DNA from: Planctomycetaceae bacterium
GTDB taxonomy: Bacteria > Planctomycetota > Planctomycetia > Planctomycetales > Planctomycetaceae
Assembly (NCBI GenBank): GCA_019636285.1
Contig: JAHBXV010000005.1
Location: 62,001 to 126,000, forward strand
Reading direction: 5' to 3'
Length of the DNA: 64,000 nucleotides
In this document: positions 1-64,000 of the stretch, one piece after another
Position numbering within the stretch: position 1 is the stretch's first letter
How the letters are laid out: each line of letters starts with the position of its first letter
Program-made: the position numbers and the translations under genes
Notes under the pieces: model-generated
Database searches by the model: none
The model's input: only the letters and a program-made list of their open reading frames with translations
Told to the model about the DNA's origin: nothing

Positions 1-1668
1 GCGGCCGTGCTGTCCCGTAAAAGCGAACTCAAGCGGCTCAAGCAGCAGATTCATGCGATCGATCACGAAATCGAATCGCGTGAATCATCGCTGGCTGTCC
101 TTTACGAAGGGCTTCGCAACCTGGAGGTCGACCTGGAGCAGGCGGCCAGTGCCGTCGATGAAACGCAGGATCTGCTCACGGAAGCTCGGGCGGCGCTCAA
201 CAGCCAGGACCGCATTCGCGAGCAGGTGGAAAACGCGCTCGCCGATCTGACCCAGCGTCAGCAGAGTCTCACAGTGGATCTCACTGCGGCGCGGCAGGAG
301 ATCGAACGCTGCGAACAGGGTGGTATCGCCGCGCGCGAGAAACTGACAGCTTCCGAAGAGTTGTCGCAACAGTTCACCGAAGAGTTGGCCGTTCTCAACG
401 GGCGGTGTGCCGAGATGGAAGAGGAACGCAATCTTCACCAGGTTGACCTGGCCAAGCATGCGGAACGGACGGCCGCACTGCGAACGCAACTTGAGCGATT
501 GGGCGAGGATCTTGAACAGCGACAACTGCAAGCAGCCGAGGGAGCGCGACGAGTCGACACCGTCCGTCAGAAACGCGATCAGATCACGCTGCAAATCCTG
601 AACGCCCGCGCGGAATTGGACGAGCGACGGCATCACGCCGAGCAGATTGACCTGGAAGTCGTCGAACTGAACGCGCGAAAGGCCGAGGTCCGCGAGCGAC
701 GCGGCGTGCTGTCGCGCGCGTTGTCCGAACTGCAAGCCAATCGCCGCGGCGTCAGCACGACCATCCACGAACTGGAACTGCGGCGACGCGAAGTGCTGCA
801 AAACGTGGCCGGCCTGCGCGAGCGTCTGGAGGAAGAGTATCAGGTTGACTTGCACGAAACGGTGGCGACCGGAATTTCGGCCTATCGCATGTACCTGGAT
901 GAGATACATGCCGGTTCCGACACCGAAGACGCGGAACAGGAAGCGGCGCCGCGGCTTCCGGAGAATCCGCCCTCATTCTCGGAAGCGCGAAGCGAACTCG
1001 ATGGGCGGGTTCAGCGTCTTAAGAAGAAGCTGAAACTCCTGGGAAGCGTGAATCCAGATAGTCTGGCGGAACTGGATGCTTTGGAAACTCGGTTCTCGCA
1101 GCTCAGTTCGCAGCTCAGCGACCTGGTCGAAGCCAAATCGACGCTGGAGGACATTATCCGCCGGATCAACGGGGAAAGCCGGCGGATGTTCCTCGAGACC
1201 TATGAAACCGTTCGCGCGAACTTCCAGGAGTTGTTTCGGACGGTCTTCGGCGGGGGCGAAGGTGACATCATTCTGGAAGACATGAATGACGTCCTAGAAT
1301 GCGGAATCGAAATCCAGGCCCGGCCGCCGGGCAAGGAGCTGCGGAGTCTTTCGCTGTTGTCGGGCGGCGAGAAGACGATGACGGCAATCGCGCTCATCAT
1401 GGCGATCTTCCAGGCGAAGCCGAGCCCCTTCTGCATTCTGGACGAAGTGGACGCCGCGCTGGACGAGGCAAACGTCGAACGTTTCACGAACGTGATTCGC
1501 AAGTTTCAAAATTCGACCCAGTTTATCATGATCACGCATCATAAACGCTCAATGACCGTTGGCGACGTCTTGTATGGCGTTACAATGGAAGAGTCGGGCG
1601 TCTCGAAGCGAATGGCGGTCCGCTTCGAGGATGTCGGCGAAGATGGCCGGTTCAAGTCGGCCGCATAA
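1..1668 (+). CDS. smc: Chromosome segregation protein SMC, C-terminal part (5' end outside window)
   Basis: The frame is already open at base 1, so this is the 3' part of a longer gene; about 555 codons are visible. The first ~330 residues are a Glu/Arg/Gln/Leu-rich coiled coil of the type that leads back from the SMC hinge. The C-terminal head follows, with the ABC signature [13 protein letters not shown], the Walker B/D-loop block [13 protein letters not shown] and the H-loop region ITHHKRSM. The VFGGGEGDI segment before the signature is typical of bacterial SMC. SMC is a DNA-entrapping ATPase that acts with ScpA and ScpB in the cytoplasm to organise and segregate chromosomes. No scp genes are visible here. 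The Walker A half of the ATPase should lie upstream of the window. Confidence 0.95.
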
Positions 1669-2339
1669 TCGTCACGGCGTTTATAAGCGGTGACTTCGCC
1701 TCCAGCCGGTACGCCCCGTCCGAAGACCGGACGTTATTACCGCTGTCCAATTGCGCTGGGGCACAGGACCGCTCGCCGCGCGCCTTTCGTCAAGTCAGGC
1801 AATCTGCGCGAAGATTTCACCAAAAAGACTGCGGAAATGGATTTGGGGTTGACACTCAACCCGAATCCGAGGCGGTCGTGAGTGAAACTCGTTCAAGTCC
1901 AATCGCCACTTAAGACGAAAGTATTGGTCAGACGGTTCACAACAGACCGACACGACAATCGCTGTCTGGCGAGAAATCGGGTCGCCCGACCTGGAGTGGG
2001 CCGTTCAGGGGGGTTGGACAATTCGTTCTCGTCTCACCACAGAGCCGGACGCTCTGCGAGCGTTGACGGTCCCTCTCCCTACGGGACGCGCGAACTTGGA
2101 TCGGTTCGTGACGCCCCGCCGAACAACAGCACCAGCCCGTACAGACCATGCATGTCAGTCCCCGGTCGGCCGTCGGCGACAACCGATCGACAGGGGAACG
2201 ATCTGACAATCCGTGCGGCGGTGGCACTGCCTGTTGACCCAGTAGGCTAGGACAGCCACTTAAACGTACGAGGGTGAAGATCCGGAGGGTCGCGACGCCC
2301 TTCTGCCTGAAACAATTATTGGTGATTGGAGAGCCCGCG
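1669..2339. other. Intergenic region without a convincing gene
   Basis: About 670 bases separate smc from the HTH regulator. Short open frames exist on the plus strand (1690-1881 and 1882-2250) but have no ribosome site and read as random high-GC translations. A perfect inverted repeat, GGGTTGA-CAC-TCAACCC, lies at 1846-1862. It has no T-tract, so it could equally be an operator or a weak terminator for smc. A TTGACA hexamer overlaps it but has no matching -10 box. I see nothing else. Confidence 0.5.
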
Positions 2340-2912
2340 ATGAGAACGATCTTCACGACTGGCCAGGTCGCCAAGATCTGCAAGGTTGCACCTCGGACTG
2401 TCAGCAAATGGTTCGACTCCGGCCGGTTGCGTGGTTATCGGATTCCTGGCTCGCAGGACCGTCGCATCCCCCGCGAGCACCTCATTCGGTTCCTCAAGGA
2501 GCATGGTATGCCCCTTGGCGAACTGGAGGACGAGGCGATGGGCAAGCTATTGCTTGTCGGCCTCGACACGACAGTCCGGACGGCCTTGCTCGATCTGATG
2601 CCGATCGAGGACTACAAAATCGAAACCGCGAACAGCGGATTTGAAGCCGGGATTCAGGCGGAATCCCTCCACCCCGATTGCGTCGTCATCGACTTCGGGA
2701 TGGGTCGCCACGAGGCGATGCTGATCGCCCAGAACCTGCGGAAGAACTCGGACTATCAGGACGCCGTCCTGGTGGCTCTGTTGAACGATGAAGATACCGC
2801 GAGCGGTCTCGATCGCTCGATCTTCAGCGAAACCTTCCGCAAGCCGTTCGATGCCGCCCTGCTCGCAGAGCGCATTCGCACGCTGGTCGGCCGCAAGAAG
2901 CAGTTCGCCTAA
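2340..2912 (+). CDS. MerR/excisionase-type HTH protein with a divergent response-regulator receiver domain
   Basis: The 190-residue product starts with a winged-helix/excisionase-type DNA-binding domain (about residues 4-56; TTGQVAKICKVAPRTVSKW, then RRIPREHL). A receiver-like domain follows (about residues 65-185). The presumed phospho-acceptor Asp118 (VVIDFG) and the switch Lys168 (FRKPF) are present. The acidic pocket is reduced to one Asp (LLVGLD) instead of the usual Asp pair. The start at 2340 is chosen because GGAG lies 7-8 bases upstream and the HTH follows at once; a GTG at 2274 would add an unrelated leader. No histidine kinase gene is adjacent, so this is an orphan regulator. A strong terminator follows. 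Phosphorylation is possible but not assured. Confidence 0.85.
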   Translation: MRTIFTTGQVAKICKVAPRTVSKWFDSGRLRGYRIPGSQDRRIPREHLIRFLKEHGMPLGELEDEAMGKLLLVGLDTTVRTALLDLMPIEDYKIETANSGFEAGIQAESLHPDCVVIDFGMGRHEAMLIAQNLRKNSDYQDAVLVALLNDEDTASGLDRSIFSETFRKPFDAALLAERIRTLVGRKKQFA

Positions 2913-2941
2913 GAAGTCGAACTCGCATTCGAGAAAGCATG

Positions 2942-2982
2942 ACACCGGGCCGACCGACGTCGCGGCCCGGTGTTTCTTTTTT
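2942..2982 (+). terminator. Rho-independent terminator after the HTH/receiver gene
   Basis: CACCGGGCCG (2943-2952) pairs perfectly with CGGCCCGGTG (2963-2972) and is followed by TTTCTTTTTT (2973-2982). It sits 30 bases past the stop codon of the HTH/receiver gene, in a convergent gap with trkA. Confidence 0.92.
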
Positions 2983-3039
2983 GGCGGAATGCTACGTGCG
3001 GAAGGCGGAGAGCCAGGGAGAGACGTTCGAACAAAAGCG

Positions 3040-3696
3040 CTATTTGAGCTGGGCCGCCTTGGCGAGGGCTTCGTCGTTGCCGGCCACCAACAGTGTGTCG
3101 GAGTCTTTGAGCGTGTAGTCCGGGTTGGGGGACGGGACGATCACGTCGGCCAGCATGTCGTGCAGGGCCACAATGGTGATGTCGTAATACTGGCGCAGCT
3201 TCAGGTCGCGAATTGTCTGCCCGCTCCAACTGTCGGGGACGGCCATCTCCTGGATGCTGAGCCCCTTCCCCAGGCGCACGTAGTTGAGGAGCGCCGTCCC
3301 CGAAAGCCGCGTCGCCAGCGCGTTCGCGGTGTCGCGTTCGGGGAAAATCGTCTCCGTCACTCCCAGCCGCTGCATCACGCGATCGTGCTCGCGCGAGACG
3401 ACCTTCACGTACACGCTCTTCACCGACAGGTCGTGCAGGGCCATCGTCGCGAGAATGCTGGCGGTGATGTCATCGCCGGTGGAAATGACTCCCACGTCGG
3501 CGTCGGCGGCCCCCACTCGCTGCAGCGTCGTCATGTCGGTTCCGTCGCCGACGACGGCGCGCGCCACGATCGGGGCGATGCGGTCGACCACTTCTTCATC
3601 GGTGTCGACGACAATCACGTCATGACCGGACGTGCTCAGCGTTTCCGCCGCCGCGAAGCCGAAGTTTCCCAGCCCGATCACTACGAATCGTTTCAT
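3040..3696 (-). CDS. trkA: Trk/Ktr potassium uptake regulatory subunit (RCK/TrkA type)
   Basis: This is a 218-residue cytoplasmic gating subunit for the TrkH-type channel encoded just upstream. Residues 1-~125 form the RCK_N Rossmann fold with the nucleotide-binding glycine motif [11 protein letters not shown] and the acidic residue after strand 2 (VVDTDEE). Residues ~140-218 form the RCK_C domain. The length fits the single-RCK KtrA form rather than the double-RCK E. coli TrkA. The open frame extends far upstream, but that extension only overlaps trkH in another frame. The ribosome site GAGGA at 3703-3707, six bases from the ATG at 3696, fixes the start. The gap to trkH is 23 bases, so the two are almost certainly one operon. 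Potassium import would be controlled by ATP/ADP or NAD(H) binding, as known for the family. Confidence 0.93.
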
Positions 3697-3702
3697 GACC
3701 AT

Positions 3703-3707
3703 TCCTC
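3703..3707 (-). promoter_or_regulatory. Ribosome binding site that decides the trkA start
   Basis: GAGGA on the minus strand lies six bases from the ATG at 3696. It directly abuts a second in-frame ATG at 3702, which is therefore too close to be used. Confidence 0.75.
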
Positions 3708-3719
3708 GTGGATGTCGCG

Positions 3720-5168
3720 TCAGCCGACAACGACATCTTCGTAGGCAAATCGATAGTTGGACGTCTTGGACCGATTGACCACCAGCGACGCCGCCAACGT
3801 CAACGGGCCAACGCGTCCCATCAGCATCAGCAGCGTGAGAATCGCCTTGCCAGCGGGCGACAGGTCGTCCGTAACGCCCATCGACAGGCCGACGGTTCCG
3901 AAAGCGCTGCAGACCTCGAACAGGCGAATCAGGAACCGGTTTTCGAATTGAGATAGGGGATCGGTCGCCGTCAGCGCGAACAGTCCCACCGCCACGACCA
4001 CCACCGACACTACCAGCAGGCCGGTCGCGCGCTGAATCGTCTCTTCGGGAATCGACCGTCCGGCGACCGAGGTCGTCGGATCGGAGCGAAACCGCGACCA
4101 GGCCAATAGACCGATCAACGCGAACGTGGTGGTCTTCAATCCCCCCGCCGTTGAACCGGGCGATCCACCAATCAGCATCAGCAGAATGGTGAGGAAGTTC
4201 ATGCTGTCGCCGGCCGCGGCATAGTCGATCGAGTTGAACCCCGCCGTGCGCGCGGTCACGCTCATGAAACAACTGTTGGAGATTTTGTCGACCTGGGGAA
4301 GATGCGCGAGTGTCCCCTGTGCCTCAAAGAAGTAAAAGAGAACTGCTCCGCCGACAAGTAGCACGAATGTCGTTGCCAGGACAATTCGCGTGTGCAGGGA
4401 CAGTCGGTTCCGTCGGCGCCAATCCCGGCTTACCACGCTGAGCACGCTCTCTTCCATCGCCAGAAACCCGATACCACCGGCGACGATGAGCAGCGAGATG
4501 ACCCCCAGCGAGGCGGGATCCTTCTGGAACCCGATGAGCGAATCGGAAAACGTCGAAAAGCCCGCGTTGCAGAACGCGCTGACCGCATGAAAGACCGCCG
4601 GCCAGACGGCTTCCCGGGCGCCGACCTCGGGGCTCCATAGCAGCCAGAGCACGACCGCTCCCAGACCCTCGATCGTCATCGTGAAGAGCACGACGTCGAG
4701 CGTCAGTCGCTTCGCGTTGAGTCCGGGACCGGTGGCTCGCGAATCTCCCGCGATCATCTCGGCCCGGACCGAAAGTCGCTTGCCCAGTGCCATGATGAAC
4801 AGGCTGCTGAAGGCCAGCATTCCCAGTCCGCCAAGTTGAATGAGCAAGAGTAAGAATGCCTGCCCCTGCACCGTGAAATAGGTTCCCGTATCGACCACCA
4901 CCAGACCGGTCACGCAGGCGGCGCTGGTCGCCGTGAAGAGCGCGTCGCCCCACGACAGCGGCTCCCCCGTATAGATTCCGGGCAGAAACTTCAGCCCCAG
5001 CGTTCCCAGCGCGATCAGCAGCACGAACGAACCGACGAGCAGATGGGGCGGCCCCAGCCGCTGCCAGAAACTGACCGTGCGACCGCGTGGCGTATGCCAC
5101 GACCGCCGGACAAACCGGTCGGCGGGCAGGACCGGAGGTTTCGCCGAACGACGCGACAAAGGAGCCAC
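3720..5168 (-). CDS. trkH: Trk/Ktr potassium uptake channel subunit (TrkH/KtrB family)
   Basis: This 482-residue polytopic inner-membrane protein has the four-fold repeated pore architecture of the TrkH/KtrB superfamily. The four filter glycines are visible in [23 protein letters not shown] and FGTVGLSMG. Between them lie the paired membrane helices M1 and M2, including the gate region rich in small residues ([16 protein letters not shown]). The N-terminus is a short basic cytoplasmic tail before the first helix. The start codon is a GTG at 5168 with only weak ribosome-site complementarity, so the start is less certain than the gene. trkA follows 23 bases downstream and supplies the RCK gating ring. 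The expected role is potassium import driven by membrane potential, sodium or protons. Confidence 0.94.
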
Positions 5169-5710
5169 TCAGCTTCGAACAGATTTGTGACGGGTAATCC
5201 CCGCCGATCGTCGGGACAGAGCCCTTCACGCCACAATGCGGGGTCGCGACCTTGCCCCAAACCAGATCGTCCGCGAACGGTTGTCCACCTTGTCAATGTG
5301 ACGACCACTTTACGGTATCTTCGCCAAACGTCTCGGCTTCCGCAACGATCCCACTCGTGTGGCACGAGCGTGTCTTTTTAAGCCGAGGACGCGCATCGCG
5401 CCCTTTGTTCGCTTTACAGAAGTGTTCTCACGAAGGCACAAAGGCACGGAGAAGGCATTCAGACAGCTTTCATCAACCCGTCAATAACCGCTTTTGCATC
5501 TCTCAGTGCCTTTGTGCCTTCGTGAGATTCAGACAAAGCAATTCCAGCGACTTCCTGAGACGTCAGAAATGCGCTGGGTTACGCCTTCGGGTGACGCCAG
5601 CCTACACGGACGACACTCCATCGCCGTGTGCGACTCGTCAGGGCTGCGTACACGGTCGCGGGTTGCCTCGGTATCATACCCGCGAACTGCTTTCGGAGAA
5701 TCTTCGCGCG
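5169..5710. other. Divergent intergenic region between trkH and plsC, with repeat DNA
   Basis: These 540 bases hold no convincing gene. They include a long perfect inverted repeat (5426-5527, listed separately). At 5573-5605 there is an imperfect palindrome of the GCTGGGTTACGCC...GACGCCAGCC kind, which resembles short hairpin repeats spread through many bacterial genomes. Promoters for trkHA and plsC should lie here, but I cannot place them with confidence. Confidence 0.5.
5426..5527. repeat. Perfect 22-bp inverted repeat, palindromic repeat element
   Basis: The arm at 5426-5447 is the exact reverse complement of the arm at 5506-5527, with 58 bases between. The core is CGAAGGCACAAAGGCAC. There is no T-tract. 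The element lies upstream of plsC. The wording (GGCACAAAGGCACGGAGA) looks like dispersed repeats I associate with planctomycete and other environmental genomes, but only one copy is in this window. Confidence 0.7.
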
Positions 5711-6391
5711 ATGTCGACGTCCATACCCAATTCCCTTTCGGACGACCTCGGCGATCCGCTGACACGGAACCGGACGTGGCGCGTGCTTCAGATTCTGATG
5801 CAGAGCGTTTCCTTCTTCTGGCTGAGATTCCGCGCGCGGGGAATCGAGCGGCTTCCAAAAACTGGCGGCGCGCTGCTGATTATCAACCACCAGAGTTTCC
5901 TGGATCCGCTGCTGGTCGGTCTGCCGCTCCGGCGGCCTGTCAGCTTTCTGGCGCGCGACTCCCTATTTCGAGTGCCGGTTGTGGGCTGGATTCTGCGAAA
6001 TACGTACGTGATGCCGATTAACCGGGAGGCAGCCAGTACGGCGGCGCTGCGGGAATCGATCCGGCGCATGCAGGCCGGCTTCCTGGTGGGAATTTTCCCC
6101 GAAGGCACGCGTTCGGCGGATGGCCGCGTCGGCGAGTTCAAACCCGGATTCCTGTCGCTGGTGCGTCGCACCGGCCTACCGGTCTGCCCCGTGGGAGTCG
6201 CCGGAGCCTATGAAGCGATGCCGCGCGGCGCGACGATCGCGAGACCTGGCAAGGTTCGCGTTGTCTATGGAGAGCCAATCCCAGCAGAGATTTTTGCCGA
6301 TCGCTCGCGCGATGATGCCCTCCAGCAGTTGGTGCGCGACGCCGTGGTGGCGTGTCAGCAGGAAGCCGCTCAGTGGCGCGCTGGCGCGTGA
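5711..6391 (+). CDS. plsC: 1-acyl-sn-glycerol-3-phosphate acyltransferase
   Basis: The 226-residue product transfers an acyl chain to the sn-2 position of lysophosphatidic acid, giving phosphatidic acid, at the cytoplasmic membrane face. Block I is present as NHQSFLDP (the HxxxxD catalytic pair), block III as FPEGTRS (phosphate binding) and block IV as CPVGVAGAYEAMP. An amphipathic/hydrophobic segment (VLQILMQSVSFFWLRF) near residue 25 probably anchors it. The start at 5711 gives a normal family length; the open frame upstream runs through repeat DNA and is not coding. The ribosome site (GGAG about 13 bases upstream) is poorly spaced. A palindrome at 6405-6464 follows the stop. Confidence 0.93.
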   Translation: MSTSIPNSLSDDLGDPLTRNRTWRVLQILMQSVSFFWLRFRARGIERLPKTGGALLIINHQSFLDPLLVGLPLRRPVSFLARDSLFRVPVVGWILRNTYVMPINREAASTAALRESIRRMQAGFLVGIFPEGTRSADGRVGEFKPGFLSLVRRTGLPVCPVGVAGAYEAMPRGATIARPGKVRVVYGEPIPAEIFADRSRDDALQQLVRDAVVACQQEAAQWRAGA

Positions 6392-6404
6392 CCCGGATCG
6401 TCTA

Positions 6405-6464
6405 GTAACGCGAAGCGTGAGCGAGGGAGAGAACGAAAATTCCCTCGCTCACGCTTCGCGTTAC
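6405..6464. repeat. Perfect 24-bp inverted repeat between convergent genes
   Basis: The arm at 6405-6428 (beginning GTAACGCGAAGCGTGAGCGA) is matched exactly by the reverse complement at 6441-6464, with a 12-base loop. It lies 14 bases past the plsC stop and may end plsC transcripts, but it has no T-tract on the plus strand. It looks like a dispersed extragenic palindrome. Confidence 0.8.
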
Positions 6465-6471
6465 CTCTTGC

Positions 6472-6512
6472 AAAAAAAGACCTCGGCCAATCGCGATGGA
6501 TTGGCCGAGGTC
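6472..6512 (-). terminator. Rho-independent terminator of the sigma factor gene
   Basis: A 14-bp perfect stem (6479-6492 with 6499-6512; minus-strand arms GACCTCGGCCAATC and GATTGGCCGAGGTC) is followed on the minus strand by TTTTTTT (6478-6472). It sits 29 bases downstream of the sigma factor stop. Confidence 0.92.
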
Positions 6513-6540
6513 CGCGTTCCCTCGTAGTCAACAAACCCGC

Positions 6541-7098
6541 TCAAACGGGCTGCAACTGCGCGAGTTCATCCTTCAATCGGTTTCGGGCGGTGTGCAGGCG
6601 ACGCTTGATCGTGCCGACCGGGCTCTGAAACCGATCGCTCATTTCGATGAGCGACTGGCCTTCAAAGTAGAACGCCAGCAACGTGCGCCGATCCAGCTCG
6701 CGCAGCCGGGTCATGCCTCCCTGGACGTGCCGGGCCGCTTCGCCGTCCAACAGTTCTTCCAGCGGGCCCTTGCGAGCCGACCGAACGCCGCCGAACGTCT
6801 CTTCGCCCGCGGCCACTTCCGGTGGTCGGCGGACGGCGCGATTGATGGCCATTCGCACCGTGATGCGCCGCAACCAGCCGGCGAACCGTTCGGGTTCGCG
6901 AAGCTGGGGAAGCTTCCGCATCGCCTGAATGAAGACATCCTGCGTCAGTTCGTCAGCCTCCGCCCGGTTCCGCAGTCGCCGCAAGGCGATCGAGAACACC
7001 GTGGGAGAAAACTGCCGTGCCAGTTCGCCAAACGCGTCGCGGTCGCCGCCCTGTGCCCGAATGACGAGATCCAAAAGCTCGAATTCGATCGACTCCAT
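6541..7098 (-). CDS. ECF (sigma-70 family, extracytoplasmic function) RNA polymerase sigma factor
   Basis: The 185-residue product has the two-domain ECF layout. Region 2 (about residues 20-90) carries the -10-reading helix EADELTQDVFIQAMRKL and the GWLRRITVRMAIN segment. Region 4 (about residues 125-180) carries the HTH SLIEMSDRFQSPVGTIKRRLHTARNRL that reads the -35 element. It would redirect RNA polymerase to a specific regulon. No anti-sigma gene follows, since the gene ends at a strong terminator. An unidentified small gene lies about 240 bases upstream on the same strand. The stimulus and regulon cannot be inferred. Confidence 0.93.
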   Translation of the reverse strand: MESIEFELLDLVIRAQGGDRDAFGELARQFSPTVFSIALRRLRNRAEADELTQDVFIQAMRKLPQLREPERFAGWLRRITVRMAINRAVRRPPEVAAGEETFGGVRSARKGPLEELLDGEAARHVQGGMTRLRELDRRTLLAFYFEGQSLIEMSDRFQSPVGTIKRRLHTARNRLKDELAQLQPV

Positions 7099-7335
7099 GG
7101 TCTAATACCTGTCCCTCAGGCGAAGAACACGACCGTCGTGGCCGCCTCTTCGCGAATTGTTCCCGCGAGCACCGCCGCAGCCCGGCCGGTCGAACGCAAG
7201 TCGCGTCATGGCGACCACGCCGACCGAATCGGGAGGGAACCGACTGTCGCCAGGCTAACGGGGTGCGCGAGGCACCGCGGGCGCGGGACAATCAGGGCTC
7301 GGGGAAGAAGTGGGTCTCGAACACACGTGTGGTGT

Positions 7336-7659
7336 TCAGCCGCAGAGACTGCGACTGATCACCAAGGCGGCATACACCGGCGGAGGTAGATAATCCTTCG
7401 CCGGGACGGAAACCGTCGTTAGGGTTTCCGTCGACGTCGTGGGCGATGTTGGGCGACAACACATCAATGACGACGACATGTCATGATGGTCGGTGCGCCA
7501 ATCGCCGCGATGTCGGCCGGAACCGCGCCGCTCGCGTTTCGAGACGACTACGGGTACCGAGGAGACGTTCCGGACGGCGCACGCCAGCTTTCCGCCAACC
7601 GCGAAGCTATTCGCAGCAAACTGGAAAGACGCGTTTTGATTGCCGTTGATGCTCAGCAT
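7336..7659 (-). CDS. Possible small protein of unknown function upstream of the sigma factor
   Basis: A 107-codon frame starts at ATG 7659 behind an ideal ribosome site, AGGAGGT at 7666-7672, six bases away. That is the main evidence for translation. The product begins MLSINGNQNASFQFAANSF, an Asn/Ser/Ala-rich N-terminus. A low-complexity middle with several Arg, Cys and Ser/Thr residues follows, then TVSVPAKDYLPPPVYAAL. I see no signal peptide, membrane helix or known domain. The middle could reflect a frameshift or noise. It is upstream of the ECF sigma gene on the same strand, which could hint at co-regulation, but 237 bases separate them. Confidence 0.45.
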   Translation of the reverse strand: MLSINGNQNASFQFAANSFAVGGKLACAVRNVSSVPVVVSKRERRGSGRHRGDWRTDHHDMSSSLMCCRPTSPTTSTETLTTVSVPAKDYLPPPVYAALVISRSLCG

Positions 7660-7665
7660 CGGAAC

Positions 7666-7672
7666 ACCTCCT
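7666..7672 (-). promoter_or_regulatory. Consensus Shine-Dalgarno sequence (AGGAGGT)
   Basis: This is a full seven-base anti-16S match, six bases before the ATG at 7659. It is stronger than most ribosome sites in this window and is the main reason the small frame 7336-7659 is reported. Confidence 0.6.
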
Positions 7673-8101
7673 GCGGTCAAGCCGCAGCCACCTGAGGAAC
7701 TTACGCTCGATAAGAAACCCGCCAACCCTTTAATCAGGCGGACTCATCTTACGGAGCCATGACGGCAACAGAGCCGTCACTTCGGAAAATGTGAGAAGAC
7801 CTGATAACGGCCTTCGACCCTGATGACGCTCAACGGGATCGAAAGGTTCACCAGAATTCTCGGCGAACCCGGAATTTTCGCCAGAGCGGTTTCGCCGCTG
7901 CCGGCAAGGAATTGGAAGATTCCCGCATTCGCGATGCTTAAAATAGTGTACGAAAATCTCTATCTTCAACCATTTTCCGATCGCGCAGCCAGAAATTTCA
8001 GAAAATCCGGACGAACCGTTAAAGTTTACCCAAGCCTCCTGACGATCACGGATGAAGAGCAGTCCTGCTCCCGGTCTCACCTCGTCCTGGAAGGCCCTGA
8101 A
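7673..8101. other. Divergent intergenic region
   Basis: About 430 bases lie between the small minus-strand frame and the plus-strand lipoprotein gene. The stretch 7920-8035 is distinctly AT-richer than its surroundings, as expected for promoter DNA. The open frame that runs through it in the lipoprotein's reading frame has no ribosome site. I cannot place a specific promoter. Confidence 0.4.
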
Positions 8102-8932
8102 ATGACCGTCTTTGTCCGTTTTGCCGCAGTTGCCTTGTCAGCAGGATCGCTGATTGGCTGCTGCCACTCCTCGTGCCATCAAAACCCTTGCGACCCCTGC
8201 GGCGGCCACCATCACTCCCACAAAGCCAAGAAGTGGATGAAGCACGAAATCGACGCCTGGCGCGTCCGAAACACTTGTGATTGCGATGTTTGCGGTGGCG
8301 GCGGCTTTGAAATGTCGCCCTACGGTGCGCCCATGATGGACCAGGGAGGCGGTTGCGCCTCGTGCAGCCAAGGGCAGGGTTCGAACTACGCCCCCGCGAT
8401 GGCTCCGATTCCCGAATTGCAGGCGCCGGTGGCTCCGCCAGCCCCTCCCGCGGAAACCACGCTGCGGGTTCATCCCGCCATGGCCCCGGCTCAATATGCC
8501 CAAGGACGGCCGGTCCCCCAGTTTGTCCAGCACGGCCAGCAGCCTCAGATGGCGTTTGCCGGGCAGTCGATCCCCGTCGCGGCTCCTCAGATGCCGCTGA
8601 CGCAGGCCCCACCCAATGAAGTCTCGTACGAAGAGTTCCAGAGGCTGCCGGGCGTCGTGACCTCCGGGCCCGGAGCCGCGCCGCAGATGGTGCAACAGCA
8701 GCAATACACAGTGCCCCCGGCCAACTTCGCGCCGACCCCGGCGGTACCGCAATTCGCTGCCCCGCAGTTCGTCGCGGCCCCAGCAGCCGCGCCGGTTGCT
8801 GCCCCGGTTGTCAACGCTCCATCACAGCCCATTCGTCAGGCAGCGGCGGTCGCCCCGCAAATCCATCCGGGCGCTCCCGCCACGGCTCCTCAAGCTGGCG
8901 GCAGCGATGGCTGGCGTCCCGTCGGTCAGTAA
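8102..8932 (+). CDS. Cys/His-rich and Pro/Ala/Gln-rich lipoprotein of unknown function
   Basis: The 276-residue product begins with a lipoprotein signal peptide (TVFVRFAAVALSAGSLIGC), so Cys20 would be lipidated. The next ~85 residues are dense in potential metal ligands: CCHSSCHQNPCDPCGGHHHSH, then CDCDVC and later CASC. The rest is a low-complexity Pro/Ala/Gln/Val tail with repeated AP, VAAP and QFAAP units and no visible fold. The start at 8102 is chosen for the signal peptide and GGAAGG about 10 bases upstream. The tail could span periplasm or envelope and the N-terminal cluster could bind metal, but both ideas are inference. A GC-rich hairpin follows. Confidence 0.75.
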   Translation: MTVFVRFAAVALSAGSLIGCCHSSCHQNPCDPCGGHHHSHKAKKWMKHEIDAWRVRNTCDCDVCGGGGFEMSPYGAPMMDQGGGCASCSQGQGSNYAPAMAPIPELQAPVAPPAPPAETTLRVHPAMAPAQYAQGRPVPQFVQHGQQPQMAFAGQSIPVAAPQMPLTQAPPNEVSYEEFQRLPGVVTSGPGAAPQMVQQQQYTVPPANFAPTPAVPQFAAPQFVAAPAAAPVAAPVVNAPSQPIRQAAAVAPQIHPGAPATAPQAGGSDGWRPVGQ

Positions 8933-8959
8933 GCGAATGTGAGACCGGACCGATTCAAG

Positions 8960-8991
8960 CGGCCCCGAACTTCTCTGGAAGTCCGGGGCCG
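8960..8991. terminator. GC-rich hairpin between convergent genes, probable terminator
   Basis: CGGCCCCGAACTT (8960-8972) pairs with AAGTCCGGGGCCG (8979-8991) with one A-C mismatch and a six-base loop. It lies between the stop of the plus-strand lipoprotein gene and that of the minus-strand RND gene. There is no good T-tract on either side. Confidence 0.6.
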
Positions 8992-9022
8992 TTCTGCATT
9001 GGGAGAACCGGGAAATTCTGAA

Positions 9023-11227
9023 TTACGGCGAGGCGGCGCGAACGGCTTCGCCGGCGAGGAAGTGCGGCCGCGGCAATCGGTGAATTTCTGGCAGCGGTTC
9101 TTCGTCGACGGGCTCTTCGTCCGGAATCGCGACACGGGCAGGCCGACAAGCCAGGAGTGCCGGGAGAAAGACCAGTTCTCCCAGCAGCGAGGCCAGCATC
9201 TGGGCCGCCATCAGACAGCCGAAACGGGCGGTTGGCGAGAAGCTGCTCAGACACAAGGCCAACATGCCGACGCCAGAGATCAACGTGGAGTCGAGCATGG
9301 GCGTCCCGGCATGCTGGAGTGCTTCGCGGCAGGCATCCGCCGAGGAGACGCCGCGCTGATAGGCGGCGCGATAGTGCAGGAGGAAGTGGAACGTACAGTC
9401 GACCGAAATGCCCAGAGCGATGCTTCCGGTCATCATCATGCCAATGTCGACGGGCATTCCCAGGAAGCCCACGCCGCCGAAGACTAGCCAGATCGGGAGG
9501 ATGTTGGGAATCATCGCGATCAAACCGGCGACCAGCGAACGCAGGCTGATAATCATCACCAGCGAAATGGTCAGGCAGGCCGCCGTGAAGCTTTCCCAGA
9601 ATCCATCGAAGATCTCGACCTGGGCGCTCTTGAGTAGCGGAGCTACGCCGGTGAGCGTGACGGGCTCGTCGGCGAGCATCACCATCAGGTCGTCGTACAC
9701 CTTCGCGGGGTGGCAGACCTTGCGATCTTTAATACGGGCCGAGACCCGCCACAGGGAATGGTCGGCGGCCGTCAGGGCATCGTCCGAACTGTAGGATTGC
9801 GCCCGGGACAGCATCCGGCCCATGGCCAGCGGGCTATCGGGGAGTTCGTTAGGGAAGAAATCGGCCAGCGAGAACGCATGCCGCACACCTTCATGTTCTG
9901 CGACCTGGCGCTGGATGGCGCGGACCTTTTCCAGACGATCGACGAACGGAGTCTTCGCGTCGGGGAAGTTGACGAGGATTTCAATGGAATCGACGTTCGT
10001 CAGATTCTTTTCGATGGTTTGCAGATCGGCGAGAACGCGGCTGTTGCGGGGCAGGAACTCAACCGGATCGACATCGGATTTAAGCCGCGCGACACCAACC
10101 CCCATCACCAGGACACCCACCGCCCCGGCGGCCAGCAACGACCAGCGATAACGGCTGACTCCATTTCCCCAGGCCGCGAAGTCGATCCGATGGAAGCGGC
10201 TCGACGCCACCGTGCAATTGGGCCACAGCACGAGCAAACAGGGCGTCACTCCCAGGCCCACGAACATCGCCACGATCGAGCCCGCGGCGGCGGCATAGCC
10301 AAACTGGGCCACCGGCAGAATGCTGCTCACGTTCAGCGAGACCAGCCCCAGCACGGTCGTGATGGTCGAAAGCAGGCAGGGATAGAACGAGGCGCGGAAT
10401 GCGTGCGCCAACGGGTCGGCTGCTCCTTCCGAGACGGCATCCGAGTAATAGCTGACGACGTGGATCGCGATGGAGAGGGTGAAAATCATCACCATCACCG
10501 ACAACGAGCCGAGGATGAAGTTCATCTCGCCACCGGCCCAGTACAGCAGTGACTGCGTCAGCCAGATACTCCAGATCGTGCTGCCGAGTACCGACAGCGC
10601 CATTCCCCAGTGCCGGAACGAGTAGTACAGCAGGCCCAGGCTGATGAGCAGAGTCAGCCCGAAGAAGCGGCGATTGCCTTTCGCGCTGCCGAGGTGATCG
10701 AGTTCCGTGACGATCACCGGCGCGCCGGTCAGAGAGACTGTCTGATCGGGGTCGCAATAGGCGAGCACTTCACGAACGTCGGCGACAACGTCCATGCGAT
10801 GCTGGAGTCCTTCGGGCGACAGCGTGGCGACGACGCCGACGTGCTTTTCATCGGGAGAAACGAGCAATCCCGCCAGCCGACGCCGGGCTTCCTCCGGCGG
10901 GACACCCAGCGATTCCATCCGCTGCTGCATGCGGGCCGGCGTCCAGGCATGGCGGATGCCGTCCAGTCGATCGAGCCGTCCGGCGAGTGATTCCAGGAAC
11001 TGTTCCCGATGGTCGCTTTCGGGAACGCACAGGACGATGACTTCTTCGCCGCCAAAGTCCTGTTTGAAGAGTTCGTAGGTCTGCCGCACTCCGGTATCGC
11101 GCGGCAGCCACGTTTCAATATCGTTATTGGAGGGGATCGATTCGGCTTGCCAGAACAGAATGGGAGCCGTGGCGACCAGAGACCAGAGGATCACACGACT
11201 GTATCGACTGTAGAGCGCGGAAATCAT
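9023..11227 (-). CDS. RND-superfamily exporter (MMPL/SSD-like)
   Basis: The 734-residue inner-membrane protein has the duplicated RND layout. Helix 1 (about residues 10-28) is followed by a large periplasmic loop to ~195, five helices to ~365, helix 7 (GAVGVLVMGVGVA, ~380), a second loop (~400-560) and five C-terminal helices (SLVMIISLRSLVAGLIAMI onward). It is shorter than AcrB-type pumps, has no visible periplasmic adaptor partner, and matches the MMPL/hopanoid- or lipid-exporter branch used widely in planctomycetes. Transport of lipids or other hydrophobic molecules driven by the proton gradient is the family expectation; the substrate is unknown. The ATG at 11227 is preceded by GGGGA about ten bases away. 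The gene is monocistronic. Confidence 0.88.
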   Translation of the reverse strand: MISALYSRYSRVILWSLVATAPILFWQAESIPSNNDIETWLPRDTGVRQTYELFKQDFGGEEVIVLCVPESDHREQFLESLAGRLDRLDGIRHAWTPARMQQRMESLGVPPEEARRRLAGLLVSPDEKHVGVVATLSPEGLQHRMDVVADVREVLAYCDPDQTVSLTGAPVIVTELDHLGSAKGNRRFFGLTLLISLGLLYYSFRHWGMALSVLGSTIWSIWLTQSLLYWAGGEMNFILGSLSVMVMIFTLSIAIHVVSYYSDAVSEGAADPLAHAFRASFYPCLLSTITTVLGLVSLNVSSILPVAQFGYAAAAGSIVAMFVGLGVTPCLLVLWPNCTVASSRFHRIDFAAWGNGVSRYRWSLLAAGAVGVLVMGVGVARLKSDVDPVEFLPRNSRVLADLQTIEKNLTNVDSIEILVNFPDAKTPFVDRLEKVRAIQRQVAEHEGVRHAFSLADFFPNELPDSPLAMGRMLSRAQSYSSDDALTAADHSLWRVSARIKDRKVCHPAKVYDDLMVMLADEPVTLTGVAPLLKSAQVEIFDGFWESFTAACLTISLVMIISLRSLVAGLIAMIPNILPIWLVFGGVGFLGMPVDIGMMMTGSIALGISVDCTFHFLLHYRAAYQRGVSSADACREALQHAGTPMLDSTLISGVGMLALCLSSFSPTARFGCLMAAQMLASLLGELVFLPALLACRPARVAIPDEEPVDEEPLPEIHRLPRPHFLAGEAVRAASP

Positions 11228-11758
11228 AGGTCGCGAATCCCCGAAGCGGCGTCTGGTCGAGCGGGTGCGGTCTCAGGCTCGGCGGTGCTGGCTGGCGCGG
11301 GGGTGGCACATCCGCGCGGACCTCCGGTCGGGCAGGTTTCGCGGGGCGGACGCGAAGCCTGTCTGGCTCTTCGACAGAAGGGGTCGGGCGTTTTCCCCGA
11401 TAGCCGCCAAAGTGTTTCGTCCAGCTTTCACGGGGAACTGGTCGGAATTCGCGACCATCCGGCTGTCTCCGCCGCAGGGGGGAACAAAGTCCCGACGGCG
11501 TTGACCTTTCGGACGAAGCCGAACAAACCAGCGATTCCGGTCAGCGAAACTCGGAGTGATGCCAGACTTCGTGAGCCATCTCACCTGCACGGTGAGAGTC
11601 CTTCACAATCGTTCAGCAAGCATGCGAATCGGGATGGCAATCCTGACAGCTCCTTCGGATGATGGGTTTGCAGCGGAGGACCGTGGCCGCGACGGGATCG
11701 AAATCCGTTCACTCCGTCGTGTCGAGCGAGAACCGGACCAGATAGACGAGGGTCTTTC
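11228..11758. other. Divergent intergenic region, no gene seen
   Basis: About 530 bases separate the RND gene (minus) from the cytochrome/CRTAC1 block (plus). Open frames on both strands here lack ribosome sites and recognisable content. Promoters for both units should be present. No repeat comparable to the others in the window was found. Confidence 0.45.
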
Positions 11759-13600
11759 ATGATCGGGCAAAGTTTGCCGGGCCGACGTACTGGAAGCGCG
11801 GCACGACGAGACAGAGCGTGTCACTTGGTGCGCGGCATCATGCTGGGGGTTCTTGCGGGGCTGCCAATCGGACTATTTGCCGAAGAGCCACATCGCAGCC
11901 CGGTGGCCGTAGCTGTTCGACCGGGAACGACCGAGGCGTTGACAGCCAACTCCACCGCCGGCAGCGTGAGCTGGATCGACTGGTCGTCCGGAAAAATTAT
12001 TCAGGAGTTGACTGTCGGAAGTCGTCCCTGGGACGTGAAGTGGCTCAACGCCAACCGGGCGATTGTCGCCCTGGCCGACGCCGATCAAGTGGCTCTTCTG
12101 ATCTGGCCAGATTCGAAGGGCCAGATCCAACGGAAGATCATCGACATTGGCGATGAGCCCTCGGCCCTCGCGATCGGCCCACGCGAAGGAATCGCCTACG
12201 TCGCGCTGACCGGGACCGATGAAGTTATCGAACTCGACACGGGAACCGGGAACGTCTTGAGACGTTTTGCGACCGGCGGACTGCCGCGCAGCGTCGCGAT
12301 CTCACCCAATGGCAACTGGCTGATCACCTGTTCGAACGTCCCCGGTGAAGTGACCGTCCACGACCTTGCGACCGGAGAGCTGCTCAGCCGCCGCAAGATT
12401 TTCGACGATGGATTCAACCTGGGTCATCCCGCCATCACGGCCGATTCCAGCAAGTTGATTCTCCCGCACATCGTCAATCGGGGCTTCGCGGTCACTCGGG
12501 GCAACATCGAAATCGGCTGGGTGCTCGACAATCGCGTGACGCGGCTGCCGCTGCCTGCTGGCGAAAAGGCCGATCAACAGCAGATGGGACTCGACATTCG
12601 TCACGATGCCGTCGGAGACGTTCATCAGGCTCTGTTGAACTCCGACGAAACCCAACTGGTGGTTTCGGCCTCGGGGACGCATGAACTGCTCGTTCTGCGG
12701 TTTCAGGACATTCCCTGGCCCCCCGGAGATTCGGGAGATTTTGCCCCGAAGGAACTTCGCAACGCGCCCGACCGTTATCGGCGGATCAAGCTCGGCGGGC
12801 GACCGCTGGGAATTGCGTGGGAGTCTCCCACATCGCTGTTGGTGGCGAATGGCCATCGCGATTCCATCCAGGTTGTCGACTTGACGAACGACACAGTTGC
12901 AAGAGAAATCGCCCTTGGCGGACCGGCGACACCATCGCCCGCGCGCCTGGGAGAAATGGTGTTCACCGACGCCGACTGGTCGCTGCATAGCTGGTATAGC
13001 TGCCAGACGTGTCACCCGAGCGGCGGAACGGCGGGACAGATCTTCGACACTCGGAATGACGGCGGCTATGGGCTTCCCAAGCTCATCCCGCCGCTGACCG
13101 GAGTCGCGCAAACCGGCCCCTGGACGTGGCATGGCTGGCAGAAAGACCTGACCGCTGCCATGAAAGTCTCTCTCGAAGAAAGCATGTCGACCACGCGGAA
13201 GATTACCGACCACGAGGCGGAAGTTCTGGTCGCCTACCTCGAGACACTCAAGCCTCCGGTCAGCCCGCATCGTCAGCAGGATGGATCACTCACGCCGCTG
13301 GCGGAAGCCGGCCGCGAACTGTTCGTGGGCAAGGCCGCCTGCGCGGACTGCCATGCCGGAGACACCTTCACGACCGACGATGTCTTTCGCGTCGGCCTGG
13401 AAGGCCCTCGCGACCGCTACAAGGGCTACAACCCGCCGTCGCTGCGCGGCTTGCATGCCCGTCGCAGGTTCCTACACGACGGCCGTGCCCGTTCGGTGGA
13501 AGAAGTTCTTCGCGAGTGGCACAAGCCGGAAGAGTTGAACGGCGCGGCCCTCACCGATGACGAGCGGGAGGCGTTGGTTGCTTATCTCAAGTCGCTGTAG
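11759..13600 (+). CDS. Secreted beta-propeller protein with C-terminal di-heme cytochrome c peroxidase/MauG-like domain
   Basis: The 613-residue product starts at an ATG preceded by GAGGG seven bases away. A signal peptide ends near residue 41 (IMLGVLAGLPIGLFAEEP). Residues ~45-390 are YVTN/lactonase-type beta-propeller repeats (VAVRPGTTEALTANSTAGSVS; RSVAISPNGNWLITC). The C-terminal part has two c-type heme sites, CQTCH at 415-419 and CADCH at 528-532, plus the block NPPSLRGLHARRRFLHDG that is typical of bacterial di-heme peroxidase/MauG enzymes. It would act in the periplasm, probably in electron transfer or heme-based oxidation. It heads a co-directional run of cytochrome and CRTAC1/UnbV genes. 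The substrate is unknown. Confidence 0.86.
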   Translation: MIGQSLPGRRTGSAARRDRACHLVRGIMLGVLAGLPIGLFAEEPHRSPVAVAVRPGTTEALTANSTAGSVSWIDWSSGKIIQELTVGSRPWDVKWLNANRAIVALADADQVALLIWPDSKGQIQRKIIDIGDEPSALAIGPREGIAYVALTGTDEVIELDTGTGNVLRRFATGGLPRSVAISPNGNWLITCSNVPGEVTVHDLATGELLSRRKIFDDGFNLGHPAITADSSKLILPHIVNRGFAVTRGNIEIGWVLDNRVTRLPLPAGEKADQQQMGLDIRHDAVGDVHQALLNSDETQLVVSASGTHELLVLRFQDIPWPPGDSGDFAPKELRNAPDRYRRIKLGGRPLGIAWESPTSLLVANGHRDSIQVVDLTNDTVAREIALGGPATPSPARLGEMVFTDADWSLHSWYSCQTCHPSGGTAGQIFDTRNDGGYGLPKLIPPLTGVAQTGPWTWHGWQKDLTAAMKVSLEESMSTTRKITDHEAEVLVAYLETLKPPVSPHRQQDGSLTPLAEAGRELFVGKAACADCHAGDTFTTDDVFRVGLEGPRDRYKGYNPPSLRGLHARRRFLHDGRARSVEEVLREWHKPEELNGAALTDDEREALVAYLKSL

Positions 13601-13731
13601 CGAAGCGTTCAAAGCGTCCTGGGCAGGGTATTTCGCTGAGATCCGTGAAGTCCTCGCAGCGTTTTTCCGCATTACCGGTTTCCGACTCGTGACTCCGTCG
13701 AACTCTCGTTTCGTCAGCAAAGACATGCTCC

Positions 13732-16700
13732 ATGAATCGCCTCTCGACTGCCGTGGCGGCGGTGACTATCGCCATTCTTCTCGCGGGCGTCGGCGTCATG
13801 TTCTGGACGGCAAGGCCGCAACCCGACGCTCCGGAAGTCAAGTTCACGGAAGAGGACACACGACGACTGTTCACGGCCCGCGACAAGGCTTTGGCGAACC
13901 TGGAGAATGAAGCCTTCGCACCCGCCCTGGAGTACTGCCGCGAACTGACGACGGCGTTTCCGGATGATCCGTTCGGATGGTGCAACGGAGCCATTGCCCG
14001 TCACCTGGCCTTGATGGCCGGAAACCCCGAAGACTGCCGCGCGGGTCAGCCGAAACGGATGGAGTTCGACGAGGCGATCGCGGAATGGCGGCGCGTGGCA
14101 CCAAAAGCCGCAGGGCCGCATCTGCTGCTTGCTCGGGTCATGGAATACGGCGGCGACTCCCGCGCGGCCTTGTTCGAAGTGAACGAGGGGTTGCAAGCAT
14201 CGCCCGACAATCTCCCCCTCTGGATGGAAAAAGCGTCCATCGCGGGAGCGACCGGCGACGCGGCACTCGAGGAAGCCCGCATCAACGCTCTCGAAGAGGC
14301 ATTCCGCATCGATCCCGAGAATCTGTCGCTCTTGACCGAGCTTCTGCCCGCGCTGGCCCAGGCCAAGCGACCGTCGTTCGTGGAAGCCGTCACGCGGGCG
14401 CGAGAACTCCTCAAACCGTTCGCGGAAAGCCTTCAGGTTCATCATCGCATCGATGTTCAAGATCGACTGGCGCAGGCAGCAACTGCGGCCGCGAATGAAG
14501 AATGGCCGAAGGCCCGAGTCTTGGTGCTCCCCGTCTGTAATGTTCTGCGCCCGGAACCGCTGGTGCAGGCCGATCAGCGCCGCCTGCGGCCCAACGCGCT
14601 AGAGTTCGTGACGTTCGACCTGCTCCCCGAGTCGCTCGAAGAGCTACCCCCGTTGCCCGTGCCGGCGCCAATTGCCGTCACCTTCGATAAAACCGCCGCT
14701 CCGTTCGAAGGAGTCGAGAATCTTCGCGACTGGGTTGTCCGGGACGTGAACCTTGATGGCCAGCCCGATGTGCTGGCGCTCACCGCCGAGGGGCTCCAAA
14801 CCATCACGGCGACGGCGGAGAAAACTTGGCAAGCCAATCCGGTCGTCGCTGTTGACGGAGATTTCTCCAGCATTCTCTCTGCCGACCTGGACGACGACGT
14901 TCAGGCCATTGAGGGAGCGGTTGCGGCGGAGCGGCCTCCGGGACGATGCCACGAAGCCGATAGCGATGCAATTCTGTTCGGACCGGCGGGGCTGCTCTTG
15001 GTCGCGAACAATTTTCGTGGTGGTCAACTCGCGTGGGAGGCGAAGCCAGCAGCCTTCATCGATCGCGAAGCCAGTCCGGTGACGGCTGCCGCACTGGTTG
15101 ATCTCGATCACGACGGCGATTTAGATGTCGCTGCGGTTTCTGAAAACGGGCTGGAGCTTTGGTCGAACCGGGGAAACCTCGAATTTGTATCGATTGTTGA
15201 CCGGGCTGCGCTCCCTCCCGCTGACTGGACGATCGGCGGGCTGCAAGTGGTCGACTGGGATCGCGACCTTGATCTGGACCTGATCCTTTTCGGACCTCAG
15301 GGATTGGGTCTGCTGGAAAACGTCCGACATGGGCGGTTTCGCTTTCGACAGCTTGACAACCTGCCCATCGAGCCGGGGCCTATCCGGGCGTGTATCGTTG
15401 CCGAGTTGAACGGCGATGCTTCGTGGGACTTGTTGATCGCCACGGAAGAACGATCCCATGTCGTACTGACGGGAACCACGGCACCTGGCTCGGTCGTGTT
15501 CCGCGAAGCCATCGCCGCGCCGGCTGCTGCGAACCGGTTTCTGACGTTGGACTACGACAACGACGGCTGGGTCGATGTGTTGTGCGAGACGCCGAAAGGC
15601 TGGTCCGTCTGGCGAGGACTGGGGACGGGGCACTTCGAAGCCGGTTCCGTCCTCATGGCCGAGGATGTTGGCCAACCGCTGCTGGTCGACCTTGATGGAG
15701 ACAACGATCTCGACGTCCTGTTGGCGGGAGATGGTCAATCGACTCTTCGCGTGAACAACGGCGGCAGCGCGAACGACGTCATTGAGATTGCCCTGCGGGC
15801 GCAGCAGATTGTCGGCAATCAGCAGTCGGCGAGCGGTCGCGTGAATCATTTGGGGATTGGATCGCTCGTCGAACTGAAGGCGGGAGGGCTGTACCAGGCA
15901 CAACTTGTCAGTGGGCCGACGGTCCGGTTCGGCGTGGGAAAACGAACGGCCGACGCAGCGCGGGTTGTCTGGACGAATGGGATTCCCCGCAACCTGCTCT
16001 CGCCGACTCCCAATGAACTGATCTGCGAAGAGCAGACGCTCAAGGGGTCTTGTCCTTATTTGTATACCTGGAACGGCAATCAATTTGTCTTCTGCACCGA
16101 CCTGTTGTGGGCGGCTCCGCTGGGGCTGAAGTTCGCGGAAGACTTTGTCGCACCGTGGCGGAACTGGGAGCATCTGAAGATTGACGGACGGCACGTGCAA
16201 GCGGTCGATGGCGAGTATCGCCTGCGCGTGACGGAAGAACTGTGGGAAGCCGCTTACTTCGATCAGATCGAACTGACCGTGGTCGACCATCCGACTGGAA
16301 CGGTGATTGAAACCAACGAAAAGGTGGGACCAGCCGAACTTGCCGCGCCCCGGCTGCATGTCTACCGCGACGCCAAAAAGCCGATTTCCGCGACGACGAA
16401 AGATGGTCGCGACGTTCTGGCAGAAGTTCTGCAAGCAGACGATGTCTACGCGAGACCCTGGACGATGAAGTTCCGGCAGGGACTGACGGACGAGCATTGG
16501 CTGGAACTCGCTTTTCTCCCTGTAGGCGAAACGAAGTCGCTCAAGTTACTGCTGACGGGCTGGGTCTATCCGAGCGATACGTCGATCAATGTCGCGCTTT
16601 CACAGAATCCGGACCTGCCCTCTCCTGAACCGCCATCACTCTGGATTCCCGCGGCTGACGGAACGTGGGAGAACCGCGTACCGTTTCTCGGGTTCCCGGG

Positions 16701-17319
16701 AGGCAAAACCAAGACGATCGTGGTCGATGTCAGCGACGTTGTTTCGCGCGAGGATCCGCGACTGCGGATTCGCTCGACCATGCAGTTTGCCTGGGATGCG
16801 GCTGCCCTCCTCGTTGATGAAGAGCCCATCGAAGTTCGCGAAGTGGTAGCACCCCTGAAAGTCGCCAACCTGAGGTATCGCGGCGTCTCGGCTCGCGACC
16901 AGCATCCGCAATACGGCCCCGAGCGGCCCAATTACTCGCGGGTGCTGACGGGCGATCATTGGCCACCCATGACGGGGCCGTTCACCGAATACGGAGATGC
17001 GCTGGATCTGCTCGCCGAGCACGATGATCGCCTGGTGATGATGGCAGCCGGGGACGAGTTGGAACTGGTCTTCACTGCTCCACCCCCACCGCCGGACGGT
17101 TGGACACGCGACTTTGTTCTCAAAAGCGTGGGTTGGGACAAAGACGCCGACATGAACACGGTTTACGGCGAAGGTTCGCTGCCGGTTCCGTGGTCGGCCA
17201 TGGAGATTGGCGAACCCGAGCAGCGGTTCTCCGAACCGGAACGGTCGTATCGGTCGGATCGACTGACGCGGTTCCCCGTGCGGGCGAGATTCTGGAATGC
17301 GTTGGCGCGGGAACAGTAG
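13732..17319 (+). CDS. Large extracytoplasmic TPR / FG-GAP / UnbV-like protein
   Basis: The 1195-residue product has an N-terminal membrane anchor or uncleaved signal (VAAVTIAILLAGVGVMFW). TPR-like helical repeats occupy about residues 45-260. From ~310 to ~700 come FG-GAP/VCBS-like repeats with calcium-binding-type Asp loops (DVNLDGQPDVLAL, DLDHDGDLDVAAV, DYDNDGWVDVLC, DLDGDNDLDVLLAG). An UnbV/ASPIC-like segment follows (GSLVELKAGGLYQAQLVSG... RFGVGKRTADAARVVW). The C-terminal ~430 residues (from CPYLYTWNGNQFVF) are a conserved-looking region I cannot name. It therefore resembles an enlarged CRTAC1 protein and sits two genes before a five-heme cytochrome and three before a canonical CRTAC1/UnbV protein. 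It is probably an envelope-bound binding or scaffold protein. The ribosome site is weak. Confidence 0.82.
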   Translation: MNRLSTAVAAVTIAILLAGVGVMFWTARPQPDAPEVKFTEEDTRRLFTARDKALANLENEAFAPALEYCRELTTAFPDDPFGWCNGAIARHLALMAGNPEDCRAGQPKRMEFDEAIAEWRRVAPKAAGPHLLLARVMEYGGDSRAALFEVNEGLQASPDNLPLWMEKASIAGATGDAALEEARINALEEAFRIDPENLSLLTELLPALAQAKRPSFVEAVTRARELLKPFAESLQVHHRIDVQDRLAQAATAAANEEWPKARVLVLPVCNVLRPEPLVQADQRRLRPNALEFVTFDLLPESLEELPPLPVPAPIAVTFDKTAAPFEGVENLRDWVVRDVNLDGQPDVLALTAEGLQTITATAEKTWQANPVVAVDGDFSSILSADLDDDVQAIEGAVAAERPPGRCHEADSDAILFGPAGLLLVANNFRGGQLAWEAKPAAFIDREASPVTAAALVDLDHDGDLDVAAVSENGLELWSNRGNLEFVSIVDRAALPPADWTIGGLQVVDWDRDLDLDLILFGPQGLGLLENVRHGRFRFRQLDNLPIEPGPIRACIVAELNGDASWDLLIATEERSHVVLTGTTAPGSVVFREAIAAPAAANRFLTLDYDNDGWVDVLCETPKGWSVWRGLGTGHFEAGSVLMAEDVGQPLLVDLDGDNDLDVLLAGDGQSTLRVNNGGSANDVIEIALRAQQIVGNQQSASGRVNHLGIGSLVELKAGGLYQAQLVSGPTVRFGVGKRTADAARVVWTNGIPRNLLSPTPNELICEEQTLKGSCPYLYTWNGNQFVFCTDLLWAAPLGLKFAEDFVAPWRNWEHLKIDGRHVQAVDGEYRLRVTEELWEAAYFDQIELTVVDHPTGTVIETNEKVGPAELAAPRLHVYRDAKKPISATTKDGRDVLAEVLQADDVYARPWTMKFRQGLTDEHWLELAFLPVGETKSLKLLLTGWVYPSDTSINVALSQNPDLPSPEPPSLWIPAADGTWENRVPFLGFPGGKTKTIVVDVSDVVSREDPRLRIRSTMQFAWDAAALLVDEEPIEVREVVAPLKVANLRYRGVSARDQHPQYGPERPNYSRVLTGDHWPPMTGPFTEYGDALDLLAEHDDRLVMMAAGDELELVFTAPPPPPDGWTRDFVLKSVGWDKDADMNTVYGEGSLPVPWSAMEIGEPEQRFSEPERSYRSDRLTRFPVRARFWNALAREQ

Positions 17320-17421
17320 GTGGCGGAAAGCCGAGAGCGGAAAGCTGAGAGCCAGCAAAGAATTGCTTGGATATCTTTCTGGCTCGCAGCTTTTTGGCTT
17401 TCCGCTTTCCGCTCTTCCACC
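17320..17421. repeat. Dispersed palindromic element, family GCGGAAAGC (copy 1)
   Basis: Directly after the stop codon at 17317-17319 the DNA forms a long imperfect inverted repeat: GGTGG...GCGGAAAGC...GAGAGCCAG on the left and CTGGCTCGCAGC...TTCCGCTTTCCGCTC...CCACC on the right. The stretch around 17335-17364 (GAGCGGAAAGC, GAGAGCCAG, CAAAGAAT) recurs with few changes at 46841-46870. Confidence 0.75.
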
Positions 17422-17481
17422 GTATTGACGTTCGGGAAACCGGAAGTCTAGACTTCTTAGTATCTCGTTGATTTCCCGCCC

Positions 17482-17910
17482 ATGAGTGTCGCCGTGTTGT
17501 CCGCACTGACTCGCCGCTGGCTTGTTCAGGCAGCCCGCCTGCCGGCGGCGATGCTGTTGGCTGTCGGTTTGAGCGCCTCGGTCGCAGAGGCCACCTGCGG
17601 CGACTATCTCATCAGCCACGACGATTCAACGGCCACTCACGAGATGTCCCCCAGCGGTTCTTCAGAATCGCTTCCCGGCGTTCCACGCTGTTCGGGACCG
17701 TTTTGTTCGCGTGGACCGTTCGAGCCGATTCCCGCTGATCCCGTTCACCTCGAAGTCGAAGTTGGACGTTTCGCGCAGCTTTCGTCCCCGCGCGATGACG
17801 TGGCGCTGACTTCCCAGGATCGACTGTGCCATCCCAACGGATTGCCGGTCCCGTTCACAATCGCCGACCGTCTCGATCGTCCACCTCGCCTGCACGCCTG
17901 GATTGCCTGA
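17482..17910 (+). CDS. Small secreted protein of unknown function in the cytochrome/CRTAC1 block
   Basis: The 142-residue product has a twin-Arg-containing, hydrophobic N-terminus (LTRRWLVQAARLPAAMLLAVGLSASVAEA) that looks like a signal peptide cut near residue 37. The mature part carries four cysteines, including a CSGPFCSRGPFEPIP motif, and otherwise is Pro/Ser/Asp-rich with no fold I recognise. It lies between the TPR/FG-GAP gene and the five-heme cytochrome on the same strand, 96 bases before the cytochrome's start, so a shared transcript is plausible. Whether it assists heme proteins is speculation. No strong ribosome site is seen. Confidence 0.6.
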   Translation: MSVAVLSALTRRWLVQAARLPAAMLLAVGLSASVAEATCGDYLISHDDSTATHEMSPSGSSESLPGVPRCSGPFCSRGPFEPIPADPVHLEVEVGRFAQLSSPRDDVALTSQDRLCHPNGLPVPFTIADRLDRPPRLHAWIA

Positions 17911-18006
17911 CGCGGTTGTCGTCTGCCGCGACGCTTTTCGCGGCTTCCCGTGCATTCCCGTGTATGCGTTTTGGCCACCCCGTCCAGTGGCCGAGGTGAG
18001 ACGTCC

Positions 18007-20823
18007 ATGTCGGTTGAATCTGGTGTTCCGTCCCCGTCGCCGCCCCCGCGGCGCGCCTATGTTCCCGCGATCGGCCCCAAGTTGCGGTGGCTGTTGTGGG
18101 TGGTGTTCGGTCTCGTGGGTCTCATTGGGGCCAACTCCGTCTACCTGGCGGCGGTCACCTTTCTGGAATGGCGCGACTCCGCCACCTACCAGGAATGGTT
18201 CTACCTGATGATGTTCCTGGGCCACTTGGTACTGGGACTGGTCCTCGCGGTGCCGTTTCTGATCTTCGCGGGCATCCACATGTGGAATACCCGCAATCGA
18301 AAGAACAAGCGCGTCTTGCGGGTGGGTTACGCGCTGTTCGCGGTCTCGCTGGTTGTTTTCATCAGCGGCCTGATGCTCGTGCGTGTCGGCTCATTTGATC
18401 TCCGCAATGCCACCACCCGTTCCATCGTTTACTGGCTTCACGTGGCGGCTCCGCTGGTCTGCCTGTGGCTGTATGGCATTCATCGCCTGGCGGGGCCACG
18501 CATCAAGTGGCGCGTGGGTCTCGTCTATGGACTGGCGGTGCTGGGAGTCACTGGCGGATTGATCGCCATGCACAACCAGGATCCGCGCACGTGGAATGCC
18601 ATCGCCCCCCAAGCCGGGGCGAAATACTTCGAGCCTTCGCTGGCCCGGACCGCGACGGGCAACTTCATTCCAGCGGACGTCCTGATGGCGGACGACTATT
18701 GCCTCAAATGCCACAAGGACGCCTACGAGGGCTGGTTCCACAGTTCTCACCACTTCAGTTCGTTCAACAACCCCGCTTACCTGGCGAGCGTGCGGGAAAC
18801 ACGCGAGGTGGCGCTGAAGCGGGATGGCAACGTGCAAGCGTCCCGCTGGTGTGCGGGTTGCCACGACCCCGCCCCGTTCTTCAGCGGAGCGTTCGACGAC
18901 CCCAAGTTTGATGACGTCAACCATACGACGTCGCAAGCAGGCATTACCTGCACGACCTGCCATTCGATCGTTCACGTCAACAGCACGCGCGGCAATGCCG
19001 ACTTCATCATCGAGGAACCGCAGCACTATCCGTTCGCGTTCAGCGACAACTCCGCCTTGCAGTGGATCAGCAATCAACTGGTCAAGGCGAAGCCGGCGAT
19101 GCACAAGAAGACGTTCCTCAAGGATTTCCATAAGTCAGCCGAGTTCTGCTCGACCTGCCACAAAGTCCATATCCCCGGCGCATTGAACCACTACAAGGAG
19201 TTTCTGCGGGGGCAGAACCATTACGACACGTACCTGCTCAGCGGGGTTTCCGGCCATGGCGCGCGGAGTTTTTATTATCCCGAGAAGGCCGTCGACAACT
19301 GCGCGAAGTGCCACATGCCCCTCGCGGAGAGCGGCGACTTTGGGGCGAAGAACTTCGACGGAGCCGAGAAGCCCAGCATTCACAGCCATCTGTTCCCCTC
19401 AGCGAATACGGGGATTGCCTGGTGGAAGAACTTGCCGAATGTCGTCGACGCGCATCGTGAGTTTTTGCGGGAAAAGCTCCGGGTCGACATCTTTGCCCTG
19501 CACGATGGGGACGACATTGATGCCCCGCTGACGGCTCCGCTGCGGCCGACAGTTCCGACGCTGACTCCGGGCAAGTCGTACGTGCTCGACACGGTCGTCC
19601 GCACGCTCAAGATGGGCCATCCCTTCTCGCAGGGGACCGTCGATTCCAACGAAATCTGGCTGGATGTCACGCTGACCAGCGGCGGCAAGGTCATTGGCCG
19701 CAGCGGCGCCATCGATGAAGGTGGGCACGTCGATCCCTGGTCGCACTTCATCAACGTCTTCATGCTCGACCGCGAAGGAAACCGCATTGACCGGCGGAAT
19801 CCGCAGGACATTTTTGTTCCGCTCTACAACCACCAGATTCCGCCGGGAGCTGCCGCGACGGTGCACTACGGCTTCCAGCTTCCGGACGACGTGACCGAGC
19901 CAGTCACGATCGAGGTCAAGTTGCAATACCGCAAGTTCGACCAGACGTATCTCGACTTCATCGCGCGTACGGCCAAGCCGGGCGATCATCCGATTCGCGG
20001 CCATGAACCGGGTAAGCCGTATATCAACCCGCTGCCGATTGTCACGATGTGCTCGGATACCATCACGCTTCCCGTCGCCGGGAGCACGACCGAAGTCAAG
20101 AACCCCGATAGCAAAATCCCGTTGTGGCAGCGATGGAATGATTACGGAATCGGCCTACTTCTGAAAGGCAAAGCGGAGTTGGCACAGGCGGGAGCCGCGT
20201 TCGAGAAGGTGGAAGAGCTTAAGCGCTTCGACGGTCCGCTGAACCTGGCGCGGGTCTATTACGCGGAAGGACGCCTCGACGATGCGACGGCGGCCCTGAA
20301 TCGCGCTCTTGCGCATACCGATCCTCCCGCCCCGCCGTGGACAGTCGCCTGGCTGACCGGCTCGGTCAATCGGGAGCAGGGGAATCTGGAGGAAGCGGAA
20401 GCCAATTTCCGCAAGGTACTGGAAGACAAGACGCCCGAGATGATCGAGCGCGGATTCGACTTCAGCCTCGACATCGAAGTCCGCAACCTGCTCGGTTTGA
20501 CGTTGTTCGATCGAGCCCGGCAGATGCGCGGATCGGATCGGGCCGACGATCGCAAGGCCCTATTGGAAGAAGCGGTTCGACAGTTCCAGAAGACGCTGGA
20601 CGTCGATTCCGAAGACGTCACCGCGCATTATCAGCTGCAACTGCTGTATGCCCAGTTGGGAGACCAGGAGAAGTCAAAGGACCATCGCGAGCTGCATGCC
20701 CGCTATAAGGTGGATGACAACGCCCGCGACAAGGCCGTGGCGGCGGCTCGGAAGAAGTACCCTGCTGGCAATCGTGCCGCCGAGGCGATTGTCATTTACC
20801 GTCTCAACAAAGTAACACCCTAG
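18007..20823 (+). CDS. Membrane-anchored five-heme cytochrome c with C-terminal TPR domain
   Basis: The 938-residue product begins with about five membrane helices (residues ~25-185; LLWVVFGLVGLIGANSVYLA, LVVFISGLMLVRVG and others). A periplasmic multiheme region follows with five c-type heme sites: CLKCH (232), CAGCH (282), CTTCH (315), CSTCH (381) and CAKCH (432). Extra distal His residues (HSSHHFSSF) are typical of bis-His multiheme proteins. Residues ~490-670 are beta-rich, and from ~690 on TPR-like helices run to the C-terminus. The GAGGTGA site eight bases upstream supports the ATG at 18007. It would pass electrons between the quinone pool and periplasmic partners. Its stop codon TAG lies in a dispersed repeat. 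Confidence 0.88.
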   Translation: MSVESGVPSPSPPPRRAYVPAIGPKLRWLLWVVFGLVGLIGANSVYLAAVTFLEWRDSATYQEWFYLMMFLGHLVLGLVLAVPFLIFAGIHMWNTRNRKNKRVLRVGYALFAVSLVVFISGLMLVRVGSFDLRNATTRSIVYWLHVAAPLVCLWLYGIHRLAGPRIKWRVGLVYGLAVLGVTGGLIAMHNQDPRTWNAIAPQAGAKYFEPSLARTATGNFIPADVLMADDYCLKCHKDAYEGWFHSSHHFSSFNNPAYLASVRETREVALKRDGNVQASRWCAGCHDPAPFFSGAFDDPKFDDVNHTTSQAGITCTTCHSIVHVNSTRGNADFIIEEPQHYPFAFSDNSALQWISNQLVKAKPAMHKKTFLKDFHKSAEFCSTCHKVHIPGALNHYKEFLRGQNHYDTYLLSGVSGHGARSFYYPEKAVDNCAKCHMPLAESGDFGAKNFDGAEKPSIHSHLFPSANTGIAWWKNLPNVVDAHREFLREKLRVDIFALHDGDDIDAPLTAPLRPTVPTLTPGKSYVLDTVVRTLKMGHPFSQGTVDSNEIWLDVTLTSGGKVIGRSGAIDEGGHVDPWSHFINVFMLDREGNRIDRRNPQDIFVPLYNHQIPPGAAATVHYGFQLPDDVTEPVTIEVKLQYRKFDQTYLDFIARTAKPGDHPIRGHEPGKPYINPLPIVTMCSDTITLPVAGSTTEVKNPDSKIPLWQRWNDYGIGLLLKGKAELAQAGAAFEKVEELKRFDGPLNLARVYYAEGRLDDATAALNRALAHTDPPAPPWTVAWLTGSVNREQGNLEEAEANFRKVLEDKTPEMIERGFDFSLDIEVRNLLGLTLFDRARQMRGSDRADDRKALLEEAVRQFQKTLDVDSEDVTAHYQLQLLYAQLGDQEKSKDHRELHARYKVDDNARDKAVAAARKKYPAGNRAAEAIVIYRLNKVTP

Positions 20824-20951
20824 TGTTTCGTCAATGTCCAAGATTCGGGCGTGTGCCACTGGCTCCGCCAGTGCATATTTTTATGGATGAAAGGCTTAAG
20901 ACGCACTGGCGGAGCCAGTGGCACACGAAAATCAAGCCTTGATAGAACACT
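20822..20951 (+). repeat. Dispersed ~130-bp palindromic element, family CCACTGGCTCCGCCAGTG (copy 1)
   Basis: Two 24-bp arms (20851-20874 and 20903-20926) are exact reverse complements. Each arm is itself a small hairpin, CACTGGC-TCC-GCCAGTG. The outermost bases AGTGTT (20822-20827) and AACACT (20946-20951) form a six-base terminal inverted repeat. The left end overlaps the TAG stop of the five-heme cytochrome gene. A second copy, inverted, is at 46021-46148. Confidence 0.88.
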
Positions 20952-20965
20952 GGTCTCAGTTCTGA

Positions 20966-22834
20966 ATGGTCCCTGTTTCCGAGCCGGCGAAAGCGAGTAT
21001 GCCCGAGATGTCCAACGGTCCTTCCGAAGAACCCGACGATTCGATTGTCGGCCGCGCGCTGGCCTGGTCGCTGGGACTCGTGGCAGTGGTTGGCGGCGCG
21101 GCGGCCCTCGTCTGGCTGCTCTTGCCCGCTCCGCCCAAGCCCGAGACACGGCAGGCGGACGTTGTTCCCCCCACCGTTCGCGAGCGGACGACAGTCCCGC
21201 TTCCGAAGATCCCCTTTGTCGACGTCACGACCAGTTCGGGCATCAACTATCGCCACGAGAACGGCGCCGCGGGTGAAAAGTTGCTCCCGGAAACCATGGG
21301 GGGCGGACTGGCGATGTTCGATCCCGATGGCGACGGCGACAACGATCTGTTGTTCGTCAATTCGCAGCGCTGGACCTGGGACACTCGTCCAGCGGATAAG
21401 CCAGCCACGCTCGCCTTCTTTCGCAACGATGGCAAAGGCCAGTTCGAGAACGCCACGGCAGAAGTGGGTCTGGACGTCTCGATGTATGGCCAAGGCTGCG
21501 CGGTGGGAGACTACGACAACGATGGCGACGATGATCTCTACATCACCGCCGTCGGCGCGAATCGCCTCTTCCGCAACGACGGGGGGAAATTCATCGACGT
21601 GACCGGCGAAACCGGCACGGCCGGCGGCGCGACCGACTGGAGCACGAGCGCCGGCTGGTTCGATTACGACCGCGATGGCGATCTCGACCTGTTCGTCTGC
21701 AACTACGTGCAATGGTCGCGCGAGTTCGATGTCGCGCAGGAATTTCGCCTGTTGGGGGGTGGCCGCGCGTATGGTCGGCCGCAGAACTTCGCGGGTGCAT
21801 TTCCCAAACTGTTCCGGAACGACGGCGGCACATTCAGCGATGTGACCGAAGCAGCCGGGCTGATGGTGAAGAACCCTGCCACCGGCGTTCCGGTCGCCAA
21901 GTCGCTGGGGGTCACGTTTGTCGATGTCGACGAAGACGGCTGGCTGGACATCATCGTCGCGAACGACACCGTGCAGAACCTGCTGTTCCGTAATCGTCAG
22001 AATGGAACATTCGAGGAACAGGGAGCCATTGCGGGGCTGGCATTCGACAATAGCGGCAACGCCCGCGGGGCGATGGGTATCGACGCGGCCCGCTTTCGCC
22101 CGAATGGCGACCTCGGCATCGCGATCGGTAACTTCGCCAATGAAATGACCGCGCTGTATGTCACCCCCGCCAAGATTGCTCAGTTTACGGATGAAGCGAT
22201 TTCATCGGGTCTCGGTCCGCAAACGCGACTGGAACTGACGTTTGGCGTCTCGTTCGGCGACTTCGACCTCGACGGACGGCTTGATCTGGTCGCCGCGAAC
22301 GGCCATCTCGAAGAAGACATTCACAAGGTGCAGGAAAGCCAGTTCTACGAACAACCGCCACAGTTCTTCTGGAACGCGGGAGCCGATCAGGCAACCGAAT
22401 TCGTCCCGCTCGGGCCGGTGCAGCTCGGCGAAGACTTCGGGCGTCGTTTGGTTGGTCGCGGCCTTGTGGTGGGCGATCTCGACGGTGATGGCGACCTGGA
22501 TGTGGTGATTGGCACCACAGGACGCGAACCGCGGGTGTTGCGAAACGATCAGTCGCTCGGCCATCACTGGTTGCGACTGCGCCTGGTGGGAACGGAATCG
22601 AATCGCTCGGCGATTGGAGCCGAAGTCGAACTCAAAAGTGGCGATGTGGTTCAGCGAGCCACGGTGATGCCGACGCACAGCTATCTCTCGCAGTCCGAAC
22701 GCATCGTCACTTTCGGACTGGGTGAGTCCACTACGGTCGATTCAGTGACGATCCGCTGGCCGAACGGATTGGTTCAGGAGCTGAAGTCCCCTGAAATTGA
22801 TCGCGTCGTCGAAGTGACCGAGCCGACTCGCTAG
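20966..22834 (+). CDS. CRTAC1/UnbV family extracytoplasmic protein (FG-GAP/VCBS repeats, ASPIC/UnbV domain)
   Basis: The 622-residue product has an N-terminal anchor helix (RALAWSLGLVAVVGGAAALVWLLL, ~residues 30-53). A signature CRTAC1 start follows (PFVDVTTSSGINYRHENGA..KLLPETMGGGLAMFDPDGDGDNDLLFV). FG-GAP/VCBS repeats with Asp-rich metal loops run to ~520 (DYDNDGDDDLYIT, DYDRDGDLDLFVC, DVDEDGWLDIIV, DLDGDGDLDVVIG). The C-terminal ASPIC/UnbV domain (SAIGAEVELKSGDVVQRATVMPTHSYLSQSERIVTFGLG) ends the protein. Ribosome sites are poor for ATG 20966, 20999 and 21008 alike, so the exact start is open. It closes the cytochrome block and probably binds carbohydrate or metal at the envelope; no enzymatic activity is established. 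Confidence 0.88.
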   Translation: MVPVSEPAKASMPEMSNGPSEEPDDSIVGRALAWSLGLVAVVGGAAALVWLLLPAPPKPETRQADVVPPTVRERTTVPLPKIPFVDVTTSSGINYRHENGAAGEKLLPETMGGGLAMFDPDGDGDNDLLFVNSQRWTWDTRPADKPATLAFFRNDGKGQFENATAEVGLDVSMYGQGCAVGDYDNDGDDDLYITAVGANRLFRNDGGKFIDVTGETGTAGGATDWSTSAGWFDYDRDGDLDLFVCNYVQWSREFDVAQEFRLLGGGRAYGRPQNFAGAFPKLFRNDGGTFSDVTEAAGLMVKNPATGVPVAKSLGVTFVDVDEDGWLDIIVANDTVQNLLFRNRQNGTFEEQGAIAGLAFDNSGNARGAMGIDAARFRPNGDLGIAIGNFANEMTALYVTPAKIAQFTDEAISSGLGPQTRLELTFGVSFGDFDLDGRLDLVAANGHLEEDIHKVQESQFYEQPPQFFWNAGADQATEFVPLGPVQLGEDFGRRLVGRGLVVGDLDGDGDLDVVIGTTGREPRVLRNDQSLGHHWLRLRLVGTESNRSAIGAEVELKSGDVVQRATVMPTHSYLSQSERIVTFGLGESTTVDSVTIRWPNGLVQELKSPEIDRVVEVTEPTR

Positions 22835-22889
22835 ACTGTCCGGACCGGGAAGACATTCGTCTTGTGCCCGTTCCGAGGGAGTCTGGTTC

Positions 22890-23333
22890 GTGGGGAATTC
22901 GCTGCCGGCGTTCGTGATGGGAGGCTGTCTCCTGGCGTTCAGCATCGGTCTGGCGTGGCGACAGTGGAAAGCCGGCCAAGAGACCGCAGGCGATGACGAC
23001 TTGACGCGGCGGCACCTGCGCAGGCGAAATTTCCGTCGCTGGCAGATCATTATTCTCCTGATGGCGGTTGGTATCGCCATTCCGCTGGGAGACGCGCTGC
23101 CAGCCCTGCGTCAAAAGCCCGCTTTATTTGCGTTCTACTGGCTCGGCGTACTGTCGGTCACGGGCTGGATCATCATGCTCGCATTGGGCGATCTGGCCGC
23201 AACCACGGTCTATGGAAAAGCGGCCGGTCATCGCCTGGAACGTCAGCGACGAGCGCTCGAAGAGGAAGTCGCCAGACACCGCAAGGACCAGTCCCAGGCA
23301 CGCCGGCCGATGCCACCACCGAGCGTCAACTGA
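22890..23333 (+). CDS. Small integral membrane protein of unknown function
   Basis: The 147-residue product starts at a GTG behind GAGGGAG (22875-22881). It has three predicted membrane helices (LPAFVMGGCLLAFSIGLAW, WQIIILLMAVGIAIPLG, ALFAFYWLGVLSVTGWIIMLALG), a basic loop after helix 1 and a charged C-terminal tail (LERQRRALEEEVARHRKD) that is likely a short coiled coil in the cytoplasm. It begins 55 bases after the CRTAC1 gene and may belong to the same transcript. No family is recognised. Confidence 0.7.
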   Translation: MGNSLPAFVMGGCLLAFSIGLAWRQWKAGQETAGDDDLTRRHLRRRNFRRWQIIILLMAVGIAIPLGDALPALRQKPALFAFYWLGVLSVTGWIIMLALGDLAATTVYGKAAGHRLERQRRALEEEVARHRKDQSQARRPMPPPSVN

Positions 23334-23349
23334 GGGATGTCGCGTTGAA

Positions 23350-23385
23350 GATGCCCCCGGTTGCGGACAACCGGGGGCGAAATGG
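23350..23385 (+). repeat. Hairpin repeat, family GCCCCCGGTTG (copy 1)
   Basis: GCCCCCGGTTG (23353-23363) pairs perfectly with CAACCGGGGGC (23368-23378) across CGGA. The flanks GAT and GAAATGG are shared with the copy at 24500-24534. It sits 15 bases after the preceding stop, has no T-tract, and may end transcription or stabilise a 3' end. Confidence 0.8.
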
Positions 23386-23499
23386 TGGCCCTCTTCATGC
23401 CGAATTCATCGTCGCTCCATTGAAGTCTTCATCGTTGCGGCAGAGTCTTTCCCATCGAAGATCGCAGTCGATCACTCGGTGAAATCAAGGACTCTTTCG

Positions 23500-24489
23500 A
23501 TGTTCACGCGACAAGGGACATTTCTGTTCGAGATCGGCGTCCTGCTGGTGGGGCACCTGACGGCGGCGGAGCCCGCGACACCGCTGACGTTCGTGGACGC
23601 CCTCCCCGAACGCGAGCCGGTGACTCTCAAGCTGGTTCGCTCACTGACCGGGACCGAGTTCGGCACGGCCGAAGGGGCTGGCGGGTCCACCGCGCCGCAT
23701 GGTTCCTATCCGGGTCATGAAAATTCCGGCATCGTCCGCAGTCGCCAGTTCCCGGACCTGTTCTGGCTTCACAATGATTCGGGCGATGAGCCGCGGGTCT
23801 ATCCCATTCATGCCAATGGCGAAGACTATGCGGCGGGACGCAGCTCCGAGAAACTGGGCGTCCTGATTGGCGGGGCCATCAACATCGACTGGGAAGACAT
23901 CACCTACGATGCTTCCGGACACCTCATCGTTTGCGACGTCGGCAACAATCGCAACGACCGCCGCGATCTGGTCGTGTACCGCATTCCCGAGCCGGCCCCA
24001 CAGGCCACTCGCGCTGCGTACGTCCAGCGGTATTTCATCCGCTACCCTGACCAGACCGAGTTCCCCGCCCCGCGCGACAACTTCAACTTCGACTGCGAAG
24101 GGGTCTTCACGGCTGGCGACACGCTCTACTTCTTCAGCAAGAATCGAAGCAACAAGCTGACCACGCTCTATCGACTGGATGATCCGAAACACGATGAAAT
24201 CAATACGCTGACGAAACTCGACACGCTCGATTTGCGCGGGCAGGTGACGGGGGCCGACGCGACAGCGGACGGTAAACGCCTCGTGATCCTCACGTACCAG
24301 TCGATCTGGCTCTTCGAACGCGGCTCGACGGATGAGTCGTTCTTCACGGGGACCGTGCGCTGGGCTCCCTTTAAGGGAAAACAGATTGAATCGATCTGCT
24401 TTGCAGGTGAGAACACGCTCAAGCTGATCGATGAAGCGACCGGGAAGCTCTACGACGTCGCGATCGATGAGTTGACGAAACTGCGGTGA
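23500..24489 (+). CDS. Secreted beta-propeller-like protein of unknown function
   Basis: The 329-residue product starts at ATG 23500 with AAGGA nine bases upstream. A signal peptide (TFLFEIGVLLVGHLTAAEP) leads to a mature protein with repeated strand/turn segments: SRQFPDLFWLHNDSGDEPRVYPI, INIDWEDITYDASGHLIVCDVGNN, CEGVFTAGDTLYFFSKN and KRLVILTYQSIWLFE. The DWEDI and CDVGNNRN motifs resemble periplasmic propeller or lactonase-like proteins often annotated as conserved hypothetical. No catalytic set can be assigned. The open frame extends upstream through a hairpin repeat and is not coding there. Copies of the same hairpin flank the gene on both sides. Confidence 0.78.
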   Translation: MFTRQGTFLFEIGVLLVGHLTAAEPATPLTFVDALPEREPVTLKLVRSLTGTEFGTAEGAGGSTAPHGSYPGHENSGIVRSRQFPDLFWLHNDSGDEPRVYPIHANGEDYAAGRSSEKLGVLIGGAINIDWEDITYDASGHLIVCDVGNNRNDRRDLVVYRIPEPAPQATRAAYVQRYFIRYPDQTEFPAPRDNFNFDCEGVFTAGDTLYFFSKNRSNKLTTLYRLDDPKHDEINTLTKLDTLDLRGQVTGADATADGKRLVILTYQSIWLFERGSTDESFFTGTVRWAPFKGKQIESICFAGENTLKLIDEATGKLYDVAIDELTKLR

Positions 24490-24499
24490 GTTTCTCGGG

Positions 24500-24534
24500 G
24501 ATGCCCCCGGTTGGGGCAACCGGGGGCGAAATGG
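24500..24534 (+). repeat. Hairpin repeat, family GCCCCCGGTTG (copy 2)
   Basis: GCCCCCGGTTG (24503-24513) pairs with CAACCGGGGGC (24517-24527) around GGG. The flanking GAT and GAAATGG match copy 1 at 23350-23385. It begins 11 bases after the stop of the secreted propeller-like gene. Confidence 0.8.
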
Positions 24535-24634
24535 GACGGTCGATTGCCACGCGGCGGTTTGTGGCGGACAATTCCGGCCGCGCGGCGAGGCGAGTGTCGC
24601 TTCGCGCGCGATTGGCCCCTGACAGGTTCATCGA

Positions 24635-26065
24635 GTGTCCGCCAACGGGAATGCGTCCGCCGACCGCCGTCGGGAACTGTCGGTGTGGGATGCCATCAGC
24701 CTGATCGTGGGCATCGTCATCGGCAGCACGATCTTCAAGGCTCCGGCCCTCATCTTCGGGTCGGTCCCCGATGCGACGACGGGGCTCTTGTTGTGGGGGC
24801 TGGGCGGCGTCCTCTCGTTCCTGGGGGCCGTCTGCTACGCCGAACTCGGGGCCGCCTATCCGCGAGACGGGGGCGAATACGTTTACCTGACGCGCGCGTA
24901 CGGCCGGTTTGTCGGCTTCGTATACGGCTGGTGCCAGTTGTCGGTCGTTCAGATCGCGAGCATTGGCGCGCTCGCCTATGTCTTCGGCGACTATGCCGCG
25001 CGATCGATTGGTCAGGGGCACGAAGCCGCTGTCTGGCTGGCAGCCGGTGCGGTGGCTGGATTGACCGGTCTGAATCTCATTGGCTTCACCGTCGGAAAAA
25101 CGGCACAGAACGCGCTGACGATCACGAAGCTCGTGGGCCTGACCGCTCTGGTCGCGGTGGGGTTATTCGGCCCGGCCAGCGAAGCGGCGGAGCCCGTCGA
25201 GACGACCGTGCGAACATTGCAGCCGCTCGCGATGATTCTGATTCTCTATGCGTACGGCGGCTGGAACGATGCGGCCTTCATCGTCGCGGAGATTCATAAC
25301 CCCCAGCGGAATGTTCCTCGCGCTCTTCTGGGAGGGCTGGGTCTTGTCACGCTGTTCTATCTGCTCATCAACCTGGCATACGTGCGCGGGTTGGGGTTCG
25401 AAGCGTTAACGCAAACCGGCGAGCCGGCGGCGGAATTGTTCGCACGGACCTGGGGGGACACCGGTCAGCGAATCATGTCGTGCTTCGTGATGATCTGCGC
25501 GTTAGGAGGCGTCAACGGGCTGATTTTCACCGTTGCCCGCGTGCATGCCACGGTGGGGCGCGATCATCCCCTCCTGGGCTGGCTGGGAACCTGGAACCTG
25601 AACCGCGGCGTACCGTTTCGTTCGCTGGTGTTGCAGGGCACATTGACGGTCCTGCTGATCGTGACGGTCGGCTTTGAAACTGGCCGGAGCATGCTCGACC
25701 GGTTGGCCATTCTCGTGGAAGGGGGACCGCTGCCTTGGGAACGCTATGGCGACGGCTTTTCGACGCTGGTTTCGGCATCGGCTCCGGTCTTCTGGTTGTT
25801 CTTTCTGCTCAACGGGCTGGCCGTTATCGTGCAGAGGTTTCGTGACCCCGCGCAGCCACGGCCGTTTCGCGTCCCCGGATATCCGATCCCGCCCCTGCTC
25901 TTCGCGGCGACCAGCGGTTTCATGCTGTACTCGTCCACGAACTACGCCTGGCCGCTGTTGCCATTCGTGCTAGTTCCCGTCCTCGCGGGGATCCCCCTGT
26001 ACGGCATCAGCCAATGGCTGACGTTGCGAAAACCGGTTCACGCGGAAGTGAATCGCGAGACGTGA
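24635..26065 (+). CDS. APC-family amino acid permease
   Basis: The 476-residue product is a 12-helix secondary transporter of the amino acid-polyamine-organocation superfamily. Helix 1 carries the substrate-binding unwound motif IVGIVIGSTIFKAP (the G[S/T]G region is IGSTIF here). Helix 2/3 has CYAELGAAYPRDGGEYVYL, and helix 6 has the second broken segment ILYAYGGWNDAAFIVAEIHNPQRNVPRA. The C-terminal part continues with the PRPFRVPGYPIPP loop and final helices. The start is a GTG at 24635 with AGG about 12 bases upstream. It probably imports or exchanges amino acids at the inner membrane; the substrate is unknown. The gene stands alone. Confidence 0.9.
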   Translation: MSANGNASADRRRELSVWDAISLIVGIVIGSTIFKAPALIFGSVPDATTGLLLWGLGGVLSFLGAVCYAELGAAYPRDGGEYVYLTRAYGRFVGFVYGWCQLSVVQIASIGALAYVFGDYAARSIGQGHEAAVWLAAGAVAGLTGLNLIGFTVGKTAQNALTITKLVGLTALVAVGLFGPASEAAEPVETTVRTLQPLAMILILYAYGGWNDAAFIVAEIHNPQRNVPRALLGGLGLVTLFYLLINLAYVRGLGFEALTQTGEPAAELFARTWGDTGQRIMSCFVMICALGGVNGLIFTVARVHATVGRDHPLLGWLGTWNLNRGVPFRSLVLQGTLTVLLIVTVGFETGRSMLDRLAILVEGGPLPWERYGDGFSTLVSASAPVFWLFFLLNGLAVIVQRFRDPAQPRPFRVPGYPIPPLLFAATSGFMLYSSTNYAWPLLPFVLVPVLAGIPLYGISQWLTLRKPVHAEVNRET

Positions 26066-26188
26066 ACGCCGGCTCGCCGCGCCATCCTTGTTGACGTCGC
26101 CGCTCCTCTCCAACTGCCGAAATTGCGTTCCGCCGTTGGCCCGAGTAAGTTTTGGAGCTGTCACTTTTCTTGTGGAGCCGGACGACTC

Positions 26189-27658
26189 ATGCGCGCGCGA
26201 TGGTACTTGCTTGTTCTGGGGACTGTTCCGGTTCTGGTCGGTTGTCCGAGCGCGCCGGCTCCGCAACAACCCGCGCAGCCTCCGGCGACTGTCACCGCGG
26301 AACCGCCCCCGATTACGCCCGATGATCCTGCCGTCATCGCCGAACTGGAGAAAGCCGGCGCCAAGCTCGCCGTCTCCAAGGGAGGGCAAGTCCAGCGGGT
26401 CGACGCTTCGGGAACGTCATTCACCGATCCGGCCGCGGCGCTCGCGTTTCTGACCAACGTCGGCAAGCTGCCGTTTGTCGTCGAGATCAAGGTTTTCGGA
26501 CCGGGTATCGACAACGCTGCGGTAGAAGCGCTGAAAGACTGCCGAACCCTGCGGGCGTTCGAAGCGGTCAATTCCAGCATTTCCGAAGCAGGGATCGCCA
26601 CGCTGGCTTCGCTGCCGATTCTCGAATCGTTGTATGCACGACGGGCGAATATTGGACTCGGTCTGTTGTCCAATGCCGAGCAGGCGAATCAAGTGAATGC
26701 CGCGCTCGCCACGGCTGCCGAAAAACTCGCGGCCGGAACTTCGATCAACGACATCGATCCCGCCGCGCTGGTTGAAGAGCCCACCCTCAAGCAGCATCTC
26801 GATTCCTGCGCGCTCAAGGCCATTTCGGCCAGCGAGTCCATCCGTAATCTCGATCTGCGTTACACAAACGTGTCCGACCTTGAGATCGCCTATCTGGGGC
26901 GTATGTCCCAATTGAAAGTGCTGCGTCTGGAAGAATCTCGCGTCACCGACAAGTGCGTCCCCTTCCTCGCGCAGATGACCGGACTGACCTTTCTGAACCT
27001 CAAGGGAGCCACGTTCAGTTCGGCTGGCCTGAAGGCTCTTAAGACGCTGGTGAACCTGACCAACCTGGAGATGGACGACACCCGGCTGACCGACGAAGGT
27101 CTGTTGGAACTGGCTCCGCTGACTAAATTGCGGGAATTGCACCTCCGACGGACACAGGTGGCCAATCCGGGGATGGCCGTTCTGGCGCACATGCCGGAAT
27201 TGCGCGTGCTGAAGCTGCGCGACACGCTGGTGACCGATGTCGGCCTGGCCCATGTGGCGGGTCTGAAGAACCTGGTCGAGCTCGACCTCAGCGAAGGAAT
27301 TTTCAGCGACAAGGGGCTTGTCCACCTGGCCGGGCTCAACAATCTGCAGAACCTGAGCCTGTGGGCGACAGATACAACCGATGAAGGTCTCGATCAGCTT
27401 GTCGGGCTGACAAAACTGCGCGTCCTCAGTCTGGAGAAGACCCGCGTCACCGATGCAGGAATTCCCAAGCTGGCCGCCCTGACGAATCTGACGGAATTGA
27501 ATCTTGGCGAAACGGAAATCGGGTCCGAGGGAGTCCTGGCCCTGAAGGAACTCAAGGGATTGAAGAAGCTGACGCTCAGCAACTGTTACAACGTCGGCTC
27601 GGATGCCGTCGACGAATTGAAGGCGGCGCTCCCGAATCTGGAAGTCGTCGGGCCGTAA
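26189..27658 (+). CDS. Leucine-rich-repeat lipoprotein
   Basis: The 489-residue product has a lipoprotein signal (RWYLLVLGTVPVLVGC, lipobox LVGC at ~residue 18) followed by a Pro/Ala/Gln linker. Residues ~45-170 form an N-terminal region. From ~215 to the end there are about eleven 23-24-residue leucine-rich repeats of the planctomycete type (for example LRVLKLRDTLVTDVGLAHVAG, LRVLSLEKTRVTDAGIPKL in successive units). It is anchored on the outer face of a membrane and most likely mediates protein contacts. The start at 26189 is supported by the lipobox and by GGAG 11 bases upstream; the open frame upstream adds no signal. No enzymatic domain is present. Confidence 0.88.
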   Translation: MRARWYLLVLGTVPVLVGCPSAPAPQQPAQPPATVTAEPPPITPDDPAVIAELEKAGAKLAVSKGGQVQRVDASGTSFTDPAAALAFLTNVGKLPFVVEIKVFGPGIDNAAVEALKDCRTLRAFEAVNSSISEAGIATLASLPILESLYARRANIGLGLLSNAEQANQVNAALATAAEKLAAGTSINDIDPAALVEEPTLKQHLDSCALKAISASESIRNLDLRYTNVSDLEIAYLGRMSQLKVLRLEESRVTDKCVPFLAQMTGLTFLNLKGATFSSAGLKALKTLVNLTNLEMDDTRLTDEGLLELAPLTKLRELHLRRTQVANPGMAVLAHMPELRVLKLRDTLVTDVGLAHVAGLKNLVELDLSEGIFSDKGLVHLAGLNNLQNLSLWATDTTDEGLDQLVGLTKLRVLSLEKTRVTDAGIPKLAALTNLTELNLGETEIGSEGVLALKELKGLKKLTLSNCYNVGSDAVDELKAALPNLEVVGP

Positions 27659-27704
27659 AGCGCTGCTAATAGACAGCAGTCTCTTTCTCAACCGGAGTTA
27701 CTCG

Positions 27705-28418
27705 ATGTTGCGTCTTGCGCTCGTCACGTTGGTCTCGCTCGCTGGGACCAGCCCTGCTCTGTTCGCCGAAGACCACGACGCTATCAAGCCGGTCCCGCGT
27801 GAAGGGGGCTGGATGGCCCGACATGAGTCCTTCAACAAGCGCGTCGCTGAGGGGAACGTCGATTTGCTGCTGATTGGCGACTCGATCACGCAGGGCTGGG
27901 AAGGGGCCGGGAAGGACGTCTGGGCGAAGTATTACACCCCTCGCCATGCGGTGAACCTGGGGATTGGCGGCGACCGCACGCAGCATGTGCTGTGGCGGCT
28001 CGACAATGGCAACATCAAGGGCATCCATCCCAAGGCCGCCGTCCTGATGATCGGCACCAACAACTCGGGCAGCAACACGCCCGAGCAGATCGCCGAGGGC
28101 ATCACCGCGATCGTTCAGAAACTGCGGAAAGACCTGCCCGAAACAAAGATTCTGCTGCTCGCCGTCTTCCCGCGCGGTGCCGACAAGAGCGATCCCCGTC
28201 GCCAGGTCAACGAAGCGACCAATGCCATCGTCTCGAAGCTGGACGATGGCAAAATGGTCTACTACCTCGACATCGGTCCGGCCTTCCTCGCCGACGATGG
28301 CACGCTGTCGAAGGAAATCATGCCCGATCTGTTGCACCTGAGCCCCAAGGGCTATCAAATCTGGGCCGAAGCCATTGAGCCGAAACTGGCGGTTCTGATG
28401 GGCGAGAAGAAGGAATAG
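27705..28418 (+). CDS. Secreted SGNH/GDSL hydrolase
   Basis: The 237-residue product has a signal peptide (RLALVTLVSLAGTSPALFAED). It then shows the SGNH blocks: block I LLLIGDSITQGWE (nucleophile Ser), block II NLGIGGDRTQHVLWR (Gly), block III MIGTNNSG (Asn) and block V DLLHLSPKGY (Asp/His). The pattern is that of the PAF-acetylhydrolase/rhamnogalacturonan acetylesterase-like group common in planctomycetes. It would remove acetyl or other ester groups from glycans or lipids outside the cytoplasm. CGGAG lies 8-9 bases before the ATG. It begins 46 bases after the LRR lipoprotein gene and could share its transcript. Confidence 0.9.
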   Translation: MLRLALVTLVSLAGTSPALFAEDHDAIKPVPREGGWMARHESFNKRVAEGNVDLLLIGDSITQGWEGAGKDVWAKYYTPRHAVNLGIGGDRTQHVLWRLDNGNIKGIHPKAAVLMIGTNNSGSNTPEQIAEGITAIVQKLRKDLPETKILLLAVFPRGADKSDPRRQVNEATNAIVSKLDDGKMVYYLDIGPAFLADDGTLSKEIMPDLLHLSPKGYQIWAEAIEPKLAVLMGEKKE

Positions 28419-28472
28419 CTCACGGCGACGAGTCAGACTCTCGTTGGCTCGCGTTAAGGCTTATGGAAACTC

Positions 28473-28790
28473 ATGCTGCATCGCATCGCCACGGTCGCCG
28501 AAATCCCCGTGGGTAAGTCGCGCGAGTTTGTCGCGGCCGGGCGCATGGTTGCGGTCTTCAATGTCGACGGATCGCTGTACGCCATGGATGGCGTTTGTCC
28601 TCACGCGGGCGGTCCGCTGGGTGAAGGGACGCTGACCAGGTCGGTAGTCACCTGTCCGTGGCATGGCTGGCAGTTTGATGTCACCACCGGCCGGCACTGC
28701 CTGAACGCGCGGATCACGCATCCGACATTTCCTGTCTCCGTGGTGGGCGACGAAGTCTTCGTCGAATTGCCCGATGACAAACCGGCGTGA
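28473..28790 (+). CDS. Rieske [2Fe-2S] ferredoxin-like protein
   Basis: The 105-residue product is a stand-alone Rieske domain. The cluster ligands are Cys-His in CPHAGG and Cys-His in CPWHGW, with the expected spacing of about 18 residues. It has no signal peptide or membrane helix, so it resembles NirD-like and dioxygenase-ferredoxin Rieske proteins of the cytoplasm. It should be a small electron carrier, but no oxygenase, reductase or nitrite reductase partner is adjacent. The gene lies between the SGNH hydrolase and glycosyltransferase genes, all on the plus strand, with 54 bases to the former. Confidence 0.92.
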   Translation: MLHRIATVAEIPVGKSREFVAAGRMVAVFNVDGSLYAMDGVCPHAGGPLGEGTLTRSVVTCPWHGWQFDVTTGRHCLNARITHPTFPVSVVGDEVFVELPDDKPA

Positions 28791-28930
28791 CGGTCGCGCC
28801 TCGCGGTTGGTCGGGCCTCGATCGCACGACGATGAATTCCGCGTGAAGAATTCTCGATCCGTTGTCTCGCGTTTCCGAGGAACTCCGTACAATACCGGGA
28901 GGTTGAGGTTCCCGGGCACGGAGGCGGGAC

Positions 28931-30061
28931 ATGGCGAAGATTTTCTACAGCATGGCGGGTGAAGGTCGCGGGCATGCAGTGCGCGTGCGGACGCTCACAG
29001 AACTGTTGCGTGGCGAACATGAACTGCATCTGTTCGCGCCGGACGATGCGTTCGAGTTTCTCTCGCGTTTTTACGATGCGGCTGGTCCGTCGGTGCGCCT
29101 CTTGCGGATTCCCGGACTGCGCTTTCACTACACCAGCAGTCGGCTCGATCTGACGAAGTCGATCTTCGCGGGGCTCAAATACGCGGGTTACGACCTGCAT
29201 CGCCTCGTGAGGGCGCTGGCCCGGCGGATCGAACTGGAGTCGCCGGACCTGGTCATCACAGACTTTGAACCGGCCCTGCCGCGGGCGGCACGACGTGTCG
29301 GCGTCCCGGTCCTTAGCCTCGATCATCAGTACATGCTGCGGGCATTCGATCTCTCGACGCTGCCGGGCAAACTCCAACGGTACGCCTGGGCGATGAGCTT
29401 CGCAGTCTGGCTGTACTATCACCAACAGCAACGAACGGTTGTCTCGTCGTTCTACACTCCGCCGCTCAAGGCCGGCTGGGAGCACGTCACCTGTGTCGGT
29501 CCGATGATTCGCGACGATGTCGCCCGGCAAACTCCTGTTCGCGGCGACTTCCTGCTGTCGTACCTGCGCAAATGCACGCCGCGACATGCCATCGAGGCCC
29601 TCAAAGTCGCCAGCATGCCGGTAAAGGTCTATGGCCTGGGCGAGCGCCCCCCGGAAGCGAATCTCACGTTTCACCCGATCAGCGAGGTGACATTCGTGGA
29701 TGACCTCGCGGGCTGCCGGGCTGTCATCTCGGCTGCCGGCAATCAACTGCTGGGCGAATCGCTGTTTCTCGGGAAGCCGTTCTTCGCGATTCCCGAAAAG
29801 CATCATCACGAACAGCTCATCAACGCCCACTTTCTGCGGGCGTCGGGAGCCGGGGATTGGACGACGCTCGAAACCTTCGGTGCGGACGATCTACGGCAAT
29901 TCCTGGCGCGGCTGGAAGAGTTCGAATCCGCGCTGGGCAACTATCAGGGGAAGCTCATCGGCAACCACGACGCCGTTCGCGCCGTCACCGAGACGCTAGC
30001 CGCGTTCGGGACAGCGCCAACCGACGAGCCCAAGTCGGCTCAAATCCTGAATCACGCGTAG
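28931..30061 (+). CDS. MurG-like family glycosyltransferase (MJ1255/VC2487-like)
   Basis: The 376-residue product begins MAKIFYSMAGEGRGHAVR, the Gly-rich GT-B N-terminal motif with the GHAxR signature seen in the MJ1255/VC2487 group. The C-terminal half contains the nucleotide-sugar region CRAVISAAGNQLLGESLFLGKPFFAIPEKHHHEQ, which matches MurG/UGT-type donor binding. The middle carries hydrophobic stretches (WAMSFAVWLYYH) that could contact membrane. It probably transfers a sugar from a nucleotide donor to a lipid or polysaccharide acceptor at the inner membrane. GGAGG six bases before ATG 28931 fixes the start. The stop is 18 bases from the convergent DUF1080 gene. Confidence 0.87.
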   Translation: MAKIFYSMAGEGRGHAVRVRTLTELLRGEHELHLFAPDDAFEFLSRFYDAAGPSVRLLRIPGLRFHYTSSRLDLTKSIFAGLKYAGYDLHRLVRALARRIELESPDLVITDFEPALPRAARRVGVPVLSLDHQYMLRAFDLSTLPGKLQRYAWAMSFAVWLYYHQQQRTVVSSFYTPPLKAGWEHVTCVGPMIRDDVARQTPVRGDFLLSYLRKCTPRHAIEALKVASMPVKVYGLGERPPEANLTFHPISEVTFVDDLAGCRAVISAAGNQLLGESLFLGKPFFAIPEKHHHEQLINAHFLRASGAGDWTTLETFGADDLRQFLARLEEFESALGNYQGKLIGNHDAVRAVTETLAAFGTAPTDEPKSAQILNHA

Positions 30062-30079
30062 TTGGAACGTCCGACAGGT

Positions 30080-30847
30080 TTACTTCTCGTCGAGCACCAG
30101 GATTTCGACCTTCCGGAAGTCGATGGGGTGGCTTTCGGATTGCAGTGAAATGGTTCCGCCGGTCAACAGGAGTTTCCCACCCTGCTTCGCGGCAAGTTCC
30201 TTGGCGTGCGCGTCGCGGTCATCCAGCTGAGGTTCCTGGTACTCAAGGACGGTCTTGTCGTCGATGATGTGCCGGATGACTTCGCCGCCGCGGACTTCGA
30301 TCTCCACGGTCACCCATTGCTCGCCGTCGTAGGTCTCGGATTGCGAGTTCGTGCAGTGCCGCGTGACGAGTTCGCCGTTCATCACCACGTTTGTTCCCGG
30401 TGTACACAGGTTAGCCGTGGAGCGCTTCCCCTTGCCGGTGCCGCCGAGGAGTTGTACTTCGATGGAAGCGGGAAAATCCTGGTCGACAGCCATCGTGGCG
30501 GGGGATTCGCCATGGACCATTACGCCGCTGTTGCGAATCGCCCAGCCCGGACCGTTGGGGCATTGGTCGCCGACAAAACGGTACTCGACTCGGAACCGAT
30601 AGTGGGAAAACGGCTGCTCATAAAAGAGGTGGCCGAACTTTTCATCAAACGTCGTGTACCCGTCGTACCGCACCTGCAAGAGGCCATCCTGCACGCGAAA
30701 CGTGTTCGCGAAGTTCTCCCCAGCGGCATACCCACGAATCTTCGGCGTCCAACCCGTCAAGTCCTTGCCGTTAAAAAGCGGCTTCCACTCGGCAGCGGAC
30801 ACCGGCAAGGCAGCGAGCAGAATCAAGGCGACACAGAGGCGCGTCAT
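30080..30847 (-). CDS. Secreted DUF1080 protein (3-keto-disaccharide hydrolase-like fold)
   Basis: The 255-residue product has a signal peptide (TRLCVALILLAALPVSA) and then the typical DUF1080 opening EWKPLFNGKDLTGW. It continues with FRVQDGLLQVRYDGY, the beta-sandwich segments YRFRVEYRFVG and PGWAIRNSGVMVHG, and the end HPIDFRKVEILVLDEK. The family has a concanavalin-like jelly-roll fold; some members cleave 3-keto-glycosides. Planctomycetes carry many copies. The true start at 30847 follows the signal peptide; open frame upstream is not coding. It lies 187 bases downstream of the DUF1501 gene on the same strand, a common planctomycete pairing context, though no other sugar genes are near. 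Confidence 0.9.
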   Translation of the reverse strand: MTRLCVALILLAALPVSAAEWKPLFNGKDLTGWTPKIRGYAAGENFANTFRVQDGLLQVRYDGYTTFDEKFGHLFYEQPFSHYRFRVEYRFVGDQCPNGPGWAIRNSGVMVHGESPATMAVDQDFPASIEVQLLGGTGKGKRSTANLCTPGTNVVMNGELVTRHCTNSQSETYDGEQWVTVEIEVRGGEVIRHIIDDKTVLEYQEPQLDDRDAHAKELAAKQGGKLLLTGGTISLQSESHPIDFRKVEILVLDEK

Positions 30848-31034
30848 GTAAGGTTCCAGCAAGTGACAGGAATCACCAGGCGACGACGATCGAGCATCGA
30901 ACCGGAACCGATCGTAACGACAGGCCATTCTCGAGTCGAACCGAGCTTCGCTCGTCTCATCTGGGCGGGAATGGGGCTCGCCGCCTTTCGTCTCCGCGTC
31001 GCCCCTTCTCCCCGTCACCCTCTCCACCTAACCG

Positions 31035-32474
31035 CTAGGCGAACAACGCGCGAATCGGCTGACCTTCCGAAATCGGAACCGGGCGATTCTGGCGGTCGTG
31101 GACGCGATGCTCGGGATTGATTCCCAGGGCTTCGAAGATCGTGGCACCCACGTCGTCGGGACTGTGGGGGGGCGTCGCGGCGTATTCCGCGTTGCGATCG
31201 CTTTCGCCGACCAACCCGCCTTTAGCGATGCCGCCGCCAGCCAGCAGGGCCGGGAAGAGCGTGCTCCAGTGGTTGCGTCCCCAATTAGCATTGGCCAGCG
31301 GGGTTCGTCCCATTTCGCCCACGCTGACGACGAGCGTCTCGTCGAGCATGCCCCGCTGTTCGAGATCTTCGATCACGGCCGAGACAGTTTTATCCATCCC
31401 CGGCAGCAGATGATCGCCGACATCCTTGCTGTTGATGTGCGAGTCCCAGCTATAGCCGTCGGGAGCGTCCCAGTGGACGGTCACGAAACGGCTGCCCGCT
31501 TCGAGGAGGCGACGGGCAACGAGGACCGATTGCCCAAACAGATTTCGGCCGTAACGATCGCGCACTTCGGCCGGTTCCTGCCGAACGTCGAGAGCACGGC
31601 GAGTTCGTTCGGACGTCACCAGGGCGAGAGCCCGTTGTTGAAACTGGTCGTAGGCCGAGAGCGAAGATCGGTCGGCTTCACGGCGCTGCTCGTCGAACTG
31701 CTCAAGCAGCGAACGACGTCGCGAGAGTCGATCGAGCGTGATCGCTTCCGGTGAAACGAGGCCGCCCAGTTCGTACGTCAGTTCATCGTCCACGCAGGGG
31801 CGGAAATAGGGGTTGTCCTTCGCATCGCGCTTGTCGACGACAGTGGTGATCGGGTCGAACCCCCGGCCCAGCCAGCCCGCGTATTCGCCCGGGCGCACCA
31901 GCCGTGAGCTATAGGTCTGAATATACCCCAGCGAGTTCGGCAGCACGGCATAGCGGGGAACGTCGGCGATCGGTCGGCCGGCCTGTTTGTCGACGTAGTC
32001 GCACACCGATCCGAACGAAGGCCAGTCCTGCGGGGTGGCGTTGAATCCTCCCCCGGGGGCGATCGGCCAGCGATGGCCCGTCTGCATGTAATGGGCGCCG
32101 CCGCTGTGGTCGTTGTACTCGTGCGAGATGGTCCGCACGATCGAGAACTTGTCCGACATCGCCGCCAATCGCGGAAGCTTTTCGGAGATCAGGAGTCCCG
32201 GCGTGCGCGAGGCAATCGGCAGGTACGGACCGCGAATCTTGTCCGGGGCATGCGGCTTGAGATCGAACGTCTCCAATTGGCTGGGGCCGCCAAACATGAA
32301 CAGAAACAGGACGCGCTTCGCCCGACCGGGGGAATCAACCGCCGCCGAGTTGGCTTCGGCTCGCAACAGTCCGGGCAGCGTCAGCCCGAACAGTCCGGCT
32401 CCACCTGCCTGCAACAGGGTTCGCCGCGAGATCGACTGACAGACACGTGGTCCGCAGGTAGATATTTGAAGCAT
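31035..32474 (-). CDS. Tat-exported DUF1501 protein (sulfatase/alkaline-phosphatase-like fold)
   Basis: The 479-residue product opens with a Tat signal (SISRRTLLQAGGAGLFGLTLPGLLRAEA). It then has the DUF1501 landmarks RVLFLFMFGGPSQLETFDLKP, SHEYNDHSGGAHYMQTGH, PSFGSVCDYV, VTVHWDAPDGYSWDSH and the C-terminal LVVSVGEMGRTP...NHW motif. The fold is related to alkaline phosphatases/sulfatases, but the substrate is unknown. In planctomycetes DUF1501 genes usually pair with DUF1549/DUF1553 cytochrome genes; here it stands with only a DUF1080 gene downstream. The ATG at 32474 is chosen for the signal peptide; AGGG lies about ten bases upstream. Confidence 0.92.
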   Translation of the reverse strand: MLQISTCGPRVCQSISRRTLLQAGGAGLFGLTLPGLLRAEANSAAVDSPGRAKRVLFLFMFGGPSQLETFDLKPHAPDKIRGPYLPIASRTPGLLISEKLPRLAAMSDKFSIVRTISHEYNDHSGGAHYMQTGHRWPIAPGGGFNATPQDWPSFGSVCDYVDKQAGRPIADVPRYAVLPNSLGYIQTYSSRLVRPGEYAGWLGRGFDPITTVVDKRDAKDNPYFRPCVDDELTYELGGLVSPEAITLDRLSRRRSLLEQFDEQRREADRSSLSAYDQFQQRALALVTSERTRRALDVRQEPAEVRDRYGRNLFGQSVLVARRLLEAGSRFVTVHWDAPDGYSWDSHINSKDVGDHLLPGMDKTVSAVIEDLEQRGMLDETLVVSVGEMGRTPLANANWGRNHWSTLFPALLAGGGIAKGGLVGESDRNAEYAATPPHSPDDVGATIFEALGINPEHRVHDRQNRPVPISEGQPIRALFA

Positions 32475-32730
32475 TGTGGAACCCTGCCTCAGGCCGGAAC
32501 CCATCCAAGATCGCACATATTTTGTCGAATCAGTGGCAGCCTGTCCATCGAAGTTTTTGGGGAAGTCGCGAGAAACTGCAGAATCGAAGCGATCGAAAAT
32601 GAGGCGCTGGATTACGCCGCGCGAACAACGGTTTCCCGCTGCGGTCCCTTCCATGTTGTCCCTTCGCTATGCTGGGTTCAGCAGCAGAGAGGTTCGACCT
32701 TCGCCATCCCTTAGACCCACGGCCGGCCCG

Positions 32731-33360
32731 ATGTCTCGACCACGACTTGTCCTTTCCAGCCGCAATCGGAAGAAGATTGGCGAGGTTCTGGAATTGCTGG
32801 CGCCGCACGGGATCGAAGTGATTGGCGTCGACCAGTTCCCGCAGGTCGGCGAAGTTGAGGAAGACGCGGATTCGTTCTTCGGCAACGCAGCCAAAAAGGC
32901 GACCGAGGTGGCCCGCCAACTCGGGGAATGGGTGCTGGCCGAGGACAGCGGCCTCTGCGTCGACGCCCTGAAAGGAGCCCCTGGCATCCACTCGGCCCGC
33001 TACGCGGGCGAACAGGGGAACGACGAAGCCAACAATCAGAAGCTGCTCGCCGCGCTCCAGGATGTTCCGCCGGAACGTCGGACCGCTCATTACCGCTGCT
33101 GCGCGGTGCTATCCGACCCGCATGGGGAGGTCCGGGCTCAGAGTGAAGGCCGCTGCCAGGGAGTCATGCTGACTGACTACCGAGGCGAACATGGCTTTGG
33201 GTACGACCCGCTGTTTCTGATTCCCGAGTATCATTCCACGTTTGGGGAACTAGCCCCGGCCGTGAAGCGACACATCAGCCATCGTGCGAAGGCGTTCGAG
33301 CGGCTCATCCCGCAGCTGCTGACCGTGATGGCGAACGAATCTGCGGAATCGCCCAGCTAA
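32731..33360 (+). CDS. rdgB: XTP/dITP (non-canonical purine NTP) pyrophosphatase
   Basis: The 209-residue product hydrolyses ITP, dITP and XTP to monophosphates and so cleans the nucleotide pool. The family motifs are LVLSSRNRKKIGEV at the N-terminus (substrate loop SxNxxK), ADSFFGNAAKKA, the acidic metal site VLAEDSGLCVDALKGAPGIHSARYAG and the C-terminal GFGYDPLFLIPEYHSTFGEL...HRAKAF. Every landmark is present and the length is normal. The start at 32731 puts the SSRN motif at residues 9-12. It is divergent from the DUF1501 gene and followed at once by a repeat element. Confidence 0.95.
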   Translation: MSRPRLVLSSRNRKKIGEVLELLAPHGIEVIGVDQFPQVGEVEEDADSFFGNAAKKATEVARQLGEWVLAEDSGLCVDALKGAPGIHSARYAGEQGNDEANNQKLLAALQDVPPERRTAHYRCCAVLSDPHGEVRAQSEGRCQGVMLTDYRGEHGFGYDPLFLIPEYHSTFGELAPAVKRHISHRAKAFERLIPQLLTVMANESAESPS

Positions 33361-33365
33361 GAATC

Positions 33366-33441
33366 CCTAACACAACCGGTTGTGCCTCCCAAAAGCCACA
33401 AAAGCCACGCAAACAACGAATTGCACAGAGGTTGTGTTAGG
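33366..33441 (+). repeat. Small mobile-like element with CTAACACAACC terminal inverted repeats (copy 1)
   Basis: CCTAACACAACC (33366-33377) and GGTTGTGTTAGG (33430-33441) are perfect terminal inverted repeats. Next to the left end lies the palindrome CACAACCGGTTGTG (33371-33384); next to the right end lies GCACAGA. Both end structures recur, inverted, at 39217-39292, while the ~35-base interiors are unrelated. The element lies between rdgB and ald. Confidence 0.85.
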
Positions 33442-33475
33442 ATCACAAGAAGATGGCGCATCAGGGAGGAACACC

Positions 33476-34588
33476 ATGCTGATTGGCGTGCCGCGTGAAG
33501 TGAAGAAAGACGAGTACCGCGTCGCCATGCTTCCTGTCGGCGTTGCGGAGCTGACGCGGGCCGGCCACCGTGTGCTGGTCGAAGCCGGGGCTGGCCTGGG
33601 AAGTGGGTTGTCTGATGCTCAGTACCAGGAAGCCGGGGCGGAGCTCGTCAACACGGCGGACGAGGTCTGGAACCATGCCGACCTGATCGTGAAGGTCAAA
33701 GAACCGCAGGCCAGTGAATGGCCCAAGCTGCGTCCCGGGCAGATGCTCTTCACCTATCTGCACTTTGCGGCCGATGCAGAACTGACGAAGAACGTCCTCG
33801 CGACGGGCGTGACGGCGATTGCCTACGAGACCTTGCGCGGGCCGCGGGGCGACTTACCTCTGCTGACCCCCATGAGCGAGGTCGCCGGTCGGATGAGCAT
33901 TCAGGAAGGAGCCAAGTTTCTGGAACGTCCCCAGGAAGGCCGCGGCATTTTGCTGGGTGGCGTTCCCGGCGTGGCTCCTGCGCATATCACCATTCTGGGT
34001 GGCGGCGTCGTCGGGAAAAATGCAGCCCAGATTGCCGCCGGGTTTCAAGCCGATGTCGTCGTGCTGGATATCAGCGTCGATCGTCTGCGGTATCTGGAGG
34101 ACATCTTTCCTCCGAACGTGAATACGCTGTTCAGCGACCGCTACAACATCCGCGAGGAATTGCGGCTGGCCGATCTGGTGATCGGCGGCGTCCTGGTCCC
34201 CGGCGCACGCGCCCCACAACTCGTTTCGCGCGAAGATCTCAAGCTGATGAAGCCGGGCGCGGTGATTATCGACGTCTGCATCGACCAGGGGGGCTGCATC
34301 GAGACCAGCCGGCCGACCACCCATTCCGAGCCGACGTATGTGATCGATCAGATCGTCCATTACTGCGTGACCAACATGCCCGGCGCCGTGGGCCGCACCA
34401 GCACGTATGCCCTGTGCAACGTCACACTGCCCTACGTCATGAAACTGGCCAACCTGGGGCTCATGGGAGCCACGCAGACAGATCCCGGAATCTCCGAAGC
34501 CGTCAACATGCATGCCGGCCATGTGACCAATGCTGCTGTGGCACGAACGTTTTCGCTCCCCTTTGTCGAATGGACGTCGGGCAGTTAA
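33476..34588 (+). CDS. ald: Alanine dehydrogenase
   Basis: The 370-residue product interconverts L-alanine and pyruvate plus ammonia with NAD(H). It begins MLIGVPREVKKDEYRVA, the family N-terminus with the substrate Arg15. Lys74 lies in LIVKVKEPQ, His/Asp catalytic regions follow (TYLHFAAD; HSEPTYVIDQIVHYCVTNMPGAV), and the Rossmann motif ITILGGGVVGKNAAQIA binds NAD. The ribosome site GGGAGGA at 33464-33470 is five bases from the ATG. A repeat element ends 34 bases upstream, so regulation may pass through it. The EamA transporter gene starts 38 bases downstream and may be co-transcribed. Confidence 0.95.
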   Translation: MLIGVPREVKKDEYRVAMLPVGVAELTRAGHRVLVEAGAGLGSGLSDAQYQEAGAELVNTADEVWNHADLIVKVKEPQASEWPKLRPGQMLFTYLHFAADAELTKNVLATGVTAIAYETLRGPRGDLPLLTPMSEVAGRMSIQEGAKFLERPQEGRGILLGGVPGVAPAHITILGGGVVGKNAAQIAAGFQADVVVLDISVDRLRYLEDIFPPNVNTLFSDRYNIREELRLADLVIGGVLVPGARAPQLVSREDLKLMKPGAVIIDVCIDQGGCIETSRPTTHSEPTYVIDQIVHYCVTNMPGAVGRTSTYALCNVTLPYVMKLANLGLMGATQTDPGISEAVNMHAGHVTNAAVARTFSLPFVEWTSGS

Positions 34589-34626
34589 GCATTGGACGAC
34601 CGTTCGTGCCAACCGCTCCGTGGACG

Positions 34627-35577
34627 ATGAACCCCCGTCGAACCTCCGCCAGATTGCAGGCCGTCGTGTCCGTTCCTTCCCTCACGCGTCCGCCTCTCTC
34701 GCTGACGACCACGCTTCTGGCACTCTTGACGGTGGCACTCTGGGGAGGCAACCCGGTGGCCACGCGGTTCGCCGTCGACGAGCTGCCTCCCGTCACGGTC
34801 TCCGGCATTCGCTTCCTCCTGGCCACGCTGGTGATGGTCGCCTGGTGCGGCATCGAACGGGCTTCGTTCCGGTTGCAGTCCGGCCAATTGCGGCCGGTCA
34901 TCATCGCCGGAGCTCTGCTTTATTTGCAGATCCTCACCTTCACGATTGGAGCTGCCTGGACGAGTTCTTCTCATGCCAGCCTGTATGTGAACACGTTCGT
35001 CTTCTGGGTGATCGGCATCGAGCACTTCGTGACGCGGACCGATCGGCTGACGCTCGCCCGCCTGGCTGGCGTGCTGGTCGCGGCGGCAGGAGTTTTCACG
35101 CTGCTCTTGTTAACAGCCGATGGCCACACGCCGGGACAACGCGACAAGCCGCATCTGTCGGGCGATCTCATGCTGCTCTTCAGTGCGTTCCTGCTCGCCG
35201 TCAAGTTCGTTTACACCAAGTTCGCGCTCAAGGTCATTGGAGCCACGGAACTCATCCTGTGGCATGACGTGGTGGCGGTAGCCCTGTTCTTTGTGACGGC
35301 AGCCGCGCTCGAATCACCTGATTTTCGGCAAGCCAGTGCCGAGGCGTGGTGGGGGCTCCTGTATCAGGGCGTGCTGGTTGGTGGTGTCTGCTTCGCGCTG
35401 CAGGCCCATCTGCTGAAGAAGCACTCGGCGTCACAAATCGCAGTCTTCAGCTTCGCGACACCGCTGTTCGGCCTCGCCCTGGGTGCCTGGTTCCGGGGAG
35501 ACCGGCTTTCCGCAGGGTTGCTCATCGCCGGCGCGGCCGTCGCTGCGGGAATCTGGCTGGTGAATCGCAAATCATGA
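34627..35577 (+). CDS. DMT-superfamily EamA transporter
   Basis: The 316-residue product has ten membrane helices in two EamA repeats. The first starts LLALLTVALWGGNPVATRFAV and the second HLSGDLMLLFSAFLLAVKFVYTKFAL. The last helices end GLLIAGAAVAAGIWLVNRKS. The family exports amino acids or other metabolites. Because ald lies 38 bases upstream, export of alanine or a related compound is tempting, but this is inference only. An ATG at 34627 puts a short basic cytoplasmic tail before helix 1. Open frame upstream overlaps ald in another frame and is not coding. Confidence 0.88.
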   Translation: MNPRRTSARLQAVVSVPSLTRPPLSLTTTLLALLTVALWGGNPVATRFAVDELPPVTVSGIRFLLATLVMVAWCGIERASFRLQSGQLRPVIIAGALLYLQILTFTIGAAWTSSSHASLYVNTFVFWVIGIEHFVTRTDRLTLARLAGVLVAAAGVFTLLLLTADGHTPGQRDKPHLSGDLMLLFSAFLLAVKFVYTKFALKVIGATELILWHDVVAVALFFVTAAALESPDFRQASAEAWWGLLYQGVLVGGVCFALQAHLLKKHSASQIAVFSFATPLFGLALGAWFRGDRLSAGLLIAGAAVAAGIWLVNRKS

Positions 35578-35770
35578 ATCCGCGATCAATTCATTTTGCG
35601 TCGCGAGCGGTTCTGCCTATCGCGGTGTTCAATCGCCAGCAAGCCGATCGCCGTCATACTGAACAAGTCAGCAGAGACTTGAAATCGGCCTGAAAAAGAG
35701 ATTGCGGTCCACTCGCGAATCGGGTAATCCTGACTGATTGCGGCGCCGACGATCCTGCGAGGACGACACC

Positions 35771-36295
35771 ATGGCCGAACTGATCGTGCGAACGGGCAAG
35801 CATGCGGGCAAACGTCTCGTGCTTCCCCTCCTGAAAGACGTGGTCCTGGGCCGCGATCCCGGTTGTCAGATTCAGCTTAACTCGCAACTCGTCAGCCGCC
35901 GCCATTGCCAGTTGCGCGAGACCGTCAAAGGGCTGGTTCTCTGCGATCTGAAGAGCCAGAACGGGACGTTCGTCAACGATGTCGCGGTGACGAAACCCAT
36001 TCGGCTCAAGGGTGGCGATGTCCTCCGCGTGGGAGCGATCGAGTTTGAGGTCTTCGTACCGATTCCCACGCAACCGGGTGGATTCAGCGATGACGATGTC
36101 GCCGACTGGTTGTCGGACGACGCCATCCCCAGTCCCTCGGCGAGTGACCGGGACACGGCCGAGATTACGCGTCCGGACGATACATCGACGTCCAGCATCT
36201 CCACGCCCGAGGAAGTTCCGGTCGAGCCGACTTCGGCCGCTCTCGATGCCGCCGCCATCATTCGTCAGCGCTGGATGACCCGCAAGCAGTCATGA
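35771..36295 (+). CDS. FHA-domain protein
   Basis: The 174-residue cytoplasmic protein has an N-terminal forkhead-associated domain (about residues 1-98). The phosphothreonine-binding residues are visible in VLGRDPGCQI and LVSRRHCQL (Arg, Ser, His), with LKSQNGTFVN as the second loop. The C-terminal ~75 residues are acidic and Ser/Thr/Pro-rich with a likely helical end (AALDAAAIIRQRWMTRKQ). It should dock onto proteins phosphorylated on Thr, such as targets of Ser/Thr kinases. GAGGA seven bases upstream supports ATG 35771. rsmD begins 37 bases later, so an operon is likely. Confidence 0.9.
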   Translation: MAELIVRTGKHAGKRLVLPLLKDVVLGRDPGCQIQLNSQLVSRRHCQLRETVKGLVLCDLKSQNGTFVNDVAVTKPIRLKGGDVLRVGAIEFEVFVPIPTQPGGFSDDDVADWLSDDAIPSPSASDRDTAEITRPDDTSTSSISTPEEVPVEPTSAALDAAAIIRQRWMTRKQS

Positions 36296-36332
36296 CGGCT
36301 TCGAGCCGTTCATTCTTCCCGAAACGAGTTTC

Positions 36333-36926
36333 ATGCGAATTATTGCTGGTAGTCTTCGTCGACGGCAGTTGCTCACCAATCCCGGCAACACAACGCGGCC
36401 CATCACCGACCGCGCGAAGACAAAGCTGTTCGACTACGTGCGCGTGGAACTGCCCGGCGCGGCGGTTGCCGATGTGTTTGCCGGCACGGGAACGATGGGA
36501 TTCGAGTCGCTCAGCCGCGGCGCCAAGTCTGTCGTCTTTTGCGAAGCCGACCATCGCGCGCATGCCCTCCTGGTCGAAAACGCCAGCCGGCTAGGGGCCT
36601 CGGACAGCGTATTGTGCTGGCGAGTCGACGTATTGCGATGTTCGTTCCGCCCCAAAGGGGACGCCGCGTGGACGCCGTTCCGAGTGATCTTCTTCGATCC
36701 GCCGTATGCCATGATTCCCTCACTGAAACCGGGAACGCCGCTCTACAAGTCGATGGAACGTCTGGCCCGGCCCGATGTCTCCACGGACGACGCTCTGCTC
36801 GTCTTTCGCGCGCCGGACACCGCCTCGTTCCAGCTTCCTCCGTTCTGGCAAACGGAACGGGAACTCGACGTCGGGTCGATGCGCATTCTCCTGTTGCGGA
36901 AGGCCGGGGCCCCCGGCGAGGAATGA
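36333..36926 (+). CDS. rsmD: 16S rRNA (guanine(966)-N(2))-methyltransferase RsmD
   Basis: The 197-residue product methylates N2 of G966 in 16S rRNA during 30S assembly. It opens MRIIAGSLRRRQLL, the family start, then RPITDRAKTKLFDYV. The SAM-binding motif I is VADVFAGTGTMGFESLSRGA and the catalytic motif IV is FFDPPYAM. Length is normal. The gene follows the FHA gene by 37 bases. coaD, which often lies next to rsmD in other bacteria, is not here. Confidence 0.93.
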   Translation: MRIIAGSLRRRQLLTNPGNTTRPITDRAKTKLFDYVRVELPGAAVADVFAGTGTMGFESLSRGAKSVVFCEADHRAHALLVENASRLGASDSVLCWRVDVLRCSFRPKGDAAWTPFRVIFFDPPYAMIPSLKPGTPLYKSMERLARPDVSTDDALLVFRAPDTASFQLPPFWQTERELDVGSMRILLLRKAGAPGEE

Positions 36927-37109
36927 TGCTCCGTGTTGCCCCGGTTCGGCCGGTACGCGCGAATCGTGAGTTCGCCATCAAGAATTGAGTGATGGCGTCG
37001 CCGTTTGCTCCCGATGGTCCAACCTCGCCGACAGACTCGCTATTCTGGTGCTGTGGACCTCGGGTCCGGACGAACTTCGTGACATCACAACCTGATAAGG
37101 CGACTTCGT

Positions 37110-38453
37110 ATGCGCGTGCGCTGGACCGCTCTCTTATTTTCTTGCTTGCTGCTCGTCGGATCGACCGCTCAGGCGAACGACAGGCATGTCGTGGTGATCT
37201 GCGTCGACGGGTTGCCCGCCTACCTTCTCGATGACGAACAGGTTCCGCTGCCCGCCATTCGCGCGCTCGCTCGCTCCGGCGTCCAGGCCGAGGGAATGAT
37301 CCCCGCGAATCCCTCGGTCACCTGGCCGAACCATACGTCGATGACAACCGGTGTCTGGCCGGAAGGGCACGGCGTCCTGTTTAACGGCGTTCTCGAACGG
37401 CCCGGCCCCGGCTTGCCGGTCGTCGTCAATCCCCGCAAGGACCAGAAAGAGATGGTCTTTGCGCCCACCATCTACGACGTTGCCCACGAACGCGGCCTCA
37501 AGACGGCTGCCATCAACTGGCCCTGCACCCGCAACAGCACGACGCTCGACGACAACATGCCCGACGTCCCCGAGGCGCTCGACCACTCGACTCCCCGGTT
37601 GCTCGAAGCTCTCGGATTGAATGGTGAGGAACGAGCCAAGTTCAACAAGCAAAGCGCGCTCGTTCGCGACGGCATCTGGACCGATGCCGCCTGCCAGGTG
37701 ATCGCGGAACACAAACCGAACCTGATGTTTGTCCATCTGCTCAACGTCGACGGCACGCATCACAAGTACGGGCCGAAGACTCCCGCCGGTAATACGGCTG
37801 TCGCCTTCGCCGATACGTTCGTCGGCCGCATCGTGAAGGCGATCGACGACGCGGGGATCCGCGACAAGACAACGATCTTCGTGGTCTCCGATCACGGCTT
37901 TCAGACGATTCCCAAGACCATTCAGCCCAACGTCGTCCTGCGGAAGGGAAATCTGCTGACGGTCGAAGGAGGCAAGCTGACCGCCGCGCGCGTTCATGCC
38001 GTGCCGGAAGGGGGAATCGCGATGGTCTATGCCACCGTTCCCGAATCGCGCGAGCAGGATCTGGCCGCCGCTCGGAAATTGTTTGAAGCCACCGAAGGGA
38101 TCGCCGAAGTGGTCCTGCCCGATCAGTTTGCGAAGTATGGTTTGCCGCAACCGGCCGACTACCCGCAGATGGCCGACATGGTGATCGCCGCGAAAGATGG
38201 CTATGGCTTCTCCGCAACCGCGACCGATGACGACGACGTCATCGCCAGCACGGCCACGCTCGGCACGCACGGCTTCCTGTCGAATAACCCGCTCATGCGG
38301 GCCACGTTCATCGCGTCGGGTCCGGGAGTTCCCGAAGGAAAGCGCATCGGAGTCGTCAACAACATCGACCTGACGCCCACGATCGCCAAGCTGCTGGACA
38401 TCCCCTTTCCGGACGCCACCGGAAAAGACGTGCTCGGTAACCTCGCCAGATAG
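37110..38453 (+). CDS. Secreted alkaline-phosphatase-superfamily phosphodiesterase/nucleotide pyrophosphatase-like protein
   Basis: The 447-residue product has a signal peptide ([17 protein letters not shown]). The metal and nucleophile sites of the phosphodiesterase/NPP branch are visible: [11 protein letters not shown] (Asp), [23 protein letters not shown] (Thr nucleophile), [10 protein letters not shown] (Asp/His), VVSDHGFQ (Asp-His) and [10 protein letters not shown] (His). It should cleave phosphodiester or pyrophosphate bonds in the periplasm, using two zinc ions. The expected Asn ligand falls in WPNHT. No partner genes suggest a substrate. A hairpin 17 bases past the stop likely ends the transcript. 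Confidence 0.92.
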
Positions 38454-38470
38454 GTCCGGCTATGATGCGG

Positions 38471-38498
38471 CGGGTTCGCCAGCCGGGCGAACCCGTTT
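38471..38498 (+). terminator. Hairpin terminator after the phosphodiesterase-like gene
   Basis: CGGGTTCGCC (38471-38480) pairs perfectly with GGCGAACCCG (38486-38495) around AGCCG, followed by only TTTC. It lies between the stop at 38453 and the Nudix-like gene. The ATG at 38462 would put this hairpin inside the next reading frame. Confidence 0.65.
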
Positions 38499-38524
38499 CA
38501 AGCCTATTCCCACCGGAGACTTTC

Positions 38525-39127
38525 GTGTCAGCCGATGCCCAGATTGAGCACGTTTTGTGCGTGCCGACGATGCTTTTCCATGAAGTGGGGTACTTTCAGG
38601 GGTTTCAGCCGAACACCCAGCGGTATCTTGACATCCTGCTCGATCCTGCTCACACGAGTTTCCGCCCCCGCAACCAGGTCGAGGACGACCCCAGCTACAA
38701 GCAGCTCATTCCCTACTGCCTGTTTCGCTGCGACGGGGTGCTGTTTCATTACCGTCGTGGCAAGGCGGGTGGAGAAGGACGCCTGCACAGCAAGCGGTCG
38801 GTCGGAATCGGGGGGCACATTTCTTCGACTGACAGAATGAGCGGCGACCGCCGTTACCTGGAGGCGATGCACCGCGAGATCGACGAGGAAGTCTTTCTAG
38901 AATCAGGCTTTCGCGACGCCTGCGTCGGGCTCATTAACGACGATGAGACACCCGTCGGCCAGGTCCATTTGGGGATTGTTCACATTTTCGATCTCGACTC
39001 GGCGAAAGTTCGCCCACGGGAAGAGTCGATCCTAGAGACAGGATTCTCACAACCGTCAGAGCTGGTGCGCGAAATCGAGCAATTCGAGACGTGGTCGCAA
39101 ATTTGCCTCAAGTCGCTGTTTGGTTAG
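38525..39127 (+). CDS. Nudix-like hydrolase / predicted phosphoesterase
   Basis: The 200-residue cytoplasmic protein contains a divergent Nudix box: [16 protein letters not shown], then [17 protein letters not shown], matching the GG...REUxEE core with a longer loop. The region [33 protein letters not shown] precedes it. Proteins of this kind occur widely in planctomycetes and are often called predicted phosphoesterase. The GTG at 38525 is chosen over the ATG at 38462 because GGAG (38515-38518) is six bases upstream and a terminator hairpin lies between the two. The substrate, presumably a nucleoside diphosphate derivative, is unknown. Confidence 0.82.
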
Positions 39128-39216
39128 CGACCGGCGAATGGGCGAACTCTCGACCACACCAGGTCGTGTCGGCGAATCACCGGGGCGATCGGAAGCCTTC
39201 CGGATCAGTAAAGATT

Positions 39217-39292
39217 CTAACACAACCTCTGTGCCGGAAGGTGTATGCCTGGATTTTCAGGTGTTTCTGACAGGCACAACCGGTTGTGTTAG
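39217..39292 (-). repeat. Small mobile-like element with CTAACACAACC terminal inverted repeats (copy 2)
   Basis: CTAACACAACC (39217-39227) and GGTTGTGTTAG (39282-39292) are perfect terminal inverted repeats. The palindrome CACAACCGGTTGTG (39275-39288) lies at the right end and TCTGTGC at the left, the mirror image of copy 1 at 33366-33441. The lengths are 76 and 74 bases by the same measure. It ends 64 bases before the next start codon. Confidence 0.85.
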
Positions 39293-39356
39293 GGATATTG
39301 AACCTGGCTATGCGGGGCCGGGCGTTTTCGTGACCAGCGACAAAGGAGTGTCGACC

Positions 39357-40001
39357 ATGACCAATCCCATTCACCGTCGGGCCATGCTGGGCGCGGCTGG
39401 CGGCCTGTTGGCCGTCCCCCTCGTGGCAGCGGCCCAAGACAAGCCCGCCGCCAAGGGCGAATTGACCAACGAATCGCTCGGTCTGCTCCTCAAGGCGCTG
39501 GGGCTGGAAGCGAAGCGGACCGAAACCCGCTACGACTTCGGCTTCAAGTCGATCGTCGAAGGGGAAGAGTGGGTGCTGTCGATGTCGTCGGTTCTCAGTC
39601 AGGACGCCACGTCCATCTGGATCATGGCGTGGCTGGACGAGCTTCCGAAGTCGGCAGCCGACGTCCCCCGCACGGCGCTCCTGCGCCTGCTGGCCGACAA
39701 CGACAAACTCGGCATGGGCAAGTTCTTCGCCTACATTCCGACGAATCGCCGGTTCGTGCTGCAGCGCATCATGCCGAACGCGGGCATCAGCACCCGTCTG
39801 TTCCGCGACGCGCTCGACGACCTGGGCCAGACCGTCGCCGCCACCTATCCGCACTGGGCCACGACCAACTGGGCCTCGCCGAGCCAGAGCGATCCGGCAG
39901 CCGAGAGCCCGGCCAGTTCGCCGACCAAGGGGAGTGCCCCGCAACGTGCCACCGGCCAGGTCATCAACAGCAGCAAATTCGAAGGAGGAGCCCGCCGCTA
40001 A
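39357..40001 (+). CDS. Exported YbjN/type III chaperone-like protein of unknown function
   Basis: The 214-residue product has a Tat-like signal peptide (PIHRRAMLGAAGGLLAVPLVAAAQ). Residues ~40-165 contain the helix-strand pattern LGLLLKALGLEAKRTETRYDFGFKSIVEGEEWVLSMSSVLSQDATSIWIMAWL followed by an aromatic/aliphatic C-lobe. This resembles the YbjN/CesT chaperone-like fold, although I cannot confirm it. The last ~45 residues are Ser/Ala/Pro/Thr-rich and disordered. AAGGAG (39343-39348) fits ATG 39357 well. The gene lies between a repeat element and a terminator, so it is probably expressed alone. Confidence 0.7.
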   Translation: MTNPIHRRAMLGAAGGLLAVPLVAAAQDKPAAKGELTNESLGLLLKALGLEAKRTETRYDFGFKSIVEGEEWVLSMSSVLSQDATSIWIMAWLDELPKSAADVPRTALLRLLADNDKLGMGKFFAYIPTNRRFVLQRIMPNAGISTRLFRDALDDLGQTVAATYPHWATTNWASPSQSDPAAESPASSPTKGSAPQRATGQVINSSKFEGGARR

Positions 40002-40035
40002 ACGGCGACTCTTCGACCAATTCCTAGCCCGCACG

Positions 40036-40073
40036 CCCCGCGTCGACTTGTTCGGCGCGGGGTCGTTTTATTT
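40036..40073 (+). terminator. Rho-independent terminator
   Basis: CCCCGCG (40036-40042) pairs with CGCGGGG (40056-40062), followed by TCGTTTTATTT. It lies 35 bases past the stop of the YbjN-like gene. Confidence 0.8.
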
Positions 40074-40240
40074 CGTGGCAAGTTCAGACCCGTCCGTATC
40101 AACAGCCGCGGTGTCGTCGGCCGACTCGGACACCAAATCCCCTCTCGCCAGTTTCCCGCTCGCTCTGACACACCTTTCGATTTACGCTGAAGTCATTCAC
40201 CTTCAAGTCTGTTCGCCCATCTGCGTGACAATTTCCAGAA

Positions 40241-40714
40241 ATGAGTCGAACAATGCCTGCTCGACTGTTTGCGCTACTGCTTGTCATCGGCATGGTCGGT
40301 GGCTGCGCGCCGCCCAAGACTACCTTTAAGAGCGGTGTGACTTTCGACGTGCATGCGATCGCGGCCGCGCCCGCGCCCGGGGCGAATACATTCGCCCTGC
40401 CGGATCCCCAGCAGGGGAAGACGCTGCATCTGGTCAATCCGCCCATCGTGACCGCCGCGAACGTGAAGCTCGCCCAGATCGAACTGCACGGACCGGATGC
40501 GAATCCAACCCCTGCGCTGCGTGTCGACCTGGATGCGACGGGGGCCGCTGCGATGAATGCTGCCATGGCCGTGCCGGGGGGCACGCTTGCCCTCGTTCTC
40601 AATGGCAAGGTCATCGCGACACCGAAGCTGATGGCTCCCGTGGACTCTTCGTTCATCGTGCAAGGTGACTTCCCGCCGAGTGAGTGGCAGCAATATCTGG
40701 AAGTCGTCAAGTAG
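40241..40714 (+). CDS. Small lipoprotein with a SecD head-like domain
   Basis: The 157-residue product has a lipoprotein signal (MPARLFALLLVIGMVGGC, lipobox VGGC at residue ~22). The mature part resembles the P1-head subdomain of SecD: LRVDLDATGAAAMNAAMAVPGGTLALVLNGKVIATPKLMAPVDSSFIVQGDF. In SecD this domain moves to help preproteins across the membrane. Here it is detached and lipid-anchored, with no SecDF pore. The N-terminal ~65 residues have no clear fold. It may be a periplasmic binding module, but this is inference. There is no co-directional partner within about 160 bases on either side. Confidence 0.72.
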   Translation: MSRTMPARLFALLLVIGMVGGCAPPKTTFKSGVTFDVHAIAAAPAPGANTFALPDPQQGKTLHLVNPPIVTAANVKLAQIELHGPDANPTPALRVDLDATGAAAMNAAMAVPGGTLALVLNGKVIATPKLMAPVDSSFIVQGDFPPSEWQQYLEVVK

Positions 40715-40877
40715 CATCCTGTCAGCACAAAAACGATGACCATGGCTGACCGAATCGACACGGTCGCCGCCTAATCCTCGCGAGGAAGGCCGCATCGAGG
40801 ATTGTTCGGGCAACCGCGCGCTGTCACCATGTCCGTTCAGCCTGTTCGGATCGAGGGCGGCAATCGGGAGTCAACGA

Positions 40878-43800
40878 ATGAACGCGATGGCGTGGATGTT
40901 GCTGGCGGCTTTGACCGCCGGTCCGGTGGACGGCAATCGGCTCGCTTATCTCGATGGGCACGACATTTACTATCCCCACACGAAGTTCCCCAAGCTGACC
41001 ACGCCGCAGTGGGTGGGGGATGAGGGAGTCGAAGCCGTCGTCATCCTGGCGATCGACGACATGCGCGACACGGCGAAGTACGAAAGCTACCTGCGGCCGA
41101 TCCTGCAGCGGCTCAAGCAGATCGACGGCCGCGCGCCGGTCAGCATCATGACGTGTGCCGTCAAGCCGGAGGATCCGCGGCTTCAGACGTGGCTCGAAGA
41201 GGGGCTGAGCCTCGAAGTCCACACGTTTGACCATCCCTGCCCACTGCTCCAGGAAGGAGACTTCGCCCGGGCGAAAGGGACGTACGACAAGTGCGTCGAC
41301 CTGATGTTCTCGATCCCCAACAACACGCCAGTCGCCTACCGCATGCCGTGTTGCGACTCGCTGAACACCGTCAGCCCGCGGTTCTACAAGGAGATTTTCA
41401 ACAAGACGACGCCGAACGGCAAATTCCTGCAGATCAGCTCGTCGGTCTTCCAGGTCTACACGGCCGACGATCCCGAGATTCCCCGCGAGCTTCTGTTCGA
41501 TGCCGACGGCCAGGAGCGCTTCCGCAAGTACTTCCCCAAGGGCCTCAAGCGCGGCGAAGTGACCCACGACCGGTTCGTCAACTACGTCGAGAACTATCCC
41601 TACCCGTACGTCATCGACGGCATGTGCTGGGAATTCCCCTGCATGACGCCGAGCGACTGGGAAGCCAACTTCCTCCACCAGCCGAACAACCCCAAAACAG
41701 TCGACGACCTGAAGGCGGCTCTCGACATCACCGTCATCAAGCAGGGGGTGTTGAACCTCGTCTTCCACCCCCACGGCTGGATTCAGGCTGAGCAGGTGAA
41801 TGAACTCATCGACCATGCCGTTGCCAGGCATGGGAAGAAGGTGAAGTTTTTGACGTTCAAGGAAGCGCTGGAGCGGTTGAACAAGAATCTGCTCAACGGA
41901 AAGTCACTCCGCGACTCGACGGGGTCCGGTACGACTGTTCGACTCATTGATTGGAACGGCGATGGAGACCTGGATGTGACGTCGTCTGAGGAAACGGCGG
42001 TCTGGGACGATGATCGACATGAGTGGTTGCGTCACCCAGTGGTTCCGACGTCTTCGTCGGACCTGACGCCGCACCCCTATCTTCCCGGAGAGTTTCTCAA
42101 GAACCTGCCTCTCCCGTTCCCTGTCGAGTTCCTCTTTCTTCGCGATCTTGATGGTGACGGAACGGACGAACTCATCCGCGGCGGGACGTTCCGTCAGTTC
42201 TCTCCCGGGAACGTCGGCGTCGCCTACGTCGTTCAGGTCTTTCAACAGAAGGACAACCAGGGGCAATGGAGACCGGTGACGGCGACATTACCGTCCAGCC
42301 TGCAACTCACTCCCCTCACTCCCCCCGCACGCCTCGCGAAGGCGCTCCGCTTCGTCGACATCAACGAAGACGGCCAGCTCGACATCGTTTTTTCGGATGT
42401 GAGTTTTTACGGCGCCTGGCTCTTTGAATCGCTCGACAAAGGCTGGTCGATCGAACTTCTCTCCGGCCAGCGCGGCGACAAACCTGCCAGTGAGGAACTC
42501 CCGCCGATCGTCCGGGCCGATGGGACCGACAACGGCTTCTTCGTTCGCGATCGCGCTCTGCACTGGATGAACGAAGACACGGCTCATTTGCCGAATCTCA
42601 TTGTCAGTTGGGATTTCGACAAGCTCCTGGGAGACCGGATGCCGGCCGCGAAGACGCCGAAGGCGGCCATTCAGTCGATGCGCGTGCGGCCGGGGTTCAC
42701 GGTTGAACTCATGGCTCATGAGCCGCTGGTGTTAGACCCCGTCGCGTTTCAGTGGGGGCCGGATGGCAAGCTGTGGGTGGCCGAGATGGCCGACTATCCC
42801 AACGGAATGGATGGACGCGGCCAACCCGGCGGACGTATCCGCTATCTCGAAGACACCGACAACGATGGTCGATATGACAAGTCGACGTTGTTCCTTGAGG
42901 GCGTGTCGTTTCCCTCGGGGGTCCATCCCTGGAAGAACGGCGTTCTCGTCTCGGCTGCCCCGGACATCTTCTTCGCCGCCGATACCGATGGCGATGGCAA
43001 AGCCGATGTCCGCGAGGTGCTTTACACCGGCTTCGGCGAAGGGAACCAGCAGCATCGCGTGAATGGTTTCACCTGGGGTCTGGATGGCTGGCTGTATCTC
43101 GCGAATGGAGATTCCGGCGGCACGATTCGCTCGACGAAAACCGGCCAGACCCTCGACATTCGCGGCCGCGACTTGCGCATCCAGCCGGAGACCGGCAAGA
43201 TGGAAGCGCTCAGCGGCCAGACCCAGTTCGGCCGGGCCCGCGACGACTTCGGCCACTGGTTCGGCAACAACAACAGCCGCCCGTTGTGGCAATACGTCCT
43301 CGACGACGACTACCTCGCTCGCAACCCCCACCTCCCGACCCCCGATAACCGGCACGACGTCTCCGAACAACCTGGCAACGCCCCGGTCTACCCCGTCAGC
43401 AAAACCCTCACCCGCTTCAACGACTTCCACACAGCGAATCGGTTCACGTCGGCCTGCGGATCAATGGTGAGTGGAGAGTGGTCGATGGTTGATGGTTTAA
43501 GGTTGATGGCAAAGGCAAAAGATTCTGCGTCTTCCCAACCATCAACTATCAACCCTCAACCATCGACCCTCTCCTTCTCCTCCGAACCCGTCCATAACCT
43601 GGTTCATTGCGAAGTGGTCGATACGAGCGGAATTCGCTTCAGCAGTCGTCGGCTCCCTGGAGAAGAGTCGTCGGAGTTTCTGGCCTCGACCGACAACTGG
43701 TTTCGGCCGACGCAATTGCGGATGGGGCCCGACGGGGCGTTGTGGGTCGCCGACATGTACCGGCTGGTGATCGAGCATCCGCAATGGATTCCTTTGGAGT

Positions 43801-46022
43801 GGCAGGAACGGTTGAATGTCCGCGACGGCGACGACAAGGGCCGCTTGTGGCGAATCTTTCCGAACGGAATGACGCCGCGTGCGGTCCCCCGACTCGAACG
43901 TATGACGCCCGTGGAACTCGTCGCCGCGATGGACTCCCCGAGTCGCTGGCAGCGCGACATGGCCCAGCAACTCATCATAGAGCGTGTGCGCGACCTGAGG
44001 TGGTCGAATGAAGATAAGTTGGCCTGCACGGGAGCCCTGCGCGAGTTGTTCCGTACTTCGATGCTTCCCGAGGTGCGCGTGCAGGTGCTTTACACGTTGC
44101 AGGGAATCGGCTTCCTTTTTAGCAGGGAAATGAAAGTTGCACTGACGGACCCGCATCCCGGGGTCCGCATGCACGCCGTTCGCTTCGCCGAGCATTCGCC
44201 TCAGTTGCTTTCCGAGGACGATCGCTCTCCGGAAGACCCGGCCCCCGATGCGATCCGGCTGATGGACGATGAACATCCCTGGGTTCGGCTGCAACTGGCG
44301 GCGACATTGGGCACTTGGTACGGCCATCAGGCGGCCGACGCACTGGCTCGCCTGCTGCTCCACGAAGATGATCCAGACATCCGCGCGATGGCGCTCAGTT
44401 CCGTCAACGAAGAGAATCTGCCGCGACTGACGGCCGCACTCCTCTCAGCTCCCGGCGTGGACGAGCGGAGTCACCCCACGTTGGAACCCCTGCTGACCTG
44501 CGCCATCGCCATGAATCAGACAGCGACCATGGAATCGTTCTCGCGCTTCCTGCTCGCCAAACCTCCTCAACAGGCCGAACCCTGGCGATGGGAGGCCGTG
44601 ACGACGTGGATCGAAAGCATCCGCCGGAAAAACGAGAGCTGGAGCAAATGGAAACAGCGGACGTCCGAGTCGACACCCGAACTCGCGGACCAATGGACGA
44701 AGTGGCTAAGCGAATTGCCCCTGTTGATTGGCAATCGGGACATCGCCGTCAGCCGCCGGGCCGAAGCGCTCCGTTTGGCCGGCTGGACGAATCCCGCGCT
44801 GAAGTTCGAACCACAGTGGTTGCAGCCGACTGAAGCCCCGGAGTTACGCCAGGCCGCGCTGCAACTGGCCGCCAGTCTGCCGGCCCAGGAAGCGGCAGCC
44901 TTGCTGGTCGAATCGTGGCCGCGATTGTCCCCCGCTCTTCGCGAAACGGCCCGCCAGTCGCTCCTCGGTCGAGTCGACGTCGCGAAGACTTTCCTTGACG
45001 GCGTTAAAGCCGGTCCCCTGACGCCGGCGAACATCGACGCCGAGACTGCCCAGTTCCTTCGCAGTCATCGTGACGCCGGAGTCCGCGAACTGGCGGAGTC
45101 ATCCCTCCAGACCACGGACAGTTTGAATCGCGGCGCGATCGTCGCCGAGTACCTGCGGACGATGCCAGCCGAGGGGCAGACCGCTGCCGGTCGTGAACTG
45201 TTCGCCAAGCGCTGCGCGCAGTGCCATAAGCTTGGCGAACTCGGTCACGCCGTCGGCCCCGATCTGGCGGCTCTCACCGACAAAAGCGTGACCGCGCTGG
45301 TGACGGCCGTTCTCGACCCAAACCGGGCCGTTGAAGCCAAGTTCCTGCAATTCGGCGTCGAAACGACCACCGGTCAGGTTCACACGGGGCTACTATCAGC
45401 CGAGTCGGCGAACAGCCTGTCGCTGCTCGCGGCGGAAGCGAAAACCGTCTCCCTGCTTCGCAGCGAAATCGAAGACCTCTGGTCCGTGAACAAATCGCTC
45501 ATGCCGGAGGGTCTCGAAAAAGAGATCACGCCCGCCGATCTCGCGAACCTCGCGGCCTTCATTCGCGGTAATGTCCCTTTACCACTCCGTAAGACGTTCC
45601 CCGGTAACACCGCGCAGCGCGTCGCCGCCAGCGACAACGGTTCGTTCGTCCTCACCCCGGCAACGTGCGAAGTCTATGGGCCGACGATCGTCATCGAGCC
45701 GAAGTACAACAACCTCGGTTGGTGGAGCAGCGCCGACGACTTCGTCACCTGGACCCTCGACGTCCCCACCAGCGGCCGCTACCGCGTGGAAATCGAATAC
45801 GCCTGCGACCCCCAGGCCGCCGGCCACCGCCTCCTCGCGGTCACGCCGGCCGGCCAACTCTCGTGGACGGTCAAACCAACAGCAAATTGGGATGACTATC
45901 AGCGCGCGGAAATCGGCACGATTGAACTTAGTTCAGGCGTGCAGCCCATCACGCTCAAGCCCGGCGCAAGGCCCCTGCCCGCGTTGTTAGATTTGCGCAC
46001 GGTGCGGTTGATTCGAGAATAG
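40878..46022 (+). CDS. Giant fusion: polysaccharide deacetylase / FG-GAP / PVC-type dehydrogenase propeller / HEAT / cytochrome c / carbohydrate-binding-like
   Basis: This is one 1714-residue secreted protein with a short signal ([12 protein letters not shown]). Residues 1-~340 look like a polysaccharide deacetylase with the metal site AIDDMRD and HTFDH. Residues ~350-590 contain FG-GAP/VCBS-type Asp loops ([20 protein letters not shown]). Residues ~595-990 are the PVC-type membrane-bound dehydrogenase propeller ([61 protein letters not shown]). Residues ~1010-1420 are HEAT-like, CAQCH at 1446 binds heme c, and ~1590-1714 looks like a carbohydrate-binding beta-sandwich ([20 protein letters not shown]). 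Residues 866-899 come from an inserted palindrome. The TAG stop lies in a repeat. It probably acts on polysaccharide in the periplasm with electron transfer. No strong ribosome site is seen. Confidence 0.85.
   Translation: [1714 protein letters not shown]
43473..43574. repeat. Palindromic element inserted in frame inside a coding sequence
   Basis: The left arm 43473-43509 (GGAGAG...GGTCGATGGTTGATGG...GGTTGATGG) is nearly complementary to the right arm 43539-43574 (CCATCAAC...CAACCATCGACCCTCTCC). The ~29-base centre is unpaired. The element encodes about 34 residues (866-899) of the 1714-residue fusion protein without a stop. Related wording (TGGTTGGTGGATAGTGGTTGG) occurs in the non-coding stretch near 49040. 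Confidence 0.82.
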
Positions 46023-46148
46023 TGTTTTGCCACGGCTTGATGTTCGTGTGCCACTGGCTCTGCCAGTGCGTCTTAAGTATTGTCCATAACAAGATACACT
46101 GGCGGAGCCAGTGGCACACGTTCGGATCTTTCACATTGAGAGTGCATT
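46021..46148 (-). repeat. Dispersed ~130-bp palindromic element, family CCACTGGCTCCGCCAGTG (copy 2, inverted)
   Basis: The reverse complement aligns with 20822-20951 over its whole length, including the 24-base arm (46046-46069), the second arm (46097-46119), CTTAAGACGCACTGGC at the centre, ATCAAGCC, AACACT at one end and TCAATGT near the other. As in copy 1, TAGTGTTT supplies the stop codon of the preceding gene. It fills the gap between two convergent genes. Confidence 0.88.
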
Positions 46149-46158
46149 ACGAGAATTG

Positions 46159-46812
46159 TCACCCCTCACTCCACCGCCGTCCCAGCTTGTGCTCGACGCC
46201 CAGTTGATCGCAGATGCGAGCGACGACGAAGTCGACGAGGTCACCCAGCGAGGTCGGTTCGTGATACCACCCCGGCATCGCGGGGAGGACAACCACGCCC
46301 AGGTCGGCGAGGGTTTTCATGTTGCCGAGCGTGATGCTGCTGAGCGGTGTTTCGCGGGGGACGACGATCAGTTTGCGGCGTTCTTTCAGATGGACGTCGG
46401 CGGCGCGGTGGATCAGGTTTTGCGACAAGCCCGTCGCGACGGCTGCCAGCGTTCCCGTGGAACACGGGCAGATCACCATGCCGGCCGTGCGGAACGATCC
46501 GCTCGCGATTCCGGCCGCGTAGTCCCGGATCGGGTGATAACGATACGTCCCGGTGAGGGGCGCGGCCAATCGCGGCGGGGCGACAACTCGTAACGGATGA
46601 TCGACTGCTAACGCGTCGCGGTCGGAGAGCAACTGCTCCAGCCGAACATCGCGCAGGTCGAGTTCCAATTTCAGTTCCTGGCGAAAAACATCCGTGGCCG
46701 CCGGGCTGATCGTCACATGGACATCGCGCCCCGCCGCGAGCAGCACTTCCAGTAGCCGGACCGAAAAGACCGCGCCGCTGGCACCGCTGATCGCCAACAC
46801 CAGGGGAAGCAT
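46159..46812 (-). CDS. ubiX: Flavin prenyltransferase UbiX
   Basis: The 217-residue product is a UbiX/Pad1-type flavoprotein that attaches a dimethylallyl group to FMN to make the prenyl-FMN cofactor of UbiD decarboxylases. Landmarks are LVLAISGASGAVFSVRLLEVLL (FMN phosphate loop), VICPCSTGTLAAVATGLSQNLIHRAADVHLKERRKLIVVPRETPLSSITLGNM in separate motifs, and MPGWYHEPTSLGDLVDFVVARICDQLGV. All are normal in order and spacing. The start at 46812 removes a non-coding extension through a repeat. The partner ubiD is not in the window. The role is likely in quinone biosynthesis. A palindromic element separates it from the cyclase-family gene upstream on the same strand. Confidence 0.95.
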   Translation of the reverse strand: MLPLVLAISGASGAVFSVRLLEVLLAAGRDVHVTISPAATDVFRQELKLELDLRDVRLEQLLSDRDALAVDHPLRVVAPPRLAAPLTGTYRYHPIRDYAAGIASGSFRTAGMVICPCSTGTLAAVATGLSQNLIHRAADVHLKERRKLIVVPRETPLSSITLGNMKTLADLGVVVLPAMPGWYHEPTSLGDLVDFVVARICDQLGVEHKLGRRWSEG

Positions 46813-46826
46813 GCGAGAGCCCTTGA

Positions 46827-46932
46827 GGAGCGGAAAGCCTGGAGCAGAAAGCGGAGAGCCAGACAAAGAATGGCGGTCCGCGATTTGCCTGTTTGGCATT
46901 CCGCTTTCCGCCTTCAGCTTTCCGCTCTCTGC
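46827..46932. repeat. Dispersed palindromic element, family GCGGAAAGC (copy 2)
   Basis: GGAGCGGAAAGCC...GCAGAAAGCGGAGAGCCAG on the left and TTGGCATTCCGCTTTCCG...CAGCTTTCCGCTCTC on the right form an imperfect inverted repeat. It shares GAGAGCCAG, CAAAGAAT and TTCCGCTTTCCGC with the element at 17320-17421. It fills the gap between the cyclase-family gene and ubiX. Confidence 0.75.
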
Positions 46933-46933
46933 A

Positions 46934-47788
46934 TTATTGAGCGGGCGGCAACTTTTTGGGAACCACGGCGAAGATGCGGGTCGGGCCGCCGGTGCCGTTT
47001 TCGATTTTCATCGGGGCGACGATGATGTCAAAACCGCTGGCGGGGAGCTTGTCGAGCTGGGCGACGTTCTCAAGCCCGTAACGACCCGCCTTGTTGACGA
47101 GGTGATGGACCGCGAAATCTTTTGACGTGCCGGGGTCGATGCTCAGTGTGTCGATTCCCAGCCCTTTGCAATTTCGCTCGTCGATCAGAAAGCGGGCCGC
47201 CTCGGCCGAGAAGGACGGGAAATGGAGTGTCCCCATCGCATCCTGGTTCTTGTACCGCTCGTAGTTGGTCCAGAACCGGCCCCAGCCGGTGTGCAGCAAA
47301 ACAATCGCTCCGTCGGGGACGCGGCCGTGCTCTTTTTCCCAGGCATCGACATCTTCGCGCGATAACAGCACGTCGGGGTCGACTTCCGCCTTCAATGACA
47401 AATCGATCACCACGCCCGGACCGAAAAAAGTCTCGACCGGGATCTTCTCGGCTGAGGGCTGGCCGCTTTCGAAATGATTGGGGGCATCCAGGTGCGTCCC
47501 CAGATGCTCCGGGAGCGAGATCGCCTTCGAGAGCACTCCGTTGTCTTCCAGGGTGGCGATCGTCGTCAGCTCGAACGGCTTGTAGTTTTCACCCGGCCAG
47601 TAAGGGGTCTGGCTGTTGAAAGCGTACGTCAAGTCGACGAGGTCATATTGCGACCAGTCAATGACGGGGCCGGCATCACTCTCAGCCGGTGCCATCACGT
47701 CATCGAGCCTTTGCCCGATGAGAAATGCTGTGACCGCTAAGAACAATCCCACCATCACCACAAGTGGTGTCTGATTCTGAGTCGACAT
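46934..47788 (-). CDS. Membrane-anchored cyclase-family (kynurenine formamidase-like) hydrolase
   Basis: The 284-residue product has an N-terminal anchor helix (PLVVMVGLFLAVTAFLIG) and then the cyclase/KynB fold. The metal-binding signature is HLGTHLDAPNHF, followed by DLSLKAEVDPDVLL, VLLHTGWGRFW and GLGIDTLSIDPG...VHHLVN. It should hydrolyse an amide or lactone using a divalent metal. A role in tryptophan breakdown is unlikely because no other kyn genes are near and the protein faces the periplasm. The start is put at 47788; an ATG at 47818 is possible. It lies between the SMP-30 gene upstream and ubiX downstream on the same strand. Confidence 0.88.
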   Translation of the reverse strand: MSTQNQTPLVVMVGLFLAVTAFLIGQRLDDVMAPAESDAGPVIDWSQYDLVDLTYAFNSQTPYWPGENYKPFELTTIATLEDNGVLSKAISLPEHLGTHLDAPNHFESGQPSAEKIPVETFFGPGVVIDLSLKAEVDPDVLLSREDVDAWEKEHGRVPDGAIVLLHTGWGRFWTNYERYKNQDAMGTLHFPSFSAEAARFLIDERNCKGLGIDTLSIDPGTSKDFAVHHLVNKAGRYGLENVAQLDKLPASGFDIIVAPMKIENGTGGPTRIFAVVPKKLPPAQ

Positions 47789-47852
47789 GGTCAGTCTGAC
47801 TCCGGACGCCGTCGCCATGGCCCTGTCGGCGAACGACCGGAAATGGACTCGG

Positions 47853-48884
47853 TTACCAGCCCGCGCCGCGCGTCAGGGTTTTGACGCGGCACAGATACAT
47901 GTCGGCGGTGATGTACAGCGTCGTGCCGTCATCACCCCACGCACAGTTGGCGGTGGCTTCCTTCGTGTCGAGACGGCCGAGGGGCTTGCCTTCCGGCGAA
48001 AACACCCACACGCCTCCCGGCCCGGTCGCCCAGACGTTGCCCGCCTTGTCGACCTTCAGACCATCCGGCAACCCCTTGTGCTTGCCGACGTATTCGGTCG
48101 CGTCGAAGAAAACTTTCCCCTCGCCGAGCGTGCCGTCTTCTTTGACGGGGAACTTCTTCCAGATGGCAGCCTTGGGGTCGGACTGGGCGACGTACAGGAA
48201 CTTCTCGTCGGGCGAAAAGGCAATGCCGTTCGGTCGTGTCAAACCGTCGGTCAGGAGCGTCGTCTTGTTGACGCCGTCCTTGCCGATTTGAAGTCGATAA
48301 ACGCCGCAGAAATCGAGTTCCCGGCGGGGATCGTCAAAGTTGCCCGGCAGGCCGTAGGGAGGATCGGTGAAGTAGAGGTCGCCATTCGATTTGAAGCAGC
48401 CATCGTTCGGGCTGTTGAGCCGCTTCCCCTGATAGTTGTCGACCAGGGTCCGCTTTCCGCCATTTTTGGTCAGGATCGACACGCGGCGGTCGCCATGTTC
48501 ACACGAGACGAGTTGACCCTGCGGATCAAGCATCAGGCCGTTGCAGCCCGGTTCGTTGCCATACTCAACGGCTCCCGTGTAGCCCGATGGCTTGAGGAAC
48601 AGGCTGACTCCCTTGCCGTAATCCCAGCGCATCACGCTGTTGCGAGGGATGTCGGAAAACAGGAGGTAGCCCGACTGCCCTTCGGGAACCCAGACCGGAC
48701 CTTCGGACCACTCAAATCCACTGCCTAGCACTTCGATGACCGCGTCTGGGCCGATCAGTTTGTCGAACGCCGGATCGAGCCGGACAATTTCACCCAGATG
48801 AGGAAAATTGGTGGTGTTTTGTGCCGCCAGAGGGGCAACACAGGAAAAGAGCACCAGCACGGCACCGCGCAGCGATCGCATCAT
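47853..48884 (-). CDS. Secreted SMP-30/gluconolactonase/LRE-family lactonase
   Basis: The 343-residue product has a signal peptide (RSLRGAVLVLFSCVAPLAAQ) and a six-bladed propeller. Metal-ligand motifs are visible: SEGPVWVPEGQSGYLLFSDIP (Glu), LNSPNDGCFKSNGDLYFTDPPYG (Asn), RPNGIAFSPDEKFLYVAQ (Asn/Asp) and LPDGLKVDKAGNVWA (Asp). The family opens sugar lactones such as gluconolactone with a calcium or zinc ion. GAGGA nine bases before the first of two ATGs supports the start. It could lead a minus-strand run with the cyclase-family gene and ubiX, 64 bases upstream of the first. Confidence 0.93.
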   Translation of the reverse strand: MMRSLRGAVLVLFSCVAPLAAQNTTNFPHLGEIVRLDPAFDKLIGPDAVIEVLGSGFEWSEGPVWVPEGQSGYLLFSDIPRNSVMRWDYGKGVSLFLKPSGYTGAVEYGNEPGCNGLMLDPQGQLVSCEHGDRRVSILTKNGGKRTLVDNYQGKRLNSPNDGCFKSNGDLYFTDPPYGLPGNFDDPRRELDFCGVYRLQIGKDGVNKTTLLTDGLTRPNGIAFSPDEKFLYVAQSDPKAAIWKKFPVKEDGTLGEGKVFFDATEYVGKHKGLPDGLKVDKAGNVWATGPGGVWVFSPEGKPLGRLDTKEATANCAWGDDGTTLYITADMYLCRVKTLTRGAGW

Positions 48885-49571
48885 GAATTTTCCTCACCAG
48901 ATAGGTACTTCCCCGAAGTTGGTTACCAGATTCCTGTACGGCCGGACGATTCGCAAGCGTGAATCGGAGGAATCGGGCGTGTTCATGATGTGTGAGGGGG
49001 AGAGCCGGGGAGTGGGAGAGGGGGATGGGGAGAGAGTGATTGGTGGTTGGTGGATAGTGGTTGGTGAGAAGAGAGCGCGCGGGGAATGGCGCTGTCGCCT
49101 GATGGGGCGATGCGTGGGGAAGAAGAGAATGAAGAGAGTTTTTTCGCCGGGGTTCCCCGGCGGCCGGGTTTTGAGGCCGGGCCGCCGGAGTTCCTGCTGC
49201 CATCGATCAGGGTTCGCACTGGTGTGCGATGGATTGCCTGACGTCAGACTGCGCGCACTTCGTGCGCGGTTTCCCGGGGAGGCCGTGGACGTCCCCGGGA
49301 TTTTGGGCCCTGATCAGGCCCGGGAGAGGGCGCTTCCGGCGCGGACGGATGGGCTCCGCTCGCGGGCTAGCTCGTTGCGTCCCCTCGTCCTATGGCGGGA
49401 CGGTGCGCGGAGTGGTTGAGGATTTACGGTTGATGGTCAAGAGGGGGAAGCGCTCCCCGATGGGTCGCGGCTAGGGGGGTGCCATTCTTGACGGAGCGCG
49501 GGCGGGGTCGCAGACTGGTTTTCAGGGCGGGGTCGCCCGATTTCGTCTTTACAATCCGATGTTGTGCTGTC
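48885..49571. other. Hairpin-dense intergenic region without a gene
   Basis: Nearly 690 bases lie between the divergent lactonase and helicase genes. The open frames here have no ribosome site. The stretch 48970-49070 is G-rich on the plus strand, with GGGAGAG and GGTTGGTGG wording. From about 49149 to 49330 there are several GC-rich hairpins: around CGGCGGCCGGG (49159), GCGCACTTCGTGCGC (49253-49267), CCCGGGGA...TCCCCGGGA (49274-49301) and CCTGATCAGG (49309-49318). It looks like decayed repeat DNA or structured RNA-coding DNA. I cannot name an RNA. Confidence 0.5.
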
Positions 49572-51650
49572 ATGTCACGGACGACACTCGCCGAGTCTCT
49601 CGATCAATTGCTGGGCGATCTCAATCCCCGGCAACGGGAAGCCGCGCGGCATGGAGCGGGGCCGCTGTTGATTGTCGCGGGAGCCGGGACCGGAAAGACG
49701 ACGACTCTGGCCCATCGGGTAGCCTCCCTCATCGCCGAGGGGACCGATCCCGGCCGCATTCTGTTGCTGACGTTCACCCGTCGGGCGTCGGCCGAGATGC
49801 TGCGGCGGGTCGACAGCCTGGTCGCCCGTTGGCGGCAACTGCCGGGAACCACGCCCATGACGGGGCGCGGCGTCTGGGGCGGAACCTTTCACGCCGTCGC
49901 GACACGGCTGCTGCGTCAATACGGGCAAATGATCGGGCTGCCCGGCGAATTCACGATCGTCGACCGCAGCGACGCCGAAGACCTGATGAACGTCCTGCGG
50001 AGCGAACTCGAGCTTCCCAAACGTGACAAACGATTTCCCCTGAAGGGGACCTGCCTCGATATCTACAGCCGTTGCGTCAATACTCAGAAACCGCTGGAGC
50101 CGATCCTCAAGACCGTCTTCCCCTGGGTTCTCGAACAGCAGGAAGGCTTGAAGAAACTCTTCGCGGCCTACACCGATCGCAAAGAACGTCAGCAGACGCT
50201 CGATTACGACGACCTTTTGCTGTTCTGGCATGCCATGACGCAGGAACCGGCCTGTGCCGAGGTGCTGCGGAAGAAGTTCGACTGCGTGCTGGTCGACGAG
50301 TACCAGGACACGAACACGCTCCAAGCCGAGATCATTCGCGGATTGTGCCCGTCCGGCGAGGGCCTGACCGTCGTGGGGGACGACGCCCAGTCGATCTACT
50401 CGTTTCGGGCAGCAACGGTCCGCAACATTCTCGACTTTCCCGAGCAGTTCCCGGGAACGACTGTCGTCCCGCTCGAACAGAATTACCGCAGCACGCAGAA
50501 ACTGCTCGACGCGACGAACGGCGTGATCGCGCTGGCCCGCGAAGGTCACCGGAAGACGCTGTGGTCGAACCGGATCGAGGGCCCCCTCCCCAAACTGGTG
50601 ACATGCCTGGACGAGGACGAACAGACCGATTCGGTCATCGAGAATGTCCTCGCCCTGCGAGAAACCGGGATCGACCTGCGGCAACAGGCTGTCCTGTTTC
50701 GCGCGTCGCACCACAGCCTGGGGCTGGAAGTTGAACTCGCGCGGCGAAACATCCCGTTTCATAAATATGGCGGCCTCAAGTTCGTCGAGGCGGCGCATGT
50801 GAAGGATCTCCTCGCCTTTCTGCGACTGGCTGAAAATCCGCGCGACAGTGTTTCCGCCCTGCGCATTCTCCTTCTGCTCCCTGGCATCGGCCCCCGGAAA
50901 GCCGCGCAACTCGTGGATGATTTGCGGCAGGCCGAAGGAAATTTTCGGGTCTGGAGCGATTACAACCCCCCCGCGGCGGCCGCCTTGCATTGGCCGGTGT
51001 TCGTCACATTGATGACCGTCCTTTCCCGCCAGACCGGCAAGCCGCTGGAACTGGGCGTGGAGATTCATCACGTGCGGACTTTCTATGCTCCGCTCCTGGA
51101 GCAGAAATTTGACGATGCGTTCGTGAGAACCCGCGACCTGGAACAACTCGAACAATTGGCTGGGCGGTTCGATTCGCGCGCGACGTTCCTCAACGAAATG
51201 ACGCTCGACCCGCCGAGTTCCACGCAAGACTTCGCCGCCGACCCGCTCCTGGACGAAGACTGGCTGACGCTCAGCACCATTCATTCGGCCAAGGGTCTGG
51301 AGTGGGAAGCCGTCTACGTGTTGCACGCGGCGGATGGAAACATTCCGTCCGACATGGCAACGGGATCGGAAGAGGAAATCGAAGAAGAACGCCGACTGTT
51401 CTATGTCGCGCTGACTCGCGCGAAGACGCATCTGCACGTGATGCATCCGCAGCGCTACTACTTCGCGGCGCGCGGACGAAGCGACACCCATGCCTTTTCG
51501 CAGCGCACGCGCTTTATTCCGGATGAACTGCTGCCCAAGTTCTCCACCGTGGCGGCCCGCCAGACGCACGGTGATCGCGAATCCGGCCTCCCGACGAGCG
51601 AGATGACCACCGCCGATATCCGCCGCCGCATCGGCAAGATGTGGGCGTAG
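49572..51650 (+). CDS. UvrD/Rep/PcrA-type superfamily 1 DNA helicase
   Basis: The 692-residue cytoplasmic ATPase unwinds DNA 3' to 5'. The SF1A motifs are in order: Q-motif LNPRQREAA, Walker A VAGAGTGKTTTL, Ia LLTFTRRASAEML, II VLVDEYQDTN, III VVGDDAQSIYSFR, IV LEQNYRST, V STIHSAKGLEWEAVYV and VI ERRLFYVALTRAK. A Gly-Ile-Gly-Pro segment (LLPGIGPRKAAQLV) lies in the 2B-like region. It is closer to the UvrD/Rep helicases than to RecB/AddA, because no nuclease domain follows. The ATG at 49572 follows a non-coding frame. No repair operon surrounds it. Confidence 0.93.
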   Translation: MSRTTLAESLDQLLGDLNPRQREAARHGAGPLLIVAGAGTGKTTTLAHRVASLIAEGTDPGRILLLTFTRRASAEMLRRVDSLVARWRQLPGTTPMTGRGVWGGTFHAVATRLLRQYGQMIGLPGEFTIVDRSDAEDLMNVLRSELELPKRDKRFPLKGTCLDIYSRCVNTQKPLEPILKTVFPWVLEQQEGLKKLFAAYTDRKERQQTLDYDDLLLFWHAMTQEPACAEVLRKKFDCVLVDEYQDTNTLQAEIIRGLCPSGEGLTVVGDDAQSIYSFRAATVRNILDFPEQFPGTTVVPLEQNYRSTQKLLDATNGVIALAREGHRKTLWSNRIEGPLPKLVTCLDEDEQTDSVIENVLALRETGIDLRQQAVLFRASHHSLGLEVELARRNIPFHKYGGLKFVEAAHVKDLLAFLRLAENPRDSVSALRILLLLPGIGPRKAAQLVDDLRQAEGNFRVWSDYNPPAAAALHWPVFVTLMTVLSRQTGKPLELGVEIHHVRTFYAPLLEQKFDDAFVRTRDLEQLEQLAGRFDSRATFLNEMTLDPPSSTQDFAADPLLDEDWLTLSTIHSAKGLEWEAVYVLHAADGNIPSDMATGSEEEIEEERRLFYVALTRAKTHLHVMHPQRYYFAARGRSDTHAFSQRTRFIPDELLPKFSTVAARQTHGDRESGLPTSEMTTADIRRRIGKMWA

Positions 51651-51884
51651 TCGTTAGGTCAACGGCATGGCGAACCACTCGGCCATCGGCAGATTCTGCC
51701 GCTCGCATGTCGGGCTCGCGATTGCGTTGAGACCGGAAGACTTCCCGCAACCGTCACCTTGTCCAGATGGAGCGGCAAACTGTCGGAAGAAAAGACCTCG
51801 ACGACGCAGAGCCGTCTCACGGGGTGACGATGGAATTCGCTGTGCGTCTCATTGAAGAACGCACGAATTCAAGCGGATGGAACC

Positions 51885-53204
51885 ATGCTCCCTGGTATCG
51901 ACTCGCTCCGTTGGACCGATCGCGACCGTTGTAAAGCTGTTACCTGGATCGTCAGTCTCGCGATCATCGCGAGTTGCTCGTCAGCCGCGCGGGCCGGTGA
52001 GTGGTTCGAGGAGTGTGGTGAGTCCGACTGGCTGACCCGTGATCGACTCCTGGGCGATGTGGGCGGCGTCCGTCCGGCGGCTGCCGAGCACGGCGTTGAC
52101 GCATGGACCGAAGCAACGCTGTTCTACCAGGGAACCACCTCCGGGGGGCGTCAACAGGCCTTTCAGTTCGGCGGCCGGAACGACTACTTCGCGAAAGTCG
52201 ATGGCGAGAAGGCGTTCGGTCGGCAGGGACTCTTTCTGGATATTCACGGCGAAACGCGCTATGGCGAAGATGTCTCGGGCCTCACCGGAGCCATCGTTCC
52301 GTCGACCATGGCAATGAATCTCCCCGCTCCGGGTGAGACCATCTCGGGATTAACCGGGTTCAAAGTCACCCAGGCCTTTTCCGAGTCGTTCGCCGTGTTT
52401 GGCGGCAAGTTGAACCTGCTGGACGGGTATCTCTTGAATTACGGCAGTGGCCGCGGTGTCGATCGGTTTCAGAATGGGGCATTGGTCTTCAATACCGCGC
52501 TCGCTAGAACGGCCCCTTACTCGTCACTCGGCTTCGGGGCGGTTGTGCTCGACGAAGGCGAGCCGGTGCTGACGCTCCTCGTGCTGGATGCCGTCAACCA
52601 CTCGACCAACTCGGTTCTTGACGACCCCTTCGACCAGGGAGCCGTCATTCTGGGCGAAGGCCGCGTCCGTACGTCGTTTTTCGGAAAACCCGGACATCAG
52701 ATCGTTGGGGCGACGTGGAGCAGCCGGCAATACACTTCCATCGCCGACACGCCGCTGCTGTTACTTCCGCCCGAAGTCAAAGCAGTGCCGGGACGGGAAA
52801 GCGGCAGTTGGTCGTTCTATTACAATTTCGACCAGACGCTGTGGGTCAACGAAGACGACCCGACTCGGACGTTCGGCGTGTTCGGCCAGACCGGTATCGC
52901 CGACGACTCGACGAGTCCCCTGGAATGGACCATTTCGTTCGGTGTCAGCGGAAATGTCCCCTGGGAGGTGCGACCTCAAGATGAGTTCGGTGTCGGTTAT
53001 TACTACCTCGAGGGCAGCAGCGACCTGCGGGATTCGCTCGCGCCATTCGTGACTCTGGGCGACGGCCAGGGTGTGGAGCTCTTCTACAAGATCAACGCCA
53101 CGAAGTGGATGGCGATTACACCGAGCATTCAGTGGATTCAGTCCGGAATCGAGGCGTTTGACGACGCCGTGGTTGTCGGTCTGCGCGGCAAGCTGACGTT
53201 CTGA
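51885..53204 (+). CDS. OprB-type carbohydrate-selective porin
   Basis: The 439-residue product has a signal peptide (TWIVSLAIIASCSSAARAG) and the OprB family opening WLTRDRLLGDVGGVRPAAAEHGVDAWTEATLFYQG. Alternating amphipathic strands follow through to the C-terminus, which ends in a strand with terminal Phe (VVVGLRGKLTF), a barrel-assembly signal. The inside contains the expected FGGKLNLLDGYLLNYGSGRG constriction region. It should form an outer-membrane barrel for sugar uptake. An in-frame TTG at 51852 would add 11 residues; ATG 51885 is preferred, with GGATGG upstream. The second outer-membrane protein starts 51 bases downstream. Confidence 0.87.
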   Translation: MLPGIDSLRWTDRDRCKAVTWIVSLAIIASCSSAARAGEWFEECGESDWLTRDRLLGDVGGVRPAAAEHGVDAWTEATLFYQGTTSGGRQQAFQFGGRNDYFAKVDGEKAFGRQGLFLDIHGETRYGEDVSGLTGAIVPSTMAMNLPAPGETISGLTGFKVTQAFSESFAVFGGKLNLLDGYLLNYGSGRGVDRFQNGALVFNTALARTAPYSSLGFGAVVLDEGEPVLTLLVLDAVNHSTNSVLDDPFDQGAVILGEGRVRTSFFGKPGHQIVGATWSSRQYTSIADTPLLLLPPEVKAVPGRESGSWSFYYNFDQTLWVNEDDPTRTFGVFGQTGIADDSTSPLEWTISFGVSGNVPWEVRPQDEFGVGYYYLEGSSDLRDSLAPFVTLGDGQGVELFYKINATKWMAITPSIQWIQSGIEAFDDAVVVGLRGKLTF

Positions 53205-53254
53205 GCAAGTTCTACCCGACGTCCGGATCGAGACTGCGACGGATCGCGTTCCTC

Positions 53255-54142
53255 ATGTTTCGTGTTCTCTGCTCAAGTCGCGCGGCGCTGTGTCTGGTGG
53301 TCCTGGCGGGACTGCTTCGTGGCGCGCCGGCTCGCGGGCAAGACTTTGCCGACGTCCGCGATTTCGTGTCCGATCGATCGCTGTTCGGATCGAGCGCTGA
53401 AGAGGCGGAGAGCGAAGAAGACGACAAGCTGGAAACCGATCGCGATTCGTTCACGCCGGCCACCACCGTTCTGAAGCGCGGCCAGGTTCTCTTCGAGTCG
53501 TCGTATTCGATGCTCGATCTACGAGGCCGCCCCGATTCGCATAGTTTCCCGGAGATTCTCACGCGCATCGGCGTGACGGATCGTGTCGAACTTCGCCTGG
53601 GATGGAACTACGAAATCGGCGGCGGCGGCTCGATCAGCTCCACCGATCTGGTAAGCGATGAAGAAGCGAGCGGTATCGAGGAAGAGGCCTCACTACTGTA
53701 TGGCATCAAGTTCGCCGTGACGGAGCAGAGCGACTGGCTGCCGCGGAGCGCGTTCATCGTGCAGGGATCGACGCCGACAGCCGGTCCCGACAACCACTCG
53801 CTGCTCAACCTGGGCTATGTCTTCGGCTGGGAACTTCCGAATCGCTGGATGCTCGATTTTGCGGTCCGCTATCTGGTGCTTGCCGAGGAAGAGGACCATT
53901 ACAACGAATGGGCGCCCTCGGCGGTCCTCAAGATTCCCGTCGGCGAACGCTGGAATGTTCATGCCGAGTATTTCGGGCTGTTCACTCAGAACCGTGCGGA
54001 CGCCTTAACTCCGCAATACTTCAGCCCAGGCGTTCACTATTATATCACGAACGACTGTGAGATCGGCGTGCGTGTCGGCTGGGGACTGAACGAAGACGCC
54101 GCGAACTTCTTCAGCAACGTCGGGATCGGCATTCGGTTCTAA
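53255..54142 (+). CDS. Outer-membrane beta-barrel protein (transporter, MetA-pathway-of-phenol-degradation-like)
   Basis: The 295-residue product has a signal peptide (RAALCLVVLAGLLRGAPARGQ), an acidic linker (EEAESEEDDKLETDRDSFTP) and a beta-barrel. The landmarks ETDRDSFTPATTVLKRGQVLFESSY, TRIGVTDRVELRLGWNY and the C-terminal VGWGLNEDAANFFSNVGIGIRF (ending in Phe) match the outer-membrane family annotated as putative MetA-pathway of phenol degradation. The true substrate is unknown. It follows the OprB-type porin by 51 bases and precedes the FGE/sulfatase pair, so it may help import a sulfated substrate; that link is inference. Confidence 0.85.
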   Translation: MFRVLCSSRAALCLVVLAGLLRGAPARGQDFADVRDFVSDRSLFGSSAEEAESEEDDKLETDRDSFTPATTVLKRGQVLFESSYSMLDLRGRPDSHSFPEILTRIGVTDRVELRLGWNYEIGGGGSISSTDLVSDEEASGIEEEASLLYGIKFAVTEQSDWLPRSAFIVQGSTPTAGPDNHSLLNLGYVFGWELPNRWMLDFAVRYLVLAEEEDHYNEWAPSAVLKIPVGERWNVHAEYFGLFTQNRADALTPQYFSPGVHYYITNDCEIGVRVGWGLNEDAANFFSNVGIGIRF

Positions 54143-54340
54143 GGCCGGCTAATACCTGTCTACCGCGGCCTTCTCATGGGTTCGCGCCCCAATGCCGCTT
54201 TTCTTTTCACGCATTCGCGGCTAACCTCGAACGCATCAATCGATGTCAGAGGTCGAGGCAGTCCCCGCATTCAGCCAGACCGCTCTTCCCTTCTCGGCCC
54301 GGACGACAAGTCGGTCGCTGGTCTCATTCAGGCAGCCGTG

Positions 54341-55429
54341 ATGAAATCCCTCGCGACGACGATGCTCCTCGTCGTGCTTGGACTGTCCGCGTTCGCCGTC
54401 ACCTATTCGCTACGGCGATTTGCAGTGCAGCCGCCATCGAATCTGGAAGCCCCGACAGTTCCGGCAGGCGAGTTCACCCCTCCCGGCCAAGCGCCTCCCG
54501 ATATGGTGTGGATCCCCGGCGGGGAGTTTGTCATGGGGAGCGACTCGGAACAAGCCTGGCCGGATGAGGGGCCGCCCCATCGCGTACGCGTGGACGGCTT
54601 CTGGATCGACGAGACCGAAGTGACGAATGCACGGTTTCGCGTGTTCGTCGAGGCGACCGGATATGTGACCACCGCCGAGCGGGCACCCACGGTCGAAGAG
54701 ATTCTCGCACAGTCGCCGCCGGGAACACCGGCACCGCCCGCGGACATACTCGTTCCCGGATCACTGGTCTTCTCGCCGCCCGATCATCCCGTTCCGCTGA
54801 ATGACGTGTCCGGCTGGTGGAAATGGACGCCCGGCGCGAATTGGCGTCATCCAGAAGGTCCAGAGAGCGACTTGACGGGGCGCGAGGACCACCCCGTCGT
54901 TCATGTCTCCTGGGACGACGCGGTCGCCTATGCAAAATGGGCGGGAAAGCGTTTGCCGACGGAAGCCGAATGGGAATTCGCCGCTCGCGGCGGATTGGAA
55001 CAAGCTCCTTATGCCTGGGGGCACGAACCTTTTGACGAGGTAACTCCGCAGGCCAACCTGTGGACCGGGACGTTTCCAAATGGCAACACGGCCGTTGATG
55101 GCTACGCGCGCACGGCTCCTGTGAAATCGTTTCCCCCCAACGGTTACGGCGTGTATGACATGGCGGGCAACGTGTGGGAATGGTGCAGCGATTGGTATTC
55201 GCGAGATTTCTACTCGAAATCTTCACCAGCCGAAATTACTCTCAACCCCGGCGGGCCAGGCGACAGTCACGATTCCATGAGACCATTCACGTCTCAGCGC
55301 AGTCAGCGCGGCGGCTCGTTTCTTTGTAACGACAGTTACTGCTCACGGTATCGCCCGAGCGCGCGACATGGCTGCACTCCCGACACCGGGATGTCGCATG
55401 TCGGGTTTCGGTGCGTCAAGCCGCGATAG
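54341..55429 (+). CDS. Formylglycine-generating enzyme (SUMF1/FGE family)
   Basis: The 362-residue product has an N-terminal membrane anchor or signal (TTMLLVVLGLSAFAVTY) and a full FGE domain: DMVWIPGGEFVMGSDSEQAWPDEGPPHRVRVDGFWIDETEVTNA, VHVSWDDAVAYAKWAGKRLPTEAEWEFAARGG and NVWEWCSDWY in successive blocks. Both active-site cysteines are present (Cys329 and Cys334 in RGGSFLCNDSYCSRYR), so it should be a true copper-dependent FGE that turns a sulfatase Cys into formylglycine. The predicted client sulfatase starts 68 bases downstream. The ATG at 54341 lacks a clear ribosome site; the frame upstream has no signal. Confidence 0.93.
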   Translation: MKSLATTMLLVVLGLSAFAVTYSLRRFAVQPPSNLEAPTVPAGEFTPPGQAPPDMVWIPGGEFVMGSDSEQAWPDEGPPHRVRVDGFWIDETEVTNARFRVFVEATGYVTTAERAPTVEEILAQSPPGTPAPPADILVPGSLVFSPPDHPVPLNDVSGWWKWTPGANWRHPEGPESDLTGREDHPVVHVSWDDAVAYAKWAGKRLPTEAEWEFAARGGLEQAPYAWGHEPFDEVTPQANLWTGTFPNGNTAVDGYARTAPVKSFPPNGYGVYDMAGNVWEWCSDWYSRDFYSKSSPAEITLNPGGPGDSHDSMRPFTSQRSQRGGSFLCNDSYCSRYRPSARHGCTPDTGMSHVGFRCVKPR

Positions 55430-55497
55430 AACAGTCGGTTAGTTGGTCAAGCGTTGTAACGACTTCACGGGAACCTGCACCTTTAGGGAGCTGATTC

Positions 55498-57267
55498 ATG
55501 AACCGGAGTTGGATCGCCAGATCCCTCGCCACGGCCGCGATTGGCGCGTTCGTTGGCTATTTCGCCGCGTCGGCGGAACTTCAGACGTCGATCGAAGGCT
55601 CGACCGGGAATGCTGTCTCGATTGAGAAGCCGGCCGCCCCGGCCCAGGAACCGCGGGAGACCTGTTGCAGCGGGCTGAGCCGCACCGATCAAGTGGCCCT
55701 GGCAAACCACAACCTGATTGTCGCGGCCGCGGCGGCACAATCGGGAAAGAAGCCGAATATCTGCATCATCTGGGGCGACGACATCGGCCAGTCGAACATC
55801 AGCGCGTACACGCACGGGCTGATGGGTTACAAAACGCCGAACATCGACCGCGTCGCCAAAGAAGGAATGATGTTCACCGACTACTATGCGGAGCAAAGCT
55901 GCACCGCCGGGCGGGCGTCGTTCATTACCGGCCAGCACGGCATGCGGACCGGCCTGACGAAAGTTGGCTTGCCCGGCGCCAAGGCGGGGATGCAGAAGGA
56001 AGACCCCACCATCGCGAATCTGTTGAAGGCCCAAGGCTACGCGACGGCACAGATCGGCAAGAACCATCTTGGCGACCGGAACGAATTCCTGCCGACCGTC
56101 CATGGGTTTGACGAATTCTTCGGCAACCTCTACCACCTCAACGCCGAAGAGGAACCCGAGCACCCGGACTATCCGAAAGATCCTGCGTTTCGCCAGAAGT
56201 TCGGCCCTCGCGGCGTGCTCGACTGCAAAGCAACCGACGTGGATGACCCCACCGTCGATCCGCGCTTCGGGAAAGTCGGCAAACAGACCATTAAAGACAC
56301 CGGGCCGCTGAACCGGAAGCGGATGGAGACCATCGACGACGAGATCGCCGAACGATCGGCCGACTATATCAAGCGGCAGGCCAAGGCCGGTGGTCCGTTC
56401 TTCCTGTGGGTGAACTTCACTCACATGCATCTACGCACGCACCCGAAGCCGGAAAGCATCGGTCAAGCCGGCCAGGCGCAGTCGGTCTATCACGACGTGA
56501 TGATCGACCACGACAAGAACGTGGGGACGGTTCTGAAGGCTCTGGACGATGCCGGAGTGGCCGACAACACCTTCGTCATGTACTCAACCGACAACGGCCC
56601 GCACATGAATTCCTGGCCCGACGGGGCCATGACACCCTTCCGCAATGAAAAGAACTCGAACTGGGAAGGGGCCTATCGCGTGCCGTGCATGGTCCGCTGG
56701 CCGGGCAAGATCAAGCCGGGAACCATCTCCAACGAAATCGTCGGTCATCACGACTGGCTGCCGACGCTGCTCGCAATGGCCGGCGATGCCGACATCACCG
56801 AGAAGCTGCTCACGGGGTATCAGGCCGGCGACATGACCTATAAGGTTCACCTGGATGGGTATAACCTGCTTCCCTATCTGACCGGCGAGGCGGAAAAGAG
56901 CCCGCGCGCGTCGTTCATTTATTGCAACGACGACCAGCAGGTGACGGCGCTGCGTTACGACAACTGGAAGATCGTGTTCCTGGAACAGCGCGCTCCCGGA
57001 ACGCTGCGGGTTTGGGCGGAGCCCTTCACGAACCTGCGAGTTCCGAAGATATTCAACCTGCGGACCGACCCCTACGAGCGAGCCGACATCACCTCGAACA
57101 CTTACTACGACTGGGTGATCGATCGAGTGTTCTTGCTGGTTCCCGCGCAAGCCTACGTGGGCAAGTTTCTCGAGACCTTCCAGGAATATCCGCCCAGGCA
57201 GAAAGCCGACAGCTTTAACCTCGACAGCGTCATGAAGCAATTGATGGAGCGTGGCGGAAGCCACTAG
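55498..57267 (+). CDS. Secreted arylsulfatase-family sulfatase
   Basis: The 589-residue product has a signal peptide or anchor (SLATAAIGAFVGYFAASAE) and a sulfatase domain from ~residue 84 (PNICIIWGDDIGQSNISAY, metal Asp pair). The formylglycine site is Cys135 in CTAGRASFITG, with Ala in place of the usual Pro of the CxPxR core. The conserved GKNHLGD, STDNGPHMNSW and HHDWLPTLLAMAG blocks follow. It should hydrolyse a sulfate ester in the periplasm after Cys135 is oxidised by the FGE encoded just upstream. GGGAG lies about ten bases before the ATG. A strong terminator follows the stop. The substrate is unknown. Confidence 0.94.
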   Translation: MNRSWIARSLATAAIGAFVGYFAASAELQTSIEGSTGNAVSIEKPAAPAQEPRETCCSGLSRTDQVALANHNLIVAAAAAQSGKKPNICIIWGDDIGQSNISAYTHGLMGYKTPNIDRVAKEGMMFTDYYAEQSCTAGRASFITGQHGMRTGLTKVGLPGAKAGMQKEDPTIANLLKAQGYATAQIGKNHLGDRNEFLPTVHGFDEFFGNLYHLNAEEEPEHPDYPKDPAFRQKFGPRGVLDCKATDVDDPTVDPRFGKVGKQTIKDTGPLNRKRMETIDDEIAERSADYIKRQAKAGGPFFLWVNFTHMHLRTHPKPESIGQAGQAQSVYHDVMIDHDKNVGTVLKALDDAGVADNTFVMYSTDNGPHMNSWPDGAMTPFRNEKNSNWEGAYRVPCMVRWPGKIKPGTISNEIVGHHDWLPTLLAMAGDADITEKLLTGYQAGDMTYKVHLDGYNLLPYLTGEAEKSPRASFIYCNDDQQVTALRYDNWKIVFLEQRAPGTLRVWAEPFTNLRVPKIFNLRTDPYERADITSNTYYDWVIDRVFLLVPAQAYVGKFLETFQEYPPRQKADSFNLDSVMKQLMERGGSH

Positions 57268-57284
57268 GTGAAGCCGTCTTGCTG

Positions 57285-57319
57285 CGCCGGTCGGGCATAA
57301 GTCCGGCCGGCGTTTTTTT
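57285..57319 (+). terminator. Rho-independent terminator after the sulfatase gene
   Basis: CGCCGGTCGG (57285-57294) pairs with CCGGCCGGCG (57303-57312) with one T-G pair, followed by TTTTTTT (57313-57319). It ends the porin-FGE-sulfatase group. Confidence 0.92.
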
Positions 57320-57333
57320 GCGAATGACGTCAG

Positions 57334-57338
57334 GGAGG
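57334..57338 (+). promoter_or_regulatory. Ribosome binding site that decides the HAD gene start
   Basis: GGAGG lies two bases before ATG 57341 and eight bases before ATG 57347. The second spacing is normal, so 57347 is preferred. Confidence 0.65.
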
Positions 57339-57346
57339 AAATGGAA

Positions 57347-58351
57347 ATGACTCTTCGACCGTGCCGAACATCGCTGTCGGCTCTGCTGTGTGTTTACACT
57401 TCGTGCCTGACAAGCGCCGGTCTGTTCGCGGCCGACGATCCGCTTCCCTCCTGGAACGACGGCACGGCGAAGTCAGCCATCCTCAACTTCGTCGAGGCCA
57501 CGACGACGGAAGGGAGCCCCGACTTTGTTCCCCCGGCCGAACGCATTGCCGTTTTCGACAACGATGGCACGCTATGGGCCGAGCAGCCGTTGTACTTTCA
57601 GTTTCTCTTTGCACTCGATCGCGTGAAGGCCCTTGCGCCCGAGCATCCCGAATGGAAAGAGAAGGAGCCATTCGCCTCGCTGTTGAAGGGCGAGACCAAG
57701 GCCGCCCTGGCCGAGGGAGAGAAAGCCATTTTGGAAATCGTCATGGCAACTCACGCCGGCCTGTCGACCGATGAGTTCGATCAGGCTGTCCGCGACTGGC
57801 TGGCCACCGCACGCCATCCGACGACCAGACGCCCCTACACCGAGATGGTCTATCAACCCATGCTGGAGGTGCTCACATACCTGCGTGCCAATGACTATAA
57901 GACGTTTATCGTCTCGGGGGGCGGCGTCGAGTTCATGCGAGTCTTCGCGGAGAAGACGTATGGCGTTCCCCCCGAGCAAGTCGTCGGCAGCAGCATCAAG
58001 ACGAAATTCGAGATTCGCGACGGAACGCCGGTGCTGGTCCGCCTGCCGGAAGTCGATTTCATTGACGACAAAGCCGGCAAGCCCGTTGGCATCAACTCGC
58101 ACATCGGCCGCCGCCCGATCGCCGCCTTCGGCAACTCCGACGGCGACCTGCAAATGCTCCAATGGACAGCCGCCGGCCCCGGCAAACGCTTCTGCCTGTT
58201 CGTCCACCACACCGACGCCAAACGCGAATGGGCGTATGATCGCAAATCAATCGTTGGTCAGCTCGACAAGGGCCTCGATGAAGCGAAGGCCAAGGGTTGG
58301 ACGGTGGTCGATATGAAGGCGGACTGGAAGACGATTTTTCCGGCGGAGTGA
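57347..58351 (+). CDS. Secreted HAD-superfamily hydrolase
   Basis: The 334-residue product has a signal peptide (LSALLCVYTSCLTSAGLFAAD). The HAD motifs are I FDNDGTLW, with the nucleophile Asp and acid/base Asp, II IVSGGG and IV FGNSDGDLQML, with a Lys between (KTKFEIRDG or KAGKPVG). The long helical cap sits between I and II. It is related to SerB-like phosphoserine phosphatases but is secreted. It should remove phosphate from an unknown small molecule in the periplasm. GGAGG at 57334-57338 favours the ATG at 57347 over the ATG at 57341. A terminator separates it from the sulfatase gene, so it has its own promoter. Confidence 0.87.
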   Translation: MTLRPCRTSLSALLCVYTSCLTSAGLFAADDPLPSWNDGTAKSAILNFVEATTTEGSPDFVPPAERIAVFDNDGTLWAEQPLYFQFLFALDRVKALAPEHPEWKEKEPFASLLKGETKAALAEGEKAILEIVMATHAGLSTDEFDQAVRDWLATARHPTTRRPYTEMVYQPMLEVLTYLRANDYKTFIVSGGGVEFMRVFAEKTYGVPPEQVVGSSIKTKFEIRDGTPVLVRLPEVDFIDDKAGKPVGINSHIGRRPIAAFGNSDGDLQMLQWTAAGPGKRFCLFVHHTDAKREWAYDRKSIVGQLDKGLDEAKAKGWTVVDMKADWKTIFPAE

Positions 58352-58386
58352 CGGATCACTTGTCATTCTCAGAATTCCGATGAAGC

Positions 58387-58776
58387 ATGATGATTTACGC
58401 AGTCAAATGTCCGCGCTGCTCGAAAAAAGCTGAAGCGCAGATGACTGCGGTCGGCATAAAGGGAACTTATTGCGAGCCCACGGCCAAACTGGCAGCGTCC
58501 AGAATCACCTGTGGGGAGTGCGGGCACGTAATCGATTCATCAGAAGCACCGACGGACAAGTATGAACTCTGGTTTTCCTCAACCCTGCGCGGGCATCGTC
58601 TGTGGGCGGTTAACGAGTCCCATCTGGAATGGCTGATTCAGTGGTTGTCCGGCGATTTGGACAACTCTCGGCTCAGTCTGGCTGACCGCAGTTATGTCGA
58701 AGCCCTCCCAAAGTGGGTGCTGACGAATAGGGAGGACGCAGTCAAAAGCCTTCAGAAAATGAGGACTCAAGGCTGA
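58387..58776 (+). CDS. Small zinc-ribbon protein of unknown function
   Basis: The 129-residue product opens with CPRC and has a second pair CGEC about 33 residues on, which together form a likely four-Cys zinc ribbon (residues ~8-46). The C-terminal part (DKYELWFSSTLRGHRLWAVNESHLEWLIQWLSG...SYVEALPKWVLTNREDAVKSLQKM) is helical and aromatic-rich, without a known fold. There is no signal peptide or membrane helix. It starts 35 bases after the HAD gene and ends at its own terminator. No function can be assigned. Confidence 0.72.
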   Translation: MMIYAVKCPRCSKKAEAQMTAVGIKGTYCEPTAKLAASRITCGECGHVIDSSEAPTDKYELWFSSTLRGHRLWAVNESHLEWLIQWLSGDLDNSRLSLADRSYVEALPKWVLTNREDAVKSLQKMRTQG

Positions 58777-58809
58777 GACCCGGGTTCGCCGTCAACAGAA
58801 ACCTGAAGA

Positions 58810-58833
58810 CCGGCGATGACATCGCCGGCTTTT
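58810..58833 (+). terminator. Rho-independent terminator after the zinc-ribbon gene
   Basis: CCGGCGAT (58810-58817) pairs with ATCGCCGG (58821-58828), followed by CTTTT. It lies 33 bases past the stop and next to the end of the convergent LamG/CAP gene. Confidence 0.75.
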
Positions 58834-58841
58834 GATCATGG

Positions 58842-60092
58842 TCATTTTTGCGGACGGGGCCGCGCGTCGGGCGTTCCGAAGACCAGTGTCAGGTACTTTT
58901 GACTGGACTTGCTGACACCGATGCCCACGCCGATTTCCAGAAATTCCTGGCTCATCATGTTGCGCTGATGACCGGGCGAGCCCATCCAGCCCGCGATCGC
59001 TTCGGCCGCGGTCGCCGCGGACCAGATGTTCTCTCCGGCGGCGGAGCACCGGTATCCGGTCGCGTCGATCCGCTTGTCGAACGTGATGCCGTCGAGCGTG
59101 TGATTCACGATCTGCTGCCGTGCCATGTTCGCCGCATGGCCGCGTGCTGCTTCGGCCAACTGGCGATTCGCTGTCAGCGCCGGCAATCCATACTTGAAAC
59201 GCTCGCGGCTAACCCGATTCAAAAGTTCCTGCTCGGCCGGAGTTAGGAACGCGGCGGCGGAATCCTCTTGCATGCAGGCGATATCCGCTTCGCTGCGGGT
59301 TCGAGGCAGTTTCTGAGACTCGGCGCGCATCTCGTCGGACGACAACATTTGGTTATGGATAACCAGCTCGTCAACCAGACCATGAAACAGGTTGGTATTC
59401 GAGTAATTCACGAAGGTCCACAGTTTGTCGGTCGCCTCGAACTTCGAACCGATAACTTCCAGCCGGAAGTTCTCGGGCAGCGAGAAGTCACCCACTTGCG
59501 CGCCATCCAGGAGAACAACAACTCGACCTGCCGCCAGATCGACGCCGCACGAAACCACCGTCCATTTCCCGGCCTTGAGCTTCGTATTCATCAGTTCGTG
59601 GCGGAAGGCTCCATTGTTGAACATGACGGTCAGATGACCGGCCCGAGATCGTTCCAGGGCAAACCAGCGATGATTTCGACCACCGACGATCAATCCCATC
59701 GTCGCGGGGTCGTCCGTAAAGCTTTCCGCCTGGAAACGAAGTGTCACCGTGAACGCCGTGTACTGTAAATCCGGCGTGCGGCAGAGCGCGTGGTAACCAC
59801 GTTCGGCATGCGGACCGAACTCGTACACGCCGTTCAGGTACAGGGCATCGTCACGAAATTCGGTCAATAACAGTTCCCACTCCGCTTTGCCGGAAGCAGA
59901 GTTATGGGCGTGCCCATTGAAGGTGAAGCGTGCCAGGGGCGCGGCCGGGCTGTCGGCCTCTGCCGGTGGAAGAAAACCCATGATGAGGCCGCCCACGAAC
60001 AGTGCCCGATACGAAGAGTTCAGGACCATCCCGAGGATATCCGAGGCATGCTTCCGGAACAGGTATGACAGCCCGTACGGTTTATCACTCAT
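58842..60092 (-). CDS. Membrane-anchored LamG-like plus CAP (SCP/PR-1) domain protein
   Basis: The 416-residue product has a hydrophobic anchor near residues 29-45 (ALFVGGLIMGFLPPAEA). Residues ~55-215 resemble a LamG/concanavalin-like jelly roll (LARFTFNGHAHNSASGKA, FTVTLRFQAESF, GLVDELVIHNQML). The C-terminal ~135 residues are a CAP domain: LLNRVSRERFKYGLPALTANRQLAEAARGHAANMARQQIVNHTLDG, then AGENIWSA and GWMGSPGHQRNMMSQEFLEIGVGIG. The four catalytic-like residues His/Glu/Glu/His of CAP proteins are represented. AAGGAG (minus 60104-60099) six bases from ATG 60092 fixes the start. It follows the kinase gene by 54 bases and may be co-transcribed. Its substrate is unknown. Confidence 0.87.
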   Translation of the reverse strand: MSDKPYGLSYLFRKHASDILGMVLNSSYRALFVGGLIMGFLPPAEADSPAAPLARFTFNGHAHNSASGKAEWELLLTEFRDDALYLNGVYEFGPHAERGYHALCRTPDLQYTAFTVTLRFQAESFTDDPATMGLIVGGRNHRWFALERSRAGHLTVMFNNGAFRHELMNTKLKAGKWTVVSCGVDLAAGRVVVLLDGAQVGDFSLPENFRLEVIGSKFEATDKLWTFVNYSNTNLFHGLVDELVIHNQMLSSDEMRAESQKLPRTRSEADIACMQEDSAAAFLTPAEQELLNRVSRERFKYGLPALTANRQLAEAARGHAANMARQQIVNHTLDGITFDKRIDATGYRCSAAGENIWSAATAAEAIAGWMGSPGHQRNMMSQEFLEIGVGIGVSKSSQKYLTLVFGTPDARPRPQK

Positions 60093-60098
60093 CACACA

Positions 60099-60104
60099 CT
60101 CCTT
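60099..60104 (-). promoter_or_regulatory. Ribosome binding site that decides the LamG/CAP start
   Basis: AAGGAG on the minus strand lies six bases from ATG 60092, while the ATG at 60116 would put it inside the coding sequence. The later start also removes an eight-residue leader. Confidence 0.7.
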
Positions 60105-60146
60105 CCTGAAATCCATGCCGTGTTGGTCGTGGCACCATGAGACGGA

Positions 60147-63100
60147 TCATTCCCATTCGCAGACATAACCCGGCTGGTGCTGGGTCGACTCGTTCGGCTG
60201 ATCGCTCCATTGCCAGCCGATCGTCTTTCCATTGGCGAGCTTTTGGTTCGACATCAGGCCGAAGTGTTCGACTCCCCCCTTGTTGTTGGGCTGCTTCTGG
60301 TCTTTGAACCAGTTGGTCCAGGTCATCAAATGGCCGTCGACCCATCGCCACTGGCCCTCCGATCCTTCATCGGTCGCGCCGATCCAGGCATCGACCTTGC
60401 CTGCCGCCGAGACCAGGCCCGCCACGAAGGCGTTTTCTTCAAGAGATTCGACCATCGCGAGGCGTCCGCCCATCGATTCGCAACGGGCCTTCGCCTCTTT
60501 CCAGCTCAATTGTTCGGGAAAGAATTTGTAGGAATGGCCGTTAAAGGTTCGGGCATCAGCGGGGGGACCGACTTTTGCGGATTGCGTCAGCGGTCGGATG
60601 CGGAAATTGCGATAGCCGACCTCGCCACCTTGGGCAAACGAATTGAGCTTCAGCACGCGTCCGGCCATGCGTTCCGGCTTGCCCCGCACATCGAACGTGA
60701 GTCGACCGTCGACCCAGCCTTGCAGATGCGTCCCTTCGACGCGCAAGCGAATGGCCGTCCAGGTGCTGTCCTTGGCAACGGGCGGATTCACACGGACGAC
60801 GGACTGGAGGCCCTCGTAAAGGCCGCCGGTATAATTCTTACCGGGGTCTCCCTGCGATCCGGCGACTTGGAACTCGTAGCCGCCGAGTCCCACGACGTTA
60901 TCGATGGGCTGCGACGACACCCGAAACTGGACGGCTCCGTTCCCTTTCGCGGTGGTGAAGACTTCACCGGTGAGTTCGAAGTCGTCAAATTGCCGTTCAC
61001 AGGTCAACTCTCCCGATTTGGAGCCGTCAACGAACACCGCGCCATTGCGAACGCTCCAGCCGGCGGGGCCCGAGACTTTCCAGCCGGCGAGGTCTTGTCC
61101 ATTGAAAAGTGAAACGAATCCGGTGTCGTTTAGGGAACGCGGGTCGTCTGTCGCATCTTCCGGATAAACCCGGCAATCGGGGATCGCCGCTCGCAACCTC
61201 GCGCGGCCGACCTCGGTGACAGCAGTCCGTTGAAACCAGACCTGGCGAAGGCTCGGCATGGTCCGCAGATGGTCGATTCCGTGATCAGAGACGAGCGTCC
61301 CCGATAAGTCGAACGCGGCAAGGTTCGGCATCCCGCTCAAGTGTGTCAGCCCCTCATCGGTGACGGGACAATCGGTGAGGTTGACCGATTCCAGACTGGT
61401 GAGCTTCCGCAAATGGGCTAATCCCGCATCATTCGTGCGAGTGCCGTGAAGCATGATAGTACGTAGGGATTGCAGTCCCCGAAAATGCTCGAATCCGGAG
61501 CCGTTGATCCGGGGACTTGAGTACAAATCCAGGTTGGTCAGGTTCTTGAGTCCGGCAAGATGAGTGAGCCCCGCATCGGTCACGTTCGAATTGTTAATCC
61601 ATAGTGCCGTGAGTCCCACGAGCTTCGCGACGGGGACCAGTTTCTCATCGGTCATGCCATGCGTCGCGTTGAGCTGCGTAAGATTCATCCGTTGAAGGAT
61701 GCCTATTCCGGCTGGTGTCAGATTCGTCGCGTCGAAGATCAAGGAATCTAGACTCTGAAGCGATGACAAGTGCGAGAATCCTGCATCGGTGACCTGCGGG
61801 ACGTGTATCCACAAAGACTTCAAATGTGTGAGCTTAGACAACGCGAACGCGTCGGAATCCGCAAAACTGGTGCTGCTGAACACAAGGCGATGCAACTTCG
61901 GCAGCGAGGCGAGGAGTTCCAGACCTTTTCCAGAAATAGTCGCCTCGCCATGCAGATGCAGATCTTCGATCGATTTGACCTCGGACAAGCGGGCGAGCGT
62001 CATATCGCCAATCCCGAATTGCCTCCGCAGATCCACGTTCCGCAAGTGAGAGAGGCTTTCGAGCCGTCGTAAATCATCATCCGTCCAATGCTCGGCGATG
62101 TGAGTCGGCAGCGCGATGGCAACCAACCGGAACCGCTCGCCGGGGAGATCTCCTGATTCCTGCAAGGTATCGGCCGCGCCATTATCACGTTCGATCGAAA
62201 CGGTGCCGCCAATACGCAACACCCATTCGGCGACCTCTCGATCCGAATTCTGGCGTGGTGCTGACAACAGTTTCTTAACTCCGTCAACCGACATCATGAC
62301 GCGAAAACCAATGAATCCGAAGCGTGTGTTCGCCGCGAAGCCATTGCGATGGGCCGCGCGGCTCCAGTTCGGGCCATAGCCCATGAATCCTCCTCGTACG
62401 ACGCGGAGCGGCTGGCCGGTCCACGTGACGGCCCCCAGAGGATCGACGGCCGGCGTCTCGGCAAACGGCTTGTAAGAGTCTTTGTTCCACCAGTCCTGAA
62501 CCCATTCCCAGGCGTTGCCATGGATGTCGAAGAGACCGAACGGATTCGGACGCAGCTCGCCGACGGCGTGCGTTCGCTGTTCCGAGTTCGCGCCGTACCA
62601 GGCAGCCTGATCGAGAGACTCGGCGTTCCCCCCGGTCCAGAACCGGGAGGTCGTTCCCGCTCGACAGGCATATTCCCACTCCGCTTCCGTGGGTAACCGA
62701 TAGCCGTCCCCGGAGGACAACGACAGCTCGCCGGCACGCAGTTCGACCTTGGGAGCAATTAGAGATTCGCTCAGGCTCAGTTGATCGCAGAATTCGAGTG
62801 CTTCATCCCAGGTCACGCGTTCCACCGGGAAATCAGAAGTGTCCTTGCCGGCGATCTGGTCGCGGCCCTCACCAGAAGCGGAGAATTGCGACGGATTCGC
62901 GCGGATCATCCGTTCGTATTGCCGCTGAGTGACTTCATGCGTGCCAAGATAGAACGGCTGTGTCAGCTTCACCCGATGCACCGGCGTTTCGCTTTCCAGG
63001 CACTGGATCAGCCAGGGATCGCCGTTCAATGTGGGAAGAACGGACTCGTATTCATCGGCGGGAGTTCCACGACTGTATTCACCGGGTGGGATCAACCGAA

Positions 63101-64000
63101 AATTCATCCCAATGCTGTTCGTGAACTCGACCGGTACGCCAAGATGTTTGGCCCATGCCTCCTGGGACTCCCGCGCCTGTTCCGCCGTGAAGGGTGCCAC
63201 CGCCGATTGCGGACTTCCCGATTCCTTGTTGGTCTCCACTCGCGCGATGTTCCAGTTCTTCCCCTCCTTCTCAACCGCGAACCGCATGCGTTCGACGACC
63301 TGATCGCCTCGCCTGATGACCAGCTCATGGTCACCCGGAGTTAGCTCGATCGGCTGGCCAATCTGTTCGGCCGCGATCGGTTTCTCGTCGAGAAAGAACG
63401 CCAGCGAGGTATCTTCCAGATCGACACCCGGCGGCAGCGGAACCTGAATGAGAATCGTTGTGTCGCCCGCCCTCACGAAGAACAAAATTCCCAACAGAAC
63501 CACCAGACCCATGAATCCGGAACCAGCCAGGCTGACCCAGAGAGGCGGGCGTCCCGCGCCCCCAAACAGGCTGGCCTGACGCACCATGCGGCCAGCGACC
63601 CGATTGATCTTCGATTCGACATCGGACGAAACCGCGGCAACCAGCTTGGCGAGTTGCTCGGTGTGCAGCGGGTCTCCCGAACCCAAGGCATCTTTACGAG
63701 ATATTGCGGCACCTGGCTTGGCATTCGCCATGGTTGTCGCGTACTGCGCCAGCGCGGTCGCGAAATCTTTCATTGAGGCGTAACGTTCTTCCGGGCGCTT
63801 GGCGATCGCTTTCAGACAGATCGACTCAAGGTGGGGGTCGATTTCTTGGCGGAACTGGCTCGGCGGTGGCGGTTCCACATGCAGAATCTGACCGATGACT
63901 TCCGTGACCGTTCCCTCGAACGGTCGGCGGCCGCAAAGCATCTCATACATGACCAGGCCGAGGCTGTAGAGATCGGAGAGCGGCCCTACTCCCTTAATAT
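60147..64000 (-). CDS. Transmembrane Ser/Thr protein kinase with SUMF1-like, LRR, DUF1080 and C-type-lectin-like tail (N-terminus outside window)
   Basis: The minus-strand frame runs off the window. Its first visible residues (SDLYSLGLVMYEMLCGRRPFEG) are subdomain IX of a protein kinase, so the ATP-binding half lies beyond 64000. Counted from the Met at 63950, the kinase end covers ~1-70 and a membrane helix ~137-160 (SLAGSGFMGLVVLLGILFF). A SUMF1-like domain (~273-555) follows; it has HGNAWEWVQDWW but RGGFMGYGPNWSR instead of the FGE cysteines, so it cannot be a formylglycine enzyme. LRRs cover ~610-920 and DUF1080 ~940-1120 (SLFNGQDLAGW). A C-type-lectin-like end (~1130-1267; SWKEAKARCESMGGRLAMVES, AWIGATD, EGQWRWVDG) closes the protein. 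It is probably a receptor kinase sensing polysaccharide. Confidence 0.9.
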   Translation of the reverse strand, partial: IKGVGPLSDLYSLGLVMYEMLCGRRPFEGTVTEVIGQILHVEPPPPSQFRQEIDPHLESICLKAIAKRPEERYASMKDFATALAQYATTMANAKPGAAISRKDALGSGDPLHTEQLAKLVAAVSSDVESKINRVAGRMVRQASLFGGAGRPPLWVSLAGSGFMGLVVLLGILFFVRAGDTTILIQVPLPPGVDLEDTSLAFFLDEKPIAAEQIGQPIELTPGDHELVIRRGDQVVERMRFAVEKEGKNWNIARVETNKESGSPQSAVAPFTAEQARESQEAWAKHLGVPVEFTNSIGMNFRLIPPGEYSRGTPADEYESVLPTLNGDPWLIQCLESETPVHRVKLTQPFYLGTHEVTQRQYERMIRANPSQFSASGEGRDQIAGKDTSDFPVERVTWDEALEFCDQLSLSESLIAPKVELRAGELSLSSGDGYRLPTEAEWEYACRAGTTSRFWTGGNAESLDQAAWYGANSEQRTHAVGELRPNPFGLFDIHGNAWEWVQDWWNKDSYKPFAETPAVDPLGAVTWTGQPLRVVRGGFMGYGPNWSRAAHRNGFAANTRFGFIGFRVMMSVDGVKKLLSAPRQNSDREVAEWVLRIGGTVSIERDNGAADTLQESGDLPGERFRLVAIALPTHIAEHWTDDDLRRLESLSHLRNVDLRRQFGIGDMTLARLSEVKSIEDLHLHGEATISGKGLELLASLPKLHRLVFSSTSFADSDAFALSKLTHLKSLWIHVPQVTDAGFSHLSSLQSLDSLIFDATNLTPAGIGILQRMNLTQLNATHGMTDEKLVPVAKLVGLTALWINNSNVTDAGLTHLAGLKNLTNLDLYSSPRINGSGFEHFRGLQSLRTIMLHGTRTNDAGLAHLRKLTSLESVNLTDCPVTDEGLTHLSGMPNLAAFDLSGTLVSDHGIDHLRTMPSLRQVWFQRTAVTEVGRARLRAAIPDCRVYPEDATDDPRSLNDTGFVSLFNGQDLAGWKVSGPAGWSVRNGAVFVDGSKSGELTCERQFDDFELTGEVFTTAKGNGAVQFRVSSQPIDNVVGLGGYEFQVAGSQGDPGKNYTGGLYEGLQSVVRVNPPVAKDSTWTAIRLRVEGTHLQGWVDGRLTFDVRGKPERMAGRVLKLNSFAQGGEVGYRNFRIRPLTQSAKVGPPADARTFNGHSYKFFPEQLSWKEAKARCESMGGRLAMVESLEENAFVAGLVSAAGKVDAWIGATDEGSEGQWRWVDGHLMTWTNWFKDQKQPNNKGGVEHFGLMSNQKLANGKTIGWQWSDQPNESTQHQPGYVCEWE

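Follow-up and report, generated by a model that had tools for sequence, protein, structure and literature searches.

The window analyzed here, a 64,000-nucleotide stretch of a planctomycete genome, carries five consecutive plus-strand genes (P1 to P5) for exported or membrane-anchored proteins, with open reading frames of 613, 1195, 142, 957 and 622 residues (Table 1). The coordinates and lengths reported in an earlier sequence-only reading of this DNA were all recovered, as were the seven c-type heme motifs it had counted (two CxxCH in P1 and five in P4). The genes are separated by gaps of 131 bp (P1/P2), 162 bp (P2/P3), 39 bp (P3/P4; 96 bp to the ATG at 18007) and 142 bp (P4/P5). The P2/P3 gap is occupied by a near-perfect long hairpin, with a folding energy of -56.4 kcal/mol for RNA spanning 17320-17420, and the P4/P5 gap by an inverted repeat that is dispersed through the genome, with 274 half-sites against 0 for a control pattern. 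Because these strong hairpins part P2 from P3 and P4 from P5, a single transcript is not implied for the set, and scans for promoters and terminators returned no more matches than shuffled sequence.

Table 1. Features at the locus, and one further gene from another contig of the same genome
Feature	Position	Strand	Description	Basis or remark
P1	11759..13600	+	Exported YVTN-type beta-propeller with di-heme CCP/MauG-like C-terminus, HZS beta-gamma-like; non-member	CCP_MauG, hydrazine_BC, distribution
P2	13732..17319	+	Giant CRTAC1 relative, 1195 aa	Pfam, AF2, Foldseek, orthologs
Hairpin	17322..17410		Near-perfect long hairpin, P2/P3 gap; possible terminator or repeat element	RNA fold
P3	17482..17910	+	Small secreted cysteine protein, 142 aa	Motifs, position upstream of P4
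P4	18007..20823	+	Inner-membrane cytochrome, 938 aa from ATG	ORF opens at GTG 17950 (957 aa)
Inverted repeat	20850..20927		Dispersed, 25-bp arms, P4/P5 gap	Half-site count
P5	20966..22834	+	CRTAC1/UnbV protein with N-terminal membrane anchor, 622 aa	Pfam, adjacency to P4
P6	22890..23333	+	Membrane protein downstream of P5, 147 aa	Relatives at two loci
NHL	G000:C55:6061-6822		NHL-propeller gene	Occurrence and gene order

The domain analysis agrees with the initial description of P4 as a five-heme membrane cytochrome with TPRs, of P5 as a standard 622-residue CRTAC1/UnbV protein, and of P2 as an enlarged 1195-residue relative with N-terminal TPRs and, at the other end, a stretch of some 430 residues that could not be named. 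For P4, the better start is the ATG at 18007, with GAGGTGAG before the start codon, and it is there that conservation begins; residue numbers below follow the 957-residue form. The protein comprises five predicted transmembrane helices, which are predicted to provide bis-His ligation for two heme b, exactly five CxxCH motifs for heme c and, beyond the membrane part, a beta-sandwich followed by a C-terminal TPR domain. The Cytochrome_C554 domain (PF13435) is detected at 32.7 bits against a cut-off of 20.8. All five CxxCH motifs are present in 55/55 P4s, and the transmembrane histidines H92, H110, H164 and H178, spaced as the pairs H-x17-H and H-x13-H, are kept in 54-55 of these very divergent sequences, as are four further histidines. 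The AF2 model reproduces the five helices and places the conserved histidines on helices 2 and 4. Distant homologs appeared to lack the b domain because the profile match starts late; this possibility was ruled out, as the helices and all four histidines are present in them. Similarity of the membrane domain to known families is faint: cytochrome b561 (PF01292) gives weak matches to 4/13 P4 transmembrane domains (best 1.3e-4) and TIGR02125 matches 1/32 P4s, the window P4 being among neither, while the transmembrane domain finds no match among PDB sequences and Foldseek recovers TPR folds only (e.g. MamA), with nothing for the membrane part. The four invariant histidines and the weak b561 matches lend plausibility to the earlier suggestion that the five-heme protein could draw electrons from quinol, and electron exchange of P4 with quinones is plausible.

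P5 scores above the Pfam cut-off for both FG-GAP_3 (6e-34, 116.9 bits) and UnbV_ASPIC (3e-20, 72.3 bits). In a genome-wide scan it lies directly downstream of P4 in 63/80 loci, and a P5-type CRTAC1 gene adjoins P4 in 14/19 distant planctomycete loci; four P4 loci in a single family (f64) have no P5 alongside. P5 is hence described here as a near-obligate partner of P4. P2 begins with a hydrophobic helix, followed by TPRs (40-302), an FG-GAP propeller (~317-690; Pfam 6e-24), a UnbV domain (~710-765) and a novel all-beta C-terminus (~770-1140; AF2 model, pLDDT 87), the C-terminal ~430 residues finding no Pfam or PDB assignment by sequence or by fold. The UnbV domain falls below the Pfam threshold in the window P2, yet it is detected in 32/34 orthologs. 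The top Foldseek match of the P2 model is murine CRTAC1 (9etn, 9.4e-15), and P2 belongs to the CRTAC1/UnbV family.

Among 58 relatives, 37 of which have a P2 ortholog, 35 carry P2, P4 and P5, 19 carry none of them and 4 lack one, giving Fisher p values of 1e-11 to 1e-13 for co-occurrence with kinship ignored. Across 293 genomes of the phylum, all 45 with a full-length P4 also have P2; when P4s of any length are considered, 73 genomes have both genes, 6 P4 only, 24 P2 only and 190 neither. The presence of P2 in 24 genomes without P4 indicates that P2 has a role beyond P4, and the neighbors of such distant P2 genes are variable, with no recurrent redox partner found beside them; a nitrilase-like gene lies next to some. 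The sequence-only reading had named scattered, unlinked genes in related genomes as grounds for rejecting it, and on this the outcome is mixed: the orders P2-NHL-P4-P5, P2-P3-P4-P5 and P4-P5-NHL-P2 are met repeatedly, in different lineages, P4-P5-P2 is found on a Limisphaerales contig and P2 lies beside P4/P5 in independent lineages, but in most relatives the jointly inherited genes are dispersed. P2-P3-P4-P5 is thus a real set, gained and lost together in planctomycetes and in part in Verrucomicrobia, and to this extent the five-gene module proposed for the locus stands, with P1 removed from it.

Two further components accompany this core. P3 carries the motifs AxA|[ST]CGD[YW], CxGPxC and a C-terminal RPP[RQ], and has no Pfam match. 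A protein with these motifs is encoded directly upstream of P4 in 52/111 loci with room for it (the loci being partly redundant) and was seen in none of the Verrucomicrobia loci. The NHL-propeller gene, which the earlier list of members did not include, is confined to set-positive genomes (0/19 set-negative relatives) and lies between P5 and P2, or between P2 and P4, in several genomes, identifying it as a further, real member of the set.

Taking as its starting point the directly computed co-inheritance, deep P4-P5 pairing and conserved heme and histidine ligands, the interpretation we favor, at a probability of roughly one half, is that P2-P3-P4-P5 and the NHL protein form a system for extracytoplasmic electron transfer in bacteria of the PVC superphylum. 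P4 is best read as a putative quinone-linked b2c5 electron-transfer protein that would give electrons to, or take them from, an extracytoplasmic CRTAC1/UnbV assembly. Residing in the inner membrane, it would stack two predicted heme b across the membrane and expose five heme c outside, and since the b hemes would span the membrane and the c hemes lie beyond it, P4 could move electrons from the quinone pool to the periplasm or the other way, with quinol oxidation the slightly favored direction. Its C-terminal TPR domain would dock the P5 propeller, P2 and the NHL protein would act as further propeller/TPR scaffolds of the same assembly, and P3 would be the small secreted cysteine protein of the system. 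Heme b occupancy, quinone reaction, TPR docking and the direction of electron flow are all inferred, and no redox cofactor motif was detected in P2, P5 or the NHL protein. Probably the system works for the cell's CRTAC1/UnbV proteins at large, a family that is bigger where the system is present: this genome has 12 UnbV genes, the median copy number is 10 in P4-positive and 0 in P4-negative relatives, and all 97 P2-positive genomes of the phylum have at least 3. These counts include P2 and P5, which by construction contribute at least 2, and they may follow genome size in part.

The same family expansion bears on a possible, if somewhat unlikely, alternative, in which P2, P5 and the NHL protein serve in the periplasm as scaffolds or chaperones, building or anchoring the many CRTAC1/UnbV-TPR proteins, with P4 supplying electrons for a thiol or cytochrome maturation step. 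Such an assembly or quality-control role, in place of a respiratory one, would fit the tracking of UnbV copy number with P2 even where P4 is missing, the pairing of other CRTAC1 genes of this genome with TPR proteins, the conserved cysteines of P3 and the match of 22/34 P2 orthologs to a CcmH/CycH TPR profile. Matches to TPR profiles are generic, however, the members revealed no protease domain and none resembling thioredoxin or DsbD, and the seven predicted hemes of P4 exceed the needs of thiol reduction. A more ambitious version of the electron-transfer reading, which we regard as doubtful, has the whole bacterial CRTAC1/UnbV family depending on a hitherto unrecognized redox core of P2, P4, P5 and the NHL protein, so that envelope UnbV-TPR proteins would perform, or be the target of, an electron-dependent reaction through P4 as the electron hub. 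If true, it would assign a redox function to the widespread UnbV family. The notion of P4 as exclusive hub for all UnbV genes is weakened because the 24 phylum genomes with P2 and without P4 are equally rich in UnbV genes.

It is rather improbable that P4 is instead a quinol oxidase for extracellular electron transfer, delivering electrons to humics or metals with UnbV propellers as surface binding proteins. In CbcL a multiheme c part is fused to a b-type membrane domain, and P4 appears to be built alike; it also has the two pairs of transmembrane histidines that the two heme b of a CbcL/HydC-like diheme b membrane cytochrome call for. MtrC/MtrF-like heme domains are found in 23/32 P4s (Pfam, E up to 1). 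P4 is comparable to CbcL/MtrH/MtoC and ImcH, the inner-membrane quinol oxidoreductases reviewed in PMC6295460, in that it is predicted to be a multiheme c cytochrome of the inner membrane and might trade electrons with quinones. It differs from the CbcL/ImcH group in combining an N-terminal membrane domain with five hemes, a beta-sandwich and, as its tail, TPRs, and in being partnered by a CRTAC1 protein. Genes for an extracellular conduit are missing from its surroundings, and neither a porin-cytochrome conduit nor an outer-membrane multiheme gene is a recurrent neighbor of P4. Several carriers of the set are, moreover, Rhodopirellula-type organisms, which are aerobic heterotrophs. The set likewise recalls the multiheme cytochrome genes without assigned role in PVC bacteria, such as the freshwater Verrucomicrobia clusters of a large porin and eight-heme cytochromes (PMC5615132), but it has no porin and includes a predicted b-type membrane domain, CRTAC1 and TPR proteins.

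P1 adjoins P2 upstream on the same strand in this genome. It combines a YVTN-type propeller with a CCP_MauG domain (3.9e-12), its CxxCH motifs are CQTCH and CADCH, and the peroxidase/MauG-type block NPPSLRGL...FLHDG is present as originally quoted. A five-gene oxidative-modification machine with P1 as its MauG- or peroxidase-like catalyst, as first proposed for the locus, would draw on this block and on the position of P1 directly 5' of P2. It is nevertheless very improbable: P1 is distributed independently of P4 (12/37 P4-positive and 6/21 P4-negative relatives; p = 1), is near P4 in 0/80 P4 loci, is unlinked to the set in all the other genomes covered and has no shared neighbor genes across 17 genomes. 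We therefore judge P1 to be an unrelated neighbor outside the set, and since the di-heme protein is not a member, a MauG-type or oxidative-modification mechanism is left unsupported; the match of P1 to the NCBIfam TTQ_mauG equivalog (46.6 bits) lies below the cut-off of 443.85. Chance clustering of unrelated secreted genes, to which the large gaps and hairpins here and the dispersal of the genes in many relatives might point, stands for P1 and is strongly disfavored for P2-P5 by their near-perfect co-occurrence and recurring gene orders.

A hydrazine-synthase-like complex is the least probable reading. P1 resembles the gamma (1.1e-17) and beta (3.3e-14) subunits of HZS and matches NCBIfam hydrazine_BC at 92.9 bits, below the cut-off of 1250, and HZS homologs in other bacteria adjoin CRTAC1 genes (PMC12758564). 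The HZS-alpha domain PF18582 is nonetheless absent from this genome and, in an alignment with 5c2v_C, P1 places a Trp opposite gamma-His144 and no residue opposite gamma-Cys165, both residues of the HZS di-heme domain (PMC12758564); without an alpha subunit or these equivalents, the reading was ruled out. The HZS homolog clusters of clades I-III (PMC12758564) share with this locus a CRTAC1-type FG-GAP gene near multiheme and propeller/di-heme genes, P1 being HZS beta-gamma-like, but here there is no HZS-alpha, P4 has its own membrane domain and P1 is unlinked to the set. That study is also the only one found in the literature to mention multiheme cytochromes of planctomycetes together with CRTAC1, and no description of a P2-P5 system was found.

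Co-inheritance with a predicted quinone-linked cytochrome provides a first functional lead for the bacterial relatives of human CRTAC1, a widespread, multi-copy family for which we found no paper giving a function. The structure of animal CRTAC1 has been solved and its role is poorly understood. The seven-bladed FG-GAP propeller and UnbV/ASPIC domain of CRTAC1 (cartilage acidic protein 1, murine 9etn) recur in P5 and in the core of P2, but P2 adds the TPR array and the beta-rich C-terminus, and the proteins from bacteria are anchored in the membrane and inherited alongside a cytochrome. P4, for its part, would represent a new architecture among inner-membrane b/c cytochromes, and the field of what to test is narrowed because the striking P1 next door is incidental. 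At the other end of the locus, P6 had been put forward as a possible sixth member; its relatives lie 3' of P5 at two loci (L076, with 37% identity, and L127), which supports the proposal in these close relatives and not beyond them.

Re-reading of the source sequence placed the five open-reading frames exactly at the coordinates proposed in the sequence-only reading, and domain searches upheld its assignments for the five products, P1 to P5. The source genome comprises 6.37 Mb in 113 contigs, and the window corresponds to G000:C59:62001-126000. For P4, the ATG is the better start than the upstream GTG, from which P4 residues are nevertheless counted here. Intergenic gaps of 131, 162, 39 and 142 bp, together with a very stable hairpin between P2 and P3 and an inverted repeat between P4 and P5, mean that a single transcript is not established. 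The repeat is dispersed, with 274 half-sites in the genome versus 0 for a control pattern, and may be a mobile or terminator element of REP type.

Coordinates of the genes and intergenic elements analyzed (window positions unless a contig is named)
Feature	Coordinates	Strand	Description
P1	11759-13600	+	Propeller and di-heme CCP/MauG-like domains; exported
P2	13732-17319	+	TPR and FG-GAP domains; 1195-aa giant
P2/P3 hairpin	17322-17410		~89 nt, -56 kcal/mol
P3	17482-17910	+	Short, signal peptide, without family
P4	from 18007 (ATG) or 17950 (GTG)		c554-type membrane cytochrome, five CxxCH, TPR
P4/P5 inverted repeat	20850-20927		GTGCCACTGGCTCCGCCAGTGC...GCACTGGCGGAGCCAGTGGCAC
P5	20966-22834	+	FG-GAP and UnbV domains; CRTAC1/UnbV protein
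Further repeat copy	~46049-46117		GTGCCACTGGCTCCGCCAGTGC...GCACTGGCGGAGCCAGTGGCAC
NHL	G000:C55:6061-6822		NHL-propeller protein, other contig

P1, P2, P4 and P5 were searched for across 58 relatives that span seven families and many genera, with co-occurrence P-values computed ignoring phylogeny. P2, P4 and P5 were all present in 35 relatives and all absent in 19; one of them was missing in only four, three of which are 79-88% complete genomes. Carriers and non-carriers are intermixed within families f1, f3 and f5, so a single ancestral event does not explain the pattern. Across 293 other genomes of the phylum, all 45 with full-length P4 also encode P2, and when P4 of any length is counted, its tally against P2 is 73/6/24/190. 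The named relatives of the P4 gene belong to Planctomycetaceae, Pirellulaceae (Schlesneria, Rhodopirellula, Stieleria, Roseimaritima) and Verrucomicrobia.

At the loci retrieved around P2 and P4, the genes are frequently separated, with P4 and P5 mostly adjacent, and a protein of ~285 aa with an NHL propeller repeatedly neighbours P2 or P4; among the same relatives, its gene is restricted to set-positive genomes. Scanning genome_contigs with the P4 alignment yielded at least 507 encoding stretches, of which the best 80 were retained; these overlap in part with the relatives (L183 and G054, for example, are the same genome) and are not fully independent. P5 directly follows P4 in 63 of these best 80 loci (53 of the 62 in which at least 2.5 kb is available), P2 occurs in 15 and NHL in 13. 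The proposed five-gene module held only in part: P2-P3-P4-P5, the window's own order, recurs elsewhere (L149, L160, L202, and L161 with NHL after P5), but P1 was found in none of the best 80. Other arrangements are P2-NHL-P4-P5 (L139, L146, L167, L170, L172), P4-P5-NHL-P2 (L183, and one contig of G024) and P4-P5-P2 (L192, a Limisphaerales contig). In distant planctomycete families, a P5-type CRTAC1 adjoins P4 in 14 of 19 loci, scoring 490-630 with the HMM versus ~180-200 for other CRTAC1 proteins of the same locus; among the loci without such a neighbour are four from family f64 (L248, L249, L251, L253). In L248 and L253, P4 is followed by two other genes, of ~340-370 and 480-490 aa, which may be alternative partners.

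Of the 111 loci with room, 52 encode a P3-type small secreted protein immediately upstream of P4, and none was found in Verrucomicrobia loci. P3 matched nothing in Pfam; proteins of its type are marked by AxA|[ST]CGD[YW], by RPP[RQ] at the C-terminus and by CxGPxC, which 40 of the 52 carry in exact form.

Conservation in P4 was assessed on 35 orthologs and then on 55, including 20 very divergent ones. All five CxxCH motifs and the further histidines H267, H385, H480 and H557 are retained in 55/55, and the transmembrane H92, H110, H164 and H178 in 54-55 of 55; the H424 position holds His in 35 and an acidic residue (Glu or Asp) in the 20 distant proteins. Since additional conserved histidines are available for no fewer than four of the five hemes c, bis-His coordination and a role in electron transfer are probable for most of them, and in the distant group one may be open. 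The AF2 model (pLDDT 86) has five transmembrane helices, with His73/91 on helix 2 and His145/159 on helix 4 in 938-aa numbering. The loops show a positive-inside pattern, from which we infer an N-in topology with the heme domain facing outward, and we infer heme b ligand pairs H92-H164 (outer) and H110-H178 (inner). Matches to PF01292, cytochrome b561 (4 of 13 transmembrane domains, best 1.3e-4), and to TIGR02125 (one member) are supportive but weak.

In the P2 model (pLDDT 87), an N-terminal helix and a TPR superhelix are followed by a seven-bladed propeller of FG-GAP type, UnbV and a C-terminus predicted to be beta-rich. This last region opens with a conserved GSCPYLYTWNG..F.F.TD.LW.APLGL and matched no family in the domain search. 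The closest fold is murine CRTAC1, followed by GlcNAc-binding fungal lectins and aldos-2-ulose dehydratase. In five class-level genomes (L064, L065, L068, L071, L074), P2 is closely preceded on the same strand by a gene of the nitrilase superfamily, and a similar-looking one lies downstream of P2 in a distant genome (L216).

On the most economical reading, P4 would be a quinone-linked electron-transfer protein with P5 as its dedicated CRTAC1 partner, P2 and NHL would serve as TPR/propeller scaffolds, and P3 would be the small cysteine protein of the set. The main rival is that the set assembles or matures UnbV proteins. Counted with the UnbV model of Pfam, UnbV genes have a median of 10 (minimum 3) in P4-positive relatives versus 0 in P4-negative ones, and all 97 P2-positive phylum genomes hold at least three (median about 9), with a median of 0 in genomes lacking P2 and P4; these counts include P2 and P5, two by construction, and may partly follow genome size, and the 3-Mb genomes of family f22 show the same trend. 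The 24 phylum genomes with P2 and no P4 favour a P2 function that extends beyond electron transfer. Other UnbV genes of the window's genome adjoin probable TPR proteins, not cytochromes. Such CRTAC1/UnbV-TPR pairs occur on G000:C63, C53, C13, C62 and C73 (L205-L208, L211), several near pseudopilin-like (FTLIELLVVIAIIAIL) ORFs and one near a seven-heme cytochrome ORF (L207, 11076-12248).

An open-literature search returned no description of the set. Among the nearest described kinds are the porin-cytochrome clusters of freshwater Verrucomicrobia (PMC5615132) and quinol oxidoreductases of extracellular electron transfer (PMC6295460), both unlike the set in composition; the sole paper found to treat CRTAC1 genes with multiheme cytochromes in this phylum does so in a hydrazine-synthase (HZS) context (PMC12758564).

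The membership of P1 in a five-gene module, as originally proposed, was dropped: among the 58 relatives its presence is independent of both P4 and P2 (12/6/25/15, p = 1), it is unlinked to P4, and its 17 ortholog loci include no other gene of the window and, small close-relative groups excepted, no second common gene family. P1 resembles HZS beta and gamma, but identity as HZS was rejected, as Trp stands opposite gamma-His144 and no residue opposite gamma-Cys165, both being positions that PMC12758564 discusses, and HZS-alpha is absent from the genome. With neighbourhoods unshared and these features lacking, P1 is treated as an incidental neighbour. Elsewhere (L066, G045:C1:2601000-2620900), a P2 giant adjoins an HZS-homolog cluster of the type in PMC12758564: ~4 kb away are a CRTAC1 gene, a gene resembling HZS beta-gamma and an HZS-alpha domain (2621648).
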